The notes beneath the pieces are model-generated. The model ran no database searches and was not told the DNA's origin. It was given only the letters and a program-made list of their open reading frames with translations. From the NCBI RefSeq assembly GCF_003990445.1, contig NZ_REEZ01000010.1, positions 1 through 64,000 of the forward strand: DNA of 64,000 nucleotides. The letters run 5' to 3'. The position numbers were made by a program, and so were the translations under genes. This document shows positions 1 to 64,000 of this stretch, piece after piece (position 1 is the first letter of the stretch; each line of letters opens with the position of its first letter). This DNA is from Pararhodobacter zhoushanensis. Its GTDB lineage: Bacteria > Pseudomonadota > Alphaproteobacteria > Rhodobacterales > Rhodobacteraceae.

Positions 1-79
1 GGAAGAGAAACTGCGCTTCGCCATCCGCGAAGGCGGCCGTACCGTCGGTGCAGGCGTCGTCTCGAAGATTCTGAAGTGA
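1..79 (+). CDS. tuf: Elongation factor Tu, C-terminal end (partial)
   Basis: Only the last 25 codons lie in the window (frame starts at base 2, TGA at 77-79). They read LRFAIREGGRTVGAGVVSK followed by ILK, the highly conserved end of domain III of EF-Tu, the GTPase that delivers aminoacyl-tRNA to the ribosome in the cytoplasm. The motif is essentially diagnostic. The 5' part and promoter are outside the window. The stop codon is followed after 4 bases by a 27-bp palindrome (84-110) and then a second GC-rich hairpin with a T-rich tail, so the transcript probably ends here. Confidence 0.95.
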   Translation, partial: EEKLRFAIREGGRTVGAGVVSKILK

Positions 80-83
80 TTGC

Positions 84-110
84 GTAGGGTGGGGTTTAAC
101 CCCACCTTAC
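84..110 (+). repeat. 27-bp palindromic repeat, copy 1 (after tuf)
   Basis: Near-perfect palindrome starting GTAGGGTGGGGTT and ending AACCCCACCTTAC. The exact reverse complement occurs at 21404-21430 and a diverged copy at 22664-22690. It starts 4 bases after the tuf stop. It resembles REP-type palindromes; a role in 3'-end formation is inferred from its position. Confidence 0.85.
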
Positions 111-119
111 CGGACCCAT

Positions 120-155
120 CGGCGCGCGGGGGAAACCTCGCGCGCCGTTTCTTTT
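120..155 (+). terminator. Rho-independent terminator of tuf
   Basis: A GC-only stem (GGCGCGCG at 121-128 pairing with CGCGCGCC at 139-146) encloses a short loop and is followed by GTTTCTTTT. This is a classical intrinsic terminator downstream of tuf. Confidence 0.75.
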
Positions 156-397
156 GGCCGCTCGTCGCGCGCCACCCGGCACAGCGCAGAACCCGTAGTG
201 CCAACGCGAAGTCGCGCAGCCTCGGTGCGCAACACCCCTGACAGGCAGGGCCGCAGTGCGCGCCCCTAGCGATCATCGGGTCAAGCGGCGCTACCGCCTC
301 TCGCGGGCGTGCCGAGCCTGAAGAAGGGCACCCTCCGTTAACCCTTTCCTAACCGGTCAACGCCGATCCTCTGGCGATGGATGGGGCGAGACACGCA
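156..397. other. Intergenic region tuf-comM
   Basis: With the repeat and terminator above, about 320 bases separate tuf from comM. After the terminator I see no ORF, RNA gene or convincing promoter; composition is the same as the surroundings. The purine-rich GGGGCGAG just before 398 is the likely ribosome binding site of comM. Confidence 0.5.
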
Positions 398-1915
398 ATG
401 CTGGCACGCGCGCGCACCGTGGCCTTCGACGGGATCGAGGCCCGTCTGGTCGAGGCGCAATGCGTCCTCACCCCCGGCCTGCCCGCCTTCCATGTCGTCG
501 GCCTGCCCGACAAGGCGGTGTCCGAGGCCCGCGAACGGGTCCGCGCCGCCCTGTCGTCGCTCTCCATCGCCTTGCCGCCCCGCCGCATCACGGTGAACCT
601 GTCCCCCGCCGACTTACCCAAAGAGGGCTCGCATTTCGACCTGCCCATCGCGCTTGCGCTGCTCGCCGCGCTCGATGTGATCCCCGCCGATGAGCTGGCG
701 GGCAGCGTCTCGCTGGGCGAACTGGCGCTGGACGGCGCGCTGGTTCCGGTGGTCGGCGCGCTTCCCGCCGCCATGGCTGCCGCCAGTGCCGGGCATACGC
801 TGATCTGCCCCCGCGCCTGCGGGGCCGAGGCCGCGTGGGTCGGCGCGGCGCAGGTCTTCGCCCCCGCCACGCTGCAAGACGCCATCCACCATTTCACCGG
901 TCAGACGCCGCTGCCCCGCGCCCAACCCGGCGAGGTCGTCACCGACCCCGGCGCCCGCGACATGCATGACGTGAAGGGCCAGGAACGCGCCAAACGCGCG
1001 CTGGAAATCGCCGCAGCTGGGCGGCATCACGTGATCATGGTCGGCGCGCCCGGCTCAGGCAAATCCATGCTGGCGGCGCGGATGCCGGGGCTGTTGCCGC
1101 CGCTTTCCCCGATGGAAGCCCTTGAAACGTCGATGATTCACTCGCTCGCCGGATTGCTGGACGAAGGCGGCATCTCGCGCAGCCGCCCGTTCCGCGAGCC
1201 GCATCACACGGCCTCGGTCGCGGCCATTGTCGGCGGGGGCAAGGGGGCCAAGCCCGGCGAAATCAGCCTCGCGCACAACGGCGTACTGTTCCTCGACGAG
1301 TTCCCCGAATTCCCCCGCACCGTGCTCGAAACCCTGCGCCAGCCGATCGAGACCGGCGAGGTCGTCGTCGCCCGCGCCAATGCCCACACCCGCTACCCCT
1401 GCCGCTTCCTGCTGATCGCCGCCGCAAACCCCTGCCGCTGCGGCTATCTGGGGGATGCCAGCCGCGCATGCGCGCGCGCGCCGGGCTGTGGTGAGGATTA
1501 TCTCGGGCGGATATCCGGCCCGCTGATGGACCGCTTCGATCTGCGGATCGAGGTGCCGCCTGTCGGCTGGTCCGACCTCGACCTGCCTGCCACCGGCGAG
1601 ACCTCGGCGCAGATCGCAGCCCGCGTCGCGCGGGCGCGCAATCTGCAGGACGCGCGCTTTACCGAGCATCCGAACGTGCATGTGAATGCCGATGCCGAAG
1701 GCGCGCTGCTGGACGAGATCGCCGCGCCCGATGCCGACGGGCGCGCATTGCTGGCCAGGGTCGCCGACCGGTTCGGCCTGACCGCACGCGGGTATCACCG
1801 GGTGATGCGCGTCGCGCGCACCATCGCGGATCTGGACGCCAGCGCCACCGTCCGCCTGCCGCATGTGGCCGAGGCGGTCAGCTTTCGGCTGTCTGCGGCA
1901 GACACTGGCGGATGA
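398..1915 (+). CDS. comM: YifB/ComM family Mg-chelatase-like AAA+ ATPase
   Basis: 505-residue AAA+ protein of the ComM (YifB) family, a helicase that promotes branch migration during integration of transformed DNA. It begins MLARARTVAFDGIEARLVEA, typical of the family, has an N-terminal Lon-protease-like fold, Walker A GAPGSGKSM near residue 215, Walker B GVLFLDEFPEF near 295, then a cysteine-containing stretch (ANPCRCGYLG) and the C-terminal Mg-chelatase domain. I chose ATG 398 over the in-frame ATG at 377 because GGGGCGAG lies 8 bases upstream and the resulting length equals E. coli YifB. Its 3' end overlaps the convergent esterase gene by 38 bases. No other competence gene is visible nearby. 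Confidence 0.9.
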   Translation: MLARARTVAFDGIEARLVEAQCVLTPGLPAFHVVGLPDKAVSEARERVRAALSSLSIALPPRRITVNLSPADLPKEGSHFDLPIALALLAALDVIPADELAGSVSLGELALDGALVPVVGALPAAMAAASAGHTLICPRACGAEAAWVGAAQVFAPATLQDAIHHFTGQTPLPRAQPGEVVTDPGARDMHDVKGQERAKRALEIAAAGRHHVIMVGAPGSGKSMLAARMPGLLPPLSPMEALETSMIHSLAGLLDEGGISRSRPFREPHHTASVAAIVGGGKGAKPGEISLAHNGVLFLDEFPEFPRTVLETLRQPIETGEVVVARANAHTRYPCRFLLIAAANPCRCGYLGDASRACARAPGCGEDYLGRISGPLMDRFDLRIEVPPVGWSDLDLPATGETSAQIAARVARARNLQDARFTEHPNVHVNADAEGALLDEIAAPDADGRALLARVADRFGLTARGYHRVMRVARTIADLDASATVRLPHVAEAVSFRLSAADTGG

Positions 1916-2780
1916 ACGCGGCGGTCTGATCCAGCGTCTCGCGCGCCTCGGGCAGCCAGCGGTGCAGCATCGGCCAGGCGTGCGGCAGATCGCCCGCGAT
2001 GCGGATCTCGGCGTTGGGCAGACGGCCCCGCATGCGTTGCGTATCGTCGCGCAGGATCTCGGACTGGGCGGCGTGCAGCATCACCGGCGGCGGTGCGGGA
2101 AAGCTGGCCTGCAGTGGCGACAGCCGGGGGTCGTTGGTATCTTGCGGCTTTGCGCTGCCCAGGATCAGATTGCGCGTTTCGGTCAGGCGGTGCGCGGGCA
2201 GCACCTGCTCGCGTGAGGCGTTGGTCACCAGCGAGGCCCCGGCAAAGGTCAGATCAGTCCAGGGCGAAAAGGCAAACAGACCAGCCGGGGGCCGACCCTC
2301 GCGGCACAGATGCCCAAGCAGCGCCAAAGCCAGCCCGCCCCCCGCTGAATCTCCGCCCAGAACGATGTTTTCAGGCCGCGACCCCAGCGCGACCAGCGCG
2401 TCATAGGTTGCGACGGCGTCATCAAAGGCGGCGGGAAACGGATGCTCGGGGGCCAGGCGATAGTCCGGTAAGAACACCCGCGCGCCGGTGCGCAGGGCGA
2501 TAGCGGCGGCGATGCCGGTGTGGGTCCGCGGGCTGCCCATCACATAGGCGCCACCGTGGAAATAGAGCACGACACTCTCGCCCTGCGGCCTGTTGCTGAC
2601 CCACAGACCGGGGACGCCAGCGGTGCCCGCAAGCGCCAGCGAGCCGGGCGGCGCGCGGAAAACGCGGCCGGAAAGGCGTTCGAAATCGGCACGGGCGATG
2701 GCCGGGTCGCGCTGACGTGCCAGCGCACGGCGCGTCACCTTGCGGGCGACGACACGAACAACCTCGGCCTGCCAACTCAT
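1878..2780 (-). CDS. Alpha/beta hydrolase, HSL-type carboxylesterase
   Basis: 300-residue hydrolase of the hormone-sensitive-lipase (esterase family IV) group, expected to cleave short-chain esters in the cytoplasm. The oxyanion-hole motif HGGAYVMG is at residues 75-82, the nucleophile elbow GDSAGG at 143-148 (Ser145), an acidic residue in the [10 protein letters not shown] segment near 241-246, and the histidine in GDLPHAWP at 267. No signal peptide. The start codon overlaps the stop of gshB by 4 bases (ATGA), so it is translated with gshB from one transcript. Natural substrate unknown; a link to glutathione biology is only suggested by the operon. Confidence 0.88.
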
Positions 2781-3724
2781 GAGCTGGCCCGCTTTTCCTC
2801 AAGGACCTCCCAGATCCGGGCGGCCACGTTGAGTCCGTCGAACCGCTCCAGCTCCTGAATGCCGGTCGGCGAGGTCACGTTGATCTCGGTCAGCCAGTCG
2901 CCGATCACGTCGATGCCGACAAAGATCTGACCCTTCTCGCGCAGCAAGGGACCGATGGCCGCGCAAATCTCGCGGTCACGGTCGGTCAGACCGACCTTTT
3001 CGGGCCGCCCGCCGACATGCATGTTCGAGCGCGTCTCGCCTTCGGCCGGAACCCGGTTGATCGCGCCAATCGGCTCGCCGTTGATCAGGATCACCCGTTT
3101 GTCGCCCTTGGACACCGCCGGCAGGAATTTCTGCACAATGAGCGGCTCGCGTGAAAATCCGGTGAACAGCTCATGCAGCGACGACAGGTTGCGGTCGCCC
3201 GCGTCCAGCCGGAACACCCCCGCTCCGCCATTGCCGTAAAGCGGCTTGAGAATGATGTCGCCATGGCGGTGCTTGAAATCGCGGATTTCATCCAGATTGC
3301 GCGCGATCATCGTCGGCGGCGTCAGATCCTGAAACTGCAAAACCAGCAGCTTTTCCGGGTAGTTACGCACCCAGAACGGATCATTCGCGATCAGCACCTT
3401 GTCGCGCAGCATGTCCAGCAGGTGCGTCGAGGTGATATAGGCCATGTCAAACGGCGGGTCCTGACGCAGCCAGATCACATCCATCGTCGACAGATCCAGC
3501 CGTTCTTCCGCGCCCAGCTCGGCATGATCGCCCTGCACGCGCTTCACGCGCAGCGACCGCGCCCGCGCGACGACCCTGCCCTCATCGAACGTCAGCTTGT
3601 CGGGCGTATAGACCCACAGCTCATGACCCCGCGCCTGCGCCTCTTCGGCCAGCCGGAAAGAGCTGTCCGCATTGATGTTGACGCCCTCGATCGGGTCCAT
3701 CTGGAAAGCGACACGCAACGCCAT
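2777..3724 (-). CDS. gshB: Glutathione synthetase
   Basis: 315 residues, the usual length of prokaryotic GshB, which joins gamma-glutamylcysteine and glycine using ATP in the cytoplasm. The N-terminus [20 protein letters not shown] and the ATP-grasp features [17 protein letters not shown] and [20 protein letters not shown] are characteristic. Upstream, AGGAGATGTC gives a good ribosome binding site. The gene heads a two-gene operon with the esterase and follows yraN and rsmI on the same strand after a 123-base gap containing an RpoH-like promoter, so it can be expressed independently. Confidence 0.96.
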
Positions 3725-3769
3725 GACATCTCCTGCTTTTCCGCTGGGGGCGGTTTGCCCACGGGGGAT

Positions 3770-3797
3770 AGATGGCGCAGCCGCACGAAAGTTTCAA
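3770..3797 (-). promoter_or_regulatory. Possible RpoH-type promoter of gshB
   Basis: On the minus strand TTGAAA (3797-3792) is followed after 16 bases by CCATCT (3775-3770), close to the heat-shock sigma pattern CTTGAAA-N11-16-CCCATNT. It lies 46 bases upstream of the gshB ATG. Match by eye only; a sigma-70 reading is not excluded. Confidence 0.35.
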
Positions 3798-3847
3798 TCA
3801 CCCAGACCCTGCATTGCAGCAACAGACCTGTGATTACGCGGGAAGAC

Positions 3848-4201
3848 TCAGGCGCAAAGCGCGTTTTCGACGATCTCGATCCGGCCCTGAGCGTCAATCA
3901 GCGCCACATCAAACCGGGCCTGTGTGTTCAGCCCTTTGGGACAACCGCCCAGAAACTCTGCCGCCGCATCATAAAGCCGGCGCATCTGCCGTTGTGACAG
4001 CCGTTCCGCCGCGCGCGCGTGGCTGCGGCTTTTCTTGACCTCGACGAAAACATAGCCCTCACCGTCCTGCGCCACGAGGTCGATTTCCCCGCCCTTGCCA
4101 CGCCAGCGATGCGCCGCCACCGGAAATCCCCGCCGCTGATAGTCGCGCGCGACCTGATCCTCAGCCGCGAGCCCTGCATGATACGAAACCGCCCCGCTCA
4201 T
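3848..4201 (-). CDS. YraN/UPF0102 family nuclease-fold protein
   Basis: 117-residue cytoplasmic protein of the UPF0102 (YraN) family, which has a restriction-endonuclease-like fold; its cellular role is not settled. The expected acidic/lysine core is present: GKGGEIDLVAQD with Glu39 and Asp41, then VFVEVKKSR with Glu54 and Lys56. It overlaps rsmI by 4 bases (ATGA), and the yraL(rsmI)-yraM(lpoA)-yraN association is the same as in gammaproteobacteria, although here lpoA is on the opposite strand. Length is typical. Confidence 0.88.
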   Translation of the reverse strand: MSGAVSYHAGLAAEDQVARDYQRRGFPVAAHRWRGKGGEIDLVAQDGEGYVFVEVKKSRSHARAAERLSQRQMRRLYDAAAEFLGGCPKGLNTQARFDVALIDAQGRIEIVENALCA

Positions 4202-5133
4202 CCGTTCCCGTCCTTTCCGAGCGCCAGCGCCCGTTGATACACCTGCCGCCGGGGCAGCCCTGTTGCCTCGGTCACTGCGGCGACCGCCTCACGCAGGCTC
4301 TCACCTGCCAGCGCCGCGCGCAGCATCGCGTCCAGATCCACCGCATCGCCGGTCTCTGCCTCAGCCCGCCCGACCAGCAAAACGATCTCGCCCTTCAGGT
4401 CACGCCCCGCAATATCTGCGGCCACGGACCCGAGCGTCCCTCGAATCACCTCTTCAAACCGTTTGGTGAGTTCACGGCACAGCGCCGCCTCTCTCCCTTC
4501 ATGCTGCTTCAAATCATCTAACAATCGGTGAATGCGCTTGGGCGATTCATACATCACCAGCGTCGCCGGGATCGCCATCACCTCTTCCAGCCAATGCTGT
4601 CGTGCCGCCCCCTGCGAGGGCGGAAAACCCAGAAAACAAAAGCGGTCCGTCGGCAACCCGCCCACCGCCAGCGCCGTCAGCACGGCTGACGCGCCGGGCG
4701 CGGCCAGCACCGTATATCCCTCGGCAATCGCGGCCCGGGCCAGCTGGAAACCGGGGTCGGCGACCAGCGGGGTGCCGGCCTCGCTGGCGTAGGCGACGGA
4801 CTTGCCCTCGGCCAGCAGCCCCATGATCCGGGGCCGGGCCTGTGCGCCGTTGTGGTCGTGGTAGGGGATCATCGGGCGGCCGTCGATGCGGATGCCGTGG
4901 ATCTCCATCAGCCGCCGCAGCGTGCGCGTATCCTCGGCCGCGAGCACATCGGCCTTGGCCAGCAGGTCGAGCGCCCGCAGCGTGATGTCACGCGCGGCCC
5001 CGATCGGGGTTGAGAGCAGGTGCAGCCCCGGCAGCACCTTGGCCGGGCCAGCGGCCCAGTCCAGCGGTGCGGGGCCCTGTTCCCCGGCGGAAAGCCGCAG
5101 ATCGTCATCGCTCGGGTCTTGCGCATCGGTCAT
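4198..5133 (-). CDS. rsmI: 16S rRNA (cytidine1402-2'-O)-methyltransferase RsmI
   Basis: 311-residue tetrapyrrole-methylase-fold enzyme that 2'-O-methylates C1402 of 16S rRNA using S-adenosylmethionine. The family signatures are clear: LHLLSTPIGAARDITLRAL near residues 37-56, AAEDTRTLRRL near 68-78, and GTPLVADPG near 120. The C-terminal helical tail ends GLPRRQVYQRALALGKDGNG. It is the first gene of the rsmI-yraN pair and is divergent from the lpoA-like gene across 106 bases. Confidence 0.95.
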   Translation of the reverse strand: MTDAQDPSDDDLRLSAGEQGPAPLDWAAGPAKVLPGLHLLSTPIGAARDITLRALDLLAKADVLAAEDTRTLRRLMEIHGIRIDGRPMIPYHDHNGAQARPRIMGLLAEGKSVAYASEAGTPLVADPGFQLARAAIAEGYTVLAAPGASAVLTALAVGGLPTDRFCFLGFPPSQGAARQHWLEEVMAIPATLVMYESPKRIHRLLDDLKQHEGREAALCRELTKRFEEVIRGTLGSVAADIAGRDLKGEIVLLVGRAEAETGDAVDLDAMLRAALAGESLREAVAAVTEATGLPRRQVYQRALALGKDGNG

Positions 5134-5239
5134 ATCGGCTCCAGAGACACGTTTACTTCACTGTGTGTGTTCAATACTGTTGCCCGCGGTGCAAGCCGCT
5201 GCAACCCGCCCTTGTCAAAACGCCGTTGAGAGGACTTCG

Positions 5240-6427
5240 ATGCGCGCGCAATCCCCCACCCGTCGTTTTGTTTCCCGCCTGTCGCGCCGCGCGGCGCTGG
5301 TTGGCCTGATGGCGCTTGCCGCCTGCGGTCCGATCAACCTTGGCGGCATGAGCGGCACGCCGCGCGTTGATCCCAATGCGCCGGTCGTCGTGGCGCTGCT
5401 GGTTCCGGGCGGGTCGACCACGCAGGGCAATGACATTCTTGCCACCAATCTGGAAAACGCCGCCCGCATGGCGGTGGCGGATCTGTCGGGCGTTCAGATC
5501 GACCTGCGGGTCTATGCCACCCAAGGCGATCCCGCCGTTGCCGCGCAGGTCGCGCAGCAAGCCGCCAGTGACGGCGCGCGGATCATTCTGGGCCCGGTTC
5601 ATGGCGCCGAAGCCGCGGCGGTTGGCACCGCGGTATCCGGCACGGGCCTTTCCGTGCTCAGCTTCTCGAACAACCCCGCCATTGCGGGCAACAACGTCTT
5701 CGTGCTGGGCCTGACGCCCGACAACGCCGCGCGCCGCGTGCTCGATTATGTCGCCGCGCAGGGCCGGGGCCGGGTGATGATCATCGGTGAGCGCACCACG
5801 GCTGGCGAGCTGATGCTTGCCGCCGTCAACCGCGCCGCCGCAAGCACCGGCAGCCAGATCGTCGCGACCGAGACCTATGAATTCTCGCAGCAGGGCATCG
5901 TCAACGCGCTGCCGACGCTGGCCTCGACCGCCCGCTCGTCGGGCGCACAGTCGCTGTTGTTCACCGCTGACAGCGCCGGGGCCCTGCCGATTCTGGCGCA
6001 ACTGCTGCCCGACAACCGGATCTCGGGGCCGCAATTCCAGTTCATGGGCGTGACGCAATGGAACGTCCCTGCCGCCACGCTGCAACTGCGCGGGCTGCAA
6101 GAGGGCTGGTTCACCCTGCCCGACCCCACCGTCACCCAACAGTTCGAGGCGCGCTATCAGGCCGCTTACGGCAGCACACCGCACCCGATCGCCGGGCTGG
6201 CCTATGACGGCATCGCGGCCATCGGCGCCCTGCTCGGCAGCGGCGCACCGGACGCCCTGTCGCGTGAATCGCTGACGCAGGCATCGGGCTTTGTCGGCGT
6301 GAATGGCGTGTTCCGCCTGCTGCCGGATGGCACCAACCAGCGCGGTCTGGCCGTGGCGACGATCCGCGACAACGCGGTGGTCATCTTGGACCCGGCGCCG
6401 CGCAGCTTCGTCATTCCGGGGACGTAA
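5240..6427 (+). CDS. Penicillin-binding protein activator, LpoA/YraM-like lipoprotein
   Basis: 395-residue predicted outer-membrane lipoprotein. ATG 5240 has GAGAGGA 6 bases upstream, and the protein opens with an arginine-rich n-region, a hydrophobic stretch and the lipobox LAAC with Cys29. The rest is a periplasmic-binding-protein (type I, Leu/Ile/Val receptor) fold, e.g. VVVALLVPGGSTTQGNDI near the start. This family corresponds to the C-terminal domain of LpoA, which stimulates peptidoglycan synthase PBP1a; the neighbouring rsmI and yraN support the assignment. A longer upstream reading frame exists (from 4886) but would remove the signal peptide from the N-terminus. It is followed after 10 bases by glnD. 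Confidence 0.88.
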   Translation: MRAQSPTRRFVSRLSRRAALVGLMALAACGPINLGGMSGTPRVDPNAPVVVALLVPGGSTTQGNDILATNLENAARMAVADLSGVQIDLRVYATQGDPAVAAQVAQQAASDGARIILGPVHGAEAAAVGTAVSGTGLSVLSFSNNPAIAGNNVFVLGLTPDNAARRVLDYVAAQGRGRVMIIGERTTAGELMLAAVNRAAASTGSQIVATETYEFSQQGIVNALPTLASTARSSGAQSLLFTADSAGALPILAQLLPDNRISGPQFQFMGVTQWNVPAATLQLRGLQEGWFTLPDPTVTQQFEARYQAAYGSTPHPIAGLAYDGIAAIGALLGSGAPDALSRESLTQASGFVGVNGVFRLLPDGTNQRGLAVATIRDNAVVILDPAPRSFVIPGT

Positions 6428-6437
6428 GAGGCTGATC

Positions 6438-9269
6438 GTGCCCCACACCGCCCCCGCTGCTGGCCGCACCGCTGCCTTGGCGGTTGAACGTCTCTACGCC
6501 CTGCCCCCCGCCCCTGCCCCCGGCGACCTGATGCTGGTCGCCGAGGCCGAGCTGTGCGACCTCGACGCGCTGGACCAGACCTTGACCGAAGGCCTTGGCC
6601 CGCTGACCGAGGCCCGCGACATCCGCGCTTTCACTGTCGCCACGCTGGGCGATGTGCTGCGGCAGGGCAACGCCACGCTGCAGGCCGCGTTTGCCAAGGC
6701 CCCCCGCGATGCGCGCTCGTATGTGCGTGCGCAGACATGGCTGACCGATGTGGTTGTTACGGCCGCGTTGCAGGTCGCCCAGCTGAACCTGCACAAGAAC
6801 GGCACGCCGACCAAGGGTCAGCGCATGGCGGTGATGGCCGTCGGCGGCTATGGCCGGGCCGAAATGGCCCCGCAGTCGGATGTGGATCTGCTGTTCCTGA
6901 CGCCGCACAAGGTCACCGGCTGGGCCGAAAGCGTGATCGAATCCACGCTCTATATCCTGTGGGATCTCAAGCTGAAGATCGGGCATTCCACCCGCACGGT
7001 GGAAGATTGCCTGCGCCTGGGCCGCGAAGATTACACCATCCGCACCGCCCTGCTGGAGACCCGCTATCTGACCGGCAACGCCGTGCTGGCGCGCGGGCTG
7101 ACCTCGCGGCTGTGGAAAGACCTGTTTGCCAATACCCAGTCCGACTTTGTCGAGGCCAAGCTGGCCGAGCGCTCGGAACGCCACCGCAAGCAGGGTGGCC
7201 AGCGCTATATGCTGGAACCCAACGTGAAAGAGGGCAAAGGCGGGCTGCGCGACCTGCAAACGCTCTACTGGATCGCCAAATATATCCACGGCGTGCAAAA
7301 GGCCGCTGAGCTGGTCGGGCTGGGCTTCTTCACCGAAGCCGAATACCGCAATTTCCGCGACGCCGAGACGTTTCTGTGGGCCGTGCGCTGCCATCTGCAC
7401 CACCTGAACGGCCGGGCCGTCGATACCCTGTCCTTCGACATGCAGCCCGATGTGGCCGAGCGGATGGGCTATACCGATCACGGCGGCCGCCGCGCGGTCG
7501 AGCATTTCATGCAGGCCTATTTCCGCCACGCCACCCATGTCGGTGAGCTGACGCGCATCTTCCTGACCGCGCTTGAGGCCCGGCACGTCAAGCGCGCGCC
7601 CGATCTGCTGCGCCTGTTGCGCCGCCGCCGCAAGGTCAAGCCGGGCTACCGCGTCGATCTGAACCGGATCAATCTGGAAGACCCGCAGACCTTTCTGGCC
7701 GATCCGCTGAACCTGCTGCGCATCTTTGAAGAAGCGCTGCGCACCGGGTTGCTGATCCACCCCGACGCGATGCGCCTGATCGCCGCCAACCTGCACCGCA
7801 TCGACGCCGACCTGCGCGAAACGCCCGAAGCCAAGCGCATTTTCATGGATCTGATGCTCAAGCACGGCAACCCAGAGCGGGCGCTGCGGCGGATGAACGA
7901 GCTGGGCGTGCTGGGCGCGTTCATCCCCGAATTTGAATCCATCGTGGCGATGATGCAATTCAACGTCTACCACCACTACACGGTGGACGAGCATATCATC
8001 CAGTGCATCAGCACCCTTGCCCAGATCGAGCGGAAGGAGCTGATCGAAGAACTGCCGCTGTCGTCCAAAATTCTGGACGCGGGCATCAACCGCAAGGTTC
8101 TGTTCGTCGCGCTCTTGCTGCACGACATCGGCAAGGGCTGGCCCGAGGACCACTCGATCCTTGGTGCCCAGATCGCCCGCCGCGTTGCCCCCCGTCTGGG
8201 CCTGACCGCCGAGGAAAGCGAAACCGTCGAATGGCTGGTGCGCCATCACCTGCTCATGTCCGACGTGGCGCAAAAGCGCGACATCGGCGACCCGCGCACC
8301 ATCCGCGACTTCGCCAAGGCGGTGAAGACCCGCAAACGGCTGGACCTGCTGACCGTGCTCACCGTCTGCGACATTCGCGGCGTGGGTCCGGGGACGTGGA
8401 ACAACTGGAAAGCCATGCTGCTGCGCCAGCTGCACGCCGGGACCGCCGATGCGCTCGAAGGCGGGGCCGAGGCGCTGAACCGCTCGCACCGCGAGAACGA
8501 GGCAAAGCGCGCCCTGCGGGATGCGCTGGCCGACTGGCCCCGCGCCGAGCTGCGCGCCGAGACCGCGCGCCATTACGGCCCCTATTGGCAGGGGCTGATG
8601 ACCGAAACCCATGTCGTCTTTGCCAACCTGTTGCGCGGGATTTCCGACAGCGAGATCCGCATCGACCTGCATCTCGATGACGCCCGCGACGCCACCCGCG
8701 CCTGTTTCGCGCTGGCGGATCATCCGGGGATCTTCTCGCGCCTGTCGGGGGCCTTGGCGCTGGTCGGGGCCAACATCGTCGATGCGCGCACCTACACATC
8801 CAAGGACGGCTACGCGACCGCCGAATTCTGGATACAAGACGCCGATGGCCGCCCCTATGAGGCCGCGCGCCAGCCCCGGCTGCGCAAGATGATCGAGCGC
8901 ACCTTTGCCGGTGAAGTCGTCGCGACTCAGGCGCTCAAGGACCGCGACAAGGTCAAGAAACGCGAGCGCGGCTTTCGCGTGCCGACCAAGATCGTCTTCG
9001 ACAATGACGGCTCGGATATCTACACCATCATCGAGGTCGATACCCGCGACCGCCCCGGCCTGCTCTATGACCTGACCCGCACGCTGGCGGCCAACAACGT
9101 GTATATCGCCAGCGCCGTGATCGCGACTTACGGCGTGCAGGTGGTCGACAGCTTCTATGTGAAAGACATGTTCGGGCTGAAACTGCACACCAAATCGCGC
9201 CAAGAGGCGCTTGAGAAAAAACTCCACGCCGCGATCGAAGCTGGCGTACAACGGGCCGAACTGGCGTGA
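6438..9269 (+). CDS. glnD: Bifunctional [protein-PII] uridylyltransferase / UMP-removing enzyme
   Basis: 943-residue nitrogen sensor that uridylylates PII proteins when glutamine is low and removes UMP when it is high. Domains in order: nucleotidyltransferase with GGYGRAEMAPQSDVDLLFL near residues 135-153; PII-uridylyltransferase helical region; HD hydrolase with LLLHDIGKGWPEDHS near 557-571; two C-terminal ACT domains starting near 755 and 862 that bind glutamine. The GTG at 6438 is preferred because AAGAGG lies 7 bases upstream and the start follows the lpoA-like stop; longer frames run through that gene. Length is normal for alphaproteobacterial GlnD. Confidence 0.95.
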   Translation: MPHTAPAAGRTAALAVERLYALPPAPAPGDLMLVAEAELCDLDALDQTLTEGLGPLTEARDIRAFTVATLGDVLRQGNATLQAAFAKAPRDARSYVRAQTWLTDVVVTAALQVAQLNLHKNGTPTKGQRMAVMAVGGYGRAEMAPQSDVDLLFLTPHKVTGWAESVIESTLYILWDLKLKIGHSTRTVEDCLRLGREDYTIRTALLETRYLTGNAVLARGLTSRLWKDLFANTQSDFVEAKLAERSERHRKQGGQRYMLEPNVKEGKGGLRDLQTLYWIAKYIHGVQKAAELVGLGFFTEAEYRNFRDAETFLWAVRCHLHHLNGRAVDTLSFDMQPDVAERMGYTDHGGRRAVEHFMQAYFRHATHVGELTRIFLTALEARHVKRAPDLLRLLRRRRKVKPGYRVDLNRINLEDPQTFLADPLNLLRIFEEALRTGLLIHPDAMRLIAANLHRIDADLRETPEAKRIFMDLMLKHGNPERALRRMNELGVLGAFIPEFESIVAMMQFNVYHHYTVDEHIIQCISTLAQIERKELIEELPLSSKILDAGINRKVLFVALLLHDIGKGWPEDHSILGAQIARRVAPRLGLTAEESETVEWLVRHHLLMSDVAQKRDIGDPRTIRDFAKAVKTRKRLDLLTVLTVCDIRGVGPGTWNNWKAMLLRQLHAGTADALEGGAEALNRSHRENEAKRALRDALADWPRAELRAETARHYGPYWQGLMTETHVVFANLLRGISDSEIRIDLHLDDARDATRACFALADHPGIFSRLSGALALVGANIVDARTYTSKDGYATAEFWIQDADGRPYEAARQPRLRKMIERTFAGEVVATQALKDRDKVKKRERGFRVPTKIVFDNDGSDIYTIIEVDTRDRPGLLYDLTRTLAANNVYIASAVIATYGVQVVDSFYVKDMFGLKLHTKSRQEALEKKLHAAIEAGVQRAELA

Positions 9270-9323
9270 GCACGCCGGTTCCTCCGCAGATCTTAACCCA
9301 ATCTTGACACCCAAGGGGTCATC

Positions 9324-10886
9324 GTGACGCCAATCCGCCTGATCAAGGGCTTTGCTACCGTCGGCGGCTGGACTCTGGCCAGCCGCGTCCTGGGCTTTGT
9401 GCGCGACGCGTGGATCGCCGCCGTGCTGGGCACCGGCCCCGCCGCGCAGGCGTTCATCGTGGCCTTCTCGCTGCCCAACATGTTCCGCCGCTTCTTTGCC
9501 GAAGGGGCGTTCAACACCGCCTTCGTGCCGATGTTCTCGAAGAAATACGAGGCGGGCGACGATGCCGAAGGCTTCGCGCGCGACGCTTTTGCCGGGCTGG
9601 CCAGCCTCGTTCTGGTCATAACGCTGATCGCCCAGGTGGCGATGCCGTGGCTGGTGCTGGCGATGGCGTCGGGCTTTCGCGGCGACGAGCGCTTTGATCT
9701 GGCGGTGCTCTATGGCCGCATCGCGTTCCCGTACATCTTGTTCATCTCGCTGGCCGCGCTGGCCTCGGGCGTGCTGAACGCGACGGGCCGCTTTGCCGCC
9801 GCTGCGGCGGCCCCCGTCTTGTTGAACCTGATCTTCATCGGCGCGCTGGCCGGTGCGATGGCGCTGCAATCCGATCCGCTGATGGGCTTTGACCCCGGCC
9901 TTGCGATCACCTGGGCAATCCCGGTCGCTGGCATCGCCCAGCTGGCACTGGTCTGGTGGGCGGCGCACCGCGCGGGCATTACTTTGCGACCCCGCCTGCC
10001 GCGCTTCACACCCGAGATGAAGCATCTGGCCATCGTCGCCGCGCCTGCCATGCTGGCGGGCGGCGTGGTGCAGGTCAACCTGTTGGTGGGCCGTCAGGTC
10101 AGCAGCTATTTCGGCGATGCGGTGGCGTGGCTCTATAACGCCGACCGCCTGTATCAGCTGCCGCTGGGCGTCGTCGCCATCGCGATTGGCGTCGTGCTGC
10201 TGCCCGATCTGTCGCGCCGCCTGAAGGCCAATGACACCGCCGGTGCCCGCCACAGCTTCAGCCGCGCGACCGAATTCGCACTGGCGCTGACCCTGCCCTC
10301 GGCCGTGGCGCTGGTCGCTGCCGCCGTGCCGCTGACCGCCGTGCTGTTCGAGCGCGGGCGCTTCGGGCCCGAGGATACCGCCGCCACCGCGCTGGCCGTC
10401 GCCGTTTACGGCATCGGCCTGCCCGCCTTTGTGCTGCAAAAGACCCTGCAACCGCTGTTCTTCGCGCGTGAGGATACCCGCAGCCCGTTCAACTATGCCC
10501 TTATCTCGATGGTGGTGAACGCGGCGCTGGCCGTGGGTCTGGCCTTTGTGGTCGGCTATATCGCCGCTGCGATTGCCACCTCGGTCGCCGCTTGGGTGAT
10601 GGTCTGGCAACTCTGGCTCGGCAGCCGCTCGATGGGCGAGGCGGCGCGGTTTGACGACCGGTTGCGCAGCCGTGCGCCGCGGATCATCGCGGCGTCGCTG
10701 ATGATGGGGGCGGTGGTGTGGTTCGCGCAAATCCCGCTTGCCCCGATGATCGGGGCGGCAGGCTGGCGTTATCTGGGTGTGCTGCTGCTGGTGGCGATCG
10801 GCGTCGTGTCCTACTTCGGACTCGGCGCGCTGATCGGCGCCTTCAAGCTGTCGGATTTCACCGCTGCCATGAAAAGGCAGCGGTGA
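9324..10886 (+). CDS. murJ: Lipid II flippase MurJ
   Basis: 520-residue polytopic inner-membrane protein with about 14 hydrophobic segments, MOP/MVF superfamily, which moves lipid-linked peptidoglycan precursor across the membrane. Diagnostic pieces: SRVLGFVRDAWIAAVLGTG near residue 18, the PNMFRRFFAEGAFNTAFVP segment near 51-69, and FVLQKTLQPLFFAREDTRSP near 371-390. GTG at 9324 follows AAGGGG. It is 54 bases downstream of glnD on the same strand, an arrangement common in this order. Confidence 0.95.
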   Translation: MTPIRLIKGFATVGGWTLASRVLGFVRDAWIAAVLGTGPAAQAFIVAFSLPNMFRRFFAEGAFNTAFVPMFSKKYEAGDDAEGFARDAFAGLASLVLVITLIAQVAMPWLVLAMASGFRGDERFDLAVLYGRIAFPYILFISLAALASGVLNATGRFAAAAAAPVLLNLIFIGALAGAMALQSDPLMGFDPGLAITWAIPVAGIAQLALVWWAAHRAGITLRPRLPRFTPEMKHLAIVAAPAMLAGGVVQVNLLVGRQVSSYFGDAVAWLYNADRLYQLPLGVVAIAIGVVLLPDLSRRLKANDTAGARHSFSRATEFALALTLPSAVALVAAAVPLTAVLFERGRFGPEDTAATALAVAVYGIGLPAFVLQKTLQPLFFAREDTRSPFNYALISMVVNAALAVGLAFVVGYIAAAIATSVAAWVMVWQLWLGSRSMGEAARFDDRLRSRAPRIIAASLMMGAVVWFAQIPLAPMIGAAGWRYLGVLLLVAIGVVSYFGLGALIGAFKLSDFTAAMKRQR

Positions 10887-10907
10887 AAGCCGTTTAGAAA
10901 ACCGGGG

Positions 10908-11147
10908 TCAGAATACCCGTCGGCCGATAAAGATCAGCAGCGACGCGCCGACGAAACCGGCGATGAGGTATCCAAGGATGCCCGAAAAGCTGACGCCGAG
11001 CAGGCCGAACAGAAAGCTGGCCACGGCAGCGCCGATGATCCCGAGGATGATGTTAACCAACACCCCAGTGTTTGAATTCATGAACTTGGACGCAAACCAG
11101 CCAGCAAAACCGCCGACGATGATCGCGCCGATCCATCCCATACCCAT
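10908..11147 (-). CDS. GlsB/YeaQ/YmgE family stress-response membrane protein
   Basis: 79-residue glycine-rich hydrophobic protein with three predicted transmembrane helices, starting MGMGWIGAIIVGGFAGWFAS and ending with a basic RRVF. This matches the transglycosylase-associated (YeaQ/GlsB) family, commonly induced by stress or stationary phase; molecular role unknown. ATG 11147 is preceded by AGGAGATCACACT, so I use it instead of the longer frame from 11174. A GGAAC-N17-CGTT promoter lies directly upstream (11173-11198), which fits the general stress response. Convergent with murJ. Confidence 0.88.
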   Translation of the reverse strand: MGMGWIGAIIVGGFAGWFASKFMNSNTGVLVNIILGIIGAAVASFLFGLLGVSFSGILGYLIAGFVGASLLIFIGRRVF

Positions 11148-11172
11148 AGTGTGATCTCCTTTTGAACGATCC

Positions 11173-11198
11173 AACGCCTACTCTACGGCGTCGGTTCC
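11173..11198 (-). promoter_or_regulatory. EcfG-type general-stress promoter of the YeaQ-family gene
   Basis: Minus strand: GGAAC (11198-11194), 17 bases, CGTT (11176-11173). This matches the consensus GGAAC-N16/17-CGTT of the alphaproteobacterial EcfG/PhyR/NepR response. It sits 26 bases upstream of the ATG and gives a leader of about 20 bases containing the AGGAGA site. Confidence 0.6.
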
Positions 11199-11213
11199 AT
11201 CGAACAAGTCAGA

Positions 11214-11942
11214 TCATGCGCGAATTTTTGCGCGCAATCGTTGCCAGCTGCCCGGCCCCAGCACCAGCGCCGAGGCGGCAAAGCCCAGGCCGAACGCCGA
11301 CAGCTCGGCAATCCAGGCAGGTCCGGTCTCGGCGATCAGGCCAAAGGCCAGACGCGCGCCCATCAGCGCTGCGATCAGCGCGAAGGCCCGGCGTTGCTTG
11401 TCGCGGTCGCCGCCCGCATCGCGCCAGCGCAGCCATGTCATGCCGCCGACCAGCGCAAAGACCATGGGCATCGCGCCGAACAGCCAGCCCAGCTGGTCAT
11501 CACCCAGAATGAGCCCGAAGATCGCCGCCGCCACGATGGGCACAACCAGCGCCAGCACCAGAAACCGCAGCGCCCCGAAACGCTCGCCGACCATCTTGCC
11601 CAGCGCGGCCAGCAGCACGACGCCAAAGAGCGCGTGCATGGGCGAGCCGTGGATGAAGGGGAAGGTCACATAGCGCAGCAGATGTTGCGGCGGGAACTGC
11701 CGGGTCTCCAGCATCCAGCCCTGAATGCCGCTGGAAAAGCCAAAGCGCTGGATCGCCGACAACCGCCAGCCAACGCCCTGCGGCCCGCCGATCAGCCCGT
11801 ATCCGGCGGCGCTGAGCACCGCCTCGACCCCCAGCACAGCCAGCACCAAGAGCCAGACCACCCCCGGCAACGGGTTGATCGGCGAGGAATTGAGATCGCG
11901 CAACAGCTGCTCGTCGGCGTCGTTCTGATCTTGGTCGGTCAT
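11214..11942 (-). CDS. Rhomboid-fold membrane protein lacking the catalytic dyad
   Basis: 242-residue membrane protein with about six hydrophobic helices. The segment RYVTFPFIHGSPMHALFGV is the rhomboid L1/TM2 signature, but the usual Asn of HxxxxHxxxN is Gly, the GxSG serine motif reads FGAMPMVF (no serine), and the last helix (AELSAFGLGFAASAL) has no histidine. It is therefore expected to be proteolytically inactive. ATG 11942 is chosen because AGGAG lies 7 bases upstream; the longer frame from 12221 would run antisense into trpS. Function unknown; inactive rhomboids can bind or traffic membrane proteins, but that is family knowledge, not shown here. Confidence 0.8.
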   Translation of the reverse strand: MTDQDQNDADEQLLRDLNSSPINPLPGVVWLLVLAVLGVEAVLSAAGYGLIGGPQGVGWRLSAIQRFGFSSGIQGWMLETRQFPPQHLLRYVTFPFIHGSPMHALFGVVLLAALGKMVGERFGALRFLVLALVVPIVAAAIFGLILGDDQLGWLFGAMPMVFALVGGMTWLRWRDAGGDRDKQRRAFALIAALMGARLAFGLIAETGPAWIAELSAFGLGFAASALVLGPGSWQRLRAKIRA

Positions 11943-12026
11943 GGGGGCTCCTGCGGGGTCGGTTGACGCCCCGCCGTGCCAGCGATAAGCGAACAGGCGT
12001 ATGTTTTCCACCACGGAGTGACGTCT

Positions 12027-13082
12027 ATGGCTGACACTTCCACGGGCGCCGCAACCCCGAACGCCAAGTTCAAGCCGCGCGTCTTCTCGGGCATCCAACC
12101 CTCGGGCGGGTTGACGCTGGGCAATTATCTGGGCGCGATCAAACGCTTTGTCGAAATGCAGGATCAGGGGATCGAGACGATCTACTGCATGGTCGACATG
12201 CACGCGATCACCGTCTGGCAAGACCCCGACGCCCTGCGCCGCCAGACCCGCGAACTGGCCGCCGGCTATCTGGCCGCCGGGCTAGACCCAAAGAAGTCGA
12301 TCCTGTTCAACCAGAGCCAGGTCTCGGCCCATGCCGAGCTGGGCTGGGTGTTCAACTGCGTCGCCCGCATGGGCTGGATGAACCGGATGACGCAGTGGAA
12401 GGACAAGACGAGCGGCAAGGACGCCGAGAAAGCCTCGCTCGGCCTGTTCGCCTATCCGTCGCTGATGGCCGCCGACATCCTGCTTTACCACGCCACCCAT
12501 GTCCCGGTGGGCGAGGACCAGAAACAGCATGTCGAGCTGACCCGCGACATCGCGGCGAAGTTCAACCATGACTACAAGGTCGATTTCTTCCCGATCACCG
12601 AGCCGGTGATCGAGGGCGCGGCGACGCGGGTGATGAGCCTGCGCGACGGCACCAAGAAGATGTCGAAATCCGATCCCTCGGACGCCTCGCGGATCAACCT
12701 GACGGATGACGCCGATACGATCTCGAAAAAGATCAGGAAGGCAAAAACCGACGCCGAGCCGCTGCCCGACAGTTTCGACGCGCTGGCCGACCGGCCCGAG
12801 GCGAAGAACCTCGTCAACATCTACGCGGCACTGGCGGGCATGACCAAGGACGGGGTGCTGGCGGAATACGCAGGCCAGGGCTTTGGCGCGTTCAAGCCGA
12901 AGCTGGCGGATCTGGCGGTCGAGTCGCTGTCGCCGATTTCGACCGAAATGGCACGGCTGATGCAGGCGCCCGACGAGATCGACGCGATTCTGGGTCAGGG
13001 CGCGGACCGGGCGGATGCGATTGCGCGGCCGATCATGGATCGCACCTATGACATTGTGGGCATGGTGCGCTCACGGCGTTAA
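12027..13082 (+). CDS. trpS: Tryptophanyl-tRNA synthetase
   Basis: 351-residue class I aminoacyl-tRNA synthetase that charges tRNA-Trp in the cytoplasm. The HIGH-equivalent motif TLGNYLGA lies at residues 30-37 after [10 protein letters not shown], and TKKMSKSD (KMSKS loop) at about 208-215. ATG 12027 with GGAG 8 bases upstream is preferred over the in-frame ATG 11976, giving a length typical of bacterial TrpRS with the small N-terminal extension seen in alphaproteobacteria. Followed by a strong 13-bp hairpin and a composite repeat. Confidence 0.96.
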
Positions 13083-13094
13083 AGAGCAGGCGGC

Positions 13095-13125
13095 GGCGGG
13101 CGACCCCATCGAGGGGTCGCCCGCC
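13095..13125 (+). terminator. 13-bp perfect hairpin after trpS
   Basis: GGCGGGCGACCCC (13095-13107) and GGGGTCGCCCGCC (13113-13125) form a perfect stem with a 5-base loop. No run of T follows; a second stem (13128-13146, loop TTTT) comes next. Likely transcript-end structure of trpS. Confidence 0.6.
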
Positions 13126-13146
13126 GCGCGCGCCTTTTGGGCGCGC

Positions 13147-13223
13147 AGGGGGGCTTTCAGCCCCCCTCGGGCCCGAACGGGCCCTCACCCCCCTGAGGAT
13201 ATTTTCAGACAAATGATGAAGGG
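13147..13223 (+). repeat. Composite stem-loop repeat, copy A
   Basis: Three modules: G-rich stem AGGGGGGC/GCCCCCCT (13147-13167), palindrome GGGCCCG/CGGGCCC (13169-13184), then the tail CACCCCCCTGAGGATATTTT followed by CAGACAAATGATGAAGGG. The same module order recurs at 15291-15374, 15393-15464 (inverted) and 40310-40374. Confidence 0.75.
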
Positions 13224-13286
13224 ACGATTTGAGTAAAGTTGTCCTGACTTGCCCCTGAACGCCTGACCGCTCACAGTGGCCGGGAC

Positions 13287-14423
13287 ATGTTACTGCGCCG
13301 CAAACCCCGCCCTCCCGACCCCAAAGCGCGCAAACGCCGCCGGGTCGAGCGTGGGATACTGGCGGTGATTGCGGTGATCTCGCTGGGCTGGACCGTCTAT
13401 TGGGCGCTGGATCTGGCGCGCACGCCGGGGCTGGCGCCGTTTGTCGAGCGTACGGAATCGCAGCTGGCGGCGGCCTATGAGCGCGGGCTGGCGCGCGAAG
13501 CGACGCCCGAGGCGGTGATCGCCCGGATCGAGGCACGGCTGGGCGAGGAGCCGCGCGACTGGGTGGTGATCGGCGCGCTGCAGGATCTGGCGGCGGCGCA
13601 GGACGTGGTTTTGCCCGCAGCGCTGGCCGAGCGGATTGCGGTGCTGGACGACGAGGATAACGGCTGGATCGCCACCGGCCTCGACTGTGCCGCTTGCGCC
13701 TGGGATCTGCGCGACTGCGCGCTGAGCGCGGCGCTGAGTTGCGGCGTGGCGGTGAATGTGACGGTGCTGGGCGATCTGGTCGCGCTGGTGCGCGAGGGCG
13801 GGCATTATGTGGCGGGCGATGCGGTGGATCAGATCGACCTGGGGATCGCCTTTGTCGGCATCGCCGCGACCGGGCTGGTCGTTGTTTCGGGCGGGACGTC
13901 CTATACGGTGAAGATCGGCTCGGGCCTGCTACGGGTCGCGCATCGGATGGGGCGGCTGGCGCCCGATATTCTGGGCGTGTTCCGCCGCGCCGTAACCTTT
14001 GGCGTGGACTGGGGCGGGCTGCGGGCGGTGCGCTCGGCGGACGGGTTGGCAGCACTGGCGCGGCCAGCGGTGATCCGCCCGGCGGTTGAGGTGGCGCAGG
14101 ATCTGGGGCGGCTCAACACCCGGCTGGGCACGCGGCAGGCGCTGCACCTGATGGGGTCTATCGACACCCCCGGCGACGCGGCGCGGATCGCTCGGGCCTC
14201 GGACGCGCTGGGGCCGCGCACGGTGGGGGCGTTCGAGATGCTGGGCAAGTCGCGCTTTCTGCGACTGGGGCTGCGTATGAGCGATGAGGTATTGGCGCTT
14301 GTGGCGGGGGTGTTCTCGGTCCTGATGTCGGGGGTCGCGCTGCTCGCACCGCTGCTGGGACGGCTGGGGCGCGGGGGGCTGCGGCTGGGGGTCAGGGCAT
14401 TGTTGCGGCTGGTGATCCGGTAG
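13287..14423 (+). CDS. Hypothetical membrane protein with a central cysteine cluster
   Basis: 378 residues; I do not recognise the family. The N-terminus is strongly basic (MLLRRKPRPPDPKARKRRR) followed by one transmembrane segment (about 23-45), then a soluble stretch of about 85 residues, a cysteine cluster (GLDCAACAWDLRDCALS and a fourth Cys a few residues later, roughly 131-150), a second hydrophobic stretch near 190-205, and a hydrophobic C-terminus. The topology suggests an inner-membrane protein with a periplasmic or lumenal domain that may carry disulfides or a metal. Codon use resembles its neighbours. It stands alone between trpS and a hydrolase, with only about 40 bases to the next gene, so co-transcription with that hydrolase is possible. 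Start ATG 13287 has only a weak upstream purine tract. Confidence 0.7.
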   Translation: MLLRRKPRPPDPKARKRRRVERGILAVIAVISLGWTVYWALDLARTPGLAPFVERTESQLAAAYERGLAREATPEAVIARIEARLGEEPRDWVVIGALQDLAAAQDVVLPAALAERIAVLDDEDNGWIATGLDCAACAWDLRDCALSAALSCGVAVNVTVLGDLVALVREGGHYVAGDAVDQIDLGIAFVGIAATGLVVVSGGTSYTVKIGSGLLRVAHRMGRLAPDILGVFRRAVTFGVDWGGLRAVRSADGLAALARPAVIRPAVEVAQDLGRLNTRLGTRQALHLMGSIDTPGDAARIARASDALGPRTVGAFEMLGKSRFLRLGLRMSDEVLALVAGVFSVLMSGVALLAPLLGRLGRGGLRLGVRALLRLVIR

Positions 14424-14462
14424 AAGACCGCGCTATCGTGGCGCGAACCACAGGAGCACACC

Positions 14463-15281
14463 ATGACCCAGACGAAGATCGACACCCCCTTCGGAACCCT
14501 TGCGCTGCGTGATTCCGGCGGGGGCGGGAAGCCGCTGTTGCTGATCCACGGCAACTCGGCCTGCAAGGAGGTGTTCGACGCCCAGTTCGCCGCGCCCGGG
14601 CTGAGCGGTTACCGCCTGATCGCGCCGGATCTGCCGGGGCACGGCGCCTCAACCGACGCGCCCAATCCCGAGAGCACCTATACTTTCGCCGGTTATGCGG
14701 CGGCAATCGAGGCGGTGCTCAAGGCGCTGGAAGTCACGACCCCGGCGGTGTTCGGCTGGTCGCTGGGCGGGCATGCGGCGCTGGAGATGATCGGGCGTGG
14801 CACGCCGGTGGCGGGGCTGATGATCAGCGGTACGCCGCCGGTCGCGCCCTCGGTCGACAGCTTCATGTCGGCGTTCAACATTGATCCCGAAGCCGAGAAC
14901 CTCACCGCCAAGCGCGACTTCTCAGATGCCGAGGCGACGGGCTATGCGCTGCATACCGGCGGGGTGAACGGTCAGGTCGACCCGCATCTGCTGGCGATGG
15001 TCAAACGCACGGACGGGCGCGCGCGGGAAATCATGTTCAACTCGGCGCTGACCCAAGGGTTTATCGACGAGCGCAGCGTGGTTGAAGGCCTGTCGGTGCC
15101 CTTCGCTGTGGTGAACGGGGCTGACGATCCGTTCCTGCAGGCGCCGTATTTCGACACGCTCACCGCGCCGACCCTGTGGTCGCGCGGGGTTGTGCGGGTT
15201 GAGGGTGCGGGCCACGCGCCGTTCCGCCAGACGCCGGAGGTGTTCAACGCGCTGCTGGCGGAATTTGTCGCGTCCCTCTGA
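14463..15281 (+). CDS. Alpha/beta hydrolase
   Basis: 272-residue soluble alpha/beta-hydrolase-fold enzyme. The oxyanion region LLLIHGNSACKEVF is at about 25-38, APDLPGHGAS at 54-63, the nucleophile elbow GWSLGG with Ser100, and the catalytic histidine in VEGAGHAPF near residue 250; the acid is probably in NGADDPF. This pattern fits the broad esterase/peroxidase-type group; substrate cannot be inferred. ATG follows an AGGAG 5-6 bases upstream. Downstream lie two inverted copies of the composite repeat. Confidence 0.87.
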   Translation: MTQTKIDTPFGTLALRDSGGGGKPLLLIHGNSACKEVFDAQFAAPGLSGYRLIAPDLPGHGASTDAPNPESTYTFAGYAAAIEAVLKALEVTTPAVFGWSLGGHAALEMIGRGTPVAGLMISGTPPVAPSVDSFMSAFNIDPEAENLTAKRDFSDAEATGYALHTGGVNGQVDPHLLAMVKRTDGRAREIMFNSALTQGFIDERSVVEGLSVPFAVVNGADDPFLQAPYFDTLTAPTLWSRGVVRVEGAGHAPFRQTPEVFNALLAEFVASL

Positions 15282-15290
15282 CGCTGCGCC

Positions 15291-15374
15291 CGGCTGAACA
15301 GCCGGTGGGGGGCCAGCCCCCCGCCGCGGCAAGGCGCGACTCCCCCCGGGATATTTGACGAGCAAAGAGGGGCG
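15291..15374 (+). repeat. Composite stem-loop repeat, copy B
   Basis: Modules: CGGCT/AGCCG (15291-15304), GGGGGGC/GCCCCCC (15307-15322), tail CCCCCCGGGATATTT then GAGCAAAGAG (15342-15374). The 33-base tail is repeated in inverted orientation at 15393-15425 with about five mismatches, so B and C together can form a long hairpin. Confidence 0.75.
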
Positions 15375-15392
15375 TGGTTAACAAAACCCTAA

Positions 15393-15464
15393 CGCCGCTC
15401 TTTGCTCCCTAAATATCCTGGGGGGTGAATGCGCGGCACGCGCAGAGGGGGGCAAGGCCCCCCT
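15393..15464 (-). repeat. Composite stem-loop repeat, copy C (inverted)
   Basis: Read on the minus strand: stem AGGGGGGC/GCCCCCCT (15464-15446), stem GCGCG/CGCGC (15443-15431), then CCCCCCAGGATATTT and GAGCAAAGAG (15425-15393). Same architecture as copy B with which it is paired head to head, separated by 18 bases. Confidence 0.75.
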
Positions 15465-15527
15465 GCCCCGGTTGCCAAGCGCGCTGAGGCAGCTTACCTC
15501 TGCCCCGCCACAACAGGAGCCCGAGCC

Positions 15528-16622
15528 ATGCCCGCACCGATCCCCGTGACCCTGCTGACCGGCTTTCTCGGCTCGGGCAAGACGACGCTGCTCAACGCCC
15601 TGTTGCGCGATCCGGGCATGGACAAGGCCGCCGTGGTGATCAACGAGTTCGGCGAGATCGGGCTGGATCACGACCTCATCGAGTCCACCACCGAAACCAT
15701 GGTGCTGATGTCTTCGGGCTGTCTGTGCTGCACCGTACGCGGCGATCTGGCCGAGACGCTCAATGATCTGCGCGAGCGCCGCGACGCGGGCGAGATCGCG
15801 TTTGACCGCGTGGTGATCGAGACAACCGGCATCGCCGATCCCGGCCCCATCGTGCAGACGCTGGTGATGGACGGCAACCTGTCTTACGATTTCGCGCTCG
15901 ATGGCGTGCTGACCACCGCGGATGCCGCCACCGGCGGGCACAGTCTGGACAGCCAGTTCGAGGCCGTGCAGCAGATCGCCATGGCCGACCGGATCATCGT
16001 CACCAAGGCCGATCTGGTCACACCCAGCCAACTGGCCGCCTTTGAAAAGCGCCTCGCCACCATCAACCCCGGTGCGCCCCGGCACCACGCCGACCACGGC
16101 CAGATCGACCCCACGCTGCTGTTTGGCCTCGCCCCGCAACAGGAAAGCAGCGCCGCGCAGACCCTCGCCTGGGTCGCTGCCGCGCCCAAGAAGGCCAGCC
16201 TGCCGCCACTGAGTGGCCTCAAGAACACCGACCCCTTCGGCCAATCGCACGGGCTTTTCGCCAGTACCGCCTCTGCCGTGCAGCGCCCCGGCCACGATGG
16301 CCGGGTCAGCTCGCAATCGGTCGAGATTGCCGAGCCGATCTCGCCCATCGTCTTCGACTTGTGGCTGGAATCGCTGATGAACTCGGCCGCCGCCGACATC
16401 CTGCGCCTGAAAGGCGTGGTGCATGTCGAGGGCATGAAGCACCCCTTCGCCCTGCACGGCGTGCAGCATATCTTCCACCCGCCCGTGCCGCTCAGCCACT
16501 GGCCCGAGGATGACAAGACCACGCGTATCGTGGTCATCGGCCGCGATCTGCCCCCCGGCTATCTGGCCGAGAGCCTTGCCTTCCTGCGCTCGAAACCGCC
16601 GGTCGAGGAACACAAGATCTGA
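15528..16622 (+). CDS. CobW/COG0523 family GTPase, putative metallochaperone
   Basis: 364-residue G3E GTPase. Walker A GFLGSGKT is at residues 12-19, the metal-binding CLCC at 65-68 (inside SSGCLCCTVRGDL), VVINEFGE near 38, and the guanine-specificity TKAD near 158; the C-terminal CobW_C domain includes VVHVEGMKHPF. COG0523 proteins deliver metals such as zinc or cobalt to client enzymes in the cytoplasm. ATG 15528 follows AGGAG by 9 bases; the longer frame reads through the repeat region. It has no obvious partner gene: the next gene encodes a small basic protein. No Zur-like site was recognised upstream. Confidence 0.88.
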   Translation: MPAPIPVTLLTGFLGSGKTTLLNALLRDPGMDKAAVVINEFGEIGLDHDLIESTTETMVLMSSGCLCCTVRGDLAETLNDLRERRDAGEIAFDRVVIETTGIADPGPIVQTLVMDGNLSYDFALDGVLTTADAATGGHSLDSQFEAVQQIAMADRIIVTKADLVTPSQLAAFEKRLATINPGAPRHHADHGQIDPTLLFGLAPQQESSAAQTLAWVAAAPKKASLPPLSGLKNTDPFGQSHGLFASTASAVQRPGHDGRVSSQSVEIAEPISPIVFDLWLESLMNSAAADILRLKGVVHVEGMKHPFALHGVQHIFHPPVPLSHWPEDDKTTRIVVIGRDLPPGYLAESLAFLRSKPPVEEHKI

Positions 16623-16785
16623 CTCCCGCTGCCCGCAGTCTGAGCGAAAAGCGCAAACCGCAGGCAAAACCCGCGCCAGGCCCCGAGAATTCAGCCTGTC
16701 CTTGCGCAGGATCAATCCCCGCTGCCCCACTGTCCGCTATCCTCATACCCGGGCGCGATCCGCGCGTGGTACGAGGAGGGACAGC

Positions 16786-17160
16786 ATGTCCGACGATATT
16801 CCCCCGGCCGGGACGTTCACCCCGGTGATCACCTTCTGGACACAGATCTGGCAGGCGCAGGTCGAGCAGTCGCTAAGGGTCTGGGCTGCCTGGGCGCAGA
16901 TGATGCCGCATGACAGCGCCCGCGCGCTGGCGCAGGAGGCCGAGCAGATGAAACCGGCGATCCCGCGCACAGTGCCGGTGAAACCCGCCGCCTCGGCTTC
17001 GGTGACCGCCATCACGTCTGCTGCACCGCGCAAGGCCCCGGCAAAAGCCGCCGCGAAACCGGCAGCGGCCAAACCGGCAACCGCCCCAGCCAAAAAGGCC
17101 CCGCGCACCCCGGTCCGCACCCGCAAAGCGGCGCAAGCGACGAAGCCCGCCCTCCACTGA
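16786..17160 (+). CDS. Small protein with phasin-like N-terminus and histone-H1-like Ala/Lys/Pro tail
   Basis: 124 residues, start ATG 16786 with a strong GAGGAGGG 5 bases upstream. Residues 1-55 form an amphipathic, Trp/Gln-rich helical region (FWTQIWQAQVEQSLRVWAAW) reminiscent of phasin or PhaM-type granule proteins. Residues 65-124 are low-complexity Ala/Lys/Pro with repeated AAKPA and AKK units like histone H1 or AlgP tails. This two-part plan occurs in proteins that link polyhydroxyalkanoate granules to the nucleoid, but no PHA gene is in the window, so that role is inference. Only 16 bases separate it from the convergent ABC permease gene. Confidence 0.65.
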   Translation: MSDDIPPAGTFTPVITFWTQIWQAQVEQSLRVWAAWAQMMPHDSARALAQEAEQMKPAIPRTVPVKPAASASVTAITSAAPRKAPAKAAAKPAAAKPATAPAKKAPRTPVRTRKAAQATKPALH

Positions 17161-17176
17161 CGGGCTTCGCCTGTAT

Positions 17177-17941
17177 TTACTGCGCGGTCCGCACCGCCCA
17201 GCCCGCAAAGATCCGCTCCAGCGCGACGACCGCGTAATAGAGAACGATCCCCAGAAACGCGAGCGCCAGCAGCACGGCGAACATCAGCGGGAAGTCACTG
17301 TTGGTCTGCGCGCTCTGGAACAGGTGGCCCAGCCCGCGCCCGTGGGGCGTGATGATCTCGACAAGGTTGGTGCCGATAAACGCCAGCGTTGCCGCGACCT
17401 TAAGCGCGCCGAAGAACTCGGGCAGCGTTTTCGGCAAGGCGATTTTCCAGAACACCGTAAAGCGCGACGCACCCAGCGACCGCAGGATGTCGCGGTATTC
17501 CGGCTCCAGCGTGCTCAACCCAATCGACACCGACACCGCGATCGGGAAGAACGAGATCATGAACGCCATCAGGATGGTGTTGAAGTCATGCTGGCCGACG
17601 AACATCAGCGCGATGACCGGCACCACCGTCGCCTTGGGGATCGCGTTGAACCCCACCAGCAGCGGATAAAGCGCGTCGTTCATCAGCTTGCTCAGGCCCA
17701 TGATCATGCCCAGGAACGTGCCGAACACCACGGCCAGCGCCAGACCGACCACCGTGCGCCACAGGGTCTGCCAGCCATACAGCCAGAACAGGTTCTGATA
17801 GCGCAGAAAAGCAGGCCACAGGTCGCTGGGCGAGGCCATCTTGTAATCCGGCCAGCCCATTGCCCAGACCAGCAGCTCCCACAACAGAAGCAGCACGATC
17901 ACGGCAGCCAGCGGAACGGCGACTTTTTTCCAGTCCATCAT
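17177..17941 (-). CDS. ABC transporter permease, SsuC/TauC/ThiX type
   Basis: 254-residue inner-membrane permease with about six helices and the BPD_transp_1 domain. The EAA-type cytoplasmic loop reads SLGASRFTVFWKIALPKTLPEF around residues 160-180, which contacts the ATPase. It is the last gene of a three-gene importer; its start overlaps the ATPase stop by 4 bases. Family (nitrate/sulfonate/pyrimidine-precursor group) is clear, substrate is not. Confidence 0.9.
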   Translation of the reverse strand: MMDWKKVAVPLAAVIVLLLLWELLVWAMGWPDYKMASPSDLWPAFLRYQNLFWLYGWQTLWRTVVGLALAVVFGTFLGMIMGLSKLMNDALYPLLVGFNAIPKATVVPVIALMFVGQHDFNTILMAFMISFFPIAVSVSIGLSTLEPEYRDILRSLGASRFTVFWKIALPKTLPEFFGALKVAATLAFIGTNLVEIITPHGRGLGHLFQSAQTNSDFPLMFAVLLALAFLGIVLYYAVVALERIFAGWAVRTAQ

Positions 17942-18720
17942 GCCACCTCGCGGCCTTGGGCGATTTGGATCTCACGGCGCAGGGTCGCGAGCCGCTGGAT
18001 CGAATCGGGTCGGTAGAGCATTTCCAAGGGCCGGGGGCCGGGGATATCAACCTGCATCACGTATTGCGTGGTGGCCGGGCGACCCGACAGCACCACCACC
18101 TGATCGCCCAGATAGACGCTCTCGCGCAGATCATGGGTGATCAGCAGCGCGGTGAAGGGTTCCTTTTCGCGCAACTGGTGCATGGTCTGCCACAGGTCTT
18201 CGCGGGTGAAGGCATCCAGCGCGCCGAAGGGTTCGTCCAGAATGATGATGTCGGGCTTGTGGACCAGCGCCCGGCACAGGCTGGCGCGTTGCCGCATGCC
18301 GCCCGACAGCTCAGAGGGGCGCTTGTTCTCGAACCCCTCCAGACCCACCAACGCCAGCAACTCGCGGGCGCGGGCCTCTTTTTGCGCGCGCGGCATGGTC
18401 GGCGCGACGATCTCCAGCGGCAGCATCACATTGTGCAGGATGGTGCGCCATTCCAGCAGCACCGGGTTCTGAAACGCCATGCCCACCGTCTTGCGCGGGC
18501 TTTTCACCAGCTCGCCATGCAGCCAGACCTCGCCCTGATCGGGGAACATCAGCCCGGCGATCAGCCGGGTCAGCGTGGACTTGCCACAGCCCGAGGGGCC
18601 GACAACGGCGCAAAAGCTGCCCTCGGGGATGGAAATATTCAGATCCCTGAGCACCGGGAACGGCCCCGATTTGGTCTTGTAGGCGTGCGTCACGCCCTTG
18701 ATGTCGATCAGATTCCCCAC
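17938..18720 (-). CDS. ABC transporter ATP-binding protein, SsuB/TauB type
   Basis: 260-residue cytoplasmic ATPase. Walker A GPSGCGKST is at 41-49, the signature LSGGMRQR near 140, Walker B DIIILDEPFGALD near 160, and the switch histidine in LLITHDLRESVYL. It pairs with the permease by a 4-base overlap and lies 79 bases downstream of the binding-protein gene, from which it is separated by an 11-bp hairpin. Confidence 0.92.
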   Translation of the reverse strand: MGNLIDIKGVTHAYKTKSGPFPVLRDLNISIPEGSFCAVVGPSGCGKSTLTRLIAGLMFPDQGEVWLHGELVKSPRKTVGMAFQNPVLLEWRTILHNVMLPLEIVAPTMPRAQKEARARELLALVGLEGFENKRPSELSGGMRQRASLCRALVHKPDIIILDEPFGALDAFTREDLWQTMHQLREKEPFTALLITHDLRESVYLGDQVVVLSGRPATTQYVMQVDIPGPRPLEMLYRPDSIQRLATLRREIQIAQGREVA

Positions 18721-18748
18721 ACGCGTGTCCCTCTTCTTTTTGTCAGAA

Positions 18749-18776
18749 AAAGCCCGGCCACTGCGGGCCGGGCTTT
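18749..18776 (-). terminator. Intercistronic hairpin between binding-protein and ATPase genes
   Basis: AAAGCCCGGCC (18749-18759) pairs perfectly with GGCCGGGCTTT (18766-18776), loop 6 bases; T-rich sequence follows on both strands. On the minus strand it sits after the binding-protein stop and before the ATPase start, so it probably acts as a partial terminator or mRNA stabiliser. Confidence 0.7.
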
Positions 18777-18799
18777 CCTTTTTCAGTGCGACCCGGCGG

Positions 18800-19807
18800 T
18801 CACTGCATCATCAGGCTGCCATCCGTCGGCAGATAGGCATCGGTGAAATAGCGCGACGCATCGACCGGGTTGGTGAACGTGTAGCTCATCGCGATCTGTT
18901 CCAGCGAGGTGGCGAAACGCTCGGCGTCAATGTTGCCGATGCCGTGCTCCATGACCCAGGGGGTCAGGATGTTGTCACGCAGCGCCATGTTCAGACGCGC
19001 CACTTCCAGATCGCTGTCCAGCGCCGGGTTGCGCGCGGCAATCGCCGCCACGCCTGCCGCCGGATCGGCAGCAGCGTCACGCACACCCATCGCCACAGCG
19101 CGCAGGAAGCCGGTGACCAGTTCAGGGTTGGCTTCGGCCCAGTCGGTGTTGACGATGATCACGTTGCCATAAAGCTCGACACCATAGTCAGCCATCAGCA
19201 TGACCACGATGTCATCCTCGGGCACGCCCAGTCGCATGGTCGACAGCGACGAGGTGAACGAGAAGCCGGTCACGGCATCGACTTCGCCAGCGGCCAGCAT
19301 CGGCTCACGCGTCGGGAAGCCGACGGGCTCGATGGTGATCGTGCTCACGTCCAGACCCTGCGCTTCGGCAAAGACCGGGAATTGCGCCCAGGCACCATCG
19401 GGCGGCGGAGCGCCCAGCGTGCGGCCTTCCAGATCGGCGGGCGTCTCAACGCCAAGACTGCGGCGGCCGACGATGGCAAAGGCCGGGACGTCATACATCA
19501 TCATCACGCCGGTGACGGGTGCGTCGGGGTTCTGGTCCAGAAACTTGATCAGGCTGGCCATGTCCGAAAAGCCGATCGGATAGGCACCCGTCGCCACTTT
19601 CGGAATCGCATCAAGCGAGCCCTGACCGGGCGAGATTTCGACCTCCATGCCTTCGGCGGCAAAGTGACCGTTATCAACGGCCAGGAAATACGGAGCCGCC
19701 GGACCCTCGAACCGCCAGTCCAGCGTGAAGGGCACAGAAGTCTGGGCAACGGCAGGCACGGCAAGCATCGCGCCGAACAGGCTGGCGAGCAGGATGGATC
19801 GAGTCAC
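18800..19807 (-). CDS. ABC transporter substrate-binding protein, NMT1/THI5-like
   Basis: 335-residue periplasmic binding protein. GTG 19807 follows GGGAG by 9 bases and gives a signal peptide ending PAVAQ (cleavage after about residue 21); the longer frame from 19879 would bury it. The mature N-terminus (VPFTLDWRFEGPAAPYFLAV) and EGMEVEISPGQGSLDAIPKV are typical of NMT1/THI5-like domains, which bind thiamine-precursor pyrimidines, riboflavin or related aromatic compounds. No TPP or FMN riboswitch was recognised upstream. First gene of the importer operon. Confidence 0.88.
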   Translation of the reverse strand: MTRSILLASLFGAMLAVPAVAQTSVPFTLDWRFEGPAAPYFLAVDNGHFAAEGMEVEISPGQGSLDAIPKVATGAYPIGFSDMASLIKFLDQNPDAPVTGVMMMYDVPAFAIVGRRSLGVETPADLEGRTLGAPPPDGAWAQFPVFAEAQGLDVSTITIEPVGFPTREPMLAAGEVDAVTGFSFTSSLSTMRLGVPEDDIVVMLMADYGVELYGNVIIVNTDWAEANPELVTGFLRAVAMGVRDAAADPAAGVAAIAARNPALDSDLEVARLNMALRDNILTPWVMEHGIGNIDAERFATSLEQIAMSYTFTNPVDASRYFTDAYLPTDGSLMMQ

Positions 19808-20018
19808 GGTGGGGGCTCCCTTTGAGGACTGTCTGCGACCATTCTGAGTGGCCGCCGGACGGTTGAAACGTGTCTCCACCTGCTTTGCCCTCTCGCGACA
19901 TAAACCGCGTGAAAAATGTGCAGATTCAGTGGGTCTGTGCCCAGTCTAGCGCCACATCACGGCTCTGGGTTTGCGATTTAGGGCGAAACACTTGTCTCAA
20001 AACCCAAAGAATAGGCGG

Positions 20019-20888
20019 TTACTCAGCGGCAAGATCCAGCGACGCCCCACCCTGCCCCAGATCCAGCGCGGCCAGCTTCTCGATCACCCCGCGCATCACC
20101 GCGCGGAAATCTTCGAACCCCGGCAAGGGCTCGACCCGCGCCTCATCCAGATAGAGCGCCCTGTCGATCTCGATCTGCAAAGCATGGATGCCTTGCGACG
20201 GCTGGCCATAACGCTGCGCGATATAGGCCCCGGCGAAGGGCGCGTTGCGCGCCACCACAAACCCGGCACCACGCAAAATCTCCTCGACCGCCGCGACAAC
20301 CTCGCGCCCGGCGGACGAGCCCCAGCGGTCGCCCAGCACCACATCAGGCCGCACGCCCCCGCGCAACACATGCCCGGTCAGCGCCTCATGGGGCATGGAA
20401 TGCATGTCGCACAGCAGCACCCGCCCGAATCGGTCATGCTGTTGCTGCAACACCTGCGCCAACGCACCGTGATACGGCGTCCAGTAGCGGCGGATTCGCC
20501 GCTCGGCCTCGGCCATCGGCAGCTTGCCGCGGTAAATTTCCCGCCCGTTCGCCACGACTCGCGCCAGCACCCCCAGCCCCGAGGCAATCCGCGGGTTCAG
20601 CCCGGCCCGCGGCGCGCCGTCGATCAGCGCCGGGTCCAGTTCATCCGCAGCCCGGTTGAAATCGACATAGGCGCGCGGCACATCCGTGGTTAACACAGGC
20701 GCGCCGAATCGGGGCGCGTCCTGCAATAAAACATCCACAAACGCATCCTCAGACGAGCGCAGCACCTGCGTCTCTACCCGCGCCATCACCAGAAAATCAG
20801 GCGGATAATCGCGCCCGGAATGGGGCGAGGCAAAGACCACAGGCGAGGTGATCGTATCGGGCTGGATCAGTGTGAACGGGATCGGCAA
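20019..20888 (-). CDS. N-formylglutamate amidohydrolase family protein
   Basis: 289-residue metal-dependent hydrolase of the N-formylglutamate deformylase (HutG/COG3741) family. FASPHSGRDYPPDF near residues 19-32, the SEDAFVD segment and LLCDMHSMPHEAL near 160 carry the likely metal ligands. Family members hydrolyse N-formylglutamate to formate and glutamate in histidine degradation, but no hut gene is visible here, so a broader N-formyl or amide substrate is possible. It is upstream of the NMT1-type importer on the same strand with a 211-base gap, too wide to claim an operon. Confidence 0.85.
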   Translation of the reverse strand: MPIPFTLIQPDTITSPVVFASPHSGRDYPPDFLVMARVETQVLRSSEDAFVDVLLQDAPRFGAPVLTTDVPRAYVDFNRAADELDPALIDGAPRAGLNPRIASGLGVLARVVANGREIYRGKLPMAEAERRIRRYWTPYHGALAQVLQQQHDRFGRVLLCDMHSMPHEALTGHVLRGGVRPDVVLGDRWGSSAGREVVAAVEEILRGAGFVVARNAPFAGAYIAQRYGQPSQGIHALQIEIDRALYLDEARVEPLPGFEDFRAVMRGVIEKLAALDLGQGGASLDLAAE

Positions 20889-20942
20889 TGCTTGGCTCCT
20901 TGCCAGCGACTATAGAGGTGAAAAATGTGCTGCGGAAAGCCC

Positions 20943-20971
20943 TTGAACATGCCTGCGAGTCCTTTTATAGA
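20943..20971 (+). promoter_or_regulatory. Sigma-70 promoter of tRNA-Val
   Basis: TTGAAC (20943-20948), 17-base spacer, TATAGA (20966-20971); transcription would begin near 20978, about 38 bases before the mature tRNA 5' end. Good consensus match in an otherwise GC-rich region. Confidence 0.6.
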
Positions 20972-21015
20972 CCGCTCCATTGACGCGGTCTCGCAGTTTT
21001 GAGGGACCACAGTCA

Positions 21016-21090
<75 letters not shown>

Positions 21091-21182
21091 TCGCCTCCAT
21101 GCCGGAGGCAGGTGTGATCACCACGCCCCGAAAGGGACGTAACAGTTTCAAGGCGCCCGGCGCCGCGAAGAGGAGAAGGCCG

Positions 21183-21308
21183 ATGAAGGTCAGAAATTCG
21201 CTGCGCTCGCTCAAGCAGCGCCACCGTGATTGCCAGGTCGTGCGCCGCAAAGGCCGCGTGTACGTGATCAACAAGACCCAGAAGAAATTCAAGGCGCGTC
21301 AGGGCTAA
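21183..21308 (+). CDS. rpmJ: 50S ribosomal protein L36 (cysteine-poor form)
   Basis: 41-residue very basic protein beginning [16 protein letters not shown] and ending [12 protein letters not shown], the smallest large-subunit ribosomal protein. Only one cysteine remains, so the zinc-ribbon ligands of the canonical form are missing (C-minus type), which is normal for Rhodobacterales. ATG 21183 follows AGGAGAAGG. It lies 92 bases after tRNA-Val and is followed by a good terminator. Confidence 0.95.
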
Positions 21309-21341
21309 CCCGACCGCCACTCGGTATACCGAGGGACAGTC

Positions 21342-21377
21342 AAAGGCCGTGCAGCATCGCTGTACGGCCTTTTTCTT
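21342..21377 (+). terminator. Rho-independent terminator of rpmJ
   Basis: AAAGGCCGTGCAGC (21342-21355) pairs with GCTGTACGGCCTTT (21359-21372), one G-T pair, then TTTTCTTT. A small CTCGG/CCGAG palindrome lies just upstream at 21320-21333. Confidence 0.85.
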
Positions 21378-21403
21378 TGGGCGCAGTGGCTGCGTGGCGT
21401 CTG

Positions 21404-21430
21404 GTAAGGTGGGGTTAAACCCCACCCTAC
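21404..21430 (-). repeat. 27-bp palindromic repeat, copy 2 (after ridA-like gene)
   Basis: Exact reverse complement of the copy at 84-110. On the minus strand it starts 6 bases after the stop codon of the RidA-family gene, so it is in the same gene-relative orientation as the copy after tuf. Confidence 0.85.
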
Positions 21431-21436
21431 GCGCGC

Positions 21437-21832
21437 TCAATCGGCAGCGGTGGCCTCGATCTCGACCATCAGTCCCGGCATCGCCAGCCGCGACACCCCC
21501 AGCAACGTCATGGGTGGTGCGTTCCCAGTCGGCCCGAATCGGGCGCCCAGAATGTCAAAATGACTCATCGCCGCGTCGACGTCGGTGGCATAGATCGCCA
21601 GACGGGTAACATCGCCCAACCCCATCCCCGCAGCCCTCAGCACGGCCTCAAGATTATCCAGCGCCAGCGCGACTTGCTGGCGCATGTCCGACGGATGCTG
21701 CGGCACGCCCTCTGCATCGACCGAGGTCTGCCCCGCACAGATCAGCTGCCGCGTGACGCCCTCAAGGATCTCGCCCTGATGGTAGCCGACGCGCAGCGAC
21801 CACGGCCATGGATTAACGGCAGTTCGTTTCAT
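21437..21832 (-). CDS. RidA family (YjgF/YER057c) protein
   Basis: 131-residue protein of the RidA/YjgF family, which hydrolyses reactive enamine/imine intermediates or acts in related small-molecule steps in the cytoplasm. Signatures: ICAGQTSVDAEGVPQHPSDM, the helix QVALALDNLEAVLRAAGMGL, and the C-terminal PGLMVEIEATA. The arginine typical of true RidA near the end (IExxAVA context) is not evident, so it may belong to another Rid subgroup. ATG 21832 follows AAGGAGA. It is divergent from a WYL/YafY regulator across 134 bases with an 18-bp palindrome, so regulation by that protein is likely. Confidence 0.88.
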   Translation of the reverse strand: MKRTAVNPWPWSLRVGYHQGEILEGVTRQLICAGQTSVDAEGVPQHPSDMRQQVALALDNLEAVLRAAGMGLGDVTRLAIYATDVDAAMSHFDILGARFGPTGNAPPMTLLGVSRLAMPGLMVEIEATAAD

Positions 21833-21902
21833 CGCTAGTCTCTCCTTATTCTGATGTCGCCGCCCGGCCGGACAGCGCAGCATCAGCCCTAGGGAACCAC
21901 TC

Positions 21903-21920
21903 CTGACAGCATGGTGTCAG
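21903..21920. promoter_or_regulatory. Palindromic operator between ridA-like and WYL regulator genes
   Basis: Perfect palindrome CTGACAGCATGGTGTCAG (6-bp arms, 6-bp centre) in the divergent intergenic region. The flanking 10-mer CTCCTGACAG (21900-21909) recurs at 35982-35991 upstream of the second WYL regulator. Confidence 0.6.
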
Positions 21921-21966
21921 CAGACTGCGGGTATCCCAAACGGACCCAGAGCAAGGAGAGCGGTAG

Positions 21967-22650
21967 ATGCGGCGCGCAGACAGACTGATCAAGATCGTCC
22001 ATTTCCTGCGCGGACGCCGCCGGGCTGTCACCGCCCGGCAGATCGCCGACGAATTCGAGATATGCACCCGCACGGTGTACCGCGACATTCAGGATCTGGT
22101 CGGCTCGGGCGCGCCGATCACTGGCGAAGCCGGGGTCGGCTATCTGATCGACAAACAGTATTACCTGCCGCCCGTAACCTTCGATGCCGATGAGCTTGAA
22201 GCCCTCGGCCTGGGCATCAGCATGGTGCGCCACTGGACCGACCAGCGCCTTGCCGACAAGGCCGAGAGCGCCTTTGCCAAGATCCAGGCGGTGCTCCCGG
22301 CGATCCTTCAGGGAGAGCTGGAACAGATCACCACCTATTCAATCCCCGATCAGCCTGCGCTGCCGTGGACGATCAGCTTTTCGGATCTGCGCGAGAGTAT
22401 CAGGGCACAGCGCAAGATCGACATTCGCTATACCGACGAGGCCGGTCAGCAGACGTCGCGCACGCTGCGGCCCCTTGCCCTGATCTTCTGCAGCCCGGTC
22501 TGGCTGCTGGCGGCATGGTGCGAACAGCGTGAGGACTTTCGCAATTTCCGCCTCGACCGGATGCAAAGCATGACGGTCAGCGCCACCCGTTTTGCCCATG
22601 AGAGCGACAAGAACCTGACAGCCTATAAAGCGCAGGACGGCGTCTGCTGA
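21967..22650 (+). CDS. YafY-type transcriptional regulator (HTH + WYL domain)
   Basis: 227 residues. N-terminal winged HTH (RLIKIVHFLRGRRRAVTARQ followed by IADEFEICTRTVYRDIQDL) at about 5-45, then a WYL domain (LRPLALIFCSPVWLLAAWCE) that usually senses a ligand. ATG 21967 follows AAGGAGAG. Divergent from the RidA-family gene, so the simplest model is a repressor of that gene and itself through the palindrome at 21903-21920. Followed after 13 bases by copy 3 of the 27-bp repeat. Confidence 0.9.
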   Translation: MRRADRLIKIVHFLRGRRRAVTARQIADEFEICTRTVYRDIQDLVGSGAPITGEAGVGYLIDKQYYLPPVTFDADELEALGLGISMVRHWTDQRLADKAESAFAKIQAVLPAILQGELEQITTYSIPDQPALPWTISFSDLRESIRAQRKIDIRYTDEAGQQTSRTLRPLALIFCSPVWLLAAWCEQREDFRNFRLDRMQSMTVSATRFAHESDKNLTAYKAQDGVC

Positions 22651-22663
22651 CGGAGCGCGCCCC

Positions 22664-22690
22664 GTAGGGTGGGGTTTCACCCCACCCCCG
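22664..22690 (+). repeat. 27-bp palindromic repeat, copy 3 (after WYL regulator)
   Basis: GTAGGGTGGGGTTTCACCCC followed by ACCCCCG: left arm identical to copies 1 and 2, right arm partly degenerate. It starts 13 bases after the regulator stop, again sense-oriented relative to the upstream gene. Confidence 0.75.
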
Positions 22691-22776
22691 CAGACCCCTT
22701 CCCAAAAGGTTAACGCTCCCCGCCAACCCTTTGGAATCACTCAATCAGCTCAAACGTCCCATCGTGGGACACGCCC

Positions 22777-24426
22777 TCACCGCAAGATATCCAGCACCCC
22801 GTCGGCCAGCAGCCGGGCCACAATCGGTTGGGTCAGAAACCCCGTCACCGGCAGGTCCGCGCGGCGCTGGTAGCGGCGGATGGCGCGGCGGGTTTCGCGG
22901 TCAAAGTTGCCATCCTCCGGCCCCGGTTCCAGCCCCAGCCGCGACAGACGTTGCTCGATGATCACCCGCGTAAACTGCGGCAGGCTCATCGCCGCTTCCT
23001 CGGCCTCGGCGGCGGCCAGATCGGCGTCAGGCCGGTTCGGGCGGCGCAGCTCCTCGATGCGGCCGCGCGCCTGTTCGGCGAACGCTCCGCGCGGGAAGTC
23101 GTTCAGATAGCGCTGATAGCTGTCGCGCGTATCCGCCTGCGCCGCCTGATCCCAGGCCGCGCGGTCGCGGGCCTGCGCGGCTGCGCGGCGGTCAGCCTCG
23201 ATCCGGTCCAGCCGCTCCTGCGCGATGTTGGCGAAGACGCCGTCCGGGAACCGTTCCAGATAGGCGCGCATGCCCACCTCGTCCGTGCCCGACCCGGTAT
23301 CGCGCCAGTAGGCGCGGTCCTGCCGCTCCTGCTCGGCAGCGCGGGCGCGGGCTTCTTCCTCGAGCTGAGCGGCGCGGCGCGCGCCTTGCTGCGCCAGTTC
23401 AAAGATCTGGTCGCGGGTCAGGAAGCTGGTCTGTTGAAAGCGGTTCGCCCCCTGCCACGCCGAAACCGCCGCGCGGGTGCCCCGGCCAAAGATGCCGTCA
23501 ATACCGCGCGGGTCGAAGTTCAGGATCGTCAGATCCCGCTGGATCGCCCGGCGCTCGTCGCGCGTCAGACCCAGTGCCTGCTCGATCCGCTCGGGCGTGT
23601 TCAGCAGGTTCTGACGGGCGCTCGCCGCCTGCTGCGCATAGAGCCCGTTCGGCCAATCAGCGAGATAGGCGTCGTAGCCCTCGACCGTGTTGGCATCGGC
23701 GGCGAGCGCCCAGGCGGTGCGGTCCGCACCCGAACGGTCGACAGGAGGCGCAGCCGCGTGATCGGCGGGCAGAAAGCTGAGATGGGGCGGGTTGAAGCCC
23801 TCGATCGTCAGGTTGGAATAGTCCGCAACGGCGGTGCCGATGTTGGTGCCCGGCGCGCTGAGATCGCGCAGGAAGCCATTGATCTCACGCGCAGGGCCCC
23901 GCACCAGCGTCACGCCCTGCGGCACGGTGATGCCCGGCGGCAGCCCGCCGCGGAACCCGTCGCGCGAGCTTTCGGGAAAGCCGTAATCCGCCAGCGCGAC
24001 GACGGCGCCGCCCTGCAACTGCCCGGCCAGCGCCAGCAAGGTTTCCAGCCGCACGCCGAAGCCTTCGATCGTGGCAAAGTCCGGGGCGCGCGATTCGGTG
24101 CCCATCAGCCAGACGCCTTGCGGCGAGCTGACGGTATAGCCCGCATAGGCGATCACCACGCGCTCATCTTCGCCCGAGCGCAGCTGCTGCGACAGGTTCG
24201 AGAGCGCCGCGCGCAGGGCATTGGCGGAGAGGTCCGTGGCAATGTCGACGGTAAAGCCCGCCGCGTTGAAATTGCGTTCGGCCTGCACGATGCCCGCAGC
24301 CCCGCGTGCATCGCGGATCGACTGGTAGTCTTCGTTGGCCACAATCAAAACGGCCCCTGTCGTCGCCTGCGCGGGCAGGGTCAGGGTCCACAGAACCGCG
24401 ACAGCGGTGGAAAAACGGGTTTTCAT
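22777..24426 (-). CDS. Secreted pseudo-caspase with peptidoglycan-binding domains
   Basis: 549 residues with a Sec signal peptide (cleavage near LPAQA, about 22). Residues 24-240 have the caspase/metacaspase (C14) fold: TGAVLIVANEDYQSIRDARG, with AGIVQAERNFNAAGFTV. At the catalytic positions the histidine motif reads VIAYAGYTV (no GHG) and the cysteine motif ALADYGFPE (no Cys), so proteolysis is not expected. Two peptidoglycan-binding-1-type modules follow, one near 290-350 (GIDGIFGRGTRAAVSAWQ) and one at the C-terminus (GPEDGNFDRETRRAIRRYQ), separated by a charged coiled-coil-like region rich in Arg/Ala/Glu. ATG 24426 has GGGAGG 8 bases upstream. It is 34 bases after the PaaK-like gene and could be read from that operon. 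Confidence 0.82.
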   Translation of the reverse strand: MKTRFSTAVAVLWTLTLPAQATTGAVLIVANEDYQSIRDARGAAGIVQAERNFNAAGFTVDIATDLSANALRAALSNLSQQLRSGEDERVVIAYAGYTVSSPQGVWLMGTESRAPDFATIEGFGVRLETLLALAGQLQGGAVVALADYGFPESSRDGFRGGLPPGITVPQGVTLVRGPAREINGFLRDLSAPGTNIGTAVADYSNLTIEGFNPPHLSFLPADHAAAPPVDRSGADRTAWALAADANTVEGYDAYLADWPNGLYAQQAASARQNLLNTPERIEQALGLTRDERRAIQRDLTILNFDPRGIDGIFGRGTRAAVSAWQGANRFQQTSFLTRDQIFELAQQGARRAAQLEEEARARAAEQERQDRAYWRDTGSGTDEVGMRAYLERFPDGVFANIAQERLDRIEADRRAAAQARDRAAWDQAAQADTRDSYQRYLNDFPRGAFAEQARGRIEELRRPNRPDADLAAAEAEEAAMSLPQFTRVIIEQRLSRLGLEPGPEDGNFDRETRRAIRRYQRRADLPVTGFLTQPIVARLLADGVLDILR

Positions 24427-24460
24427 CAAAAAACCTCCCTTAAGAGCGGAGGCTTTCAGG

Positions 24461-25681
24461 TTACTCGTAGGACCGCAGATCCTCGATCACCTTGCCGTCA
24501 TTGGGCAAAGTCCCGGGCGGTACGAGCTCAACCTTGCCCCGCAATTTCAGCGTATTCATCAATGTCGTCTCATACAACGCGGGATTGGACGCTCTGGTTT
24601 CAATCCGCACCGTCATCACGTCCTTTTCGCCCTCACGCGTGGCGATGACGCGGGCACGGGCGACCTCGTCGTGGTGGCTGACGAAATCGGCCACCTGCTC
24701 GGGGCGCACGAACATCCCCTTGATCTTGGTCGTCTGATCGGCGCGGCCCATCCAGCCCTTGATGCGCAGATTGGTGCGCCCGCAGGGGCTGAGACCGGGC
24801 ATGATGGCGCTCAGATCGCCGGTGGCAAAGCGCACCAGCGGGTAATCGGCGTTGAGCGTGGTCACGACAACCTCACCCACCTCACCATGCGGCACGGGAT
24901 CGCCGGTGCCGGGACGGACGATCTCGACCACGACACCATCGTCAATGATCATGCCTTCCATCGCGTCGGTTTCATAGGCGATGTTGCCCAGATCGGCGGT
25001 GGCATAGCACTGGCGGCAGGTAATGCCCCGGTCGGCGTAGTACTGACGCAGGCTGGGGAACAGCGCACCGCCGCCGACCACGGCCTTGGTGATCGACAGG
25101 CGCTCGCCCATCTCGTCGGCTTTATCCTGAATGATCTTCAGAAAGTCGGGCGTGCCGGCATAGGCCGTGGTGCCGATGTCGCGGGCGGCGCGGACCTGTA
25201 GTTCGGTCTGGCCGGTGCCTGCGGGCAGCACGGCTGCGCCGACGGCGCGCGCGCCGTTTTCAAACATCATGCCTGCGGGCACCAGATGGTAGGAGAAACA
25301 GTTCTGCACGATATCGCCGCGCCCGATGCCCGAGGCGGTCAGGAAGCGGCCCAGACGCCACCAGTCGGCGGTGGCGCGGCCTGGCTCATAGATCGGGCCG
25401 GGGGACTGGAAGATGTGGTCGAACTCCGCGGTCTTGAGCGCGGCAAAGCCGCCGAACGGCGCGGCGCTGGCTTGCGCCGCGACCAGCGCGGATTTGCGCA
25501 GGACCGGCAGGGAGGCGAGTGACTCGATCGTGGTGATCGCGCTGGCATCGACCTCGGCCAGCGTCTGGCCCATGCCTGCGGTGGTCTGCGCGCGGGCAAT
25601 CAGCGCCGGCAGATCGCGGGCCAGATCGGCAGCGCGCTGGTCGGCTGAGCGGGTTTCGAGCGGATCGAAGGTCTTGGTCAT
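24461..25681 (-). CDS. Phenylacetate-CoA ligase-like AMP-forming enzyme
   Basis: 406-residue member of the PaaK/COG1541 branch of the adenylate-forming superfamily, expected to convert an aromatic or other organic acid to its CoA thioester. LVRFATGDLSAIMPG, GWMGRADQTTKIKGMFVRP and the C-terminal RGKVELVPPGTLPNDGKVIE are typical. The usual SSGTTG phosphate-binding loop is replaced by FQSPGPIYEPG, as in the subgroup that accompanies Liv-type transporters. It is the seventh and last metabolic gene of the run beginning with the acyl-CoA ligase at 32896, 67 bases after livF. Confidence 0.87.
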   Translation of the reverse strand: MTKTFDPLETRSADQRAADLARDLPALIARAQTTAGMGQTLAEVDASAITTIESLASLPVLRKSALVAAQASAAPFGGFAALKTAEFDHIFQSPGPIYEPGRATADWWRLGRFLTASGIGRGDIVQNCFSYHLVPAGMMFENGARAVGAAVLPAGTGQTELQVRAARDIGTTAYAGTPDFLKIIQDKADEMGERLSITKAVVGGGALFPSLRQYYADRGITCRQCYATADLGNIAYETDAMEGMIIDDGVVVEIVRPGTGDPVPHGEVGEVVVTTLNADYPLVRFATGDLSAIMPGLSPCGRTNLRIKGWMGRADQTTKIKGMFVRPEQVADFVSHHDEVARARVIATREGEKDVMTVRIETRASNPALYETTLMNTLKLRGKVELVPPGTLPNDGKVIEDLRSYE

Positions 25682-25748
25682 GTGTTTCGCGGGGCTACCC
25701 GCTCCCTGTTGCCGGAACGGCGGAGGATAGAGGGGCGAAGGGCTCGGC

Positions 25749-26573
25749 TCATGCCAGCCAACGCTTGCGGCGGCGATAGCTGCGCACGTCGCGGAAACTT
25801 TTGCGGCCCTTGTCGGACATGCCCAGATAGAACTCGGCCACGTCCGGGTTTTCGCGCAGGGCCTTGGCGGTGCCGTCCATCACGACGCGCCCGTTCTCAA
25901 GGATATAGCCGGTGTGGGCATAGCGCAGGGCGACGTTGGTGTTCTGCTCGGCCAGCAGGAAGGTCACGCCCTGCTCTTCGTTCAGGCGTTTGACGATCTC
26001 GAAGATCTGCTCGACCAACTGCGGGGCCAGTCCCATGGACGGCTCATCCAGCAGGATCGTTTCGGGACGGGCCATCATCGCGCGGCCGATGGCAACCATC
26101 TGCTGCTCGCCGCCCGAGGTATAGCCTGCCTGACTTTTTCGCCGGGTCTTCAGGCGCGGGAAATATTCGTAGACCATCTCAAGGTCCGCCGCGATGGCGC
26201 CACGCCCCTCTTTGCGGGTGTAGCTGCCGGTGAGCAGGTTTTCCTCGACGGTCAGGTGTTCGAAACAGTGACGGCCTTCCATCACCTGAATGACGCCGGA
26301 CTGCACCAGCTCGGACGGATCGCGCCCGGCGAGGCTTTGGCCGCGGTACAGGACCGAGCCCTTGGTGATCTCGCCGCGTTCGGATTTCAGCAGGCCGGAA
26401 ATGGATTTCAGCGTTGTCGACTTGCCCGCCCCGTTGCCGCCCAGCAGCGCAGTGATCGCGCCCTTGGGAACGTTCAGGCTGACGCCCTTGAGGACCAGAA
26501 TCACGTGGTTGTAGATCACCTCGATATTGTTGACCTCGAGAAGCGTCTCGGACTCGGTGCTGTGATCGAACAT
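25749..26573 (-). CDS. livF: Branched-chain-type ABC transporter ATPase, LivF
   Basis: 274-residue cytoplasmic ATPase. Walker A GGNGAGKST near 44-52, family-specific signature TSGGEQQMVAIGRAMM near 150, Walker B TILLDEPSMGLAP. A basic C-terminal tail (RSYRRRKRWLA) extends beyond the usual LivF end. Located after the binding-protein gene, from which it is separated by a perfect 11-bp hairpin. Confidence 0.92.
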   Translation of the reverse strand: MFDHSTESETLLEVNNIEVIYNHVILVLKGVSLNVPKGAITALLGGNGAGKSTTLKSISGLLKSERGEITKGSVLYRGQSLAGRDPSELVQSGVIQVMEGRHCFEHLTVEENLLTGSYTRKEGRGAIAADLEMVYEYFPRLKTRRKSQAGYTSGGEQQMVAIGRAMMARPETILLDEPSMGLAPQLVEQIFEIVKRLNEEQGVTFLLAEQNTNVALRYAHTGYILENGRVVMDGTAKALRENPDVAEFYLGMSDKGRKSFRDVRSYRRRKRWLA

Positions 26574-26609
26574 GGGGTGCGTTCCGTCAAAAGGGCATGG
26601 GTCAGGAGT

Positions 26610-26635
26610 GGCGGGCGCGCATAAGCGCGCCCGCC
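26610..26635 (-). terminator. Intercistronic hairpin between livK and livF
   Basis: GGCGGGCGCGC (26610-26620) and GCGCGCCCGCC (26625-26635) form a perfect 11-bp stem with loop ATAA, 9 bases after the livK stop on the minus strand. No U tract follows, which suggests 3'-end protection of the binding-protein message rather than termination. Confidence 0.65.
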
Positions 26636-26644
26636 GGTCTTGGC

Positions 26645-27931
26645 TTACAGGCAGCCCGGCGTGATGCTGTTCTCTGCCGCATAAGCAGCAGCGTCAGCGG
26701 TCGCCAGTTCACCGATCAGCTCGCGGTCGGACTGGATCCAGTCGGTGATCAGGCTCCAGGTCTGCGTGTCCGCATCCCATTGCTGCATCATCGCTGCGCC
26801 AGAACCACCGTGGTTCTGACAGCTCACGTCGAACGGGGCCGAGAAGTTCGGCAGGCCCAGCTCGGTCAGGCGCTCTTCGGTGATCGACAGGTGCTCCATA
26901 CCGGTGCGCATTTCCGCAGCGGTGATCTGGGCGTGACCGGCCAGCTCTTGTGCTGTGCGTGCCGCTTCCACCGCCAGCATCGCCGCGTAGAGACCGCGCG
27001 AATAGACAGCCGAGCCGATCTGGTCGCCGTTACCGGCAGCCATGCCGCGATCCACGACATAGGTCTGGATGTCTTCATAGACCGGGTAGTCACGGCCCAC
27101 GCCATGGAAGGTCAGCGCGGTATAGCCATCGGCGCCAGCGCCAACCGGCACAACGTCGTTCTCAGAGCCCGACCACCAGATGCCGATGAAGTGGTCCATC
27201 GGGAAGCGGATGTTGGCGGCTTCCTGAATGGCGACAGCGTTCATCACGCCCCAGCCCCACATGATCACGTAATCCGGGCGTTCGCGGCGGATTTGCAGCC
27301 ACTGGCTGGACTGCTCTTGACCGGGCGAGTCAACGGGGACTTCGACCAGTTCAAAGCCATACCGCTCGGACAGGTTTTCCAGCGTCGGGATCGGTTCACG
27401 ACCGTAAGCCGAGTTGTGGTAGATCAGGACGATCTTCTTGCCTTCGAGCGAGTCTTCATTCTGCTCCAGCAGGTAGTTGATCGCGACCGAGGCACCGTCC
27501 CAGTAGTTGGCGGGATAGTTGAACACCCAGGGGAAGGTCTCACCTTCCAGCGCCGAGGTGCGGCCATAACCCATCGTGTGCAGCGGGATGCCATCTGCGG
27601 TCACGCGGGGGATCAGCTGATAGGTGATCCCGGTCGAGAGCGGCTGCAGGATCAGCGGGTTGTCACCGCGGATCGATTCGTAGCATTCGACGCCACGCTC
27701 GGTGTTATAGGCGGTTTCGCATTCCGAGGTACGGATCGGCAGGCCGCCGATACCACCATCGCGCTGGTTGATCAGGGTCAGATAGTCCTGATAGCCATCG
27801 GCGAAGGGAATGCCGCCCGGTGCGAAAGGCCCGGTGCGATAGTTGAGCATCGGGAAGTGCAGATCCTGCGCGACAGCAGGCGCTGCCACCAGGGTCGCCG
27901 CAAGGACCGCGGCAAGTTTGGTCATCTTCAT
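26645..27931 (-). CDS. Branched-chain-type ABC transporter substrate-binding protein, LivK-like
   Basis: 428-residue periplasmic binding protein of the type I (Leu/Ile/Val) fold. ATG 27931 with GGAGGAG upstream gives MKMTKLAAVLAATLVAAPAV as signal peptide, cleaved around AVA-QD (residue 21). The mature protein begins DLHFPMLNYRTGPFAPGG and includes GKKIVLIYHNSAYGREPIP. The longer frame from 28033 is not used because it lacks a signal peptide. Length is slightly above classical LivK, as in the amide/organic-acid subgroup. Ligand unknown; the two CoA ligases in the operon argue for an organic acid. Confidence 0.9.
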   Translation of the reverse strand: MKMTKLAAVLAATLVAAPAVAQDLHFPMLNYRTGPFAPGGIPFADGYQDYLTLINQRDGGIGGLPIRTSECETAYNTERGVECYESIRGDNPLILQPLSTGITYQLIPRVTADGIPLHTMGYGRTSALEGETFPWVFNYPANYWDGASVAINYLLEQNEDSLEGKKIVLIYHNSAYGREPIPTLENLSERYGFELVEVPVDSPGQEQSSQWLQIRRERPDYVIMWGWGVMNAVAIQEAANIRFPMDHFIGIWWSGSENDVVPVGAGADGYTALTFHGVGRDYPVYEDIQTYVVDRGMAAGNGDQIGSAVYSRGLYAAMLAVEAARTAQELAGHAQITAAEMRTGMEHLSITEERLTELGLPNFSAPFDVSCQNHGGSGAAMMQQWDADTQTWSLITDWIQSDRELIGELATADAAAYAAENSITPGCL

Positions 27932-27984
27932 TGGTTCTCCTCCCAGTCGATGATTGTTTAGGTCTTGGGTCCGTCCCGCACTCC

Positions 27985-29061
27985 TCAATGCGGGAAGGGC
28001 CATAGGCGTAGTTTGTCTTTGATCGTGCGCCACAAGGCGGCAATGCCGTGCGGCTCGGCGATCAGAACGATGATGATCAGCGCGCCGATGATCATGACCT
28101 CAAGGTGTCGCGCCAGATCGGCGGGCCAGCCCAGCGTATCGACCAAGAGCAGTTTCAGGATCACCGGCAACACCACCAGAAAGGCCGCGCCCAGGAACGA
28201 CCCCAGGATCGAGCCTAGCCCACCGATGATCACCATGAACAGCACCAGAAAGCTTTTGTTGATGCCAAAGGCCTCACCCGCCTCGGCCGCGCCCAGATAC
28301 ACGGCGAAGGTCAGGGCACCCGCCACGCCGACGAAGAACGACGACACCGCAAAGGCGCTCAGCTTGGCGATCAGCGGGTTCACCCCGATGATCTCGGCGG
28401 CGATATCCATGTCACGGATCGCCATCCAGCTGCGCCCCACCGTGCCGCGCGTCAGATTGCGCGCCAGCCATGCCATGCCGACCACGAAGATCAGGCAGGT
28501 GAAATAGACCGCCGTCGAACTGGCCGAGGCCCCGGTGATCAGCACGCCGAACATCGAGCGTTCCGGCATCGAGATCTGCCCGGTGGTCGAGTAGTTGAAG
28601 AACCAGCCAACCCGCGTGAACAGCCAGATCAGGAAGAACTGCGCGGCCAGCGTGGCAACGGCCAGATAGAAGCCCTTGATCTTGAGCGACGGCAGGCCGA
28701 ACAGCACACCGACCGCCGAGGTGATCAGTCCCGAGAGCAGGAACACGATATAAATAGGCATGCCCGGAAACGAGGTGGTCAGCTTGAAGGTGGCATAGGC
28801 CCCGACCGCCATGAAAGCCGCCGTTCCCAGCGACAGAAGGCCGGTATAGCCGATCAGGATGTTCAGGCCCAGCGCCGCGATCACGTAGATCAGGAAGGGC
28901 ACGACGACCGAATTCGCCCAGTAATCGCCCATGATCATGGGCAGCACCAGAAAGGCGAAGGCCATCACGACCCAATAGGCAACGCGGTCAAACCGGATGG
29001 GAAAGGTCTGGTTGTCGCTGGCGTAGGACGTCTTGAAATCGCCCGCTTCACGGTAAAGCAT
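27985..29061 (-). CDS. livM: Branched-chain-type ABC transporter permease, LivM
   Basis: 358-residue inner-membrane permease with about 9-10 hydrophobic helices. GLNILIGYTGLLSLGTAAFM and FVVGMAWLARNLTRGTVGRS, then MDIAAEIIGVNPLIAKLSAF, are standard LivM segments. The N-terminus (MLYREAGDFKTSYASDNQTF) is a cytoplasmic extension. It lies 3 bases after livH and 53 bases before livK. Confidence 0.92.
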   Translation of the reverse strand: MLYREAGDFKTSYASDNQTFPIRFDRVAYWVVMAFAFLVLPMIMGDYWANSVVVPFLIYVIAALGLNILIGYTGLLSLGTAAFMAVGAYATFKLTTSFPGMPIYIVFLLSGLITSAVGVLFGLPSLKIKGFYLAVATLAAQFFLIWLFTRVGWFFNYSTTGQISMPERSMFGVLITGASASSTAVYFTCLIFVVGMAWLARNLTRGTVGRSWMAIRDMDIAAEIIGVNPLIAKLSAFAVSSFFVGVAGALTFAVYLGAAEAGEAFGINKSFLVLFMVIIGGLGSILGSFLGAAFLVVLPVILKLLLVDTLGWPADLARHLEVMIIGALIIIVLIAEPHGIAALWRTIKDKLRLWPFPH

Positions 29062-29064
29062 GTG

Positions 29065-30051
29065 TCAGACCCTCTCGATGATCTTTTCGCCGAACAGGCC
29101 CTGCGGACGAAACAGCAGGAACACGAGGGCGAGCATATAGGCGAACCAGTTTTCGGTCGCGCCGCCGATGACCGGCTGCATGAAGAAGTCGAACAGCTTT
29201 TCGCCGACACCGATCAGCAACCCGCCGACGATGGCCCCGGGGATCGAGGTGAACCCGCCCAGAATGAGCACCGGCAGCGCCTTGAGCGCGATCAGCGACA
29301 GCGAGAACTGCACACCCGATTTCGAGCCCCACATGATCCCGGCGACCAGCGCCACGATCCCGGCAATCGACCAGGTCAGCACCCAGATGAAGCGCAGCGA
29401 GATGCCGACCGACAGCGCGGCCTGGTGGTCATCGGCCACAGCGCGCAGCGCGCGGCCCTGTTTGGTATATTGCGAGAAGATCACCAGCGCGGTCACCATG
29501 ATCCCGGCGATCACCAGCGCCCACAGGTTCAGCGTGTCCAGATAGAAGCCATAGCCGAGCCAGTTATAGGTGAAGTCATCCACTGCACCCGACATGCCCT
29601 GCGGGATGCCGACGTCCAGCCGCTTGACCTCGGCCCCCCACATGATGTCGCCCAGACCTTCAAGGAAGAACGCCAGACCGATGGTGGCCATGAACAGGAT
29701 GATCGGTTCCTGATTGACCAGATGCTTGAGCACCAGCCGTTCGATCAGCCAGGCCATGCCGACCATCACCACCACCGTTGCCGGGATCGCCAGCAGGCTG
29801 GGCATGTTGAAGCCGAAATCATGCACCGAGGTGCCGAAGATTGCGTTGATCAGCGGCGCGAAGGGCACCTGCCCGTTCTGAAAGCCGACCAGCGTCAGCG
29901 CCGCGAACAGCGCCATGACGCCCTGGGCAAAGTTGAAGATGCCCGAGGCCTTGAAGATCAGCACAAAGCCCAGCGCCACCAGCGAATACATGATGCCGAC
30001 GGTCAAGCCGTTGAGCGCGGCTTCCATCGCGAAAAGGACGGTATCAGACAT
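29065..30051 (-). CDS. livH: Branched-chain-type ABC transporter permease, LivH
   Basis: 328-residue inner-membrane permease with about 8-9 helices. MYSLVALGFVLIFKASGIFN and FAQGVMALFAA near the N-terminus and YTKQGRALRAVADDHQAA in the coupling loop identify LivH. It is 26 bases after livG and 3 before livM, so translation is closely coupled. Confidence 0.93.
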   Translation of the reverse strand: MSDTVLFAMEAALNGLTVGIMYSLVALGFVLIFKASGIFNFAQGVMALFAALTLVGFQNGQVPFAPLINAIFGTSVHDFGFNMPSLLAIPATVVVMVGMAWLIERLVLKHLVNQEPIILFMATIGLAFFLEGLGDIMWGAEVKRLDVGIPQGMSGAVDDFTYNWLGYGFYLDTLNLWALVIAGIMVTALVIFSQYTKQGRALRAVADDHQAALSVGISLRFIWVLTWSIAGIVALVAGIMWGSKSGVQFSLSLIALKALPVLILGGFTSIPGAIVGGLLIGVGEKLFDFFMQPVIGGATENWFAYMLALVFLLFRPQGLFGEKIIERV

Positions 30052-30077
30052 GGCCGTTGCCCCCGAAATTCACAGCG

Positions 30078-30899
30078 TCAGTCATGCGTCACCCCCAGAT
30101 AAGCGTCGATGACGGCTTGGTTGCCCCGCACCTCGTCGGGTGTGCCGTCGCCGATCTTCTTGCCGTAATCCATCACCACCACGCGGTCGCTGAGGTCCAT
30201 GACCACGCCCATGTCATGCTCGATCAGCACGATCGTGGTGCCAAATTCGTCGTTCACATCAAGGATGAAGCGGCTCATGTCCTCTTTCTCCTCGACGTTC
30301 ATGCCCGCCATCGGCTCGTCCAGCAGCAGGATCTGCGGCTCGGCAGCCAGCGCGCGGGCCAGTTCCACGCGCTTTTTCAGCCCGTAAGGCAGGCGCGAGA
30401 CCGGGGTCTTGCGGATGTGCTGGATTTCCAGAAAGTCGATGATCCGCTCGACCGCCGCGCGGTGCTCGTCTTCCTCACGCGCCGCCGGGCCCCACCACAG
30501 CGCCTGCTTCAGGAACCCGGTTTTCATCAGGTTCATGCGCCCGGTCATGATGTTGTCGAGCACCGACATCCCCTCGAACAACGCGATGTTCTGGAAGGTC
30601 CGCGCGATGCCGGTGCGGGCCACCTGATAGGGGGCCATTTTGGCGCGCTTGTAGCCCTTGTAGATCACGTCGCCCTCTTGCGGGTTATAGAACCCCGAGA
30701 TGACGTTCATCATCGACGACTTGCCCGCGCCGTTCGGCCCGATGATCGCCCGGACCTCGCCGGTGCGGATGTCAAACGAGATGTCCTTGATCGCCTCAAC
30801 CCCGCCAAAGCGCAGGGTGATGTTCTTCAGCTCCAGCACCACGGGGCCGATCTGGCGACCATCGGCGGTGAGATAGCCGTCTTGTTGCGTGTCCAGCAT
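30078..30899 (-). CDS. livG: Branched-chain-type ABC transporter ATPase, LivG
   Basis: 273-residue ATPase. Walker A GPNGAGKSS near 54-62, LivG-specific signature LPYGLKKRVELARALA near 170, Walker B ILLLDEPMAGMN, followed by a switch histidine in VLIEHDMGVVMDL. It begins 11 bases after the acyl-CoA ligase stop, so ligase and transporter are co-transcribed. Confidence 0.93.
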   Translation of the reverse strand: MLDTQQDGYLTADGRQIGPVVLELKNITLRFGGVEAIKDISFDIRTGEVRAIIGPNGAGKSSMMNVISGFYNPQEGDVIYKGYKRAKMAPYQVARTGIARTFQNIALFEGMSVLDNIMTGRMNLMKTGFLKQALWWGPAAREEDEHRAAVERIIDFLEIQHIRKTPVSRLPYGLKKRVELARALAAEPQILLLDEPMAGMNVEEKEDMSRFILDVNDEFGTTIVLIEHDMGVVMDLSDRVVVMDYGKKIGDGTPDEVRGNQAVIDAYLGVTHD

Positions 30900-30910
30900 G
30901 TCCCTGCCCC

Positions 30911-32896
30911 TTATTCCGCCGCCATCCGCTGCGCTTCGGCGGTATCGAACACCTTGGCGTCGCGCAGCGACAGCGTTGCTTTCAGCACGCCCTTGCGCCC
31001 GTCCTCGTAGCTGACCGCCGTTTCGGTCGAGAGGGTGTCGGCCCCGGCATAGAGCCCGTCGATCAGGTCGGCGAATTTGTCGGCGACGATGGCGCGGCGG
31101 ACCTTGCGGGTGCGGGTCATCTCGCCGTCATCGGCATCGAGTTCCTTGTGCAGCACCAGAAAGCGGTGGATCTGGCAGCCCGACAGCATCGGATCTTGCG
31201 CGACCGAGGCGTTGACTTCCTCGATGTGGCTCTGGATCGTGTCCAGCACCTGCGGGTGCCCGGCGAGTTCCTGATAGCTGGAATAGCCGATGTTGTTGCG
31301 CTCGGCCCAGTTGCCGACGGCGGCAAGGTCGATGTTGACGAAGGCGACGCAGCGGTCGCGGCCATTACCGAAGACCACCGCCTCAAGGATGTTGGGGAAG
31401 AACTTGAGCTTGTTCTCAACATATTTGGGCGCGAACAGGCGGCCATCGGCCATCTTGCCCACGTCCTTGGCCCGGTCGATGATGCGCAGATGCCCGGTGC
31501 CTTCCTCAAAGAACCCAGCGTCGCCGGTGGCGACCCAACCCTCGGCATCCTTGGTCGAGGCGGTCGATTCGGGGTTCTTGTAATACTCGACGAACGTGCC
31601 GGGCGAGCGGTAGAACACCTCGCCACTGTCGGCAATCTTGACTTCAACCCCGGGGCTGGGCACGCCCACGGTATCCGAGCGGACCTCGCCGTCCGGCTGC
31701 TGGGTGATGAACACCGAGGCTTCGGTCTGGCCGTAGAGCTGCTTCAGGTTGATGCCCAGCGAGCGGTAGAAATCGAAGATCTCAGGCCCGATCGCCTCAC
31801 CTGCCGTGTAAGCGACACGGATATTCGTCAGGCCCAGCGTGTTCTTGAGCGGGCCGTAGACCAGCACCTCGCCCAGACGATAGTTCATCCGGTCCGTAGC
31901 ACTGACCGGCTTGCCGTCCAGAATCGCCCCGCCAACCCGCCGCGCCAGCGCCATGTAGCGGTCGAACAGACCCTTCTTGGTCTTGCTGGCGTCTTCCATG
32001 CGGATCATCACCGTGGTGAGCATCGTCTCGAAGATCCGCGGCGGTGAGAAGAAATAGGTCGGCCCGATCTCGCGCAGGTCCGACATCAGGGTCGTCGCAC
32101 TTTCGGGGCAGTTGACGCAGAACCCGACCCAATAGGCTTGGCCCACGGAAAAGATGTAATCCCCGACCCAGGCCATCGGCAGATAGGCGACGATCTCGTC
32201 GCGGAAGGTCAGGCTGTCGAACGCGGCCGAAGCCTTGGCGGATTCGATGATGTTGCGGTTCGACAGCACGACGCCCTTGGGCTTGCCGGTGGTCCCCGAG
32301 GTATACAGCATGATGCAGGTGCTGTCGTAGGTCAGCTCGGCGGTGCGCTTGGTCAGCTCGGCTTCCAGCCGGCTGCGCGCGGCGCGACCTTCGGTCTGCG
32401 CGTCCATCAGCCAGTTCATCTTGGCGTGGTCGTATTTGCGCATGCCGCGCTTATCCAGATACAGGATCTGTTCGATGCCCGGCACCGTTTCCTGCACCTC
32501 GATCACCTTGTCGACCTGCTCCTGATCGCCACAGATCGCAAAGCGCGCGCCGCAGTGTTCGAGCACATAGGCCATCTCTTCGGCCACCGCGTCCTGATAG
32601 AGCGCGACCGGAATCGCCCCGACCCGCTGCGCCGCGACCATCGACCAATAAAGCGCCGGGCGGTTGCGCCCGATGATCGCGACGTAATCACCGCGCTGCA
32701 TGCCCAGCGCCAGAAAGCCCAGCGCCATCGCCTCGACCTCGGCCGCGACCTGCTTCCAGGTCCAGGACTGCCAGATGCCGAACTCTTTTTCGCGGTAGGC
32801 CGTCGAATTGGCGTATTGGACGGCATTGCGCGCCAAAAGCGCCGGCACCGAGGCCAGCGCGCCCTCAGGGGCACGTTGCGTTGCGGTTGTGGTCAC
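30911..32896 (-). CDS. AMP-binding long-chain-fatty-acid/organic-acid CoA ligase
   Basis: 661-residue adenylate-forming enzyme of the long-chain acyl-CoA synthetase group. The phosphate loop CIMLYTSGTTGKPKGV lies near residue 200, YGQTEAS near 365, and the hinge VATGDAGFFEEGTGHLRIID with RAKD near 450. GTG 32896 follows GGAGGAG by 8 bases; the longer frame from 32998 adds an Arg-rich, non-conserved leader. First gene of the seven-gene ligase-livGHMKF-PaaK operon. Paired with the PaaK-like enzyme at the other end it suggests activation of an imported acid, possibly trapping it as CoA ester. Confidence 0.9.
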   Translation of the reverse strand: MTTTATQRAPEGALASVPALLARNAVQYANSTAYREKEFGIWQSWTWKQVAAEVEAMALGFLALGMQRGDYVAIIGRNRPALYWSMVAAQRVGAIPVALYQDAVAEEMAYVLEHCGARFAICGDQEQVDKVIEVQETVPGIEQILYLDKRGMRKYDHAKMNWLMDAQTEGRAARSRLEAELTKRTAELTYDSTCIMLYTSGTTGKPKGVVLSNRNIIESAKASAAFDSLTFRDEIVAYLPMAWVGDYIFSVGQAYWVGFCVNCPESATTLMSDLREIGPTYFFSPPRIFETMLTTVMIRMEDASKTKKGLFDRYMALARRVGGAILDGKPVSATDRMNYRLGEVLVYGPLKNTLGLTNIRVAYTAGEAIGPEIFDFYRSLGINLKQLYGQTEASVFITQQPDGEVRSDTVGVPSPGVEVKIADSGEVFYRSPGTFVEYYKNPESTASTKDAEGWVATGDAGFFEEGTGHLRIIDRAKDVGKMADGRLFAPKYVENKLKFFPNILEAVVFGNGRDRCVAFVNIDLAAVGNWAERNNIGYSSYQELAGHPQVLDTIQSHIEEVNASVAQDPMLSGCQIHRFLVLHKELDADDGEMTRTRKVRRAIVADKFADLIDGLYAGADTLSTETAVSYEDGRKGVLKATLSLRDAKVFDTAEAQRMAAE

Positions 32897-33028
32897 CGTC
32901 TGTCTCCTCCCATGGCGCGAGGGGGCCCGTCTCCTCCCGGTTCCCCCCGCGCGTTGCCTAGAGTGGTGGCGGCGGAACATTGCCGCAGTTTTTCGCAATC
33001 CTTACGAATTGTAACATGACGGGGCCTA

Positions 33029-33664
33029 TCACCGCTCTTGCAGCGCCAGCCGCAGACCCAGCGCGCAATAGACGGTGCCGACGACCTTGCCCTGCCAGCG
33101 CTGAATCGCCGGGTTGCCGCGCAGGAACGCCGACACCCGCCCCGCCGCCAGCGCGACGATCATCGTCGCCAGCGTGCCCATGATGATGAACAGCAGGCCC
33201 AGCACCGTGAGTTGCAGCGCAACGGTGCCGCGTGCGGGGTCGACGAACTGCGGCAGGAAGGCCAGAAAGAACAGCGCGGATTTAGGGTTCAGCGCCTCGG
33301 CCAGCATCGCCTGCCGCAGGGCCTGGCGCGCGGTGATCGGGCGGGCGCGGGTCAGGCCGGTGTCGGGCTTTTCCAGAAAGCTGCGCAGCCCGATCCAGAT
33401 CAGATAGCCCGCGCCCAGCATCTTGATCACCCAGAAGGCCTGCGCCGAGGCCATCAGCACCGCCGAGATCCCCACCACGGCCAAAACCGTGTGCACCACG
33501 TCCCCCAACGCGATTCCCAGACTGGTCGCCACCCCGACGCGGGTGCCCGAGGTCGAGGCCCGCGCCAGTGTCAGCAGGATCGACGGGCCGGGAAAAAACA
33601 CAAAACCGGTCAACACGGCGAGATAGGTCAAAAGCGTGGTGATTTCGGGCATGGGATCGTCCAT
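33029..33664 (-). CDS. LysE/RhtB family amino-acid exporter
   Basis: 211-residue membrane protein with about six helices. FVFFPGPSILLTLARASTSG near residue 20 and LAEALNPKSALFFLAFLPQF near 120 are LysE/RhtB hallmarks. These export amino acids or homoserine lactones. ATG 33664 has AGGA only 4 bases upstream; ATG 33652 (four codons later) is an alternative. Divergent from the cation diffusion facilitator. Confidence 0.9.
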   Translation of the reverse strand: MDDPMPEITTLLTYLAVLTGFVFFPGPSILLTLARASTSGTRVGVATSLGIALGDVVHTVLAVVGISAVLMASAQAFWVIKMLGAGYLIWIGLRSFLEKPDTGLTRARPITARQALRQAMLAEALNPKSALFFLAFLPQFVDPARGTVALQLTVLGLLFIIMGTLATMIVALAAGRVSAFLRGNPAIQRWQGKVVGTVYCALGLRLALQER

Positions 33665-33720
33665 TTTGTCCTATGCTGAGCATGCGGGGACACAAGGGAC
33701 TGAGCAACCCCCCACCCGTG

Positions 33721-33749
33721 TTGCCCCGACCTATCGGCAGGTCTATATC
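33721..33749 (+). promoter_or_regulatory. Promoter with a palindrome in its spacer, upstream of the cation efflux gene
   Basis: TTGCCC (33721-33726) and TATATC (33744-33749) are 17 bases apart; with 19-base spacing the -10 would be TATCGC. The spacer contains GACCTATCGGCAGGTC (33728-33743), an ACCT..AGGT dyad of the kind bound by MerR-family metal regulators. Low-moderate confidence. Confidence 0.45.
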
Positions 33750-33788
33750 GCCCCCAAACGGCCAACAGCGACTCGAGAGGGCCGAGAG

Positions 33789-34691
33789 ATGAGCAATCGA
33801 AATCATGCGCTGAACGTCTCCGCCGGGATTGCCTCGGTCGTGGTGGCCGTGACGCTGGTCGCGCTCAAGCTTTGGGCGCTGATCGAAACCGGCGCGCTGT
33901 CGGTGGCGGCCTCGCTGGCGGATAACGCGCTGGACGTGATGATGTCCGTCGGTGCGCTGGCGGCGATTTCCTATGCGGCCCGTCCGCCCGATGAGGATCA
34001 CGCCTTTGGCCACTCCTCTGCCGAAGATCTGGTGGCACTTGTGCAATCGGCGCTGGTGCTCTTGTCAGCGGCGGTGATTGGCTCGGTAGCGGCGTCACGG
34101 CTTTGGGCGGTGGATGCCGCGCCGGTAAAGTCCGAAACCGCCGGGATCGTGGTGATGATTGTTGCCGTGGTGATGACCGGCGCGTTGGTGCTGTGGCAGC
34201 GGTATGTCGCCAAGGCTACTGGCAACCGCGTCGTGGCGGCCGATTCGCTGCACTATCTGGGCGACCTTTTGCCCACCTCGGGCGTGTTGATCGCGCTGGC
34301 GGCCTCATCTTGGTGGGAACTGCCGCGCGTCGATTCGGTGATCGCGCTGATGGCGGCGCTCTGGCTGGCGCGCAGCGGGTTGTCGATCGGACGCGGGGCA
34401 TGGGATGCGCTGATGGACCACGCCGCCGCGCCTGAGGTGCTGGACCAGATCAACGCCATCGCCGCCGACTGGCCGGGGCTGACCGGACACCACGATCTGA
34501 AAACGCGCATGGCCGGGTCCAAGACGTTTATCTCGATGCATGTCGAACTGGACGGCCGACAATCGCTGAACGACGCCCATGCCGTCGCCGACGCGCTGGA
34601 GCACAAACTGGAAGAGACGGTGCCGGGGGCCGAGGTGATCATTCACCTTGATCCGGTCGGTCCGGGGTCTGGCCGGATCGCGCGCGGCTGA
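33789..34691 (+). CDS. Cation diffusion facilitator (FieF/ZitB-like metal efflux)
   Basis: 300-residue inner-membrane metal/proton antiporter. ATG 33789 follows GAGAGG by 8 bases. Transmembrane part 1-200 contains LSVAASLADNALDVMMS (metal-site Asp residues) and PPDEDHAFGHSSAEDLVAL, the FieF-type HxxxD context; the cytoplasmic C-terminal domain has the ferredoxin-like CDF dimerisation fold (LTGHHDLKTRMAGSKTFISM). Exports Zn, Fe or Cd by family. Convergent with the first DUF1993 gene, 3 bases apart. Confidence 0.9.
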   Translation: MSNRNHALNVSAGIASVVVAVTLVALKLWALIETGALSVAASLADNALDVMMSVGALAAISYAARPPDEDHAFGHSSAEDLVALVQSALVLLSAAVIGSVAASRLWAVDAAPVKSETAGIVVMIVAVVMTGALVLWQRYVAKATGNRVVAADSLHYLGDLLPTSGVLIALAASSWWELPRVDSVIALMAALWLARSGLSIGRGAWDALMDHAAAPEVLDQINAIAADWPGLTGHHDLKTRMAGSKTFISMHVELDGRQSLNDAHAVADALEHKLEETVPGAEVIIHLDPVGPGSGRIARG

Positions 34692-34694
34692 AGC

Positions 34695-35186
34695 TCAGGG
34701 CTGCATGAAATCGGTTTCGGCCAGCGGGACACCAATCTGCCGCAGGATCGCATAGGCCATGGTCATGTGGAAAAAGAACTGTGGCTTGGCGAACAGCTCC
34801 ATGAACGAAATACCCGAGACCGTCATCGGCCCGCTGGGCACCGTCACCGCAATGCGCTGGTTGCCGACGAAATCGAATTCCTCAGGCTGAAAGCTGGTCA
34901 GGTAGACGCAGGCCTTGTCCAGCCGTTGCCCCAGCCCGGCAAAATCGGTTTCGCTATGCGCCAGCTTGCGCGGCGGGCGGCCGACGAGTTCGTCCAGACT
35001 GTCGGTGGCAAAATCGCTGGCCAATTGCACGTGCAGGCAGAGTGGTTGCATGTGCGGGGCCAGACGGGCGTTCATGATTTCTTCGGGCGCGCGCCCTGTC
35101 TGGGCGCAGAAATCCTCGGCCGTGGTAAGGATGCGCCGAAAGGACCGCAGGTAGTGGGCATAGACGTGGATCGTTCGACGCTGCAT
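34695..35186 (-). CDS. DUF1993 family protein (paralogue 1)
   Basis: 163-residue cytoplasmic helical protein of the DUF1993 family, function unknown. The conserved C-terminal segment FFFHMTMAYAILRQIGVPL is shared almost word for word with the second DUF1993 gene at 38806. The structure is probably a DinB-like four-helix bundle; His residues (HMQPLCLHVQLASDF) could bind metal. Its Shine-Dalgarno GGAGG lies in the loop of a perfect 8-bp hairpin abutting the ATG (35186-35205), so translation or transcription is probably controlled there. Confidence 0.82.
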   Translation of the reverse strand: MQRRTIHVYAHYLRSFRRILTTAEDFCAQTGRAPEEIMNARLAPHMQPLCLHVQLASDFATDSLDELVGRPPRKLAHSETDFAGLGQRLDKACVYLTSFQPEEFDFVGNQRIAVTVPSGPMTVSGISFMELFAKPQFFFHMTMAYAILRQIGVPLAETDFMQP

Positions 35187-35205
35187 TGTTAGCCTCCGCT
35201 AACAA
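35186..35205 (-). promoter_or_regulatory. Palindrome enclosing the ribosome binding site of DUF1993 gene 1
   Basis: TTGTTAGCCTCCGCTAACAA on the plus strand: perfect 8-bp arms, 4-base loop. On the minus strand the loop is GGAG and the right arm ends at the ATG. It could be an RNA hairpin or a MarR/TetR-type operator (TTAGC..GCTAA). Confidence 0.7.
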
Positions 35206-35276
35206 CAGGGATAACGCAGCAAAATCAAAGATCAACACCTTAGGCATTTCGCCAGTTGCGCAGACAGAACGGCTGA

Positions 35277-35301
35277 AACTCAGGCGATGCACGCCTGAGT
35301 T
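35277..35301 (-). terminator. Hairpin terminator downstream of the GST gene
   Basis: AACTCAGGCG (35277-35286) and CGCCTGAGTT (35292-35301) form a perfect 10-bp stem with loop ATGCA, 28 bases after the GST stop on the minus strand. Followed only by TT CAG, so a weak intrinsic terminator or 3' stabiliser. Confidence 0.6.
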
Positions 35302-35329
35302 GTGGTTGTTTCCGAGGCTTGACCAATGG

Positions 35330-35938
35330 TCAGGCCGCGCGTGCCGCCTGCTCGGCATCCCGCGCCATGGTAGCCGCGGCAGCGGGCCGCGCGTTGCAGC
35401 GTTCCACCCACGCGTGAATGGTCGGATAGCCCTCAAGAAGCGACGGCAGCCAGCCAAAAGGCGACGAACACAGGATATCCGCCGCTGAATAACGCTCGCC
35501 CAGCAGCCACGGCCCTTGCTCGAGCACCTCGGTCAACCGCGCCATCATTGTATCGAAATCGCGCAATGCCGCGTCGAAGTAGGGATGCGACAGGCCCGAC
35601 ATTTTCAACAGAATGACCGGCTCCATCACCCCTTGGTAATACGACAGCCACGACAGATATGCCCCGCGCCCGGCCTCGCCCGCCAGCGGCCCCATTCCGG
35701 CTTTGGGGAACTTGTCGGTCAGATAGAGCATGATCGCGCCGCGCTCGTGCACGTTCTCGTCGCCGTCGGTCAGATAGGGCACCTTGCCTTCGGGATGCGG
35801 GTTAGCCGTGTCACGCCCGCCTTTGCCATTCAGCCGCGGGATGCTCACGTCGCGGATCTCGATCTCGGCCCCGAGTTCGTTGACCAGCGTGACAAGCGCC
35901 GACGAGCGGGTGTGATAAGCGTGGAACAGAGTCGTCAT
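35330..35938 (-). CDS. Glutathione S-transferase family protein
   Basis: 202 residues: thioredoxin-fold N-terminus (MTTLFHAYHTRSSALVTLVN; NPHPEGKVPYLTDGDENVHE, with the cis-Pro of KVPYL and the glutamate/serine-type GSH contacts) and all-helical C-terminus with LLGERYSAADILCSSPFGWL. Cytoplasmic; conjugates or isomerises with glutathione, whose synthetase is in the same window. Divergent from a WYL regulator across 71 bases, so probably controlled by it. Confidence 0.92.
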   Translation of the reverse strand: MTTLFHAYHTRSSALVTLVNELGAEIEIRDVSIPRLNGKGGRDTANPHPEGKVPYLTDGDENVHERGAIMLYLTDKFPKAGMGPLAGEAGRGAYLSWLSYYQGVMEPVILLKMSGLSHPYFDAALRDFDTMMARLTEVLEQGPWLLGERYSAADILCSSPFGWLPSLLEGYPTIHAWVERCNARPAAAATMARDAEQAARAA

Positions 35939-35981
35939 GGGTTCGTCCTTTGGTTTTCGATGTCGTCGGTATAGGGTCCGC

Positions 35982-36002
35982 CTCCTGACAGTTTGCGGCA
36001 GG
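35982..36002. promoter_or_regulatory. Candidate WYL-regulator operator upstream of GST/regulator pair
   Basis: CTCCTGACAG (35982-35991) is identical to the left half of the operator at 21900-21909; a partial right arm GGCAGG (35997-36002) completes an imperfect dyad CCTGACA-N5-CGGCAGG. It overlaps the ribosome binding site of the regulator gene. Confidence 0.45.
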
Positions 36003-36009
36003 AAGTCTC

Positions 36010-36765
36010 ATGGCCAGAATCGACCGATTGATGCGTCTGATGGATGCGCTGCGCCGCTTGCCGCAGCCGGTGACCGCTGCCCGGCTGGCTGCCGAGACCG
36101 ACGTGTCCGAGCGCCAGCTCTACCGCGACATTGCCACGCTCAGGGCCGGGGGTGCGTTGATCGACGGGGCAGCGGGGCTGGGCTACACGCTGACCGAAGA
36201 CCCCGCCTTGCCGCCGCAAAGCTTCTCACGGCTGGAGATCGAGGCGCTGGTTCTGGCCATGGGCGGACTGGCTCAGATGGGCGACGCGGCGCTGGTCGAA
36301 GCCGGGCGCAACGCCGTGGCGCGCATCGTCGCGACCCTGCCCGACCGGCAGGGGCGGCAAGCGATGCACCCGGTTTTGCACGCGTGGTATCCCCCGGACC
36401 CGCGCCCGCCGGTCACTGTGGACCTGAGCCTGCTCAGACAGGCATGCTGGGACGAAACCAGCCTGCGCATCACCTACCGCGACATGCAGGACCGGCTGAC
36501 CGAGCGCGAGGTCTGGCCGCTGTCGCTGTCTTACAGCGAGCGCACGTTCATGCTGCTGGCCATGTGCCGGCTGCGGATGGATTTCCGCGTGTTCCACGTC
36601 AACCGGATCGAACGGGTCGAGCCGGGCGGCGAGAGTTTCCGCCCGCGCCGCGTGGCCCTGATGCGCGAATACAGGGCCACGTGGACGAGCCGTCAGGCTG
36701 CGACCAGCCCGCGCCCCTTGAGCAAGGCCTCGACCCCCGGCATCGCGCCGCGGAATTTGAGGTAG
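36010..36765 (+). CDS. YafY-type transcriptional regulator (HTH + WYL domain), second
   Basis: 251 residues. Winged HTH RIDRLMRLMDALRRLPQPVT and DVSERQLYRDIATLRAGG at the N-terminus; WYL-type ligand domain (EVWPLSLSYSERTFMLLAMC) in the second half. ATG 36010 follows AGGAAG. The recognisable domain ends near REYRATWTS; the last 23-24 residues are encoded antisense to the end of the M3 peptidase gene, giving a 73-base convergent overlap that looks like a lost stop codon. Probably regulates the divergent GST gene. Confidence 0.88.
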   Translation: MARIDRLMRLMDALRRLPQPVTAARLAAETDVSERQLYRDIATLRAGGALIDGAAGLGYTLTEDPALPPQSFSRLEIEALVLAMGGLAQMGDAALVEAGRNAVARIVATLPDRQGRQAMHPVLHAWYPPDPRPPVTVDLSLLRQACWDETSLRITYRDMQDRLTEREVWPLSLSYSERTFMLLAMCRLRMDFRVFHVNRIERVEPGGESFRPRRVALMREYRATWTSRQAATSPRPLSKASTPGIAPRNLR

Positions 36766-38702
36766 AGCGTTTCGGCATCGTCGGAACCGCCTGCCGAAAG
36801 GATAAATTCCTCCAGCTTTTTCGCGGTTTCGGGGTCAAACGGACTGCCCGCTTCCTCGAAAGCCTGAAACGCGTCGGCGTCCATCACTTCGGACCACATG
36901 TAGCTGTAATAGCCGCTGGAATACCCGTCGCCCGAGAAGACATGCGCGAAATGCGGCGTGGCGTGGCGCATGCGGATGGCGTGCGGCAGGCCGATGGATT
37001 CCAGAATCTGCGCCTGTTTCTGCATCGTATCGGCGGGCGGCGCGCCGTCATGGAACTCAAGATCCACCAGCGCCGAGGCGACAAACTCCACCGTGGCAAA
37101 GCCTTGATCCCAGGTCGCCGCCCCCTTGAGCTTTTCGCGCAGCTCGGCGGGCATCGGCTCGCCGGTTTGCCAGTGCTTTGCGTGGGTCTCGATCACCTCG
37201 GGAACTTCCAGCCAGTGTTCGAACAGCTGGCTGGGCAGTTCGACAAAATCGCGCGCAACCGAGGTGCCGGAAATGAATTTGTAACCCACGTCGGTCAACA
37301 TGCCGTGCAGCGCGTGGCCGAATTCATGGAACAGGGTACGCGCGTCGTCCCAGGACAACAAAGCGGGGTCGCCCTTTGCGAAGTTGCAGATATTGACCAC
37401 CACGGGCCGCGTTTCGCCGCCCAGCTTGCTCTGATCGCGGAAGGTGGACATCCACGCGCCCGAGCGTTTGGACGCGCGCGCGAAATAGTCGCCGATGAAC
37501 ACCGCCATGTGGCGGCCATCGCGGGTGACATCCCAGGCGCGGGCGTCGGGGTGGTAGAGCGGGACGTCAAGCGGCGTGAAGCTCAGGCCGAAGAGGCGGT
37601 GCGCCACATCAAAGGCGGCCTCGATCATCGCGTCGAGCGACAGATAGGGTTTGAGCGCGGCTTCGTCGAAATCGTGCAGGGCCAAGCGGCGCTTTTCCGA
37701 GTAATAGCGCCAGTCCCAGGGTTCCAGCGGGCCGGTGAAGCCGTCGGCGTGCAGCTGAGCCTCCATCGCGGCGGCGTCTTCCAGTGCCTTGGCGCGCGCG
37801 GGTTCCCAAACGCGCATCAACAGGTCGCGCACCTTGTCCGGTGAGCCGGCCATTTCCGGCTCGAGCTTGTAGGCGGCGAAATTGTCGTAGCCCAGCAGCG
37901 TCGAGCGCTCATGGCGCAGGGCCAGCGTCTCGGCGGCGATGCCGCGGTTGTCGGTCTCACCGCCGTTGGCACCGCGCGCCACCCAGGCCTCATACGCCTT
38001 TTCGCGCAGATCGCGGCGGGTGGAGTATTGCAGGAAGGGCACGATCAACGAGCGGTTCAGCGTCACCACATGGCCGTCGAGGCCCCGCTCTTTGGCCGCC
38101 CCGGCGGCGGTGTTGATGGCGAAATCGGGCAGGCCGGACAGATCGTCGAGCGGCATGAACCAGTCACGCTCGTCGGCCAGCAGGTTCTGGGTGAACTGCG
38201 TGCCCAGACTGGCCAGACGCGATTTCACCGCCGCCATGCGCTTGGAGCCGTCCGCATCCAGCGCCGCACCGGCGCGGACAAACATGCGGTGATAGAGCAT
38301 CAGAACGCGCTCCTGCTCGGCGCTCAGGCCCAGCGTATCGCGGGCCTCCCACAGAGCGGCGACGCGGGCGAAAAGCGCGGCGTTCGAGGTGATCTCGCTG
38401 GAATAGGCCGAAAGCTTGGGGGCCAGATCACGCTGCAGGGCCTCGCGCGCCGGATTGGAATCCGACCCGGAGAGATTGAAGAACACGCCGCCGACCTTGT
38501 CGAGCGTGGCATCGGCCTGCTCGAGCGCCTCGATCGTATTGGCGAATGTCGCGGGTTCGGGGTTGGAGGCGATCGCGGCAATGGCGGCGCGGCCCTCGGT
38601 CAGGGCGACCTCAAAGGCGGGGGCGAAATCTTCATCGCGGATCGCGTCGAAGGGCGGCAGGCCGAACGGGCCTGTCCAGTCGGAAAGAAGGGGATTGGTC
38701 AT
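36693..38702 (-). CDS. M3 family metallopeptidase (oligopeptidase A / Dcp type)
   Basis: 669-residue cytoplasmic zinc peptidase that degrades short peptides. The HExxH zinc motif is FHEFGHALHGML with His459 and His463, and the downstream glutamate is expected in SQLFEHWLEVPEV. N-terminal helical region begins MTNPLLSDWTGPFGLPPFD. Length and the C-terminus FRGAMPGVEALLKGRGLVAA fit PrlC/Dcp. No signal peptide. 3' end overlaps the convergent WYL regulator by 73 bases. Confidence 0.94.
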   Translation of the reverse strand: MTNPLLSDWTGPFGLPPFDAIRDEDFAPAFEVALTEGRAAIAAIASNPEPATFANTIEALEQADATLDKVGGVFFNLSGSDSNPAREALQRDLAPKLSAYSSEITSNAALFARVAALWEARDTLGLSAEQERVLMLYHRMFVRAGAALDADGSKRMAAVKSRLASLGTQFTQNLLADERDWFMPLDDLSGLPDFAINTAAGAAKERGLDGHVVTLNRSLIVPFLQYSTRRDLREKAYEAWVARGANGGETDNRGIAAETLALRHERSTLLGYDNFAAYKLEPEMAGSPDKVRDLLMRVWEPARAKALEDAAAMEAQLHADGFTGPLEPWDWRYYSEKRRLALHDFDEAALKPYLSLDAMIEAAFDVAHRLFGLSFTPLDVPLYHPDARAWDVTRDGRHMAVFIGDYFARASKRSGAWMSTFRDQSKLGGETRPVVVNICNFAKGDPALLSWDDARTLFHEFGHALHGMLTDVGYKFISGTSVARDFVELPSQLFEHWLEVPEVIETHAKHWQTGEPMPAELREKLKGAATWDQGFATVEFVASALVDLEFHDGAPPADTMQKQAQILESIGLPHAIRMRHATPHFAHVFSGDGYSSGYYSYMWSEVMDADAFQAFEEAGSPFDPETAKKLEEFILSAGGSDDAETLYLKFRGAMPGVEALLKGRGLVAA

Positions 38703-38763
38703 GGGACGCCTGCGCTGAGAAAAGTTTGCGCAAGCCTACCCCTGTCGCCGGGTGGGCGAAAGG

Positions 38764-38793
38764 CGGGGCGGATCACAAATCCACCGCCCCACC
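38764..38793 (-). terminator. Hairpin after DUF1993 gene 2
   Basis: GGGGCGGAT (38765-38773) pairs with ATCC-A-CCGCCCC (38779-38790) with one bulged base. It lies about 15 bases after the DUF1993 stop on the minus strand, between it and the peptidase gene. No U tract. Confidence 0.45.
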
Positions 38794-38805
38794 GGTCTGA
38801 TGAGC

Positions 38806-39294
38806 TCAGCCGCCGAGGAAATCGCGTTTGCCGATCTCAAGCCCGTTGCTGCGCAGGATCGCGTAGGCGGTGGTCATGTGGAAATAGAAGTTGGGCACCG
38901 CGTAACCGTGCAGATACTGCGCGGCCGGGAAGCTCAGCTCACGCGGACCGGCTTTAACGGTGATGGTCAGCGCATCGGCCCCGTCAAACGCATCGGCGGG
39001 CAGCGATTGCAGGAACTCAAGCGTCATGGCGACACGCGCGCGCAGGTCGGTGAGGGTGCATTCGGCGTCGGCATAGACTGGCACATCGACCCCGGCCAGC
39101 CGCGCACCCGCGCCTTTGGCATGGTCGCAGGCGATGGCGATCTGACGCCAGAAGGGCAGCATATCCGCGGTCAGGCGCAGATTGGGGATAACCTCGGGCT
39201 TGAGGGTCTTGGCGGTCTGCCAGTCCTCGGCCTTGGCCAGAATGGCCGACAGGGCGGTGAGGGAATGGATGAAAAACGGGGTCGGATTGAGCAC
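38806..39294 (-). CDS. DUF1993 family protein (paralogue 2)
   Basis: 162-residue helical protein. GTG 39294 has AGGAGG 7 bases upstream. C-terminal FYFHMTTAYAILRSNGLEIG matches the family and the paralogue at 34695; the rest is more diverged (NPTPFFIHSLTALSAILAKA at the N-terminus), so the two are old paralogues rather than a recent duplication. The Shine-Dalgarno is inside the 3' arm of a predicted hairpin (39298-39330) whose 5' arm contains CCTCC, a perfect anti-Shine-Dalgarno. Function unknown. Confidence 0.84.
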   Translation of the reverse strand: MLNPTPFFIHSLTALSAILAKAEDWQTAKTLKPEVIPNLRLTADMLPFWRQIAIACDHAKGAGARLAGVDVPVYADAECTLTDLRARVAMTLEFLQSLPADAFDGADALTITVKAGPRELSFPAAQYLHGYAVPNFYFHMTTAYAILRSNGLEIGKRDFLGG

Positions 39295-39297
39295 GGT

Positions 39298-39330
39298 GGG
39301 CCTCCTGTTGCGCGCGGCGCGAGGAGGCCC
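39298..39330 (-). promoter_or_regulatory. Shine-Dalgarno-sequestering hairpin of DUF1993 gene 2
   Basis: GGGCCTCC (minus strand 39330-39323) pairs with GGAGGCCC (39305-39298), 17-base loop with extra GC pairing. The 3' arm is the ribosome binding site, 3 bases before the GTG start. In the folded RNA the site would be hidden. Confidence 0.6.
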
Positions 39331-39356
39331 TTTCCGGCGACAAACCGCAAGGGGTA

Positions 39357-40283
39357 TCAGACGCCCAGACACCAGCGCAGGATGGCTTTCTGGGCGTGCA
39401 GGCGGTTCTCGGCCTCGTCCCAGATCACCGATTGCGGGCCGTCCATAACGGCGCTGGTCACTTCGTCTTCGCGGTGCGCGGGCAGGCAGTGCATGAACAG
39501 CGCGTCGGGCTTGGCGGCGGCCATCAGGCGTTCGTTCACCTGATAGGGGCGCAGCTGGTTGTGGCGGCGTTCCTTGGTCGACTGGCTGTCATGCATCGAC
39601 ACCCAGGTGTCGGCGACGACCAGATCCGCGCCCTGCACGGCTTCCATCGGATCGCGGATGATCTGCACGTCCGAGCCTTTGTCACGCGCGAAGCGGACCC
39701 ATTCGTTTTCAGGGTCCAGCGGCGGCGGGCCCGAGAAGGTCAGATCGAACCCGAATTGCCCGGCGGCATGCAGGAAGCTGGCGCAGACATTGTTACCATC
39801 GCCGACCCAGACGACCTTCTTGCCCTTAATCGGCCCGCGATGTTCCTCGAACGTCAGGACATCGGCCATGATCTGGCAAGGGTGGGTGCGGTCAGTCAAC
39901 CCGTTGATCACCGGGACATCGGCGTATTCGGCCATCTCCTGAATCACCGATTCATCGAAGGTGCGCAGCATGATCAGGTCGACATAACGTGACAGAACGC
40001 GGGCGGTGTCGGCGATGGTCTCGCCGTGGCCCAGCTGCATTTCGCTGCCCGACAGGATCATCGTCTGCCCGCCCATCTGGCGCACGCCAACGTCAAAGCT
40101 GACGCGCGTCCGGGTCGAGGGTTTCTCGAAGATCAGCGCGACCATGCGGCCCTTGAGGGGCTGGTCATCGTCGGGCTCGGCCTTGAAGCGGCCCTTGCGC
40201 GCGGCCTTCATGGCGGCGGCGCTGTCAATCATGCCGCGCAATTCGGGCGCGGCGGTGGTGTGGATGTCGAGAAAATGGTTCAT
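39357..40283 (-). CDS. argF: Ornithine carbamoyltransferase
   Basis: 308-residue cytoplasmic enzyme: ornithine + carbamoyl phosphate to citrulline (arginine synthesis). Carbamoyl-phosphate motif STRTR at 56-60, ornithine-binding residues in [12 protein letters not shown] with HCLP at 265-268, and [14 protein letters not shown] 40283 is used because [10 protein letters not shown] is the family start; the longer frame runs through the repeat. Second gene of argD-argF, 89 bases after argD with a composite repeat in the gap. Confidence 0.96.
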
Positions 40284-40309
40284 GCTAAGCGTCTTTCCGA
40301 GGCCGGGGT

Positions 40310-40374
40310 GAGGGGGCCAGCCCCTCTGGCCGTTCCGGCCATTCACCCCCGGCGTATTTGAGGCAAGATGAATT
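40310..40374 (+). repeat. Composite stem-loop repeat, copy D (between argD and argF)
   Basis: GAGGGG/CCCCTC (40310-40326), GGCCG/CGGCC (40329-40340), tail CACCCCCGGCGTATTTGAGG then CAAGATGAA. Same module order as copies A-C. It reads opposite to the arg operon and its last two bases overlap the argD stop. Confidence 0.7.
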
Positions 40375-41545
40375 ACTTGGCCTCGTAAGCGGTTGCGGCG
40401 GTATCGAGACGGGTCATGGCCTCGGCGATGTCTTCATCGGGGATGTTGAGCGGCGGCAGGATACGCAGCACGTTATCGGCAGCCGGAACCACCAGCACCC
40501 CGGCATCGCGCGCGGCGACGGCGAGGTCACCGGCGGGGGCCTTGCACTTGATCCCAAGGATCAGCCCGGCACCGCGCACGGTCTCGAAGCTGTCGGGGTG
40601 GGCGGCGACGAGGCCTTCGAGCTTTTGGCGCAGAAGGCCGGCCTTACGGTTGACCTCGGCCAGAAAAGCCGGGTCCGAGACGATCTGCGTGACCTTGAGG
40701 CCCACGGCGCAAGCCAGCGGGTTGCCGCCATAGGTGGACCCGTGCGTGCCCGCGACCATGCCCGCCGCAGCGCTTTCGGTGGCGAGCACGGCACCCAGCG
40801 GGAAGCCGCCGCCGATGCCCTTGGCGACCATCATCACATCGGGTGTGACGCCCGCCCATTCATGGGCGAAGAGCTTGCCGGTCCGGCCCATGCCGCATTG
40901 CACCTCGTCGAATACCAGCAGCGCGCCGGTCTTGTCGCAAGCCTCGCGCAGAATGCGAAGCTCGGTCTCGGACAGCGGGCGGATGCCACCTTCGCCCTGA
41001 ATCGGCTCGACCAGAACGGCGGCGACGGTGTCATCCATGGCGGCGGCAAAGGCCTCCATGTCGCCCCAGGGAAGTTGCTTGAAGCCGGGCATCAGCGGGC
41101 CGAAGCCCTTGACCATCTTTTCCGACCCGGCAGCGGCAATCGCGGCGGTCGAGCGGCCGTGGAAAGCGCCCTCGAAGGTCAGGATCGTCGCGCGCGGCGT
41201 GCCTTTGTCGTACCAGTATTTGCGCACCATCTTGACCGCCAGTTCCAGCGTCTCGGTGCCCGAGTTGGTGAAAAACACCGTGTCGGCAAAGGTCTGGTCG
41301 ACCAGCAGATCGGCCAGCGCCTGTTGCTGCGGGATGGTGTAGAGGTTCGACACATGCCACAGGTTTTGCGCCTGCTCGGTCAGGGTCGCTACCAGCTCAG
41401 GGTTGGCATGGCCCAGTGCATTCACCGCAATGCCTGCCCCCAGATCGAGGAATCGGCGCCCGTCTGCTTCAATGAGCCAAGAGCCTTCGCCCTTCACAAA
41501 AGACAGGGGCGCGCGGTTATAGGTGGGCAGAACGGTGGTGATCAT
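40373..41545 (-). CDS. argD: Acetylornithine/succinylornithine transaminase
   Basis: 390-residue class III PLP aminotransferase of arginine synthesis (N-acetylglutamate semialdehyde to N-acetylornithine; often also succinyl-diaminopimelate). PLP lysine is Lys242 in [25 protein letters not shown] and [14 protein letters not shown] are typical. ATG 41545 starts [20 protein letters not shown], the conserved N-terminus. First gene of the argD-argF operon, with a 416-base upstream region holding two palindromes. Confidence 0.96.
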
Positions 41546-41961
41546 GGGAAAGACCCTTAAAAGCGAAGGCCCATTCGTGCCGAAGGCAACGGGCCAAGTC
41601 AATGCAGGTTCAGGCGGGGGTGGATATGTCGCACGGCTAGCAGCCGCGCGGACATGGGTGATCAGACGCTAAAGCGTCGGCGTCGCAGAGCAGCAGAGGC
41701 GAAGCATGTGATCATGGCACGCTCATAGCGTGGCAATGGCGCTGTGTCGAGTCGTCATGAGGCGCGGCGACATGCCGCCGTGCCCCCACCGGTCAGCCGG
41801 GGCAGAATGCGTCTTCGTTCGGCGCTCAGGCTTTCAGCGCACTTGCCCAAGATCGAAGCATTCACTATCCCTGATATTTCCTTACCGGACGACCCGATGC
41901 CCCAGTGCCCCCCTCTCACTGCCGTGCCCCTGACCACCTCTGTCCGAGGGCTGGCTCAGGC
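41546..41961. other. Divergent intergenic region argD / lipoprotein with two similar palindromes
   Basis: 416 bases without a supported gene (short frames here have unlikely composition). It contains GACGCTAAAGCGTC (41665-41678) and CACGCTCATAGCGTG (41718-41732), which share ACGCT..AGCGT arms and lie about 53 bases apart. A weak promoter TTGCCC-N17-TATCCC (41843-41871) points toward the lipoprotein gene. Confidence 0.5.
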
Positions 41962-42579
41962 ATGATCAGGTGGCTGCACCTTGGGCTTTTTGCCTTGATG
42001 CTGCCGCTGGCCGCCTGTTTCGAGACGGAACCCCTGACGCAAGCCGCCACACGCGGGTTGCTGCCCGCCGCAGGCCCCAGTTCCGTACAGGTCTTGCGAG
42101 ACTCGGTGACGGTCACGGGTCCGGCGGGGTACTGCGTGGATGTCGAAGCGACCAGCGAGAGTGACATCGAGGCCTTCGTGCTGCTGGTCCGCTGCCGCAA
42201 TACGCTACGGGCCTCGCCGGTGCTCAGCGCGACGATCACCGGGCTGGAATCGGACGGCAACCCCGACAGCCTGCGCCGTCTGACCACCTTCCTGCAGTCC
42301 ATGCCGGGCCGCGCGCAGCTCAGCCGTTCGGGCGATCCGTCGGATGTCACGGTCGAGGCCGCGAGCTTTGCCGATGGCGTGATCTGGCTGCTGATCCATG
42401 ACAATGGCAATCCCAGCGCCTTTGACGAGACCTATTGGCGCGCAATCCTGCCGGTTGCGGGACGGATCATCACCCTGTCGGTGCTGGCCGCCGCCGATCA
42501 CCCGTTCGAGCGCGACAGCGGGCTGGCCATTCTGCGCAACTTTGTGATGCGGATGCGGACGCAGAACGCCGCGCAATAG
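41962..42579 (+). CDS. Hypothetical lipoprotein
   Basis: 205 residues. ATG 41962 starts a lipoprotein signal MIRWLHLGLFALMLPLAAC with lipobox Cys19. The mature part has no domain I recognise; it contains a beta-rich middle (VTVTGPAGYCVDVEATSESD) and ends with a helix (LAILRNFVMRMRTQNAAQ). Residues before the Cys are normal for outer-membrane sorting (Phe at +2). Conserved hypothetical lipoproteins of this size are frequent in the order. Convergent with the EamA gene, 3 bases apart. Confidence 0.72.
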   Translation: MIRWLHLGLFALMLPLAACFETEPLTQAATRGLLPAAGPSSVQVLRDSVTVTGPAGYCVDVEATSESDIEAFVLLVRCRNTLRASPVLSATITGLESDGNPDSLRRLTTFLQSMPGRAQLSRSGDPSDVTVEAASFADGVIWLLIHDNGNPSAFDETYWRAILPVAGRIITLSVLAAADHPFERDSGLAILRNFVMRMRTQNAAQ

Positions 42580-42582
42580 GCC

Positions 42583-43479
42583 TCAGGCCAGCAGCACAAT
42601 CGCCACGATCGACACCGACAACAGCGCGATCCCTGCCAGTTCCACCGCCTTGGGCCGCTCGCGGAACACCAGCGCCGAGATGGCGATGGAGAACAACAGC
42701 TCGACCTGCCCGACGCTGCGCACATAGGCGGCGTTTTGCAGGGCGAAGGCGGTGAACCAGCCCAGACTGCCCAGCACGCCGGTCACGCCGACCGGCAGCG
42801 TCGAGCGCCAGGTGGACAGCACGCGGCTCATCTCGCCCGGTTCGCGCCAGCGAAGCCAGAGCCCCATCGCGATGACCTGAAACGTGGTGACCATGGCCAG
42901 CGCGGCGGTGGCGCGGAACAGGGCGTCAGGGTTGGCAATTTCCAGCGTCGCGCCGCGATAGCCCAGCGCCGACAGGCCGAACAACGCCCCCGCCGCGATA
43001 CCCAAGACCGTGGCGCGGTTCAGTACCTTGCCGCTGCGCCAGCCTTGTGGCGGGCGCGAGATCAGCACGACACCGGCGGTGCCGATGATGATCGCGACAA
43101 GGCCGATGGCCGAGACGCCCTCGCCCAGCACCAGTGCGGAAAAGGCGGCCAGCTGGATCGTCTCGGTCTTGGTAAAGGCGATGCCGACGGCGAAGCTGCG
43201 TTCGGAAAACAGCGAGACGGTGCAGAAGGTGGCGATGATCTGCCCCATGCCCCCGAGCACCGCAAAGGCCCAGAAGCGCGCCGACAGGGGCGGCAGCGCG
43301 GTCTGGTGCCAGAGCATCAGGGCGATCAGGCCGCTGGCAGCGAGGGGTGCGGCGAAGAGGAAGCGCGAAAACGTCGCGCCGCCTGTCGACAGGCCCAGCC
43401 CCTTGAGGCGTTTTTGCAGCATGAAGCGCAGGGTCTGCACCCCGGCGGCGACGATGGTGATGAGAACCCAGGCTTCCAT
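42583..43479 (-). CDS. EamA/DMT family transporter
   Basis: 298-residue inner-membrane protein with ten predicted helices in two EamA repeats (FAVLGGMGQIIATFCTVSLF in the first; VTGVLGSLGWFTAFALQNAA in the second). The drug/metabolite superfamily exports metabolites; substrate unknown. Start ATG 43479 gives a first helix immediately (MEAWVLITIVAAGVQTLRFM). Confidence 0.88.
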   Translation of the reverse strand: MEAWVLITIVAAGVQTLRFMLQKRLKGLGLSTGGATFSRFLFAAPLAASGLIALMLWHQTALPPLSARFWAFAVLGGMGQIIATFCTVSLFSERSFAVGIAFTKTETIQLAAFSALVLGEGVSAIGLVAIIIGTAGVVLISRPPQGWRSGKVLNRATVLGIAAGALFGLSALGYRGATLEIANPDALFRATAALAMVTTFQVIAMGLWLRWREPGEMSRVLSTWRSTLPVGVTGVLGSLGWFTAFALQNAAYVRSVGQVELLFSIAISALVFRERPKAVELAGIALLSVSIVAIVLLA

Positions 43480-43524
43480 CCCGCCTGTGTCGCGCCGGGC
43501 AGGGCCGAGCGCAAGGGCAGTTGG

Positions 43525-44352
43525 TCAGAGACGGGCGAGCAGTTCGGCCTTTTTCGTCTCGTATTCGGTCTGGCTCAGGATGCCCTTTTCGAACAGCCCC
43601 GCCAGACGCTCGATGCGGCTGAAGATCTGGTCGTCGCTCATCGACTCGGGCTGTGTAGTGGGCGCTGACGGCGCCGGGCTTTGCGCGGGGGCGGGCGTCG
43701 GCTCCCAGCGTTGCTGAGGGGCCTCGGCAACGGGGTCCGCAACAGGCGTCGCCGCGCCGTCGACCACGCGCAGTTGCGGCACGTCGATCAGGCCGTACTG
43801 GCTGTTGAACGACAGGCTCTGCCCGCCGCTCTGCGCCTGACCGAAGCCGCTGATCTGGTGATCGCCGGTGTCATAGAGGGTCATCGTGCCAGCAACATCA
43901 ATCGCCAGCCGCCGCGCCTGCGGGAACCACGCATAGCGCATGTCGTTCTGGGTGCCGACCGAGGCGGGCTGGCCCAGCTCGGACGGCCAGCTGTTGCCGG
44001 CAGGCTGCACATACAGGCTGACGCCCGGCGTGCCATAGTTCCCGCCCTGCGACTGGGTCTGCGACGAGGTCGGCGCGCCAAAGATCGCATGATCGCGCAC
44101 GATGCCCGACAGCTCGGAACACAGCGCATCGACCCGCGCTTTCAGCCCGTTGTTGAACATGTCGCCGACCATGGTCATGCCGCCCAGCGACCATTGCCCC
44201 ATGCCGCCCAGCTCGGGGCAGTTGAACTGCGCCTGCGTGCCGTGACCGGCGGCGACGGCATAGAGCATGTGCTCGACCGCAGCCTCGCTCAGCCCGTGCC
44301 GCGCGGCAATCGACGCCACCAGAGAGCGGCCTTCCTGAGTCAGTTGTGCCAC
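43525..44352 (-). CDS. SHOCT-domain protein
   Basis: 275 residues. C-terminal 38 residues form a SHOCT domain (DDQIFSRIERLAGLFEKGIL), a short amphipathic motif that mediates oligomerisation. The N-terminal 180 residues (FNCPELGGMGQWSLGGMTMV; FNNGLKARVDALCSELSGIV) match a conserved, uncharacterised domain seen in similar SHOCT proteins; between them is a Pro/Ala/Gln-rich linker. No signal peptide. Divergent from the FadH-like gene. Confidence 0.8.
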   Translation of the reverse strand: MAQLTQEGRSLVASIAARHGLSEAAVEHMLYAVAAGHGTQAQFNCPELGGMGQWSLGGMTMVGDMFNNGLKARVDALCSELSGIVRDHAIFGAPTSSQTQSQGGNYGTPGVSLYVQPAGNSWPSELGQPASVGTQNDMRYAWFPQARRLAIDVAGTMTLYDTGDHQISGFGQAQSGGQSLSFNSQYGLIDVPQLRVVDGAATPVADPVAEAPQQRWEPTPAPAQSPAPSAPTTQPESMSDDQIFSRIERLAGLFEKGILSQTEYETKKAELLARL

Positions 44353-44478
44353 GATCCGAGTCCCTTGCGTGTGCGTTATCGTTCAGCCCTATCACCACAG
44401 CAGGCTAACCGATACCCGCGCCGGGGCCATAGCGTGCAGGCGTTTTTGGCGGGGCGTCTTCTTGGGGCAGGGGCCTGA

Positions 44479-46566
<2,088 letters not shown>

Positions 46567-47478
46567 GTGATCTTCGCCGCCGTCCTTGCCGGTCTGGTGC
46601 CCAGCTTTCTGTTGGTGGGCTTGGGCGGGCTGGTGCGGCGGCGGCTGTCGGAAAATGCCTGGACCGGGCTGGACCGGCTGAATTTCGAACTGCTGTTTCC
46701 GGCGTTGCTGTTCACCGCCGCCGCTGCCCGCCCGATGGATCTGGCGCGGGTGGCGGTGATCGGACCGGCGGTCTGGGCAATCCTGACGCTGGGGCTGGTC
46801 GCGGGCTTTGCCGCGCGGCGGTTCGGACCTGAGAGCTTTCTGGACTTCGCCGGGGCATGGCAGACCGCGTGGCGCTTCAACACCGCGATGGGGTTTGTCG
46901 CGGTTTCGACGCTCAGCCACGCCGACGCCGCCATGATGGCTGTGGTTGCGGGCATGGCCGTGCCGCTGGCGAATATCTTCGCCGTCTCGGCCCTGTCGCG
47001 GGGCGGCAATCTGGGGCTCTGGGCAACGGTGAAGCGGGTGGTGCTGAACCCGTTCCTGCTTGCCTCGGTCGCCGGGGTCATGGTGGGGATCAGCGGCTGG
47101 ATGCCGCCTGCCCTGCTGATGGCCCCGCTGGTGCTGCTGGCGCAAGCGGCGATCCCGGTGGCGCTGCTGTCGATTGGTGCTACGATGGACTGGCGGGCGC
47201 TGGCGCGGATGGATGCGTTCAGCGGGGTGTTGGTGGGGGTCAAGCTGGTGCTGCTGCCCGCCGTCACCTTTGCCACTTGCCGCGCAGTCGGGGCCGACCC
47301 GGCGCTGACGCAAATCCTGACGATGTTCGCCGCCCTGCCCACCGCATCGGCGGCGCATGTGCTGGCGGCGGGATTCGGCGCGGACCGGATGCTGACCGCG
47401 ACTGTCGTCGCACAGTCGACATTACTGGCCGCGATCAGCCTGCCATTGTGGATCACCGCTGTCCAATCCGCCCTCTGA
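46567..47478 (+). CDS. AEC family transporter
   Basis: 303-residue inner-membrane protein of the auxin-efflux-carrier family with about ten helices; family members export organic or aromatic compounds. GTG 46567 directly abuts the TAA of the preceding reductase, so the two are translated together. Segments MIFAAVLAGLVPSFLLVGLG and NPFLLASVAGVMVGISGWMP are typical. Coupling to an enone reductase suggests handling of a reduced product, but this is inference. Confidence 0.87.
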   Translation: MIFAAVLAGLVPSFLLVGLGGLVRRRLSENAWTGLDRLNFELLFPALLFTAAAARPMDLARVAVIGPAVWAILTLGLVAGFAARRFGPESFLDFAGAWQTAWRFNTAMGFVAVSTLSHADAAMMAVVAGMAVPLANIFAVSALSRGGNLGLWATVKRVVLNPFLLASVAGVMVGISGWMPPALLMAPLVLLAQAAIPVALLSIGATMDWRALARMDAFSGVLVGVKLVLLPAVTFATCRAVGADPALTQILTMFAALPTASAAHVLAAGFGADRMLTATVVAQSTLLAAISLPLWITAVQSAL

Positions 47479-47637
47479 GCGCCGCATTAATGCCAAGAAA
47501 TCGAAACGATCCAAGCATTTATCCGCGATTGAATCGAGAAATGGCACAACTGTCCCATGAAAACCCAAGGTACGCCCATTTGGCGCCGCAATTGGGAGGT
47601 GTAACGGAAACATCGAAACAGTGGGCACAGGTGTAGC

Positions 47638-48543
47638 ATGGACCGTCTGACCGAAATGGAAGCTTTTGCTACGGTGGTCGACCAAGGCGGGTTTACCGAC
47701 GCGGCGCGCAAGATGGGGATTTCCAAATCCGCCGTCTCAAAGCACGTCTCTTCGCTGGAAGCCCGGCTGGGCGCGCGCCTGCTGAACCGCACGACGCGCC
47801 GAGTCAGCCCCACCGAGATTGGCCTCGTATACTATGACCGCGCCCGCCGCGTGCTGAATGACGCAGGCGAAGCGGACAGCATTGTCACCGCCATGCAGTC
47901 GGCCCCCTCGGGCGTGCTGCGGATGTCGGTTGCCACCGATTTCGGCGTGGGTTTGCTGTCGCCGATCCTGGATGAATTTCTGTCGGAATATCCTGAAATC
48001 AGCGTCAACATGGTGCTCAAGAACCGCTATGTCGAGCTGATCTCGGAAGGGTTCGACATGTCGATCCGCGTCGGCGAGATGGAAGACAGCTCGCTGCGCG
48101 CCCGCAAGATTACGGAAACGGCGCAGCGCCTGATCGCCTCGCCGCGCTATATTCAGGAGCATGGTCGCCCGGCCAAGATCGACGATCTGAACGAGCATCG
48201 CCTGCTGCATTATTCGAATCAATCCAGCGCGAACGTCTGGCGCATCACCGCGGCCTCGGGTGAGGTGCGGCAGGTGCGCGGCAATGGCTGGCTGACGGTC
48301 AATGACGGCCACTCGCTGCTCAACGCGGCGGTCAAGGGGCTGGGCATCGCCTATCTGCCGAGCTTTCTGTACCATGACGCGATGGCGCAAGGGCTGGTTG
48401 AGGATGTGATCCCCGAGCTGCCGCAGACCACGCTGGGCATCTACGCGGTCTACCCGCCGGGGCGCTTCACGCAGCCCAAAGTTCGCGCGTTCATCGACTT
48501 TCTGGTCGACCAATTCGCTGAAAAAGGCCCTGAAATCTGGTGA
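47638..48543 (+). CDS. LysR family transcriptional regulator
   Basis: 301 residues: N-terminal winged HTH (FATVVDQGGFTDAARKMGIS, KSAVSKHVSSLEARLGARLL) and a LysR substrate-binding domain. Regulators with ISKSAVSKHV and an RVSPTEIG turn are common in the CrgA-like subgroup. It follows the reductase/AEC operon on the same strand with 159 bases between, so it may be a separate unit. A strong terminator follows. Confidence 0.9.
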   Translation: MDRLTEMEAFATVVDQGGFTDAARKMGISKSAVSKHVSSLEARLGARLLNRTTRRVSPTEIGLVYYDRARRVLNDAGEADSIVTAMQSAPSGVLRMSVATDFGVGLLSPILDEFLSEYPEISVNMVLKNRYVELISEGFDMSIRVGEMEDSSLRARKITETAQRLIASPRYIQEHGRPAKIDDLNEHRLLHYSNQSSANVWRITAASGEVRQVRGNGWLTVNDGHSLLNAAVKGLGIAYLPSFLYHDAMAQGLVEDVIPELPQTTLGIYAVYPPGRFTQPKVRAFIDFLVDQFAEKGPEIW

Positions 48544-48584
48544 CTTCCCTGCTCTGACCGTTCCCTCCGGTCAGATCCTTAGAC

Positions 48585-48615
48585 TGGCCGGCCCTTCGTG
48601 GCCGGCCATTTTTCT
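48585..48615. terminator. Bidirectional terminator between LysR gene and small protein gene 1
   Basis: TGGCCGGCC (48585-48593) and GGCCGGCCA (48600-48608) form a perfect 9-bp stem, loop CTTCGT, followed by TTTTTCTT. It ends the LysR transcript and, on the other strand, the convergent small-protein gene. A weaker TGACCG/CGGTCA stem lies at 48555-48573. Confidence 0.85.
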
Positions 48616-48624
48616 TATGCGCGG

Positions 48625-48777
48625 TTACTTCGAGCCGCCCTTGCTGCCGCCCGTCGGCAGGCCCGAGGTCACCCGGCTTTCTTCGCTGTTGCCGCCGCTG
48701 CCTGCAGGCTTTTTCGCGCCGCCCGGCAGCACACCGCTGGCCGATCCCTTGCCGCTGCTTGGTACACCTTTGGTCAT
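48625..48777 (-). CDS. Small Gly/Ser/Lys-rich protein 1
   Basis: 50 residues, starting MTKGVPSSGKGSASG and ending with TGGSKGGSK. ATG 48777 has AGGAGA 8 bases upstream; longer frames to 48858 would absorb the promoter. Low-complexity, basic, predicted disordered. It shares its C-terminal GGSK end, the DNA TGCGCGGTTACTT around the stop, and a TTGACG-N16-TATCGT promoter with small protein 2 at 57192. Function unknown; the composition resembles abundant stress- or nucleoid-associated small proteins, but that is only a guess. Confidence 0.6.
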   Translation of the reverse strand: MTKGVPSSGKGSASGVLPGGAKKPAGSGGNSEESRVTSGLPTGGSKGGSK

Positions 48778-48830
48778 AATGTCTCTCCTGAATGGCTCTG
48801 GCTGAACCCCGCGCGAGCGCGGGTTCCGAT

Positions 48831-48858
48831 ACGATACCGCAAGCGGTGTTTTCGTCAA
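48831..48858 (-). promoter_or_regulatory. Promoter of small protein gene 1
   Basis: Minus strand TTGACG (48858-48853), 16 bases, TATCGT (48836-48831). Identical boxes and spacing to the promoter at 57444-57471. Leader about 45-50 bases, with an imperfect GAACCC..GGGGTTC hairpin. Confidence 0.55.
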
Positions 48859-48861
48859 AAC

Positions 48862-49788
48862 CTAAGCGTTGCGCAGGATCGCGTCCCAGGCGGACTGAAG
48901 CTGGGCGGGGTCAAAACGATCCGCCAGACCGACCGCGACCGCCCGCCCCTGCCCCTTCGGCGGCGGGGCCGGGCGACGGTCGGACTGCACCCCCGCGCGG
49001 TGAAAGCTGCACCAGCTGCCATCGGTCAGCGGCATCAGACCCTTGAGGCGATACAGGCCGGGGATCGGCGCTTTGATCAGCGCATCCAGCGCCGCCGGGT
49101 CGGCAAGGCCGTCACCGCTATACACCCAGCCGCGATATTCGGCCCCGTGGTCGTGGTGATGACCATGGGCGTGCGGCTCATCCCGCCGCAGACGCAGCGC
49201 AAGCGGTTCGAGCAGCATCTCGGCCGGCACGCGGCCATAATCGGCGACCAGCCGCACGGCTTCGGGGGCGAGTTCCGCCAACGTGGCGCGCAGCTGTTTC
49301 AGCGCACCTTGCGGGGCGATGTCGGATTTGGTGACCAGCACCAGACCCGCCGTGGCGATTTGATTGCGCAGGGTTTCCCCCAGAAACGCGTCGGCCAGCG
49401 AGGCACCGAAATTCACCGCATCCACCACGACGACGACGCCCTGCAACGTCAGGTCCGGCTCGGCCAGCGCGACCTGCCCCACCTTGAACGGATCAGCCAC
49501 GCCCGAGGTCTCGATCACCAGATGCTCGGGCCGCGGATCAAGCCGCAGGATGCGGTCGATCGCGTCATAGAAGTCATCGCCAATGGTGCAGCACATGCAG
49601 CCGTTCGACAGTGCCAGCGTATCGCCCGAGCGGTTTTCGATGAGATCGGCATCCAGCGCGATCTCACCGAAATCATTGACCAGAACGCAGATCCGCAACC
49701 CGTGGCTGTCGGACAGCAAATGGTTGAGCACCGTGGTCTTGCCCGCGCCCAGATAGCCCGCGATCAGCGTGACGGGGATCGGGCTCAT
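48862..49788 (-). CDS. CobW/COG0523 family GTPase with His-rich loop, putative metallochaperone
   Basis: 308 residues. Walker A GYLGAGKT near 11-18, CMCC in SNGCMCCTIGDDFYDAI near 64, TKSD guanine-specificity motif, and a histidine-rich metal loop PHAHGHHHDHGAEY near 205-220 (seven His in twelve residues) absent from the COG0523 protein at 15528. Its start overlaps the amidohydrolase stop by 4 bases. The tight coupling suggests it inserts the metal (probably Zn) into that enzyme. Confidence 0.88.
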   Translation of the reverse strand: MSPIPVTLIAGYLGAGKTTVLNHLLSDSHGLRICVLVNDFGEIALDADLIENRSGDTLALSNGCMCCTIGDDFYDAIDRILRLDPRPEHLVIETSGVADPFKVGQVALAEPDLTLQGVVVVVDAVNFGASLADAFLGETLRNQIATAGLVLVTKSDIAPQGALKQLRATLAELAPEAVRLVADYGRVPAEMLLEPLALRLRRDEPHAHGHHHDHGAEYRGWVYSGDGLADPAALDALIKAPIPGLYRLKGLMPLTDGSWCSFHRAGVQSDRRPAPPPKGQGRAVAVGLADRFDPAQLQSAWDAILRNA

Positions 49789-51413
49789 TTCACGAACACG
49801 CGCCCGCCCTGCACGGTCCCCAGCACCGGAATATCGCGCAGCGCCTCGGGGGCCAGCGACAGCGGGTCATCGCCCAGCACGGCGAAATCCGCGGCTTTGC
49901 CGGGAGTGATCGAACCGACCTCGCGGTCCAGTTTCAACGTGCGCGCGGCGCCCAGCGTGATGGCATGCAGCGCCTCCATCACCGAAAGGCGCTGGTTCGC
50001 CCCCAGCACCCGGCCCTTGGGCGTGATGCGGTTGACGGCGCACCACGCGACATGCAGCGGGCCCAGCGGCGTGACCGGGCTGTCCGAGTGGATCGCCAGC
50101 GTCACGCCATTATCCAGCGCCGAGCGGCAGGCGTTCATGCGGGCAGCGCGGTCGGGACCGACGGTGAATTCGGCATGCGCATCGCCGTAATACCACAGGT
50201 GGTTGGCGAACAGGTTCACACAGACGCCCAGCCGGGCGGCACGGTAGAACTGATCCTCACCGGCCATCTGGCAATGCTGCAGCGTGTGGCGGCTGTCGCC
50301 GGTGGGGTGCTCCCACATCGCCTCTTCAAAGCAATCGAGGATGAAATCGCTGGCCTCGTCACCATTGGTGTGAACCTGCATGTTCAGGCCCGAGGCATGC
50401 AGCGTCTTCACCAGTTCCTTCAGCCGTGCGGGTTCGAGGTTCCACAGCCCGTTGGGCTGCCCGCCGATATAGCCCGGCCATTTCACCCGCGCGGTGAAGC
50501 CCTGGATCGAGCCATCGGTCATCACCTTGCAGATGCCCATGCGCAGCATGTCGGTCGATTTCGCGCGCAGCTCCAGCGCGCGGGCGGCGGCGGCTTTCGG
50601 CTCCAACCCGATCACGCCCAGCGCCGGGACCAGCCGCAGCGGATAATCCTTGCGCCCGGTCACGTCGAGCAGGGTGGCCACATCGTCATCGGCCAGATCC
50701 GCCATCAGGTCGGTCGCGGTGGTCACACCGGTCTGCACGGCGGCCTTGCCGTATTGCACAATGGCATGCTCACCCTTGGAGATATCGCGGATCGCCATGT
50801 TCAGGCGGCGCATCACCGGGAACATCGCGCCCATTTCCTGCAGCTCGCCCATCAGCGAGCCATCGGGCAGGCGCACGACACCCTCGGCGTTGGTGTCAGG
50901 GCCATAGCCGGCCATCTCAAGCGCCTTGGAGTTGACCGTCATCAGGTGGAAACTCTGGTGCATCACCGCAATCGGCACCTCGGCCGAGGCTTGGTCCAGA
51001 TGATGCCGGTTCAGCCGGTCGCCGGCAAAGAACAGCGGATCAAAGCCCCAGCAGACCAGCGGCTGACCAGCGGGCAGCTTGGCGATGGCCCCCTTCATCC
51101 GGTCGATCATGTCATCGACCGTATGCACACCGGGCCACAGATTGCCGTCAGGATCGGTCCGATCCACGTTGCCGCAATAGAGATAGGTCCACAGCGCGCC
51201 GGTCATCATGTGGCTGTGCGCCTCGACGAAACCGGGCAGCAGAACCTGATCGCGGAACCGCTCATCCAGCCGCGCACCGCCCCAGACCTCGGCAATCTCA
51301 GGACCACCGACGGCCAGAATGCGCCCGTCGCGCACGGCAACATGGGTGGCGTAGGGCTGTGTCGGCTCCATGGTGATGATGCGGCGGGCGGCGTAGAGGA
51401 TTGTTTCGGCCAT
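49785..51413 (-). CDS. Metal-dependent amidohydrolase, YtcJ-like
   Basis: 542-residue cytoplasmic hydrolase of the amidohydrolase_3 (YtcJ) group. Metal ligands: HxH in GFVEAHSHMMTG, lysine/aspartate region CKVMTDGSIQGFT, His in MQVHTNGDEA, TLQHCQMAGE, and the terminal Asp in AIHSDSPVTPLGP. These enzymes hydrolyse N-substituted amides, formamides or cyclic ureides; exact substrate unknown. It forms a two-gene unit with the metallochaperone and is divergent (269 bases) from a dipeptide-type importer that could deliver its substrate. Confidence 0.9.
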   Translation of the reverse strand: MAETILYAARRIITMEPTQPYATHVAVRDGRILAVGGPEIAEVWGGARLDERFRDQVLLPGFVEAHSHMMTGALWTYLYCGNVDRTDPDGNLWPGVHTVDDMIDRMKGAIAKLPAGQPLVCWGFDPLFFAGDRLNRHHLDQASAEVPIAVMHQSFHLMTVNSKALEMAGYGPDTNAEGVVRLPDGSLMGELQEMGAMFPVMRRLNMAIRDISKGEHAIVQYGKAAVQTGVTTATDLMADLADDDVATLLDVTGRKDYPLRLVPALGVIGLEPKAAAARALELRAKSTDMLRMGICKVMTDGSIQGFTARVKWPGYIGGQPNGLWNLEPARLKELVKTLHASGLNMQVHTNGDEASDFILDCFEEAMWEHPTGDSRHTLQHCQMAGEDQFYRAARLGVCVNLFANHLWYYGDAHAEFTVGPDRAARMNACRSALDNGVTLAIHSDSPVTPLGPLHVAWCAVNRITPKGRVLGANQRLSVMEALHAITLGAARTLKLDREVGSITPGKAADFAVLGDDPLSLAPEALRDIPVLGTVQGGRVFVK

Positions 51414-51588
51414 GATGTTCCCGGTTCTGCGCCCGGATCAGGCCGGGCTTTTTTGACGATGCGGTGTTTTTGAGCAGCGCAGCAAGCGGGTTGCCGTTAC
51501 TGCTGACACCCTGCGCCCAGAATGCCGCAGCATGGCAGCCACCCTAGCGCCAGATTTCGGAAAGCATAGATCCAGAGGGACTTTAGTC

Positions 51589-51616
51589 TTGATCGGTTTG
51601 AGCACGCTTTCATACT
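51589..51616 (+). promoter_or_regulatory. Possible promoter of the Dpp-type importer operon
   Basis: TTGATC (51589-51594), 16 bases, CATACT (51611-51616); 67 bases before the ATG. Moderate match only. Confidence 0.35.
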
Positions 51617-51682
51617 CGCGTCACAACGACCGGAAAACCGGCAGGTCGAAAAGATACACCTCTTTCAACTGGGAGACATGAC

Positions 51683-53263
51683 ATGCGTCTGACTCGGAGA
51701 ACCTTCGTCGGCACCAGCGCCTCGCTGATGGCGCTTGGCCTTGGGCCGGTTTCGGCACAAGAGCGGCGGGGCGGCCAACTGGTGATCGTCACCGGCGAAA
51801 ACCCGCGCCACCTGAACCCTGCCGTGCAATCGGGCGTGGCCACCGCCATTCCCGGAACGCAGATTTTCGCCTCGCCATTGCGCGTGGACGAGAACTGGGA
51901 TCTGCACCCCTATCTGGCCGAAAGCTGGGCGCTGGCCGAGGATGGCCTGAGCCTGACGCTGAACCTTGTGTCGAACGCCAAGTTCCACGATGGCATGCCC
52001 GTCACCTCCGAGGACGTCGCCTTTTCGATCATGACGATCAAGGCGAACCACCCGTTCCAGACCATGTTCGGCCCGGTCGAGTCGGTCGAGACCCCCGACG
52101 CCACCACCGCTATCATCCGCCTGTCGCAGCCGCACCCGGCCTTGCTGCTGGCGCTGACCGGCGCGCTCTGCCCGATCCTGCCCAAGCACGTCTATGATGA
52201 CGGCCAAGAAATGCCGACGCACCCGGCCAACAACGCACCCATCGGCTCGGGCCCGTTCAAGCTGGCCGAGTATCGCCCCGGCGAACAGATCACCCTGCAG
52301 CGCTTTGACGAGTTCTTCATCGAAGGCCGCCCCTATCTGGACGAGATCATCATCCGCATCGTGCGCGATGCCTCGTCGGTCACGCTGTCGCTGGAATCCG
52401 GTGAGGCTGACGCCGGGATGATCACCGACTCGACCGCGATCTCGCGCCTGTCGGCGACGGATGGTCTGATGGTCACCCCGCGCGGGTTTGAGGGGATCGG
52501 CCCGATTCAGTGGCTGGCCTTCAACACCCGCGTCGCGCCACTGGACGACATGCGCGTGCGTCAGGCGATTGCCTATGCGATGGACCGCGACTTTATCCTG
52601 AACGCGCTGATGCGTGGCGTGGCCTCCAGCCAGAAAGGGCCGATCATCGAATCGAGCCCGTTCTTCAACCCCGACATGCCCAGCTACAATCTTGATCTGG
52701 ACCGCGCCAACGCGCTGCTGGATGAAGCCGGGCATCCGCGCGGCGCCGATGGCACGCGCTTTACCCTGACGATGGAGACGATCCCGGGCCGCGACTCGGC
52801 CACCGGCAATATCCCCGAATACCTGCGCTCGCAGCTGCGCGAAGTGGGGATTGAGGTCGAACTGCGCGCCTCGCCCGACTTCCCGACATGGGCGGGCCGT
52901 CTGGCCTCGGGCGATTTCATGATGTCGATGGATATCGTGTTCAACTGGGGCGATCCGGTGATCGGGGTGCACCGCACCTATCTGAGCACCAACATCCGCC
53001 CGGTGATCTGGTCCAACACCCAAGGCTATGCCAACCCCGAAGTCGACGATCTGCTGGAACGCGCCGGGCGCGAGACCAACTTCGAAGAGCGCAAAGCCCT
53101 TTATGGTCAGTTTCAGGATATCGTCGGTGAGGAACTGCCGGTCTACTGGATCAACGCGCTGCCCTATCACAACGTGTTCGACGACCGCATCGGCAACCCG
53201 CCCCTGACGATCTGGGGTATGATGCAGGCCATGGATCAGGTCTACTGGACCGAAGACCGTTGA
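51683..53263 (+). CDS. Dipeptide/opine-type ABC transporter substrate-binding protein
   Basis: 526-residue periplasmic protein of solute-binding family 5. Tat signal TRRTFVG at residues 4-10, hydrophobic core, cleavage near VSA-QE (about 25). Mature part has the SBP_bac_5 pattern: HLNPAVQSGVATAIPGTQIF and LAESWALAEDGLSLTLNLVS. Tat export suggests folding or cofactor binding before secretion, common in Rhodobacterales SBPs. First gene of a five-gene importer; a 10-bp perfect hairpin separates it from the permease. Confidence 0.92.
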   Translation: MRLTRRTFVGTSASLMALGLGPVSAQERRGGQLVIVTGENPRHLNPAVQSGVATAIPGTQIFASPLRVDENWDLHPYLAESWALAEDGLSLTLNLVSNAKFHDGMPVTSEDVAFSIMTIKANHPFQTMFGPVESVETPDATTAIIRLSQPHPALLLALTGALCPILPKHVYDDGQEMPTHPANNAPIGSGPFKLAEYRPGEQITLQRFDEFFIEGRPYLDEIIIRIVRDASSVTLSLESGEADAGMITDSTAISRLSATDGLMVTPRGFEGIGPIQWLAFNTRVAPLDDMRVRQAIAYAMDRDFILNALMRGVASSQKGPIIESSPFFNPDMPSYNLDLDRANALLDEAGHPRGADGTRFTLTMETIPGRDSATGNIPEYLRSQLREVGIEVELRASPDFPTWAGRLASGDFMMSMDIVFNWGDPVIGVHRTYLSTNIRPVIWSNTQGYANPEVDDLLERAGRETNFEERKALYGQFQDIVGEELPVYWINALPYHNVFDDRIGNPPLTIWGMMQAMDQVYWTEDR

Positions 53264-53277
53264 TCTGAGACACTTTT

Positions 53278-53302
53278 CGCGGCCCGCCCCGCGCGGGCCG
53301 CG
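53278..53302 (+). terminator. Intercistronic hairpin after the Dpp-type binding-protein gene
   Basis: CGCGGCCCGC (53278-53287) and GCGGGCCGCG (53293-53302) form a perfect 10-bp stem with a 5-base loop, 14 bases after the stop. Followed by TTCTGTTCTG, so partial termination or mRNA protection is likely. Confidence 0.7.
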
Positions 53303-53343
53303 TTCTGTTCTGATGCCCCCTTCCAAGGATTGAAAACCAACCC

Positions 53344-54324
53344 ATGGCAATGATGCGCTATATTCTTCAGCGGCTGCTCTACGGGCTGATCCTGATGCTT
53401 GGGGTGGTGGTCCTGAACTTCTTTCTGATCCACGCTGCCCCCGGTGACGCCGCCGAGGTGATCGCCGGCGAAATGGGCGGCACCACCGAAGAGATGATGG
53501 CCCAGATCCGCGCGCATTACGGGCTGGATCAGTCGATCATGGTGCAGCTGTGGATCTATCTCAAGCAGATTGCCATGGGGGATCTGGGCACCTCGTACCA
53601 CTTCAACCGTCCGGTTACCGAGCTGATCCTGCAACGCCTTGGCCCGACGGTCATGCTGGCGCTGAGCGCGCAACTGATCGCGATGCTGCTGGGCGTGGTG
53701 CTGGGCGTGCTGTCGTCGCGCCGTCCGCAGGGTATCCTGTCGGGCTTTGTGTCGGTGTTCTCGACCGTGGGCTATGCCGCGCCGGTGTTCTGGACGGGCC
53801 TGATGCTGGTCATCCTGTTCGCCGTCTGGATCCCGCTGTTCCCCGTTGAGGGCTACGTCAGCGCGCGGTTCCGGGGCACGGGGCTGGCCTATGCGCTCAA
53901 CGTCGCGTGGCATCTGGTACTGCCTGCGACCACGCTGGGCATCCTGTTTCTGGCGCAATACGCCCGGCTGTCGCGCACCGCGATGATCGAGGTGCTGGGC
54001 GCTGACTATATCCGCACCGCCCGCGCCAAGGGGCTGGGCGAGGGCAAGGTCACTTTCAACCACGCGCTGCGAAACGCGGTGCTGCCGATCCTGACGATCG
54101 CCGGTCTGCAATTCGGCAACCTGATCTCGGGCGCGCTGCTGGTGGAAACGGTGTTCAACTGGCCCGGCATGGGGCGGCTGGCCTTCGATTCCGTGCTCAG
54201 GCGCGATTATCCGACGCTGCTGGGCGTGCTGTTCTTTGCCTCGGCCTTTGTCGTGCTGGCGAACCTGCTCACCGATCTGAGCTATCGCTTCGCCGATCCC
54301 CGCATTCGCACCGGAGGGCGCTGA
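53344..54324 (+). CDS. dppB: Dipeptide-type ABC transporter permease, DppB
   Basis: 326 residues, about six helices, starting MAMMRYILQRLLYGLILMLG. The cytoplasmic coupling loop is YIRTARAKGLGEGKVTFNHA and the C-terminus RFADPRIRTGGR. Ends 1 base before the next permease gene. Annotated dppB by family; peptide specificity not proven. Confidence 0.93.
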   Translation: MAMMRYILQRLLYGLILMLGVVVLNFFLIHAAPGDAAEVIAGEMGGTTEEMMAQIRAHYGLDQSIMVQLWIYLKQIAMGDLGTSYHFNRPVTELILQRLGPTVMLALSAQLIAMLLGVVLGVLSSRRPQGILSGFVSVFSTVGYAAPVFWTGLMLVILFAVWIPLFPVEGYVSARFRGTGLAYALNVAWHLVLPATTLGILFLAQYARLSRTAMIEVLGADYIRTARAKGLGEGKVTFNHALRNAVLPILTIAGLQFGNLISGALLVETVFNWPGMGRLAFDSVLRRDYPTLLGVLFFASAFVVLANLLTDLSYRFADPRIRTGGR

Positions 54325-54325
54325 G

Positions 54326-55180
54326 ATGACCAAAGCCGTCAGCCCCTTGGGCGAAGCCTGGGGCCAGTTCCTGCGCAACAAACCCGCCGTCGCCGGATTG
54401 GCGCTGCTCATCGTCATCGTGGGCTTCGTGCTCTACGGCCACTTCCTGTTCAACGCCGATCCCTACCGCATCGTCTGGGGCCCGCTGACCGCCCCCGGAG
54501 AACGCGAGGGGATACCGCTGGGCACCGATTTTCTGGGCCGCGACATCTTTGTGCTGCTGCTCAAAGGCGGCGGGCCGACGATGGCGGTGGGTCTGTCGGC
54601 GGCGCTGCTGACGGTGGTGATCGGCATCGCCATGGGGGCGCTGGCCGGGTATTTCGGCGGCTGGGTCGATGACCTGCTGATGCGCCTGACGGAATTCTTT
54701 CAGGTGCTGCCCGCGCTGTTGTTCGCCATGGTGCTGGTGACGCTGTTCGCGCCCTCGCTGGTGACGATCTCTTTCGCCATCGGCATCGTCAGCTGGCCCG
54801 GCACCGCCCGCCTGACCCGCGCCGAGTTCCTGCGCATCCGCGAGCTGGAATACGTCACCGCCGCGCGCTCGATCGGCGCAGGCAACAGCCGCATCATCTG
54901 GAAGGTGATCCTGCCCAACGCCCTGCCGCCGCTGATCGTGTCCGCCGCGCTGACCGTGGGCGTGGCGATCCTGTTCGAGGCCGGGCTGTCCTTTCTGGGC
55001 CTTGGCGATCCCAACACGATCAGCTGGGGCCAGATGATCGGCCAGAACCGCAACTTCCTGCTCGAAGCCTGGTGGCCGGTGGCGATCCCCGGTCTGGCAA
55101 TCTTTTTCACCGTGTTTGCCGTGTCGCTGGTTGGCGACGGGCTGAACGATGCCTTCAACCCGAAACTGAGGTCGCGATGA
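54326..55180 (+). CDS. dppC: Dipeptide-type ABC transporter permease, DppC
   Basis: 284 residues with an N-terminal extension and about five to six helices; PLGTDFLGRDIFVLLLKGG is a DppC hallmark and YVTAARSIGAGNSRIIWKVI the coupling loop. Overlaps dppD by 4 bases. Confidence 0.93.
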   Translation: MTKAVSPLGEAWGQFLRNKPAVAGLALLIVIVGFVLYGHFLFNADPYRIVWGPLTAPGEREGIPLGTDFLGRDIFVLLLKGGGPTMAVGLSAALLTVVIGIAMGALAGYFGGWVDDLLMRLTEFFQVLPALLFAMVLVTLFAPSLVTISFAIGIVSWPGTARLTRAEFLRIRELEYVTAARSIGAGNSRIIWKVILPNALPPLIVSAALTVGVAILFEAGLSFLGLGDPNTISWGQMIGQNRNFLLEAWWPVAIPGLAIFFTVFAVSLVGDGLNDAFNPKLRSR

Positions 55181-56163
55181 GCCCGTTGATGAGCCTGTCC
55201 GACCTGCGGGTCGAATTCGACACCCGCCACGGACGCGTCACCGCGCTGTCGGGGATCAGTCTGGACGTGATGCCGGGCGAAACGCTGGGCATCGTGGGCG
55301 AGTCTGGCTGCGGCAAGTCGATCACCGCGCTGGCGATGATGGGGCTGATCCCCAACCCGCCGGGCCATGTGACCGGCGGCGTGATCGAGTTCGACGGTGA
55401 AGACATCACCCGCGCCAGCAACCGCCGCCTGCGCCAGTTGCGCGGGCGCGATATTGCGATGATCTTTCAGGAACCGATGACCTCGCTCAACCCGGTGTTC
55501 ACCGTCGGCGATCAGATCGCCGAGGCGATCCTGTTGCATCAGGACATGAGCCGGGCCGAGGCCGACCGGCAGGTGATCGAGCTGCTGGAAACCGTGGGCA
55601 TCCCGGAACCCGAGGCACGGGCGAAAAGCTATCCGCACCAGTTGTCCGGCGGGATGCGGCAGCGGGTGATGATCGCCATGGCGATCAGCTGCCGCCCCAA
55701 GCTGTTGATCGCCGATGAGCCGACAACGGCGCTGGACGTGACCGTGCAGGCGCAGATCTTCGATCTGATGCGCGACATTCAGGCCAAGTTCGGCGTGGCC
55801 ATCGTGTTGATCACGCATGACATGGGCGCGATTGCCGAGATGACCGACCGCGTTGCCGTGATGTACGCCGGGCGGGTGATCGAACAGGGCACCTCGGACC
55901 AGATCCTCGACACCCCCTTGCACCCTTACACGCGCGGCCTGATCGGCTGCATTCCCGTGCTGGGCCGTGCTGCTGCCAGCACCGACCGGTTGCCACCGCT
56001 GGCCGAGATCCCCGGCGTGGTCCCGCCGCTGCACCTGCTCGGCGACGGCTGCGCCTTTGCCGAGCGCTGCGCGCTGGCGGATGACCATTGCCGCGCCGTG
56101 CGTCCGCCGCTCGACGACAAGGGCCACCCCGTCGCCTGCCACCACGCGGGGGAAATCGCATGA
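55177..56163 (+). CDS. dppD: Dipeptide-type ABC transporter ATPase, DppD
   Basis: 328-residue ATPase. ATG 55177 overlaps the preceding stop (ATGA). Walker A GESGCGKS near 42, signature [14 protein letters not shown] near 155, and the oligopeptide-transporter C-terminal cysteine region [16 protein letters not shown] that binds an Fe-S cluster in related importers. Next gene overlaps by 4 bases. Confidence 0.94.
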
Positions 56164-57137
56164 CCACGCCACTGCTCTCTGCCCGCAAGCTGGAAGTCAG
56201 CTTCGAGATTGGCCGCAAGGGGTTCTTCGGCAAACCGCGCCTGCTGCGCGCGGTGCGCGGCGTCGATTTCGACCTGATGCCGGGGCGCACGCTGGGGCTG
56301 GTGGGCGAATCCGGCTCGGGCAAAACCACCACCGCGATGGCGGCGATCCGGCTGGCCCCGTCAACCGGCGGCTCGGTCAGTTTTGAGGGCACCGATCTGA
56401 TGACCCTGCCTGCGGAAGCGATGCGCGCCCAGCGCAAGCATCTGCAGGTGATCTTCCAGGACCCCTATTCCAGCCTGAACCCGCGCGAACGCGTTGGTGC
56501 CATCGTGCGCGAACCGCTGGATCTGATGAATGTCGGTGACCCGGCAGGCAGGGACGACCGGGTGCGCGAGCTGTTCGGGCTGGTCGGCCTGCGCCCCGAC
56601 CAGATGTCGCTGTTCCCGCACCAGTTTTCCGGCGGGCAGCGGCAGCGGATTTCCATCGCGCGCGCCTTGGCAACGAACCCCCGGCTGATCGTCTGCGATG
56701 AGCCGGTCAGCGCGCTGGATGTGGCGATTCAGGCGCAGATCCTGAACCTGCTGCGCCGGTTGCAGGATGAATTCGGCCTTAGCTATCTGTTCATCAGTCA
56801 CGATCTGGGCGTCGTGCAGTTCATCTGCGACGACATCGCGGTGATGTATCTGGGCGAGATTGTCGAGTACGCCGACCGCCCCACGCTGTTCTCCAAACCG
56901 CGCCACCCGTATACGGCGGTGTTGCTGGAAGCCGCGCCTTCGCTTCTGCGGCGCAAATCGGCGGGCTACAGGCGGGCGGGGATGGTCAAGGGCGACCTGC
57001 CCTCGCCGATGAACCTGCCCAAAGGCTGCGCCTTTGCTTCGCGCTGCCCCAAGGCACAAGAGCGCTGCCGGGCCGAAGCGCCCGTGCTGCGCGACGTCGG
57101 CGACAGCCGCGTCGCCTGCCACTTCCCGCTGGACTGA
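56160..57137 (+). CDS. dppF: Dipeptide-type ABC transporter ATPase, DppF
   Basis: 325-residue ATPase, start ATG 56160. Walker A GESGSGKTT near 52, signature FSGGQRQRISIARALA, and the C-terminal motif GCAFASRCPKAQERCRAEAP with the conserved cysteines. Last gene of the importer; followed by a 10-bp hairpin. Confidence 0.94.
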   Translation: MTTPLLSARKLEVSFEIGRKGFFGKPRLLRAVRGVDFDLMPGRTLGLVGESGSGKTTTAMAAIRLAPSTGGSVSFEGTDLMTLPAEAMRAQRKHLQVIFQDPYSSLNPRERVGAIVREPLDLMNVGDPAGRDDRVRELFGLVGLRPDQMSLFPHQFSGGQRQRISIARALATNPRLIVCDEPVSALDVAIQAQILNLLRRLQDEFGLSYLFISHDLGVVQFICDDIAVMYLGEIVEYADRPTLFSKPRHPYTAVLLEAAPSLLRRKSAGYRRAGMVKGDLPSPMNLPKGCAFASRCPKAQERCRAEAPVLRDVGDSRVACHFPLD

Positions 57138-57140
57138 AAA

Positions 57141-57163
57141 CGCCCGGCACTGGGTGCCGGGCG
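57141..57163. terminator. Hairpin between dppF and small protein gene 2
   Basis: CGCCCGGCAC (57141-57150) and GTGCCGGGCG (57154-57163): perfect 10-bp stem, loop TGG, 3 bases after the dppF stop. No U tract; convergent small-protein gene ends on the other side. Confidence 0.65.
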
Positions 57164-57191
57164 CAGGTGGTCGGGGCGTAGATCTGCGCGG

Positions 57192-57350
57192 TTACTTGCT
57201 GCCGCCTTTGCTGGATGACGGCGCGGGACCGCTGCCCTTGCCAGCAGCGCCGCCCTTGGCCGTGGTGCCTTTGGACGACGACGGTGCCGGACCGCTGCCT
57301 TTGCCCGGCGCGGCACCCTTGCCAGCGCCGCCTTTGGAATTGTCAGCCAT
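57192..57350 (-). CDS. Small Gly/Ser/Lys/Pro-rich protein 2
   Basis: 52 residues, MADNSKGGAGKGAAPGKG at the start and SSSKGGSK at the end. It contains an internal repeat GKGSGPAPSSSKG (twice). ATG 57350 follows GGAGGAGGG. Basic, disordered, related by composition, C-terminal motif and stop-flanking DNA to small protein 1 at 48625, and driven by an identical TTGACG-N16-TATCGT promoter. Together they bracket the amidohydrolase/Dpp region. Function unknown. Confidence 0.6.
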   Translation of the reverse strand: MADNSKGGAGKGAAPGKGSGPAPSSSKGTTAKGGAAGKGSGPAPSSSKGGSK

Positions 57351-57443
57351 GTTCCCTCCTCCTGATCGCGAAGCCCGAATCCTGCCGGGGAAATCCCGCG
57401 CAGGGACGAGTCGCAAAAGAACCGCCGCGGCTCTTCGAGATCA

Positions 57444-57471
57444 ACGATACACCTGAAAATTAAGGCGTCAA
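57444..57471 (-). promoter_or_regulatory. Promoter of small protein gene 2
   Basis: Minus strand TTGACG (57471-57466), 16 bases, TATCGT (57449-57444). Same boxes and spacing as at 48831-48858. Leader about 85-90 bases. Confidence 0.55.
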
Positions 57472-57487
57472 AAGAACATTTGCAGGA

Positions 57488-57518
57488 GGGGCGGCACGGC
57501 GTGAGCTTCCGCCGCCCC
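57488..57518 (-). terminator. Hairpin downstream of the autotransporter gene
   Basis: GGGGCGGC (57488-57495) pairs with GCCGCCCC (57511-57518); 15-base loop. It follows the autotransporter stop on the minus strand by 16 bases and precedes the small-protein promoter. Confidence 0.5.
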
Positions 57519-57534
57519 TTGCGCTGATACCCGC

Positions 57535-59424
57535 TTACAGGGCCAGATCGAACGATACCCGCAGCGACATCTGCCGGTCATCCGCGTTGCCCGCGTATTC
57601 GATCCCGGCGCGCAGCGCGCCCGGCCCGGTCTGCGCGACATAGGAAAGACCGATGCCTGCGTGGCTGTCGTCGAACAGATCCGGCGCGGCAAAACTGGTG
57701 CTGCCGCCGCTCAGCCCGAACTGCATCACGCCCTGATCACCCCCGCGCAGCGCGGCAAAGACATAAGGGCGCAGCACGCCGCCGCTGACGGCAACCGGCA
57801 TGCCCAGATCGCCGCGCAGGCCGTAAGCCGTTGCGTCATGCGCGGCGATAGTCCCACCGCCCAGACCCGAGAGCGTGTAGCCCACGGTGCGATGGTGCAC
57901 GACATCCGCCTGCAACGCGACATCGGCGAAGGGCGCGTCGGGCTGGCCGCCAAAGCCACGCGCAAAGCGCAGGCTGGCGCCGATCACCGTGCCGTCCATC
58001 TGCGCATCGCCCAAGCGATAGGCGGGGCTGGTCAGGTCGGTGTCGGTCCTGCCCAGATAGCCCAGCGCCGACAGCGTGCCTGCATCGCCAAGATCGCTGA
58101 GATGCGAGAGGCCGACGAACAGCGCCGTCTGGCGCAAGCGGTGCTCGCCGTCGTCCAGCGTCGCGCGGCCCTGCGTGACGGCCAGAAAGCCCGAGACGGC
58201 GCCAAAGCTCTGCCCGGCGACCAGACCGCCGCTGCGCTCGGACAGGCCCTGGTAGCTGCCGCTGGCCGCGATGTCAGAGCCGCCACCGAACACGCCCAGC
58301 CATGCGCCGCCCTGCCCTTGACGGTCATGCACCACACCCGCGACCCCAAAGGCCGCGCTGCGTGCCAGACGATCACCCGCCGCCAGCGGCATCGGGTCGA
58401 TCAGTGCCAGCGCGGTTCCGACCAGCAGACCGGGGCCGTCAAAACTGACCACCTCGGGCAGCGACCCAAAGCGCAGCATCCCGGCCTGAACGCCGTGCAC
58501 CATCACCGTGTCGGTGCCGTCGCCCATCTCGATCAGCCCGTCGATGATCGAGCCGCGCAGCACCTCCAGCGTGTCGTCGCCCATGCCGAGGTTCAGCGCC
58601 ACACCGCCGCGGCCCCGGATCGTCCCGCTGTTCACCACGCGCTGCGCGCCAGTGTCGGCACCGTCGGTGTTGATGCCGATGGTGCCCTCGATGGTGCCCG
58701 AATTCTGCACCAGACTGTCCAGCGTGCTGGGGTCAAAGTCGATGCCGTCCTCGGCACCGTCGCTGATGATCAGCCCGTCATTGATCACCGTGCCGCTGTC
58801 CAGATCCACCCCGTCCTGATCGCCGGTCGACCGGATGGTGCCCGCGTTGTAGATATACGCATCCGTGGCCGCGTTGACCCCGTCATCGCCCGCCTCGATC
58901 AGCCCGTAGTTATAGAGCTGCGCGCGGTCGGTGTTGATGTTCACGCCCTCATCCGCCGCCCGGATGATCCCGGTTTCGGTGTTCATGACATAGGCGTTGT
59001 CTTCCAGCTGCACGCCATCATCGGCGCCGATGATCGTGCCCGCGTTGACCAGACGGCCATCGTTGTCGATGTTCACCCCGTCGCCATCGCCGGTGATGGT
59101 GCCATAGTTGGTGACGCTGACGCCATTGTCACCCTGCACACCATGATCACCCTGACCGGTGATCACGCCGTGGTTGATAAAGGTCACATCGTCGTCGAAC
59201 TCGAACCCCTGATCGGTGCCGGTGATCTCGGCCCCTTCCAGAACGGTGATCTGCGCGTCATCCAGCCCGTCGTCCAGAATGCCGGTACCAATGCCGGCGC
59301 AGGTGACCACGTCGCCATCATTGGGCGCAGCAGGGGTGCAGGCGTCTTGCGCGTTTGCGATGCCAGGCAGCGCAAGCGCGGCCATCAGGGCAAGGGTCGA
59401 GGCGGAAAGGCGAAGATCGGGCAT
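57535..59424 (-). CDS. Autotransporter-type outer-membrane protein with Asp-rich beta-helix repeats
   Basis: 629 residues. Signal peptide 1-25 (cleavage ANA-QD). Residues about 60-290 are tandem repeats of about 20-26 residues with the pattern NxGTIxGxDDGV (e.g. NYGTITGDGDGVNIDNDGR), rich in Asp/Asn and likely a right-handed beta-helix that binds calcium. A short linker is followed by an autotransporter beta-barrel of about 280 residues (starts near GLLVGTALALIDPMPLAAGD). The last residue is Leu rather than the usual Phe/Trp, which is odd for BamA recognition. Stands alone; adhesion or surface display is likely. Confidence 0.86.
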   Translation of the reverse strand: MPDLRLSASTLALMAALALPGIANAQDACTPAAPNDGDVVTCAGIGTGILDDGLDDAQITVLEGAEITGTDQGFEFDDDVTFINHGVITGQGDHGVQGDNGVSVTNYGTITGDGDGVNIDNDGRLVNAGTIIGADDGVQLEDNAYVMNTETGIIRAADEGVNINTDRAQLYNYGLIEAGDDGVNAATDAYIYNAGTIRSTGDQDGVDLDSGTVINDGLIISDGAEDGIDFDPSTLDSLVQNSGTIEGTIGINTDGADTGAQRVVNSGTIRGRGGVALNLGMGDDTLEVLRGSIIDGLIEMGDGTDTVMVHGVQAGMLRFGSLPEVVSFDGPGLLVGTALALIDPMPLAAGDRLARSAAFGVAGVVHDRQGQGGAWLGVFGGGSDIAASGSYQGLSERSGGLVAGQSFGAVSGFLAVTQGRATLDDGEHRLRQTALFVGLSHLSDLGDAGTLSALGYLGRTDTDLTSPAYRLGDAQMDGTVIGASLRFARGFGGQPDAPFADVALQADVVHHRTVGYTLSGLGGGTIAAHDATAYGLRGDLGMPVAVSGGVLRPYVFAALRGGDQGVMQFGLSGGSTSFAAPDLFDDSHAGIGLSYVAQTGPGALRAGIEYAGNADDRQMSLRVSFDLAL

Positions 59425-59517
59425 GGGGCGGTCCGGCTGTTAGGGGTTCCCCCGGCGCGTAGCGGGGGAATGTAACAGACGGGTGATGCCGGACGGAAAC
59501 CTGCCGACCGGGCGGTG

Positions 59518-59898
59518 TTATTCCGGTGGGACCGGACGTTTGACGCCCGAGGAATGCAGCGCAACAAAGGTGAAATCAGCCTCGGTCACCCGCAGGTGCT
59601 GCGCGGTTTCAAGCCGCTCGACCCAGGCCTCGACGTGGATGGTGATCGAGGTGGTGCCGACCCTGACGATGCGCGTGTAGACGGTGAACAGATCGCCCAC
59701 CATCACCGGCGCATGAAAGCGCATGGCGTTGATCGCGACGGTGGCGGTGCGCCCGCGCGCACGGCGCGCGGCGGTCATCCCGGCGGCGATGTCCATCTGG
59801 CTGAGCACCCACCCGCCGAAAATATCCCCCGCCCCGTTGGTATCCGCGGGAAAGGGGACGGTTTGCAGGGTCAGCTCGCCTTCGGGTTTGTCGTCCAT
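59518..59898 (-). CDS. Acyl-CoA thioesterase, YciA-like
   Basis: 126-residue hotdog-fold thioesterase that hydrolyses acyl-CoAs. The YciA/Acot signature TNGAGDIFGGWVLSQMDIAA is present with the catalytic Asp. ATG 59898 follows GGGAG. It is downstream of tpa on the same strand with a 67-base gap, so co-transcription is possible but a metabolic link is unclear. Confidence 0.9.
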   Translation of the reverse strand: MDDKPEGELTLQTVPFPADTNGAGDIFGGWVLSQMDIAAGMTAARRARGRTATVAINAMRFHAPVMVGDLFTVYTRIVRVGTTSITIHVEAWVERLETAQHLRVTEADFTFVALHSSGVKRPVPPE

Positions 59899-59965
59899 GT
59901 CTGCTCCCTTGCTCGGTCAATTTCCGGGCAAGGTTGCGCATCCATGTCGCAAGGTAAAGGCCTCC

Positions 59966-61342
59966 TTAGCCACAAACCTCGGTCAAAGCCCCGTCAATGG
60001 CGTCGGTGATCTGGTCGATCTGCGCGGCGGTGACGATCAGCGCGGGCGACAGGCAGAGCGTGTTGTTGAAGCCGGGCAGGGAGCGGTTGGTCATGCCGAT
60101 CTGCACGCCGCGCTTCATCACCGCGGCGACCACGGCGGCCACCTTGCTCTCGGCCATCGGTTCCTTGGTCGCGCGGTCTGCAACCAGTTCGGCACCGCAG
60201 AACAGCCCCTTGCCGCGCACATCACCGATGACGCTATGCTTTTCCATCAGCTTGTGCAGGTTGCCCATCAGCCGCTCACCCATCGCGGTGGTGTTCCCGA
60301 GCAGGTCTTCTTCCTCGATGATGCGCATGTTCTCGATGGCTGCCGCAGGCCCGGCGGTGCAGCCGCCGAAGGTCGAAATATCGCGGAAATGCGCCATCGG
60401 ATCGGCGGCGTCCTTGAACATCTCGAACACGGCTTCGGTCGTCACCGTGCAGCTGATCGCGGCATAGCCCGAGGCCAGACCCTTGGCCATGGTCACGATA
60501 TCGGGCTGGATGTCGTATTGCTGATAGCCGAACCATTTGCCCGTGCGCCCGACGCCGCAGACCACCTCGTCGATGATCAACAGCAGGCCGTATTGCTTGC
60601 AGATTTCCTGCACGCGGGGCCAGTAGCCCTCGGGCGGGGTGATGACACCGCCGCCTGCCGTCACCGGCTCAAGGATGATCGCGCCCACGGTATCGGCGCC
60701 CTCGCGCAGGATCACTTCCTCGATCGCATTCGCGGCGCGCAGGCCGTAATCGGCCACCTCGCCCCATTGGCTGCGGTACTCAAGGCAATGCGGCACCGGG
60801 ATGAACCCTTCGGGGAACGGGCCGTACATCGACTTGCGCTCTTCCTGCCCGCCCGAGGCCAGCGCGGCAATAGTGGTGCCGTGATAATCCCGCTCGCGGT
60901 AGAGGATCTTCCACTTCTTGCCGCCGTGCTTGGTATGGGCGATCTGGCGGACCATCTTGTAGGCCTTCTCATTCGCCTCGGACCCCGAGTTCGAATAATA
61001 GACGCGGGTCAGCCCCGGCATCTTGTCGGTCAGCATCTGCGCAAAGATCGCGCCGGGAACCGAACCCGCCGCGCCGGCAAAGTAGTTCATCTTCAGGAGT
61101 TGATCACGCACCGCATTTGCAATGCTCTCGCGGCCATAGCCCACATTGACCGTCCACACGCCGCCCGACACGGCATCCAGCGTCTCGCGCCCGGTCGCAT
61201 CCCAGACGCGCAGGCCCTTGCCTTCAACCACAACGCGGGGATCGACGGTCTCGAACGCCTTGTGCTGGGTCAGGTGATGCCACACATGGGCGCGGTCGGC
61301 TTCGACCACGGCACCGATGTCGTTGAAGGTCGCGGTGTCCAT
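59966..61342 (-). CDS. tpa: Taurine-pyruvate aminotransferase
   Basis: 458-residue class III PLP aminotransferase, catalytic Lys287 in IVTMAKGLASG. Very similar to the Rhodobacterales Tpa type: YRERDYHGTTIAALASGGQE and VTAGGGVITPPEGYWPRVQE. Converts taurine + pyruvate to sulfoacetaldehyde + alanine. ATG 61342 follows AAGGAG. Divergent from the MocR regulator (132-base gap with a palindrome), the arrangement known for tpa/tauR. The next enzyme, Xsc, is not in the window. Confidence 0.88.
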   Translation of the reverse strand: MDTATFNDIGAVVEADRAHVWHHLTQHKAFETVDPRVVVEGKGLRVWDATGRETLDAVSGGVWTVNVGYGRESIANAVRDQLLKMNYFAGAAGSVPGAIFAQMLTDKMPGLTRVYYSNSGSEANEKAYKMVRQIAHTKHGGKKWKILYRERDYHGTTIAALASGGQEERKSMYGPFPEGFIPVPHCLEYRSQWGEVADYGLRAANAIEEVILREGADTVGAIILEPVTAGGGVITPPEGYWPRVQEICKQYGLLLIIDEVVCGVGRTGKWFGYQQYDIQPDIVTMAKGLASGYAAISCTVTTEAVFEMFKDAADPMAHFRDISTFGGCTAGPAAAIENMRIIEEEDLLGNTTAMGERLMGNLHKLMEKHSVIGDVRGKGLFCGAELVADRATKEPMAESKVAAVVAAVMKRGVQIGMTNRSLPGFNNTLCLSPALIVTAAQIDQITDAIDGALTEVCG

Positions 61343-61403
61343 GGGACGACTCCTTGGCGAGATTTGATCATAAAGATTCACTCTGGCTGTAATGCACCTG
61401 CGC

Positions 61404-61428
61404 GGATAGGGCCAGAGACCCCCTATCC
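61404..61428. promoter_or_regulatory. Inverted repeat in the tpa-tauR intergenic region
   Basis: GGATAGGG (61404-61411) and CCCTATCC (61421-61428), perfect 8-bp arms, 9-base centre. Between divergent tpa and tauR, so a likely operator. Weak GGACYT-containing half-sites at 61464-61469 (GGACCT) and CTAGACTCA at 61445-61453 resemble TauR boxes described in Rhodobacter. Confidence 0.55.
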
Positions 61429-61474
61429 ATAGCACCAGAAAACGCTAGACTCAGCAAAAAATCGGACCTGATTG

Positions 61475-62974
61475 ATGACCATTTCGGTCGAGTGTTTCCT
61501 TCTTGATCCGCAGCACAGCGGAACCCTGCAAAGCCGCATCCGGCAGATGGTGGCCGAGGGCATTCTGGCGGGCCGTTTGCGCCCCGGTGAACGGATGCCA
61601 TCCAGCCGACGACTGGCCGAGCATCTGAGCGTCAGCCGAATCACCGTGACGCTGGCCTATGCCGATCTGGTCGCCGATGACTATCTGCGCGCGCGGGGCC
61701 GGTCGGGGTATTTCGTCTCCGACAGCGCGCCGCAGCCCGGCGATTTCCCGCAGCCCGGCGCGCGCGGCACCGATGCGGTGGACTGGGCGCGGGCGCTGGG
61801 GCACCGCCCGGCCAGCGGGCAGCTGAACATGGGCAAACCGCGCAACTGGCGCGAGTTTCGCTATCCGTTTGTCTATGGGCAGGCCGACCCTGAGCTCTTC
61901 GACCACGCCAACTGGCGCGGCTGCATGATTCAGGCCTTGGGCCAGCGCGATTTCGCCCGCATGACCGATGACCAGTTCGAGCAGGACGACCCCGGCCTCT
62001 TGGAATACATCGCCCGCCACACCCTGCCCCGGCGCGGGATTCTGGCGCGGGGCGATGAGATCCTGGTGACGCTGGGCGCGCAGAACGCCCTGTGGCTGAC
62101 CGCGCAACTGCTGCTGAACCAGCGCCGCAATGCGGGGATCGAGGAACCGGGCTATCCCGGTCTGCGCGACATCCTGAACCAGACCCGTTGCAAGGTGACC
62201 GGCATCCCCGTGGGGCCGCGCGGGCTGGAGCCGGATGCGCTGCCCGAGGGGATGGATGTGCTGTTCTGCACCCCGTCGCACCACTGCCCCACCGGCGCGA
62301 CCATGCCGCTTGAGGCCCGCCACGCGCTGCTTGAGGTCGCCAATGCGCGCGGGCTTCTGGTGATCGAGGATGACTATGAATTCGAGATCAGCCACGACCG
62401 CGCGCCCCTGCCCGCACTGAAATCGCTGGACCGCGAGGGGCGGGTGATCCACATCGGCAGCTTCTCGAAATCCATGTTCCCGGGGCTGCGGCTGGGCTTT
62501 CTGGTCGGCCCGGCCGAGTTCATCCGCGAGGCCCGCGCCCTGCGCGCCACGGTGCTGCGCCACCCGCCGGGCCTGCTGCAGCGCGCCGCCGCGCATTTCC
62601 TGTCGCTGGGCCATTACGACGCCATGCTGCGCCGCCTGACCCGCGCCTTCGCCGCGCGCCGGGCGGTGATGCTGGAAGCGGTGCGCGCTGAAGGGCTGAC
62701 GATTGCAGGCGCGGCGGGGGATGGTGGATCAAGCCTGTGGATGCGCACGCCCGACGGCGTCAGCGCGACCGAACTGTCACAGGCCCTGCGCGCGGATTCG
62801 GTCCTGATCGAACCGGGCGGGCCGTTCTTTGGCGAATCGCTGGGAAATGACCGGTGCTACCGCATCGCCTATTCCTCGATCACACAGGACCGCATTGCCG
62901 AGGGCATCGCCCGCATTGCCCGCCGCACCCGCGCCATGACCCCACAGGGCCAGCGCAAAAGCCGTGCGGGCTGA
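61475..62974 (+). CDS. tauR: MocR-type PLP-dependent transcriptional regulator, TauR
   Basis: 499 residues. GntR winged HTH at 14-82 (LRPGERMPSSRRLAEHLSVS) and a fold-type-I aminotransferase domain with PLP lysine about 332 in IGSFSKSMFPGLRLGF. Gene divergent from tpa, as in Rhodobacter where TauR activates taurine genes. ATG 61475; the TTG at 61472 is one codon earlier but less likely. Weak Shine-Dalgarno. Followed by nudix gene on the same strand. Confidence 0.88.
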   Translation: MTISVECFLLDPQHSGTLQSRIRQMVAEGILAGRLRPGERMPSSRRLAEHLSVSRITVTLAYADLVADDYLRARGRSGYFVSDSAPQPGDFPQPGARGTDAVDWARALGHRPASGQLNMGKPRNWREFRYPFVYGQADPELFDHANWRGCMIQALGQRDFARMTDDQFEQDDPGLLEYIARHTLPRRGILARGDEILVTLGAQNALWLTAQLLLNQRRNAGIEEPGYPGLRDILNQTRCKVTGIPVGPRGLEPDALPEGMDVLFCTPSHHCPTGATMPLEARHALLEVANARGLLVIEDDYEFEISHDRAPLPALKSLDREGRVIHIGSFSKSMFPGLRLGFLVGPAEFIREARALRATVLRHPPGLLQRAAAHFLSLGHYDAMLRRLTRAFAARRAVMLEAVRAEGLTIAGAAGDGGSSLWMRTPDGVSATELSQALRADSVLIEPGGPFFGESLGNDRCYRIAYSSITQDRIAEGIARIARRTRAMTPQGQRKSRAG

Positions 62975-62995
62975 GTTGCTAAAAAGGAAGACACG

Positions 62996-63490
62996 GTGAG
63001 TTTTGCAGAAAGCTATCTGGGCCAGCTGCGCGCCCATGTCGGCAGCCGTCCGCTGCTGGTGATCGGCGTGCGCGTGCTGATCGAGGATGACGCGGGCCGC
63101 ATCCTGATCCTGAAACGCAGCGATACCGGCGACTGGGGCCTACCCGCCGGCTCGCTGGAACTGGGCGAGTCGCTGATGGACGCGATCCACCGCGAGGCCA
63201 AGGAAGAAACCAACGCCACGCTTGAAGATGTGCAGGTGTTCGGCGTGTCCTCGAACCCGTCGGTTGAATGCTACACCTACCCCAATGGCGACCAGATCCA
63301 GAACGTCTCGATTCTGGCCACAGCGCGGCTGGCGGCGGGGACGGTGATTGGCTCGAACGATGGCGAGGCGGATGCGTTCCGCTTTGTGGCGCCCGAGGCC
63401 ATCGAGCAGGCCAGCTTCAGCCCGCCCGAGTTCCCCGCCTTTGGCTATTTCCGGGCATGGCGGGAAACCGGGCAGTTCCAGTTCGTCTAG
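62996..63490 (+). CDS. Nudix hydrolase
   Basis: 164 residues. Nudix box at 52-75: GSLELGESLMDAIHREAKEE fits Gx5Ex7REUxEE exactly (G52, E58, R66-E71). GTG 62996 follows AAGGAAG. Hydrolyses a nucleoside diphosphate linked to X; substrate unknown. Convergent with the CMD-like gene (4-base overlap). 21 bases after tauR. Confidence 0.93.
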   Translation: MSFAESYLGQLRAHVGSRPLLVIGVRVLIEDDAGRILILKRSDTGDWGLPAGSLELGESLMDAIHREAKEETNATLEDVQVFGVSSNPSVECYTYPNGDQIQNVSILATARLAAGTVIGSNDGEADAFRFVAPEAIEQASFSPPEFPAFGYFRAWRETGQFQFV

Positions 63491-63876
63491 GCCGCGTCGC
63501 GCTGGGCAAAGACCTCTTTCGCGGCAAAGAGCCCGTTCAGCGCGGCCGGAAACCCGGCATAGACCGCCATCTGCATCAGGATCTCGACGATCTCGTCGCG
63601 GGTCAGACCCACGTTCAAACCCGCCGCGATATGCACCTTGAGCTGCGGTTGCGCCGTGCCCAGCGCGGCGAGGGCTGCAATGGTGGCAATCTCCCGCGCG
63701 CGCAGGTCCAGACCGGGGCGGGTGTAGATGTCGCCAAAGGGGAACTCCAGCAACAGCGTGGCAAAGTCAGGGGCGATATCGGCCAGCGAACCGATGACCG
63801 CCTCACCGGCTTCGCCGTCGATTTGCGCCAGCGCCTGCGTGCCGCGTTCCAGCCGGGTTTGTGGTTGAACGGTCAT
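63487..63876 (-). CDS. Carboxymuconolactone-decarboxylase-family protein
   Basis: 129 residues, CMD/AhpD-like helical domain (LRAREIATIAALAALGTAQP; LKVHIAAGLNVGLTRDEIVE; MQMAVYAGFPAALNGLFAAK). It lacks any cysteine, so it is not a peroxidase-type AhpD; closer to PcaC-like CMD. ATG 63876 lies 74 bases inside the upstream MerR-type frame. Role unknown. Confidence 0.87.
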   Translation of the reverse strand: MTVQPQTRLERGTQALAQIDGEAGEAVIGSLADIAPDFATLLLEFPFGDIYTRPGLDLRAREIATIAALAALGTAQPQLKVHIAAGLNVGLTRDEIVEILMQMAVYAGFPAALNGLFAAKEVFAQRDAA

Positions 63877-64000
63877 AGATTTTCAGCCTCTCTTCATCCT
63901 CGGCATAGCCGCCGATCTTGGCATCGAGGACGGTCAGACAGGTTTGCAATTCAGCCAGCCGGGCGCGCACGTCGTCACGATGCGCCTCAAGCAGGGCGCG
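63803..64000 (-). CDS. MerR-family regulator, C-terminal part (5' end outside window)
   Basis: 66 codons in frame from base 64000 to TGA at 63805-63803. The visible part LLEAHRDDVRARLAELQTCL followed by VLDAKIGGYAEDEERLK is the C-terminal coiled-coil dimerisation helix of MerR regulators. The last 24 codons overlap the start of the CMD-like gene in another frame. Together they form the familiar MerR-plus-CMD cassette. Confidence 0.6.
   Translation of the reverse strand, partial: RALLEAHRDDVRARLAELQTCLTVLDAKIGGYAEDEERLKIYDRSTTNPAGTRHAGAGANRRRSR

Follow-up and report, generated by a model that had tools for sequence, protein, structure and literature searches.

Two small genes for basic, putatively disordered proteins in Pararhodobacter, each behind a promoter of sigma-70 type

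Background

What are the two small genes that flank an amidohydrolase/Dpp region in Pararhodobacter zhoushanensis, do they belong together, and which sigma factor reads them? An initial annotation took their products for related members of a co-regulated family. Throughout, the window denotes the whole stretch of DNA analysed (64,000 nucleotides, contig NZ_REEZ01000010.1). The computations support coding constraint, conserved promoters and ribosome sites, adjacency of the two genes in two relatives, and the absence of a predicted fold. The explanation that we favour, tentatively and with somewhat less than even confidence, is that both are genuine, lineage-restricted, stand-alone units that would be read by sigma-70 and encode disordered polycations binding anionic partners.

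Results

The two small same-strand open reading frames (ORFs) were found as annotated. Gene 1 (48625..48777, minus strand) encodes a protein of 50 residues with a net charge of +5 and no aromatic or cysteine residues, and gene 2 (57192..57350, minus strand) one of 52 residues with a net charge of +7 and an internal repeat (KGSGPAPSSSKG); genes of the two types in other genomes are called gene A and gene B. Both have an AGGAG-type ribosome site and an ATG start, and the translations confirm the shared C-terminal GGSK. They do bracket the amidohydrolase/Dpp region, since the block between them (48862..57137) holds a CobW GTPase and an amidohydrolase gene (minus strand) and DppABCDF (plus strand). 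Gene 1 lies tail-to-tail with a LysR-type regulator gene (47638..48543, plus strand), behind which a hairpin with a GUUCCCUCC loop plus an intrinsic terminator forms a SorX-like 3'UTR element (48546..48613, plus strand). The leader of the gene 2 mRNA (57351..57443, minus strand) has predicted stem-loops 5' of the ribosome site, and a terminator-like hairpin with TTTT can be read from the sequence 3' of the gene (57137..57163, minus strand). The terminator scan reported none at gene 2, the hairpin falling under its T-run threshold; gene B of genome G017 also has a similar hairpin 3' of the gene.

The promoter pattern TTGACG-N16-TATCGT is present upstream of both genes (48858-48831 and 57471-57444, minus strand), where it is the sole sigma-70-like site in each scanned stretch (601 and 551 bases; shuffle mean 0.0). 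The motif search proposed at the outset gave 4 sites in the window genome with a spacer of 15-18 (reversed control 0). With a spacer of 16, the 19 genomes of the genus hold 13 sites (reversed control 1): 6 upstream of genes 1 and 2 or their orthologues, 4 inside long same-strand ORFs and 3 elsewhere. The notion of matching, shared promoters holds for the boxes at both genes and for gene 2, whose hexamers and spacing are identical in 4/4 genomes with a diverged spacer sequence, but not for the -10 of gene 1, which drifts. Here the variants are TATCGT, TACGCT, TAGCGT, TAGCCT and TAGGCT, and the orthologues retain TTTTGMC, a 16-base spacer and TAnnnT. This drift between genomes indicates no special sigma factor, and the proposal of one specific for TATCGT is therefore not sustained. 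Sigma-70-type promoters have a TTG-type -35, a spacer of 16-18 bases and a TAnnnT -10, and both promoters and those of the orthologues show these features. As read from alignments, the 16-base spacer and the T at the last -10 position occur in 11/11 promoters, and the -35 is TTGAC in nine and TTGCC in two (G006, G009). Sigma-70 as the reader of both would thus fit. In several Alphaproteobacteria, more than 60% of the promoters of sigma-70 type are without a T at -7 (PMC8407463).

The gene 2 leader and promoter differ from those of G018 in 1 of 125 columns; for gene 1, 5 of 83 columns differ between the window genome (G000) and G018, with no special conservation. Stem-loop stability in the leaders was not clearly higher than in shuffles in 7 of 11 cases: the first 42 nt of the gene 2 leader do not beat them (270/500 as low in energy), and the stability of the gene 1 leader is modest (33/500).

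Both products are of about 4.5 kDa and rich in Gly, Ser, Lys, Ala and Pro. Across the ten proteins tested the pI is 9.9-10.5 and the net charge +3 to +7, and aromatic residues and Cys are absent from all. AlphaFold predicts no fold and no secondary structure for either window protein (mean pLDDT 57 and 52 for genes 1 and 2), so that composition and predicted lack of fold bear out the description as small, disordered, basic proteins. Their being related is another matter, as the similarity is at the level of composition (771 of 3000 shuffles are as good locally, 245 globally) and hhalign gives a probability of 9% over 14 columns (E 0.0035). Protein similarity consequently does not support shared ancestry. 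Inside G010 and G017, gene A and gene B are alike slightly beyond shuffles (56 and 144 of 3000 as good locally, 122 and 85 globally), which is too weak for a claim of common descent.

Of the 19 Pararhodobacter genomes, 7 have a gene 1 orthologue next to the same LysR gene, and 4 have a gene 2 orthologue; P. marinus is a carrier of gene 1. The LysR-type gene itself is present in 19/19, loci L008 and L009 do carry LysR, and on its tree the genomes with gene 1 form one group, with a support of 94/98 that is slightly below the tool's mark for strong support. Against the orthologues of G016, G006 and G009, gene 1 has a dS of 0.45-0.79 and a dN of 0.14-0.19; gene B of G010 and G017 differs by 5 synonymous changes and 1 non-synonymous one, and indels among orthologues are multiples of three. 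None of the frames is broken in G018, G016, G006 or G009, where loss of the ORFs in close relatives would have spoken against the initial annotation. To judge from these comparisons, genes 1 and 2 look protein-coding and constrained between close relatives. When gene 1 is compared with the more distant gene A of G010 and G017, dN lies close to dS or exceeds it, so that orthology there goes mostly by position and promoter; the G017 protein does not match that of gene 1 better than shuffles do (2056 of 3000 as good locally, 217 globally). For gene 2 against gene B of G010 and G017, 3 and 1 of 3000 shuffles are as good globally, the local result is unclear (214 and 198), and the likeness extends to promoter, leader and start context.

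In 11 of the 19 genomes, some of these 11 being incomplete, the sequence up to 1.5 kb from LysR showed no A-type gene, which makes gene A either dispensable or located elsewhere. A G013 ORF is A-like in place and composition alone (of 3000 shuffles, 1260 score as high locally and 303 globally) and was not accepted. A gene 2 copy was not found 3' of the autotransporter-like gene of G016, and a plasmid search with the G006 orthologue of gene 1 as sole query gave no match. The gene A search over 394 genomes of the family, with scoring in some limited to 17 first-look candidates, yielded 4 marginal matches outside the genus (E 0.003-0.01), none having a small Gly/Lys ORF with a ribosome site at its locus. 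The gene B search covered 80 of 427 genomes (G000-G024 and G041-G095; 61 outside the genus) and returned, besides the four copies already known, 20 marginal matches (E 0.003-0.1), none of which has such an ORF and ribosome site at the match. At one of these 20, L131, a separate Lys/Ala-rich ORF lies away from the match. Within the limited sensitivity of these searches, the same-family genomes gave no convincing relatives of either gene outside Pararhodobacter, and among the publications listed as matches, judged by title and start of abstract, none concerns these proteins. So far, both genes thus appear lineage-restricted, being known from some Pararhodobacter species.

That the two genes belong together is upheld by their arrangement: gene A and gene B are neighbours at one locus in G010 and G017, where the CobW-amidohydrolase-Dpp block does not lie between them. 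They are apart in the window because the block intervenes; it may have been inserted there or lost elsewhere, and its G+C (0.651, against 0.654 and 0.653 in the flanks) gives no sign of insertion.

The 13-bp match flanking both stop codons is real, with the second copy at 57185-57197 and not, as first given, 57186-57198. Among 233,586 pairs of ORFs of at least 200 aa, 45 share an identical 7-mer behind the stop, as does 1 among the 8,515 pairs with TAA, which makes a chance match unlikely. It is already altered in G018 and missing from the other orthologues; this non-conservation speaks against a functional or recombination repeat.

Discussion

Under the explanation that we favour, each gene would form its own transcription unit, read by the housekeeping sigma-70 RNA polymerase, and the promoter boxes would point to high-level production of both proteins. 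The 4.5 kDa products may act as intrinsically disordered polycations with a net charge of +4 to +7, that is, flexible counter-charged binders of anionic partners such as RNA, ribosomes, DNA or a surface polymer. In such a role length, charge and flexibility would outweigh the exact sequence.

The strongest alternative, which we nevertheless regard as unlikely, is that the proteins are protectants resembling hydrophilins or LEA proteins, which are disordered, rich in Gly and shield enzymes or membranes in osmotic or drying stress. A Gly content of 28% and 29%, absent aromatics and the lack of a predicted fold suit this reading, and the glycine lies within the hydrophilin class as defined in PMC7448490 (Gly > 6% and a hydrophilicity index > 1.0). 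The index itself does not: GRAVY values of -0.66 and -0.84 put it at 0.66 and 0.84, so that both window proteins stay under 1, a mark that 3 of the 10 family rows exceed, and a stress-type promoter was not seen.

Distinctly less probable is the view of the initial annotation, in which both genes belong to a co-regulated family with a stress or nucleoid role, read by a sigma factor with the TATCGT -10. Boxes and spacing are indeed the same for both genes of G000 and G018 and for gene B of G010 and G017, but gene 1 orthologues retain the -35 T-run and the spacing, not TATCGT. Moreover, when 394 family genomes were searched for the promoter pattern followed 60-90 bases later by a ribosome site, a combination that would miss leaders as short as that of gene 1, two had it: that of the window, and one in which the match lies within an opposite-strand ORF with no Gly/Lys-rich ORF behind it and was taken as due to chance.

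Slightly lower again we place a reading in which the mRNA of gene 1 would work in part at the RNA level, its 3' end extending as antisense across the hairpin of the LysR 3'UTR and sponging or blocking a SorX-like sRNA. The tail-to-tail order with LysR is found in 5/5 genomes where BLAST detected gene 1 regardless of LysR, and in three further ones that were themselves found by looking beside LysR; the hairpin element occurs in 7 of the 8 genomes with a small gene so placed. Eleven bases separate the gene 1 stop from the element, and the terminator scan there matched on the LysR strand only, leaving the 3' end of gene 1 without a U-tract of its own. Yet the transcript is a candidate one, close relatives show protein-level constraint on the gene 1 frame, and the element also occurs in 5 genomes that showed no small gene next to LysR. 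A dual-function locus, at which gene 1 would supply both a disordered polycation and an mRNA 3' end antisense to the SorX-like sRNA and so couple protein expression to sRNA silencing, seems more doubtful still.

Very improbable, finally, are spurious or decaying ORFs held open by GC-rich low-complexity sequence: composition, patchy distribution and high divergence between subgroups would agree with them, but synonymous bias between close relatives, in-frame indels and conserved promoters and starts do not, and a composition and ribosome-site filter that retains genes 1 and 2 and one other ORF in the window (16948-17160, plus strand) gave 0 matches in a 400-kb sample of the window genome. This sample happens to contain the genome's two other TTGACG...TATCGT sites, so its -10 counts are biased and were set aside.

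Genes 1 and 2 can thus be viewed as lineage-restricted protein genes that keep promoter, start and charge while their sequence drifts, and in the Pararhodobacter group a tree could be used to date their gain and loss. With gene 1 placed tail-to-tail against a regulator 3'UTR hairpin that recurs, the locus also lends itself to testing directly whether coding mRNAs act on 3'UTR-derived sRNAs.

Comparison with known systems

KGG-repeat proteins of the YciG type resemble the window proteins in small size and KGG motifs. Neither protein matched a Pfam family at E <= 1, including PF10685, the family of these KGG-repeat stress proteins, and NCBIfam gave 0 matches. With hydrophilins and LEA-like proteins as described in PMC7448490, the window proteins share small size, Gly-richness and the lack of a predicted fold; they differ in being strongly basic and in an index below 1, and no stress-type promoter was seen.

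In R. sphaeroides, the 3'UTR behind an OmpR-type gene is cleaved to release the sRNA SorX (RF02784), as reported in PMC6238624. The LysR 3'UTR element is similar as a pyrimidine-rich loop hairpin with a terminator behind a regulator gene; it differs in its score of 31.2 bits against RF02784, below the gathering score of 46.6 (against suhB/mmgR, RF00519, it reaches 23.3 bits, the gathering score being 41). A full-scoring SorX of the window genome is found elsewhere (G000:C54, 67.4 bits).

Pos19 of Rhodobacter sphaeroides is likewise a small coding RNA that stands alone and has a ribosome site and a short ORF, and its authors found no counterpart beyond one species (PMC5036791). As reported there, its promoter, TGATCC(N15)GCGTA, is an RpoE promoter, and its regulatory action does not depend on the ORF being translated, whereas genes 1 and 2 have a sigma-70-like promoter and a frame that appears to be under protein constraint.

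Two small basic genes and their relatives

The two small ORFs, gene 1 (48625-48777, minus strand) and gene 2 (57192-57350, minus strand), and their promoter boxes, TTGACG-N16-TATCGT at 48831-48858 (-) and 57444-57471 (-), are present in the sequence as the initial annotation described them. The 13-bp stop flank that it reported for both genes is indeed shared, with the second copy lying at 57185-57197 instead of the position originally assigned. Each promoter box is the sole sigma-70-like site in the stretch scanned for its gene (shuffle mean 0.0). The encoded proteins count 50 aa (net +5, pI 10.3) and 52 aa (net +7, pI 10.5), both without aromatic residues or cysteine. Overall, the original observation is sound and both look like real genes.

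BLAST over 41 genomes detected gene 1 in five and gene 2 in two. Three of the genomes with a gene 1 homologue, all in the window's genus group, are named (Pararhodobacter sp. CCB-MM2, Rhodobacter sp. NTK016B and P. marinus), and these relatives assign the window to Pararhodobacter. Because low complexity hides copies, further ones were sought beside the convergent LysR gene (47638-48543, plus strand), which was located in all 19 Pararhodobacter genomes of our set. We screened up to 1.5 kb next to it for small ORFs that carry a ribosome site and abound in Gly, Lys, Ser, Ala, Pro and Thr. Gene A, the gene 1 type, is present in seven genomes (G000, which is the window's own, G018, G016, G006, G009, G010 and G017), and G013 holds an A-like ORF. 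A small ORF of G012 (GTG start, no Gly/Lys pattern) and a longer start of the G017 gene A were discarded. In the window itself a third small, Ala/Lys/Pro-rich ORF passes the composition and ribosome site filter (16948-17160, plus strand); it could belong to a longer gene.

The seven gene A genomes form one group on a single-gene LysR tree (support 94/98, slightly below the tool's strong mark). In G010 and G017 a second small gene, gene B, adjoins gene A. Compared globally with the gene 2 protein, 3 (G010) and 1 (G017) of 3000 shuffles score as well as the real pair (214 and 198 in local alignment), and gene B and gene 2 are also alike in promoter, leader and start context. Between gene 1 and its counterparts in G016, G006 and G009 dS is 0.45-0.79 and dN 0.14-0.19, while gene B of G010 and G017 differs by 5 synonymous changes and 1 non-synonymous change. 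Gene A of G010 and of G017 has diverged, and its dN to gene 1 is near or above dS; orthology is therefore argued from position, promoter and, in G010 only, global similarity (4 of 3000 shuffles, against 217 of 3000 for G017).

Locus order and history

In G000 and G018 the order is LysR, gene 1, CobW GTPase, amidohydrolase, Dpp, gene 2, an autotransporter-like gene and a thioesterase. G010 and G017 show LysR, A, B and a multicopper oxidase, and G016 shows LysR, A and the oxidase; in G006 and G009 the DNA upstream of gene A aligns with the end of this oxidase. The order is LysR, A-like ORF and thioesterase in G013, and LysR and Dpp followed by the contig end in G005 (no small gene beside LysR). 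Judged from G000, G005, G010, G013, G016 and G017, the stretch downstream of LysR is a variable spot, occupied by the Dpp block, multicopper oxidase or thioesterase depending on the species.

The first split inside the seven-genome group (support 84/88) has genes A and B on either side, so the ancestor of the group probably had both. Either the CobW-Dpp block entered between the two genes or other genomes lost it; G+C is even across this region. The neighbouring 629-aa protein (57535-59424, minus strand) is autotransporter-like by appearance only, has no Pfam match at E <= 0.01 and occurs in 3 of the 19 genus genomes.

Distribution and nature of the proteins

Outside the genus no convincing relative turned up, either with the gene 1 query (A1; 394 genomes of the family, 392 of them outside the genus), with the promoter pattern (394 genomes) or with the gene 2 query (A2; 61 outside genomes), and marginal matches hold no such small ORF at the match position. 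The queries are of low complexity, so diverged relatives could be missed; the 11 other genus genomes were searched beside LysR, and copies away from it are possible. Within this sequence sampling, genes 1 and 2 appear lineage-restricted.

Neither protein matches a Pfam or NCBIfam family at E <= 1. AlphaFold, with input alignments of 6 (gene 1) and 4 (gene 2) rows, gives a mean pLDDT of 57 and 52, a pTM of 0.12 and no secondary structure. As hydrophilins the proteins fall short on the hydrophilicity index. A positive charge (+3 to +7) is retained in all 10 proteins tested despite sequence drift, and the simplest reading is that of putative flexible polycations with RNA, ribosomes, DNA or something else anionic as their partner. 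Genes 1 and 2 are most likely sigma-70-driven disordered polycations; they are not a defined stress regulon.

The LysR 3'UTR element

The interval between LysR and gene 1 contains a GUUCCCUCC-loop hairpin (48546-48613, plus strand) and, after it, an intrinsic terminator on the LysR strand. The element, with a UCCCUC loop in the RNA, is a candidate 3'UTR-derived sRNA; PMC6238624 describes SorX as a cleavage product of the 3'UTR of an OmpR-type gene. The element scores 31.2 bits against the SorX model, which is less than the gathering score; the genome has a full-scoring SorX at another place. Similar-scoring matches occur at other sites of these genomes, which makes the family label a weak one. 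Visual inspection shows a TCCCTC-loop hairpin plus terminator, the stems differing, after the LysR gene of 12 of the 19 genus genomes (G000, G018, G016, G010, G017, G006, G009, G005, G014, G003, G011 and G007); G002 and G001 have a C/T-rich motif without a clear hairpin. In the 3' flank of gene 1 no T-run follows the hairpin on the gene 1 strand, hence antisense overlap could occur; the boldest reading, and a possible one, is that the gene 1 mRNA may be antisense to the element.

Promoters and leaders

For gene 2 and gene B, TTGACG, 16 bases and TATCGT are kept in all four genomes, the hexamers being unchanged where the spacers diverge widely between the two pairs. Between G000 and G018 only 1 of 125 columns of the gene 2 leader and promoter has changed, against 5-9% in the CobW, amidohydrolase, Dpp and autotransporter-like genes and 3% in LysR. 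For gene 1 the corresponding number is 5 of 83 columns and thus, unlike gene 2, there is no extra conservation. Stem-loops are predicted at the leader start in 11 of 11 cases; in gene 2 and gene B their energy is no better than that of shuffled sequences, and in four of seven gene A leaders it is within the lowest 8%.

Another TTGACG-N16-TATCGT is found in the own genome (G000:C12:77791-77818, locus L003), just upstream of an ORF beginning MWQRLLSLYLGRL, which may resemble a cyclopropane fatty acid synthase.

As read from sequence and alignments, gene A promoters carry TTTTGAC or TTTTGCC, a 16-base spacer and a TAnnnT -10, which is TATCGT in G000 and G018 only. The common TATCGT is consequently no mark of a special sigma factor such as had been proposed, the orthologues elsewhere having other TAnnnT hexamers. 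The final T of the -10 is kept in 11 of 11 promoters. PMC8407463 reports that, in several Alphaproteobacteria, over 60% of the sigma-70 promoters are without that T, and proposes that CarD helps such promoters. We infer that the 11 promoters are strong and CarD-independent.
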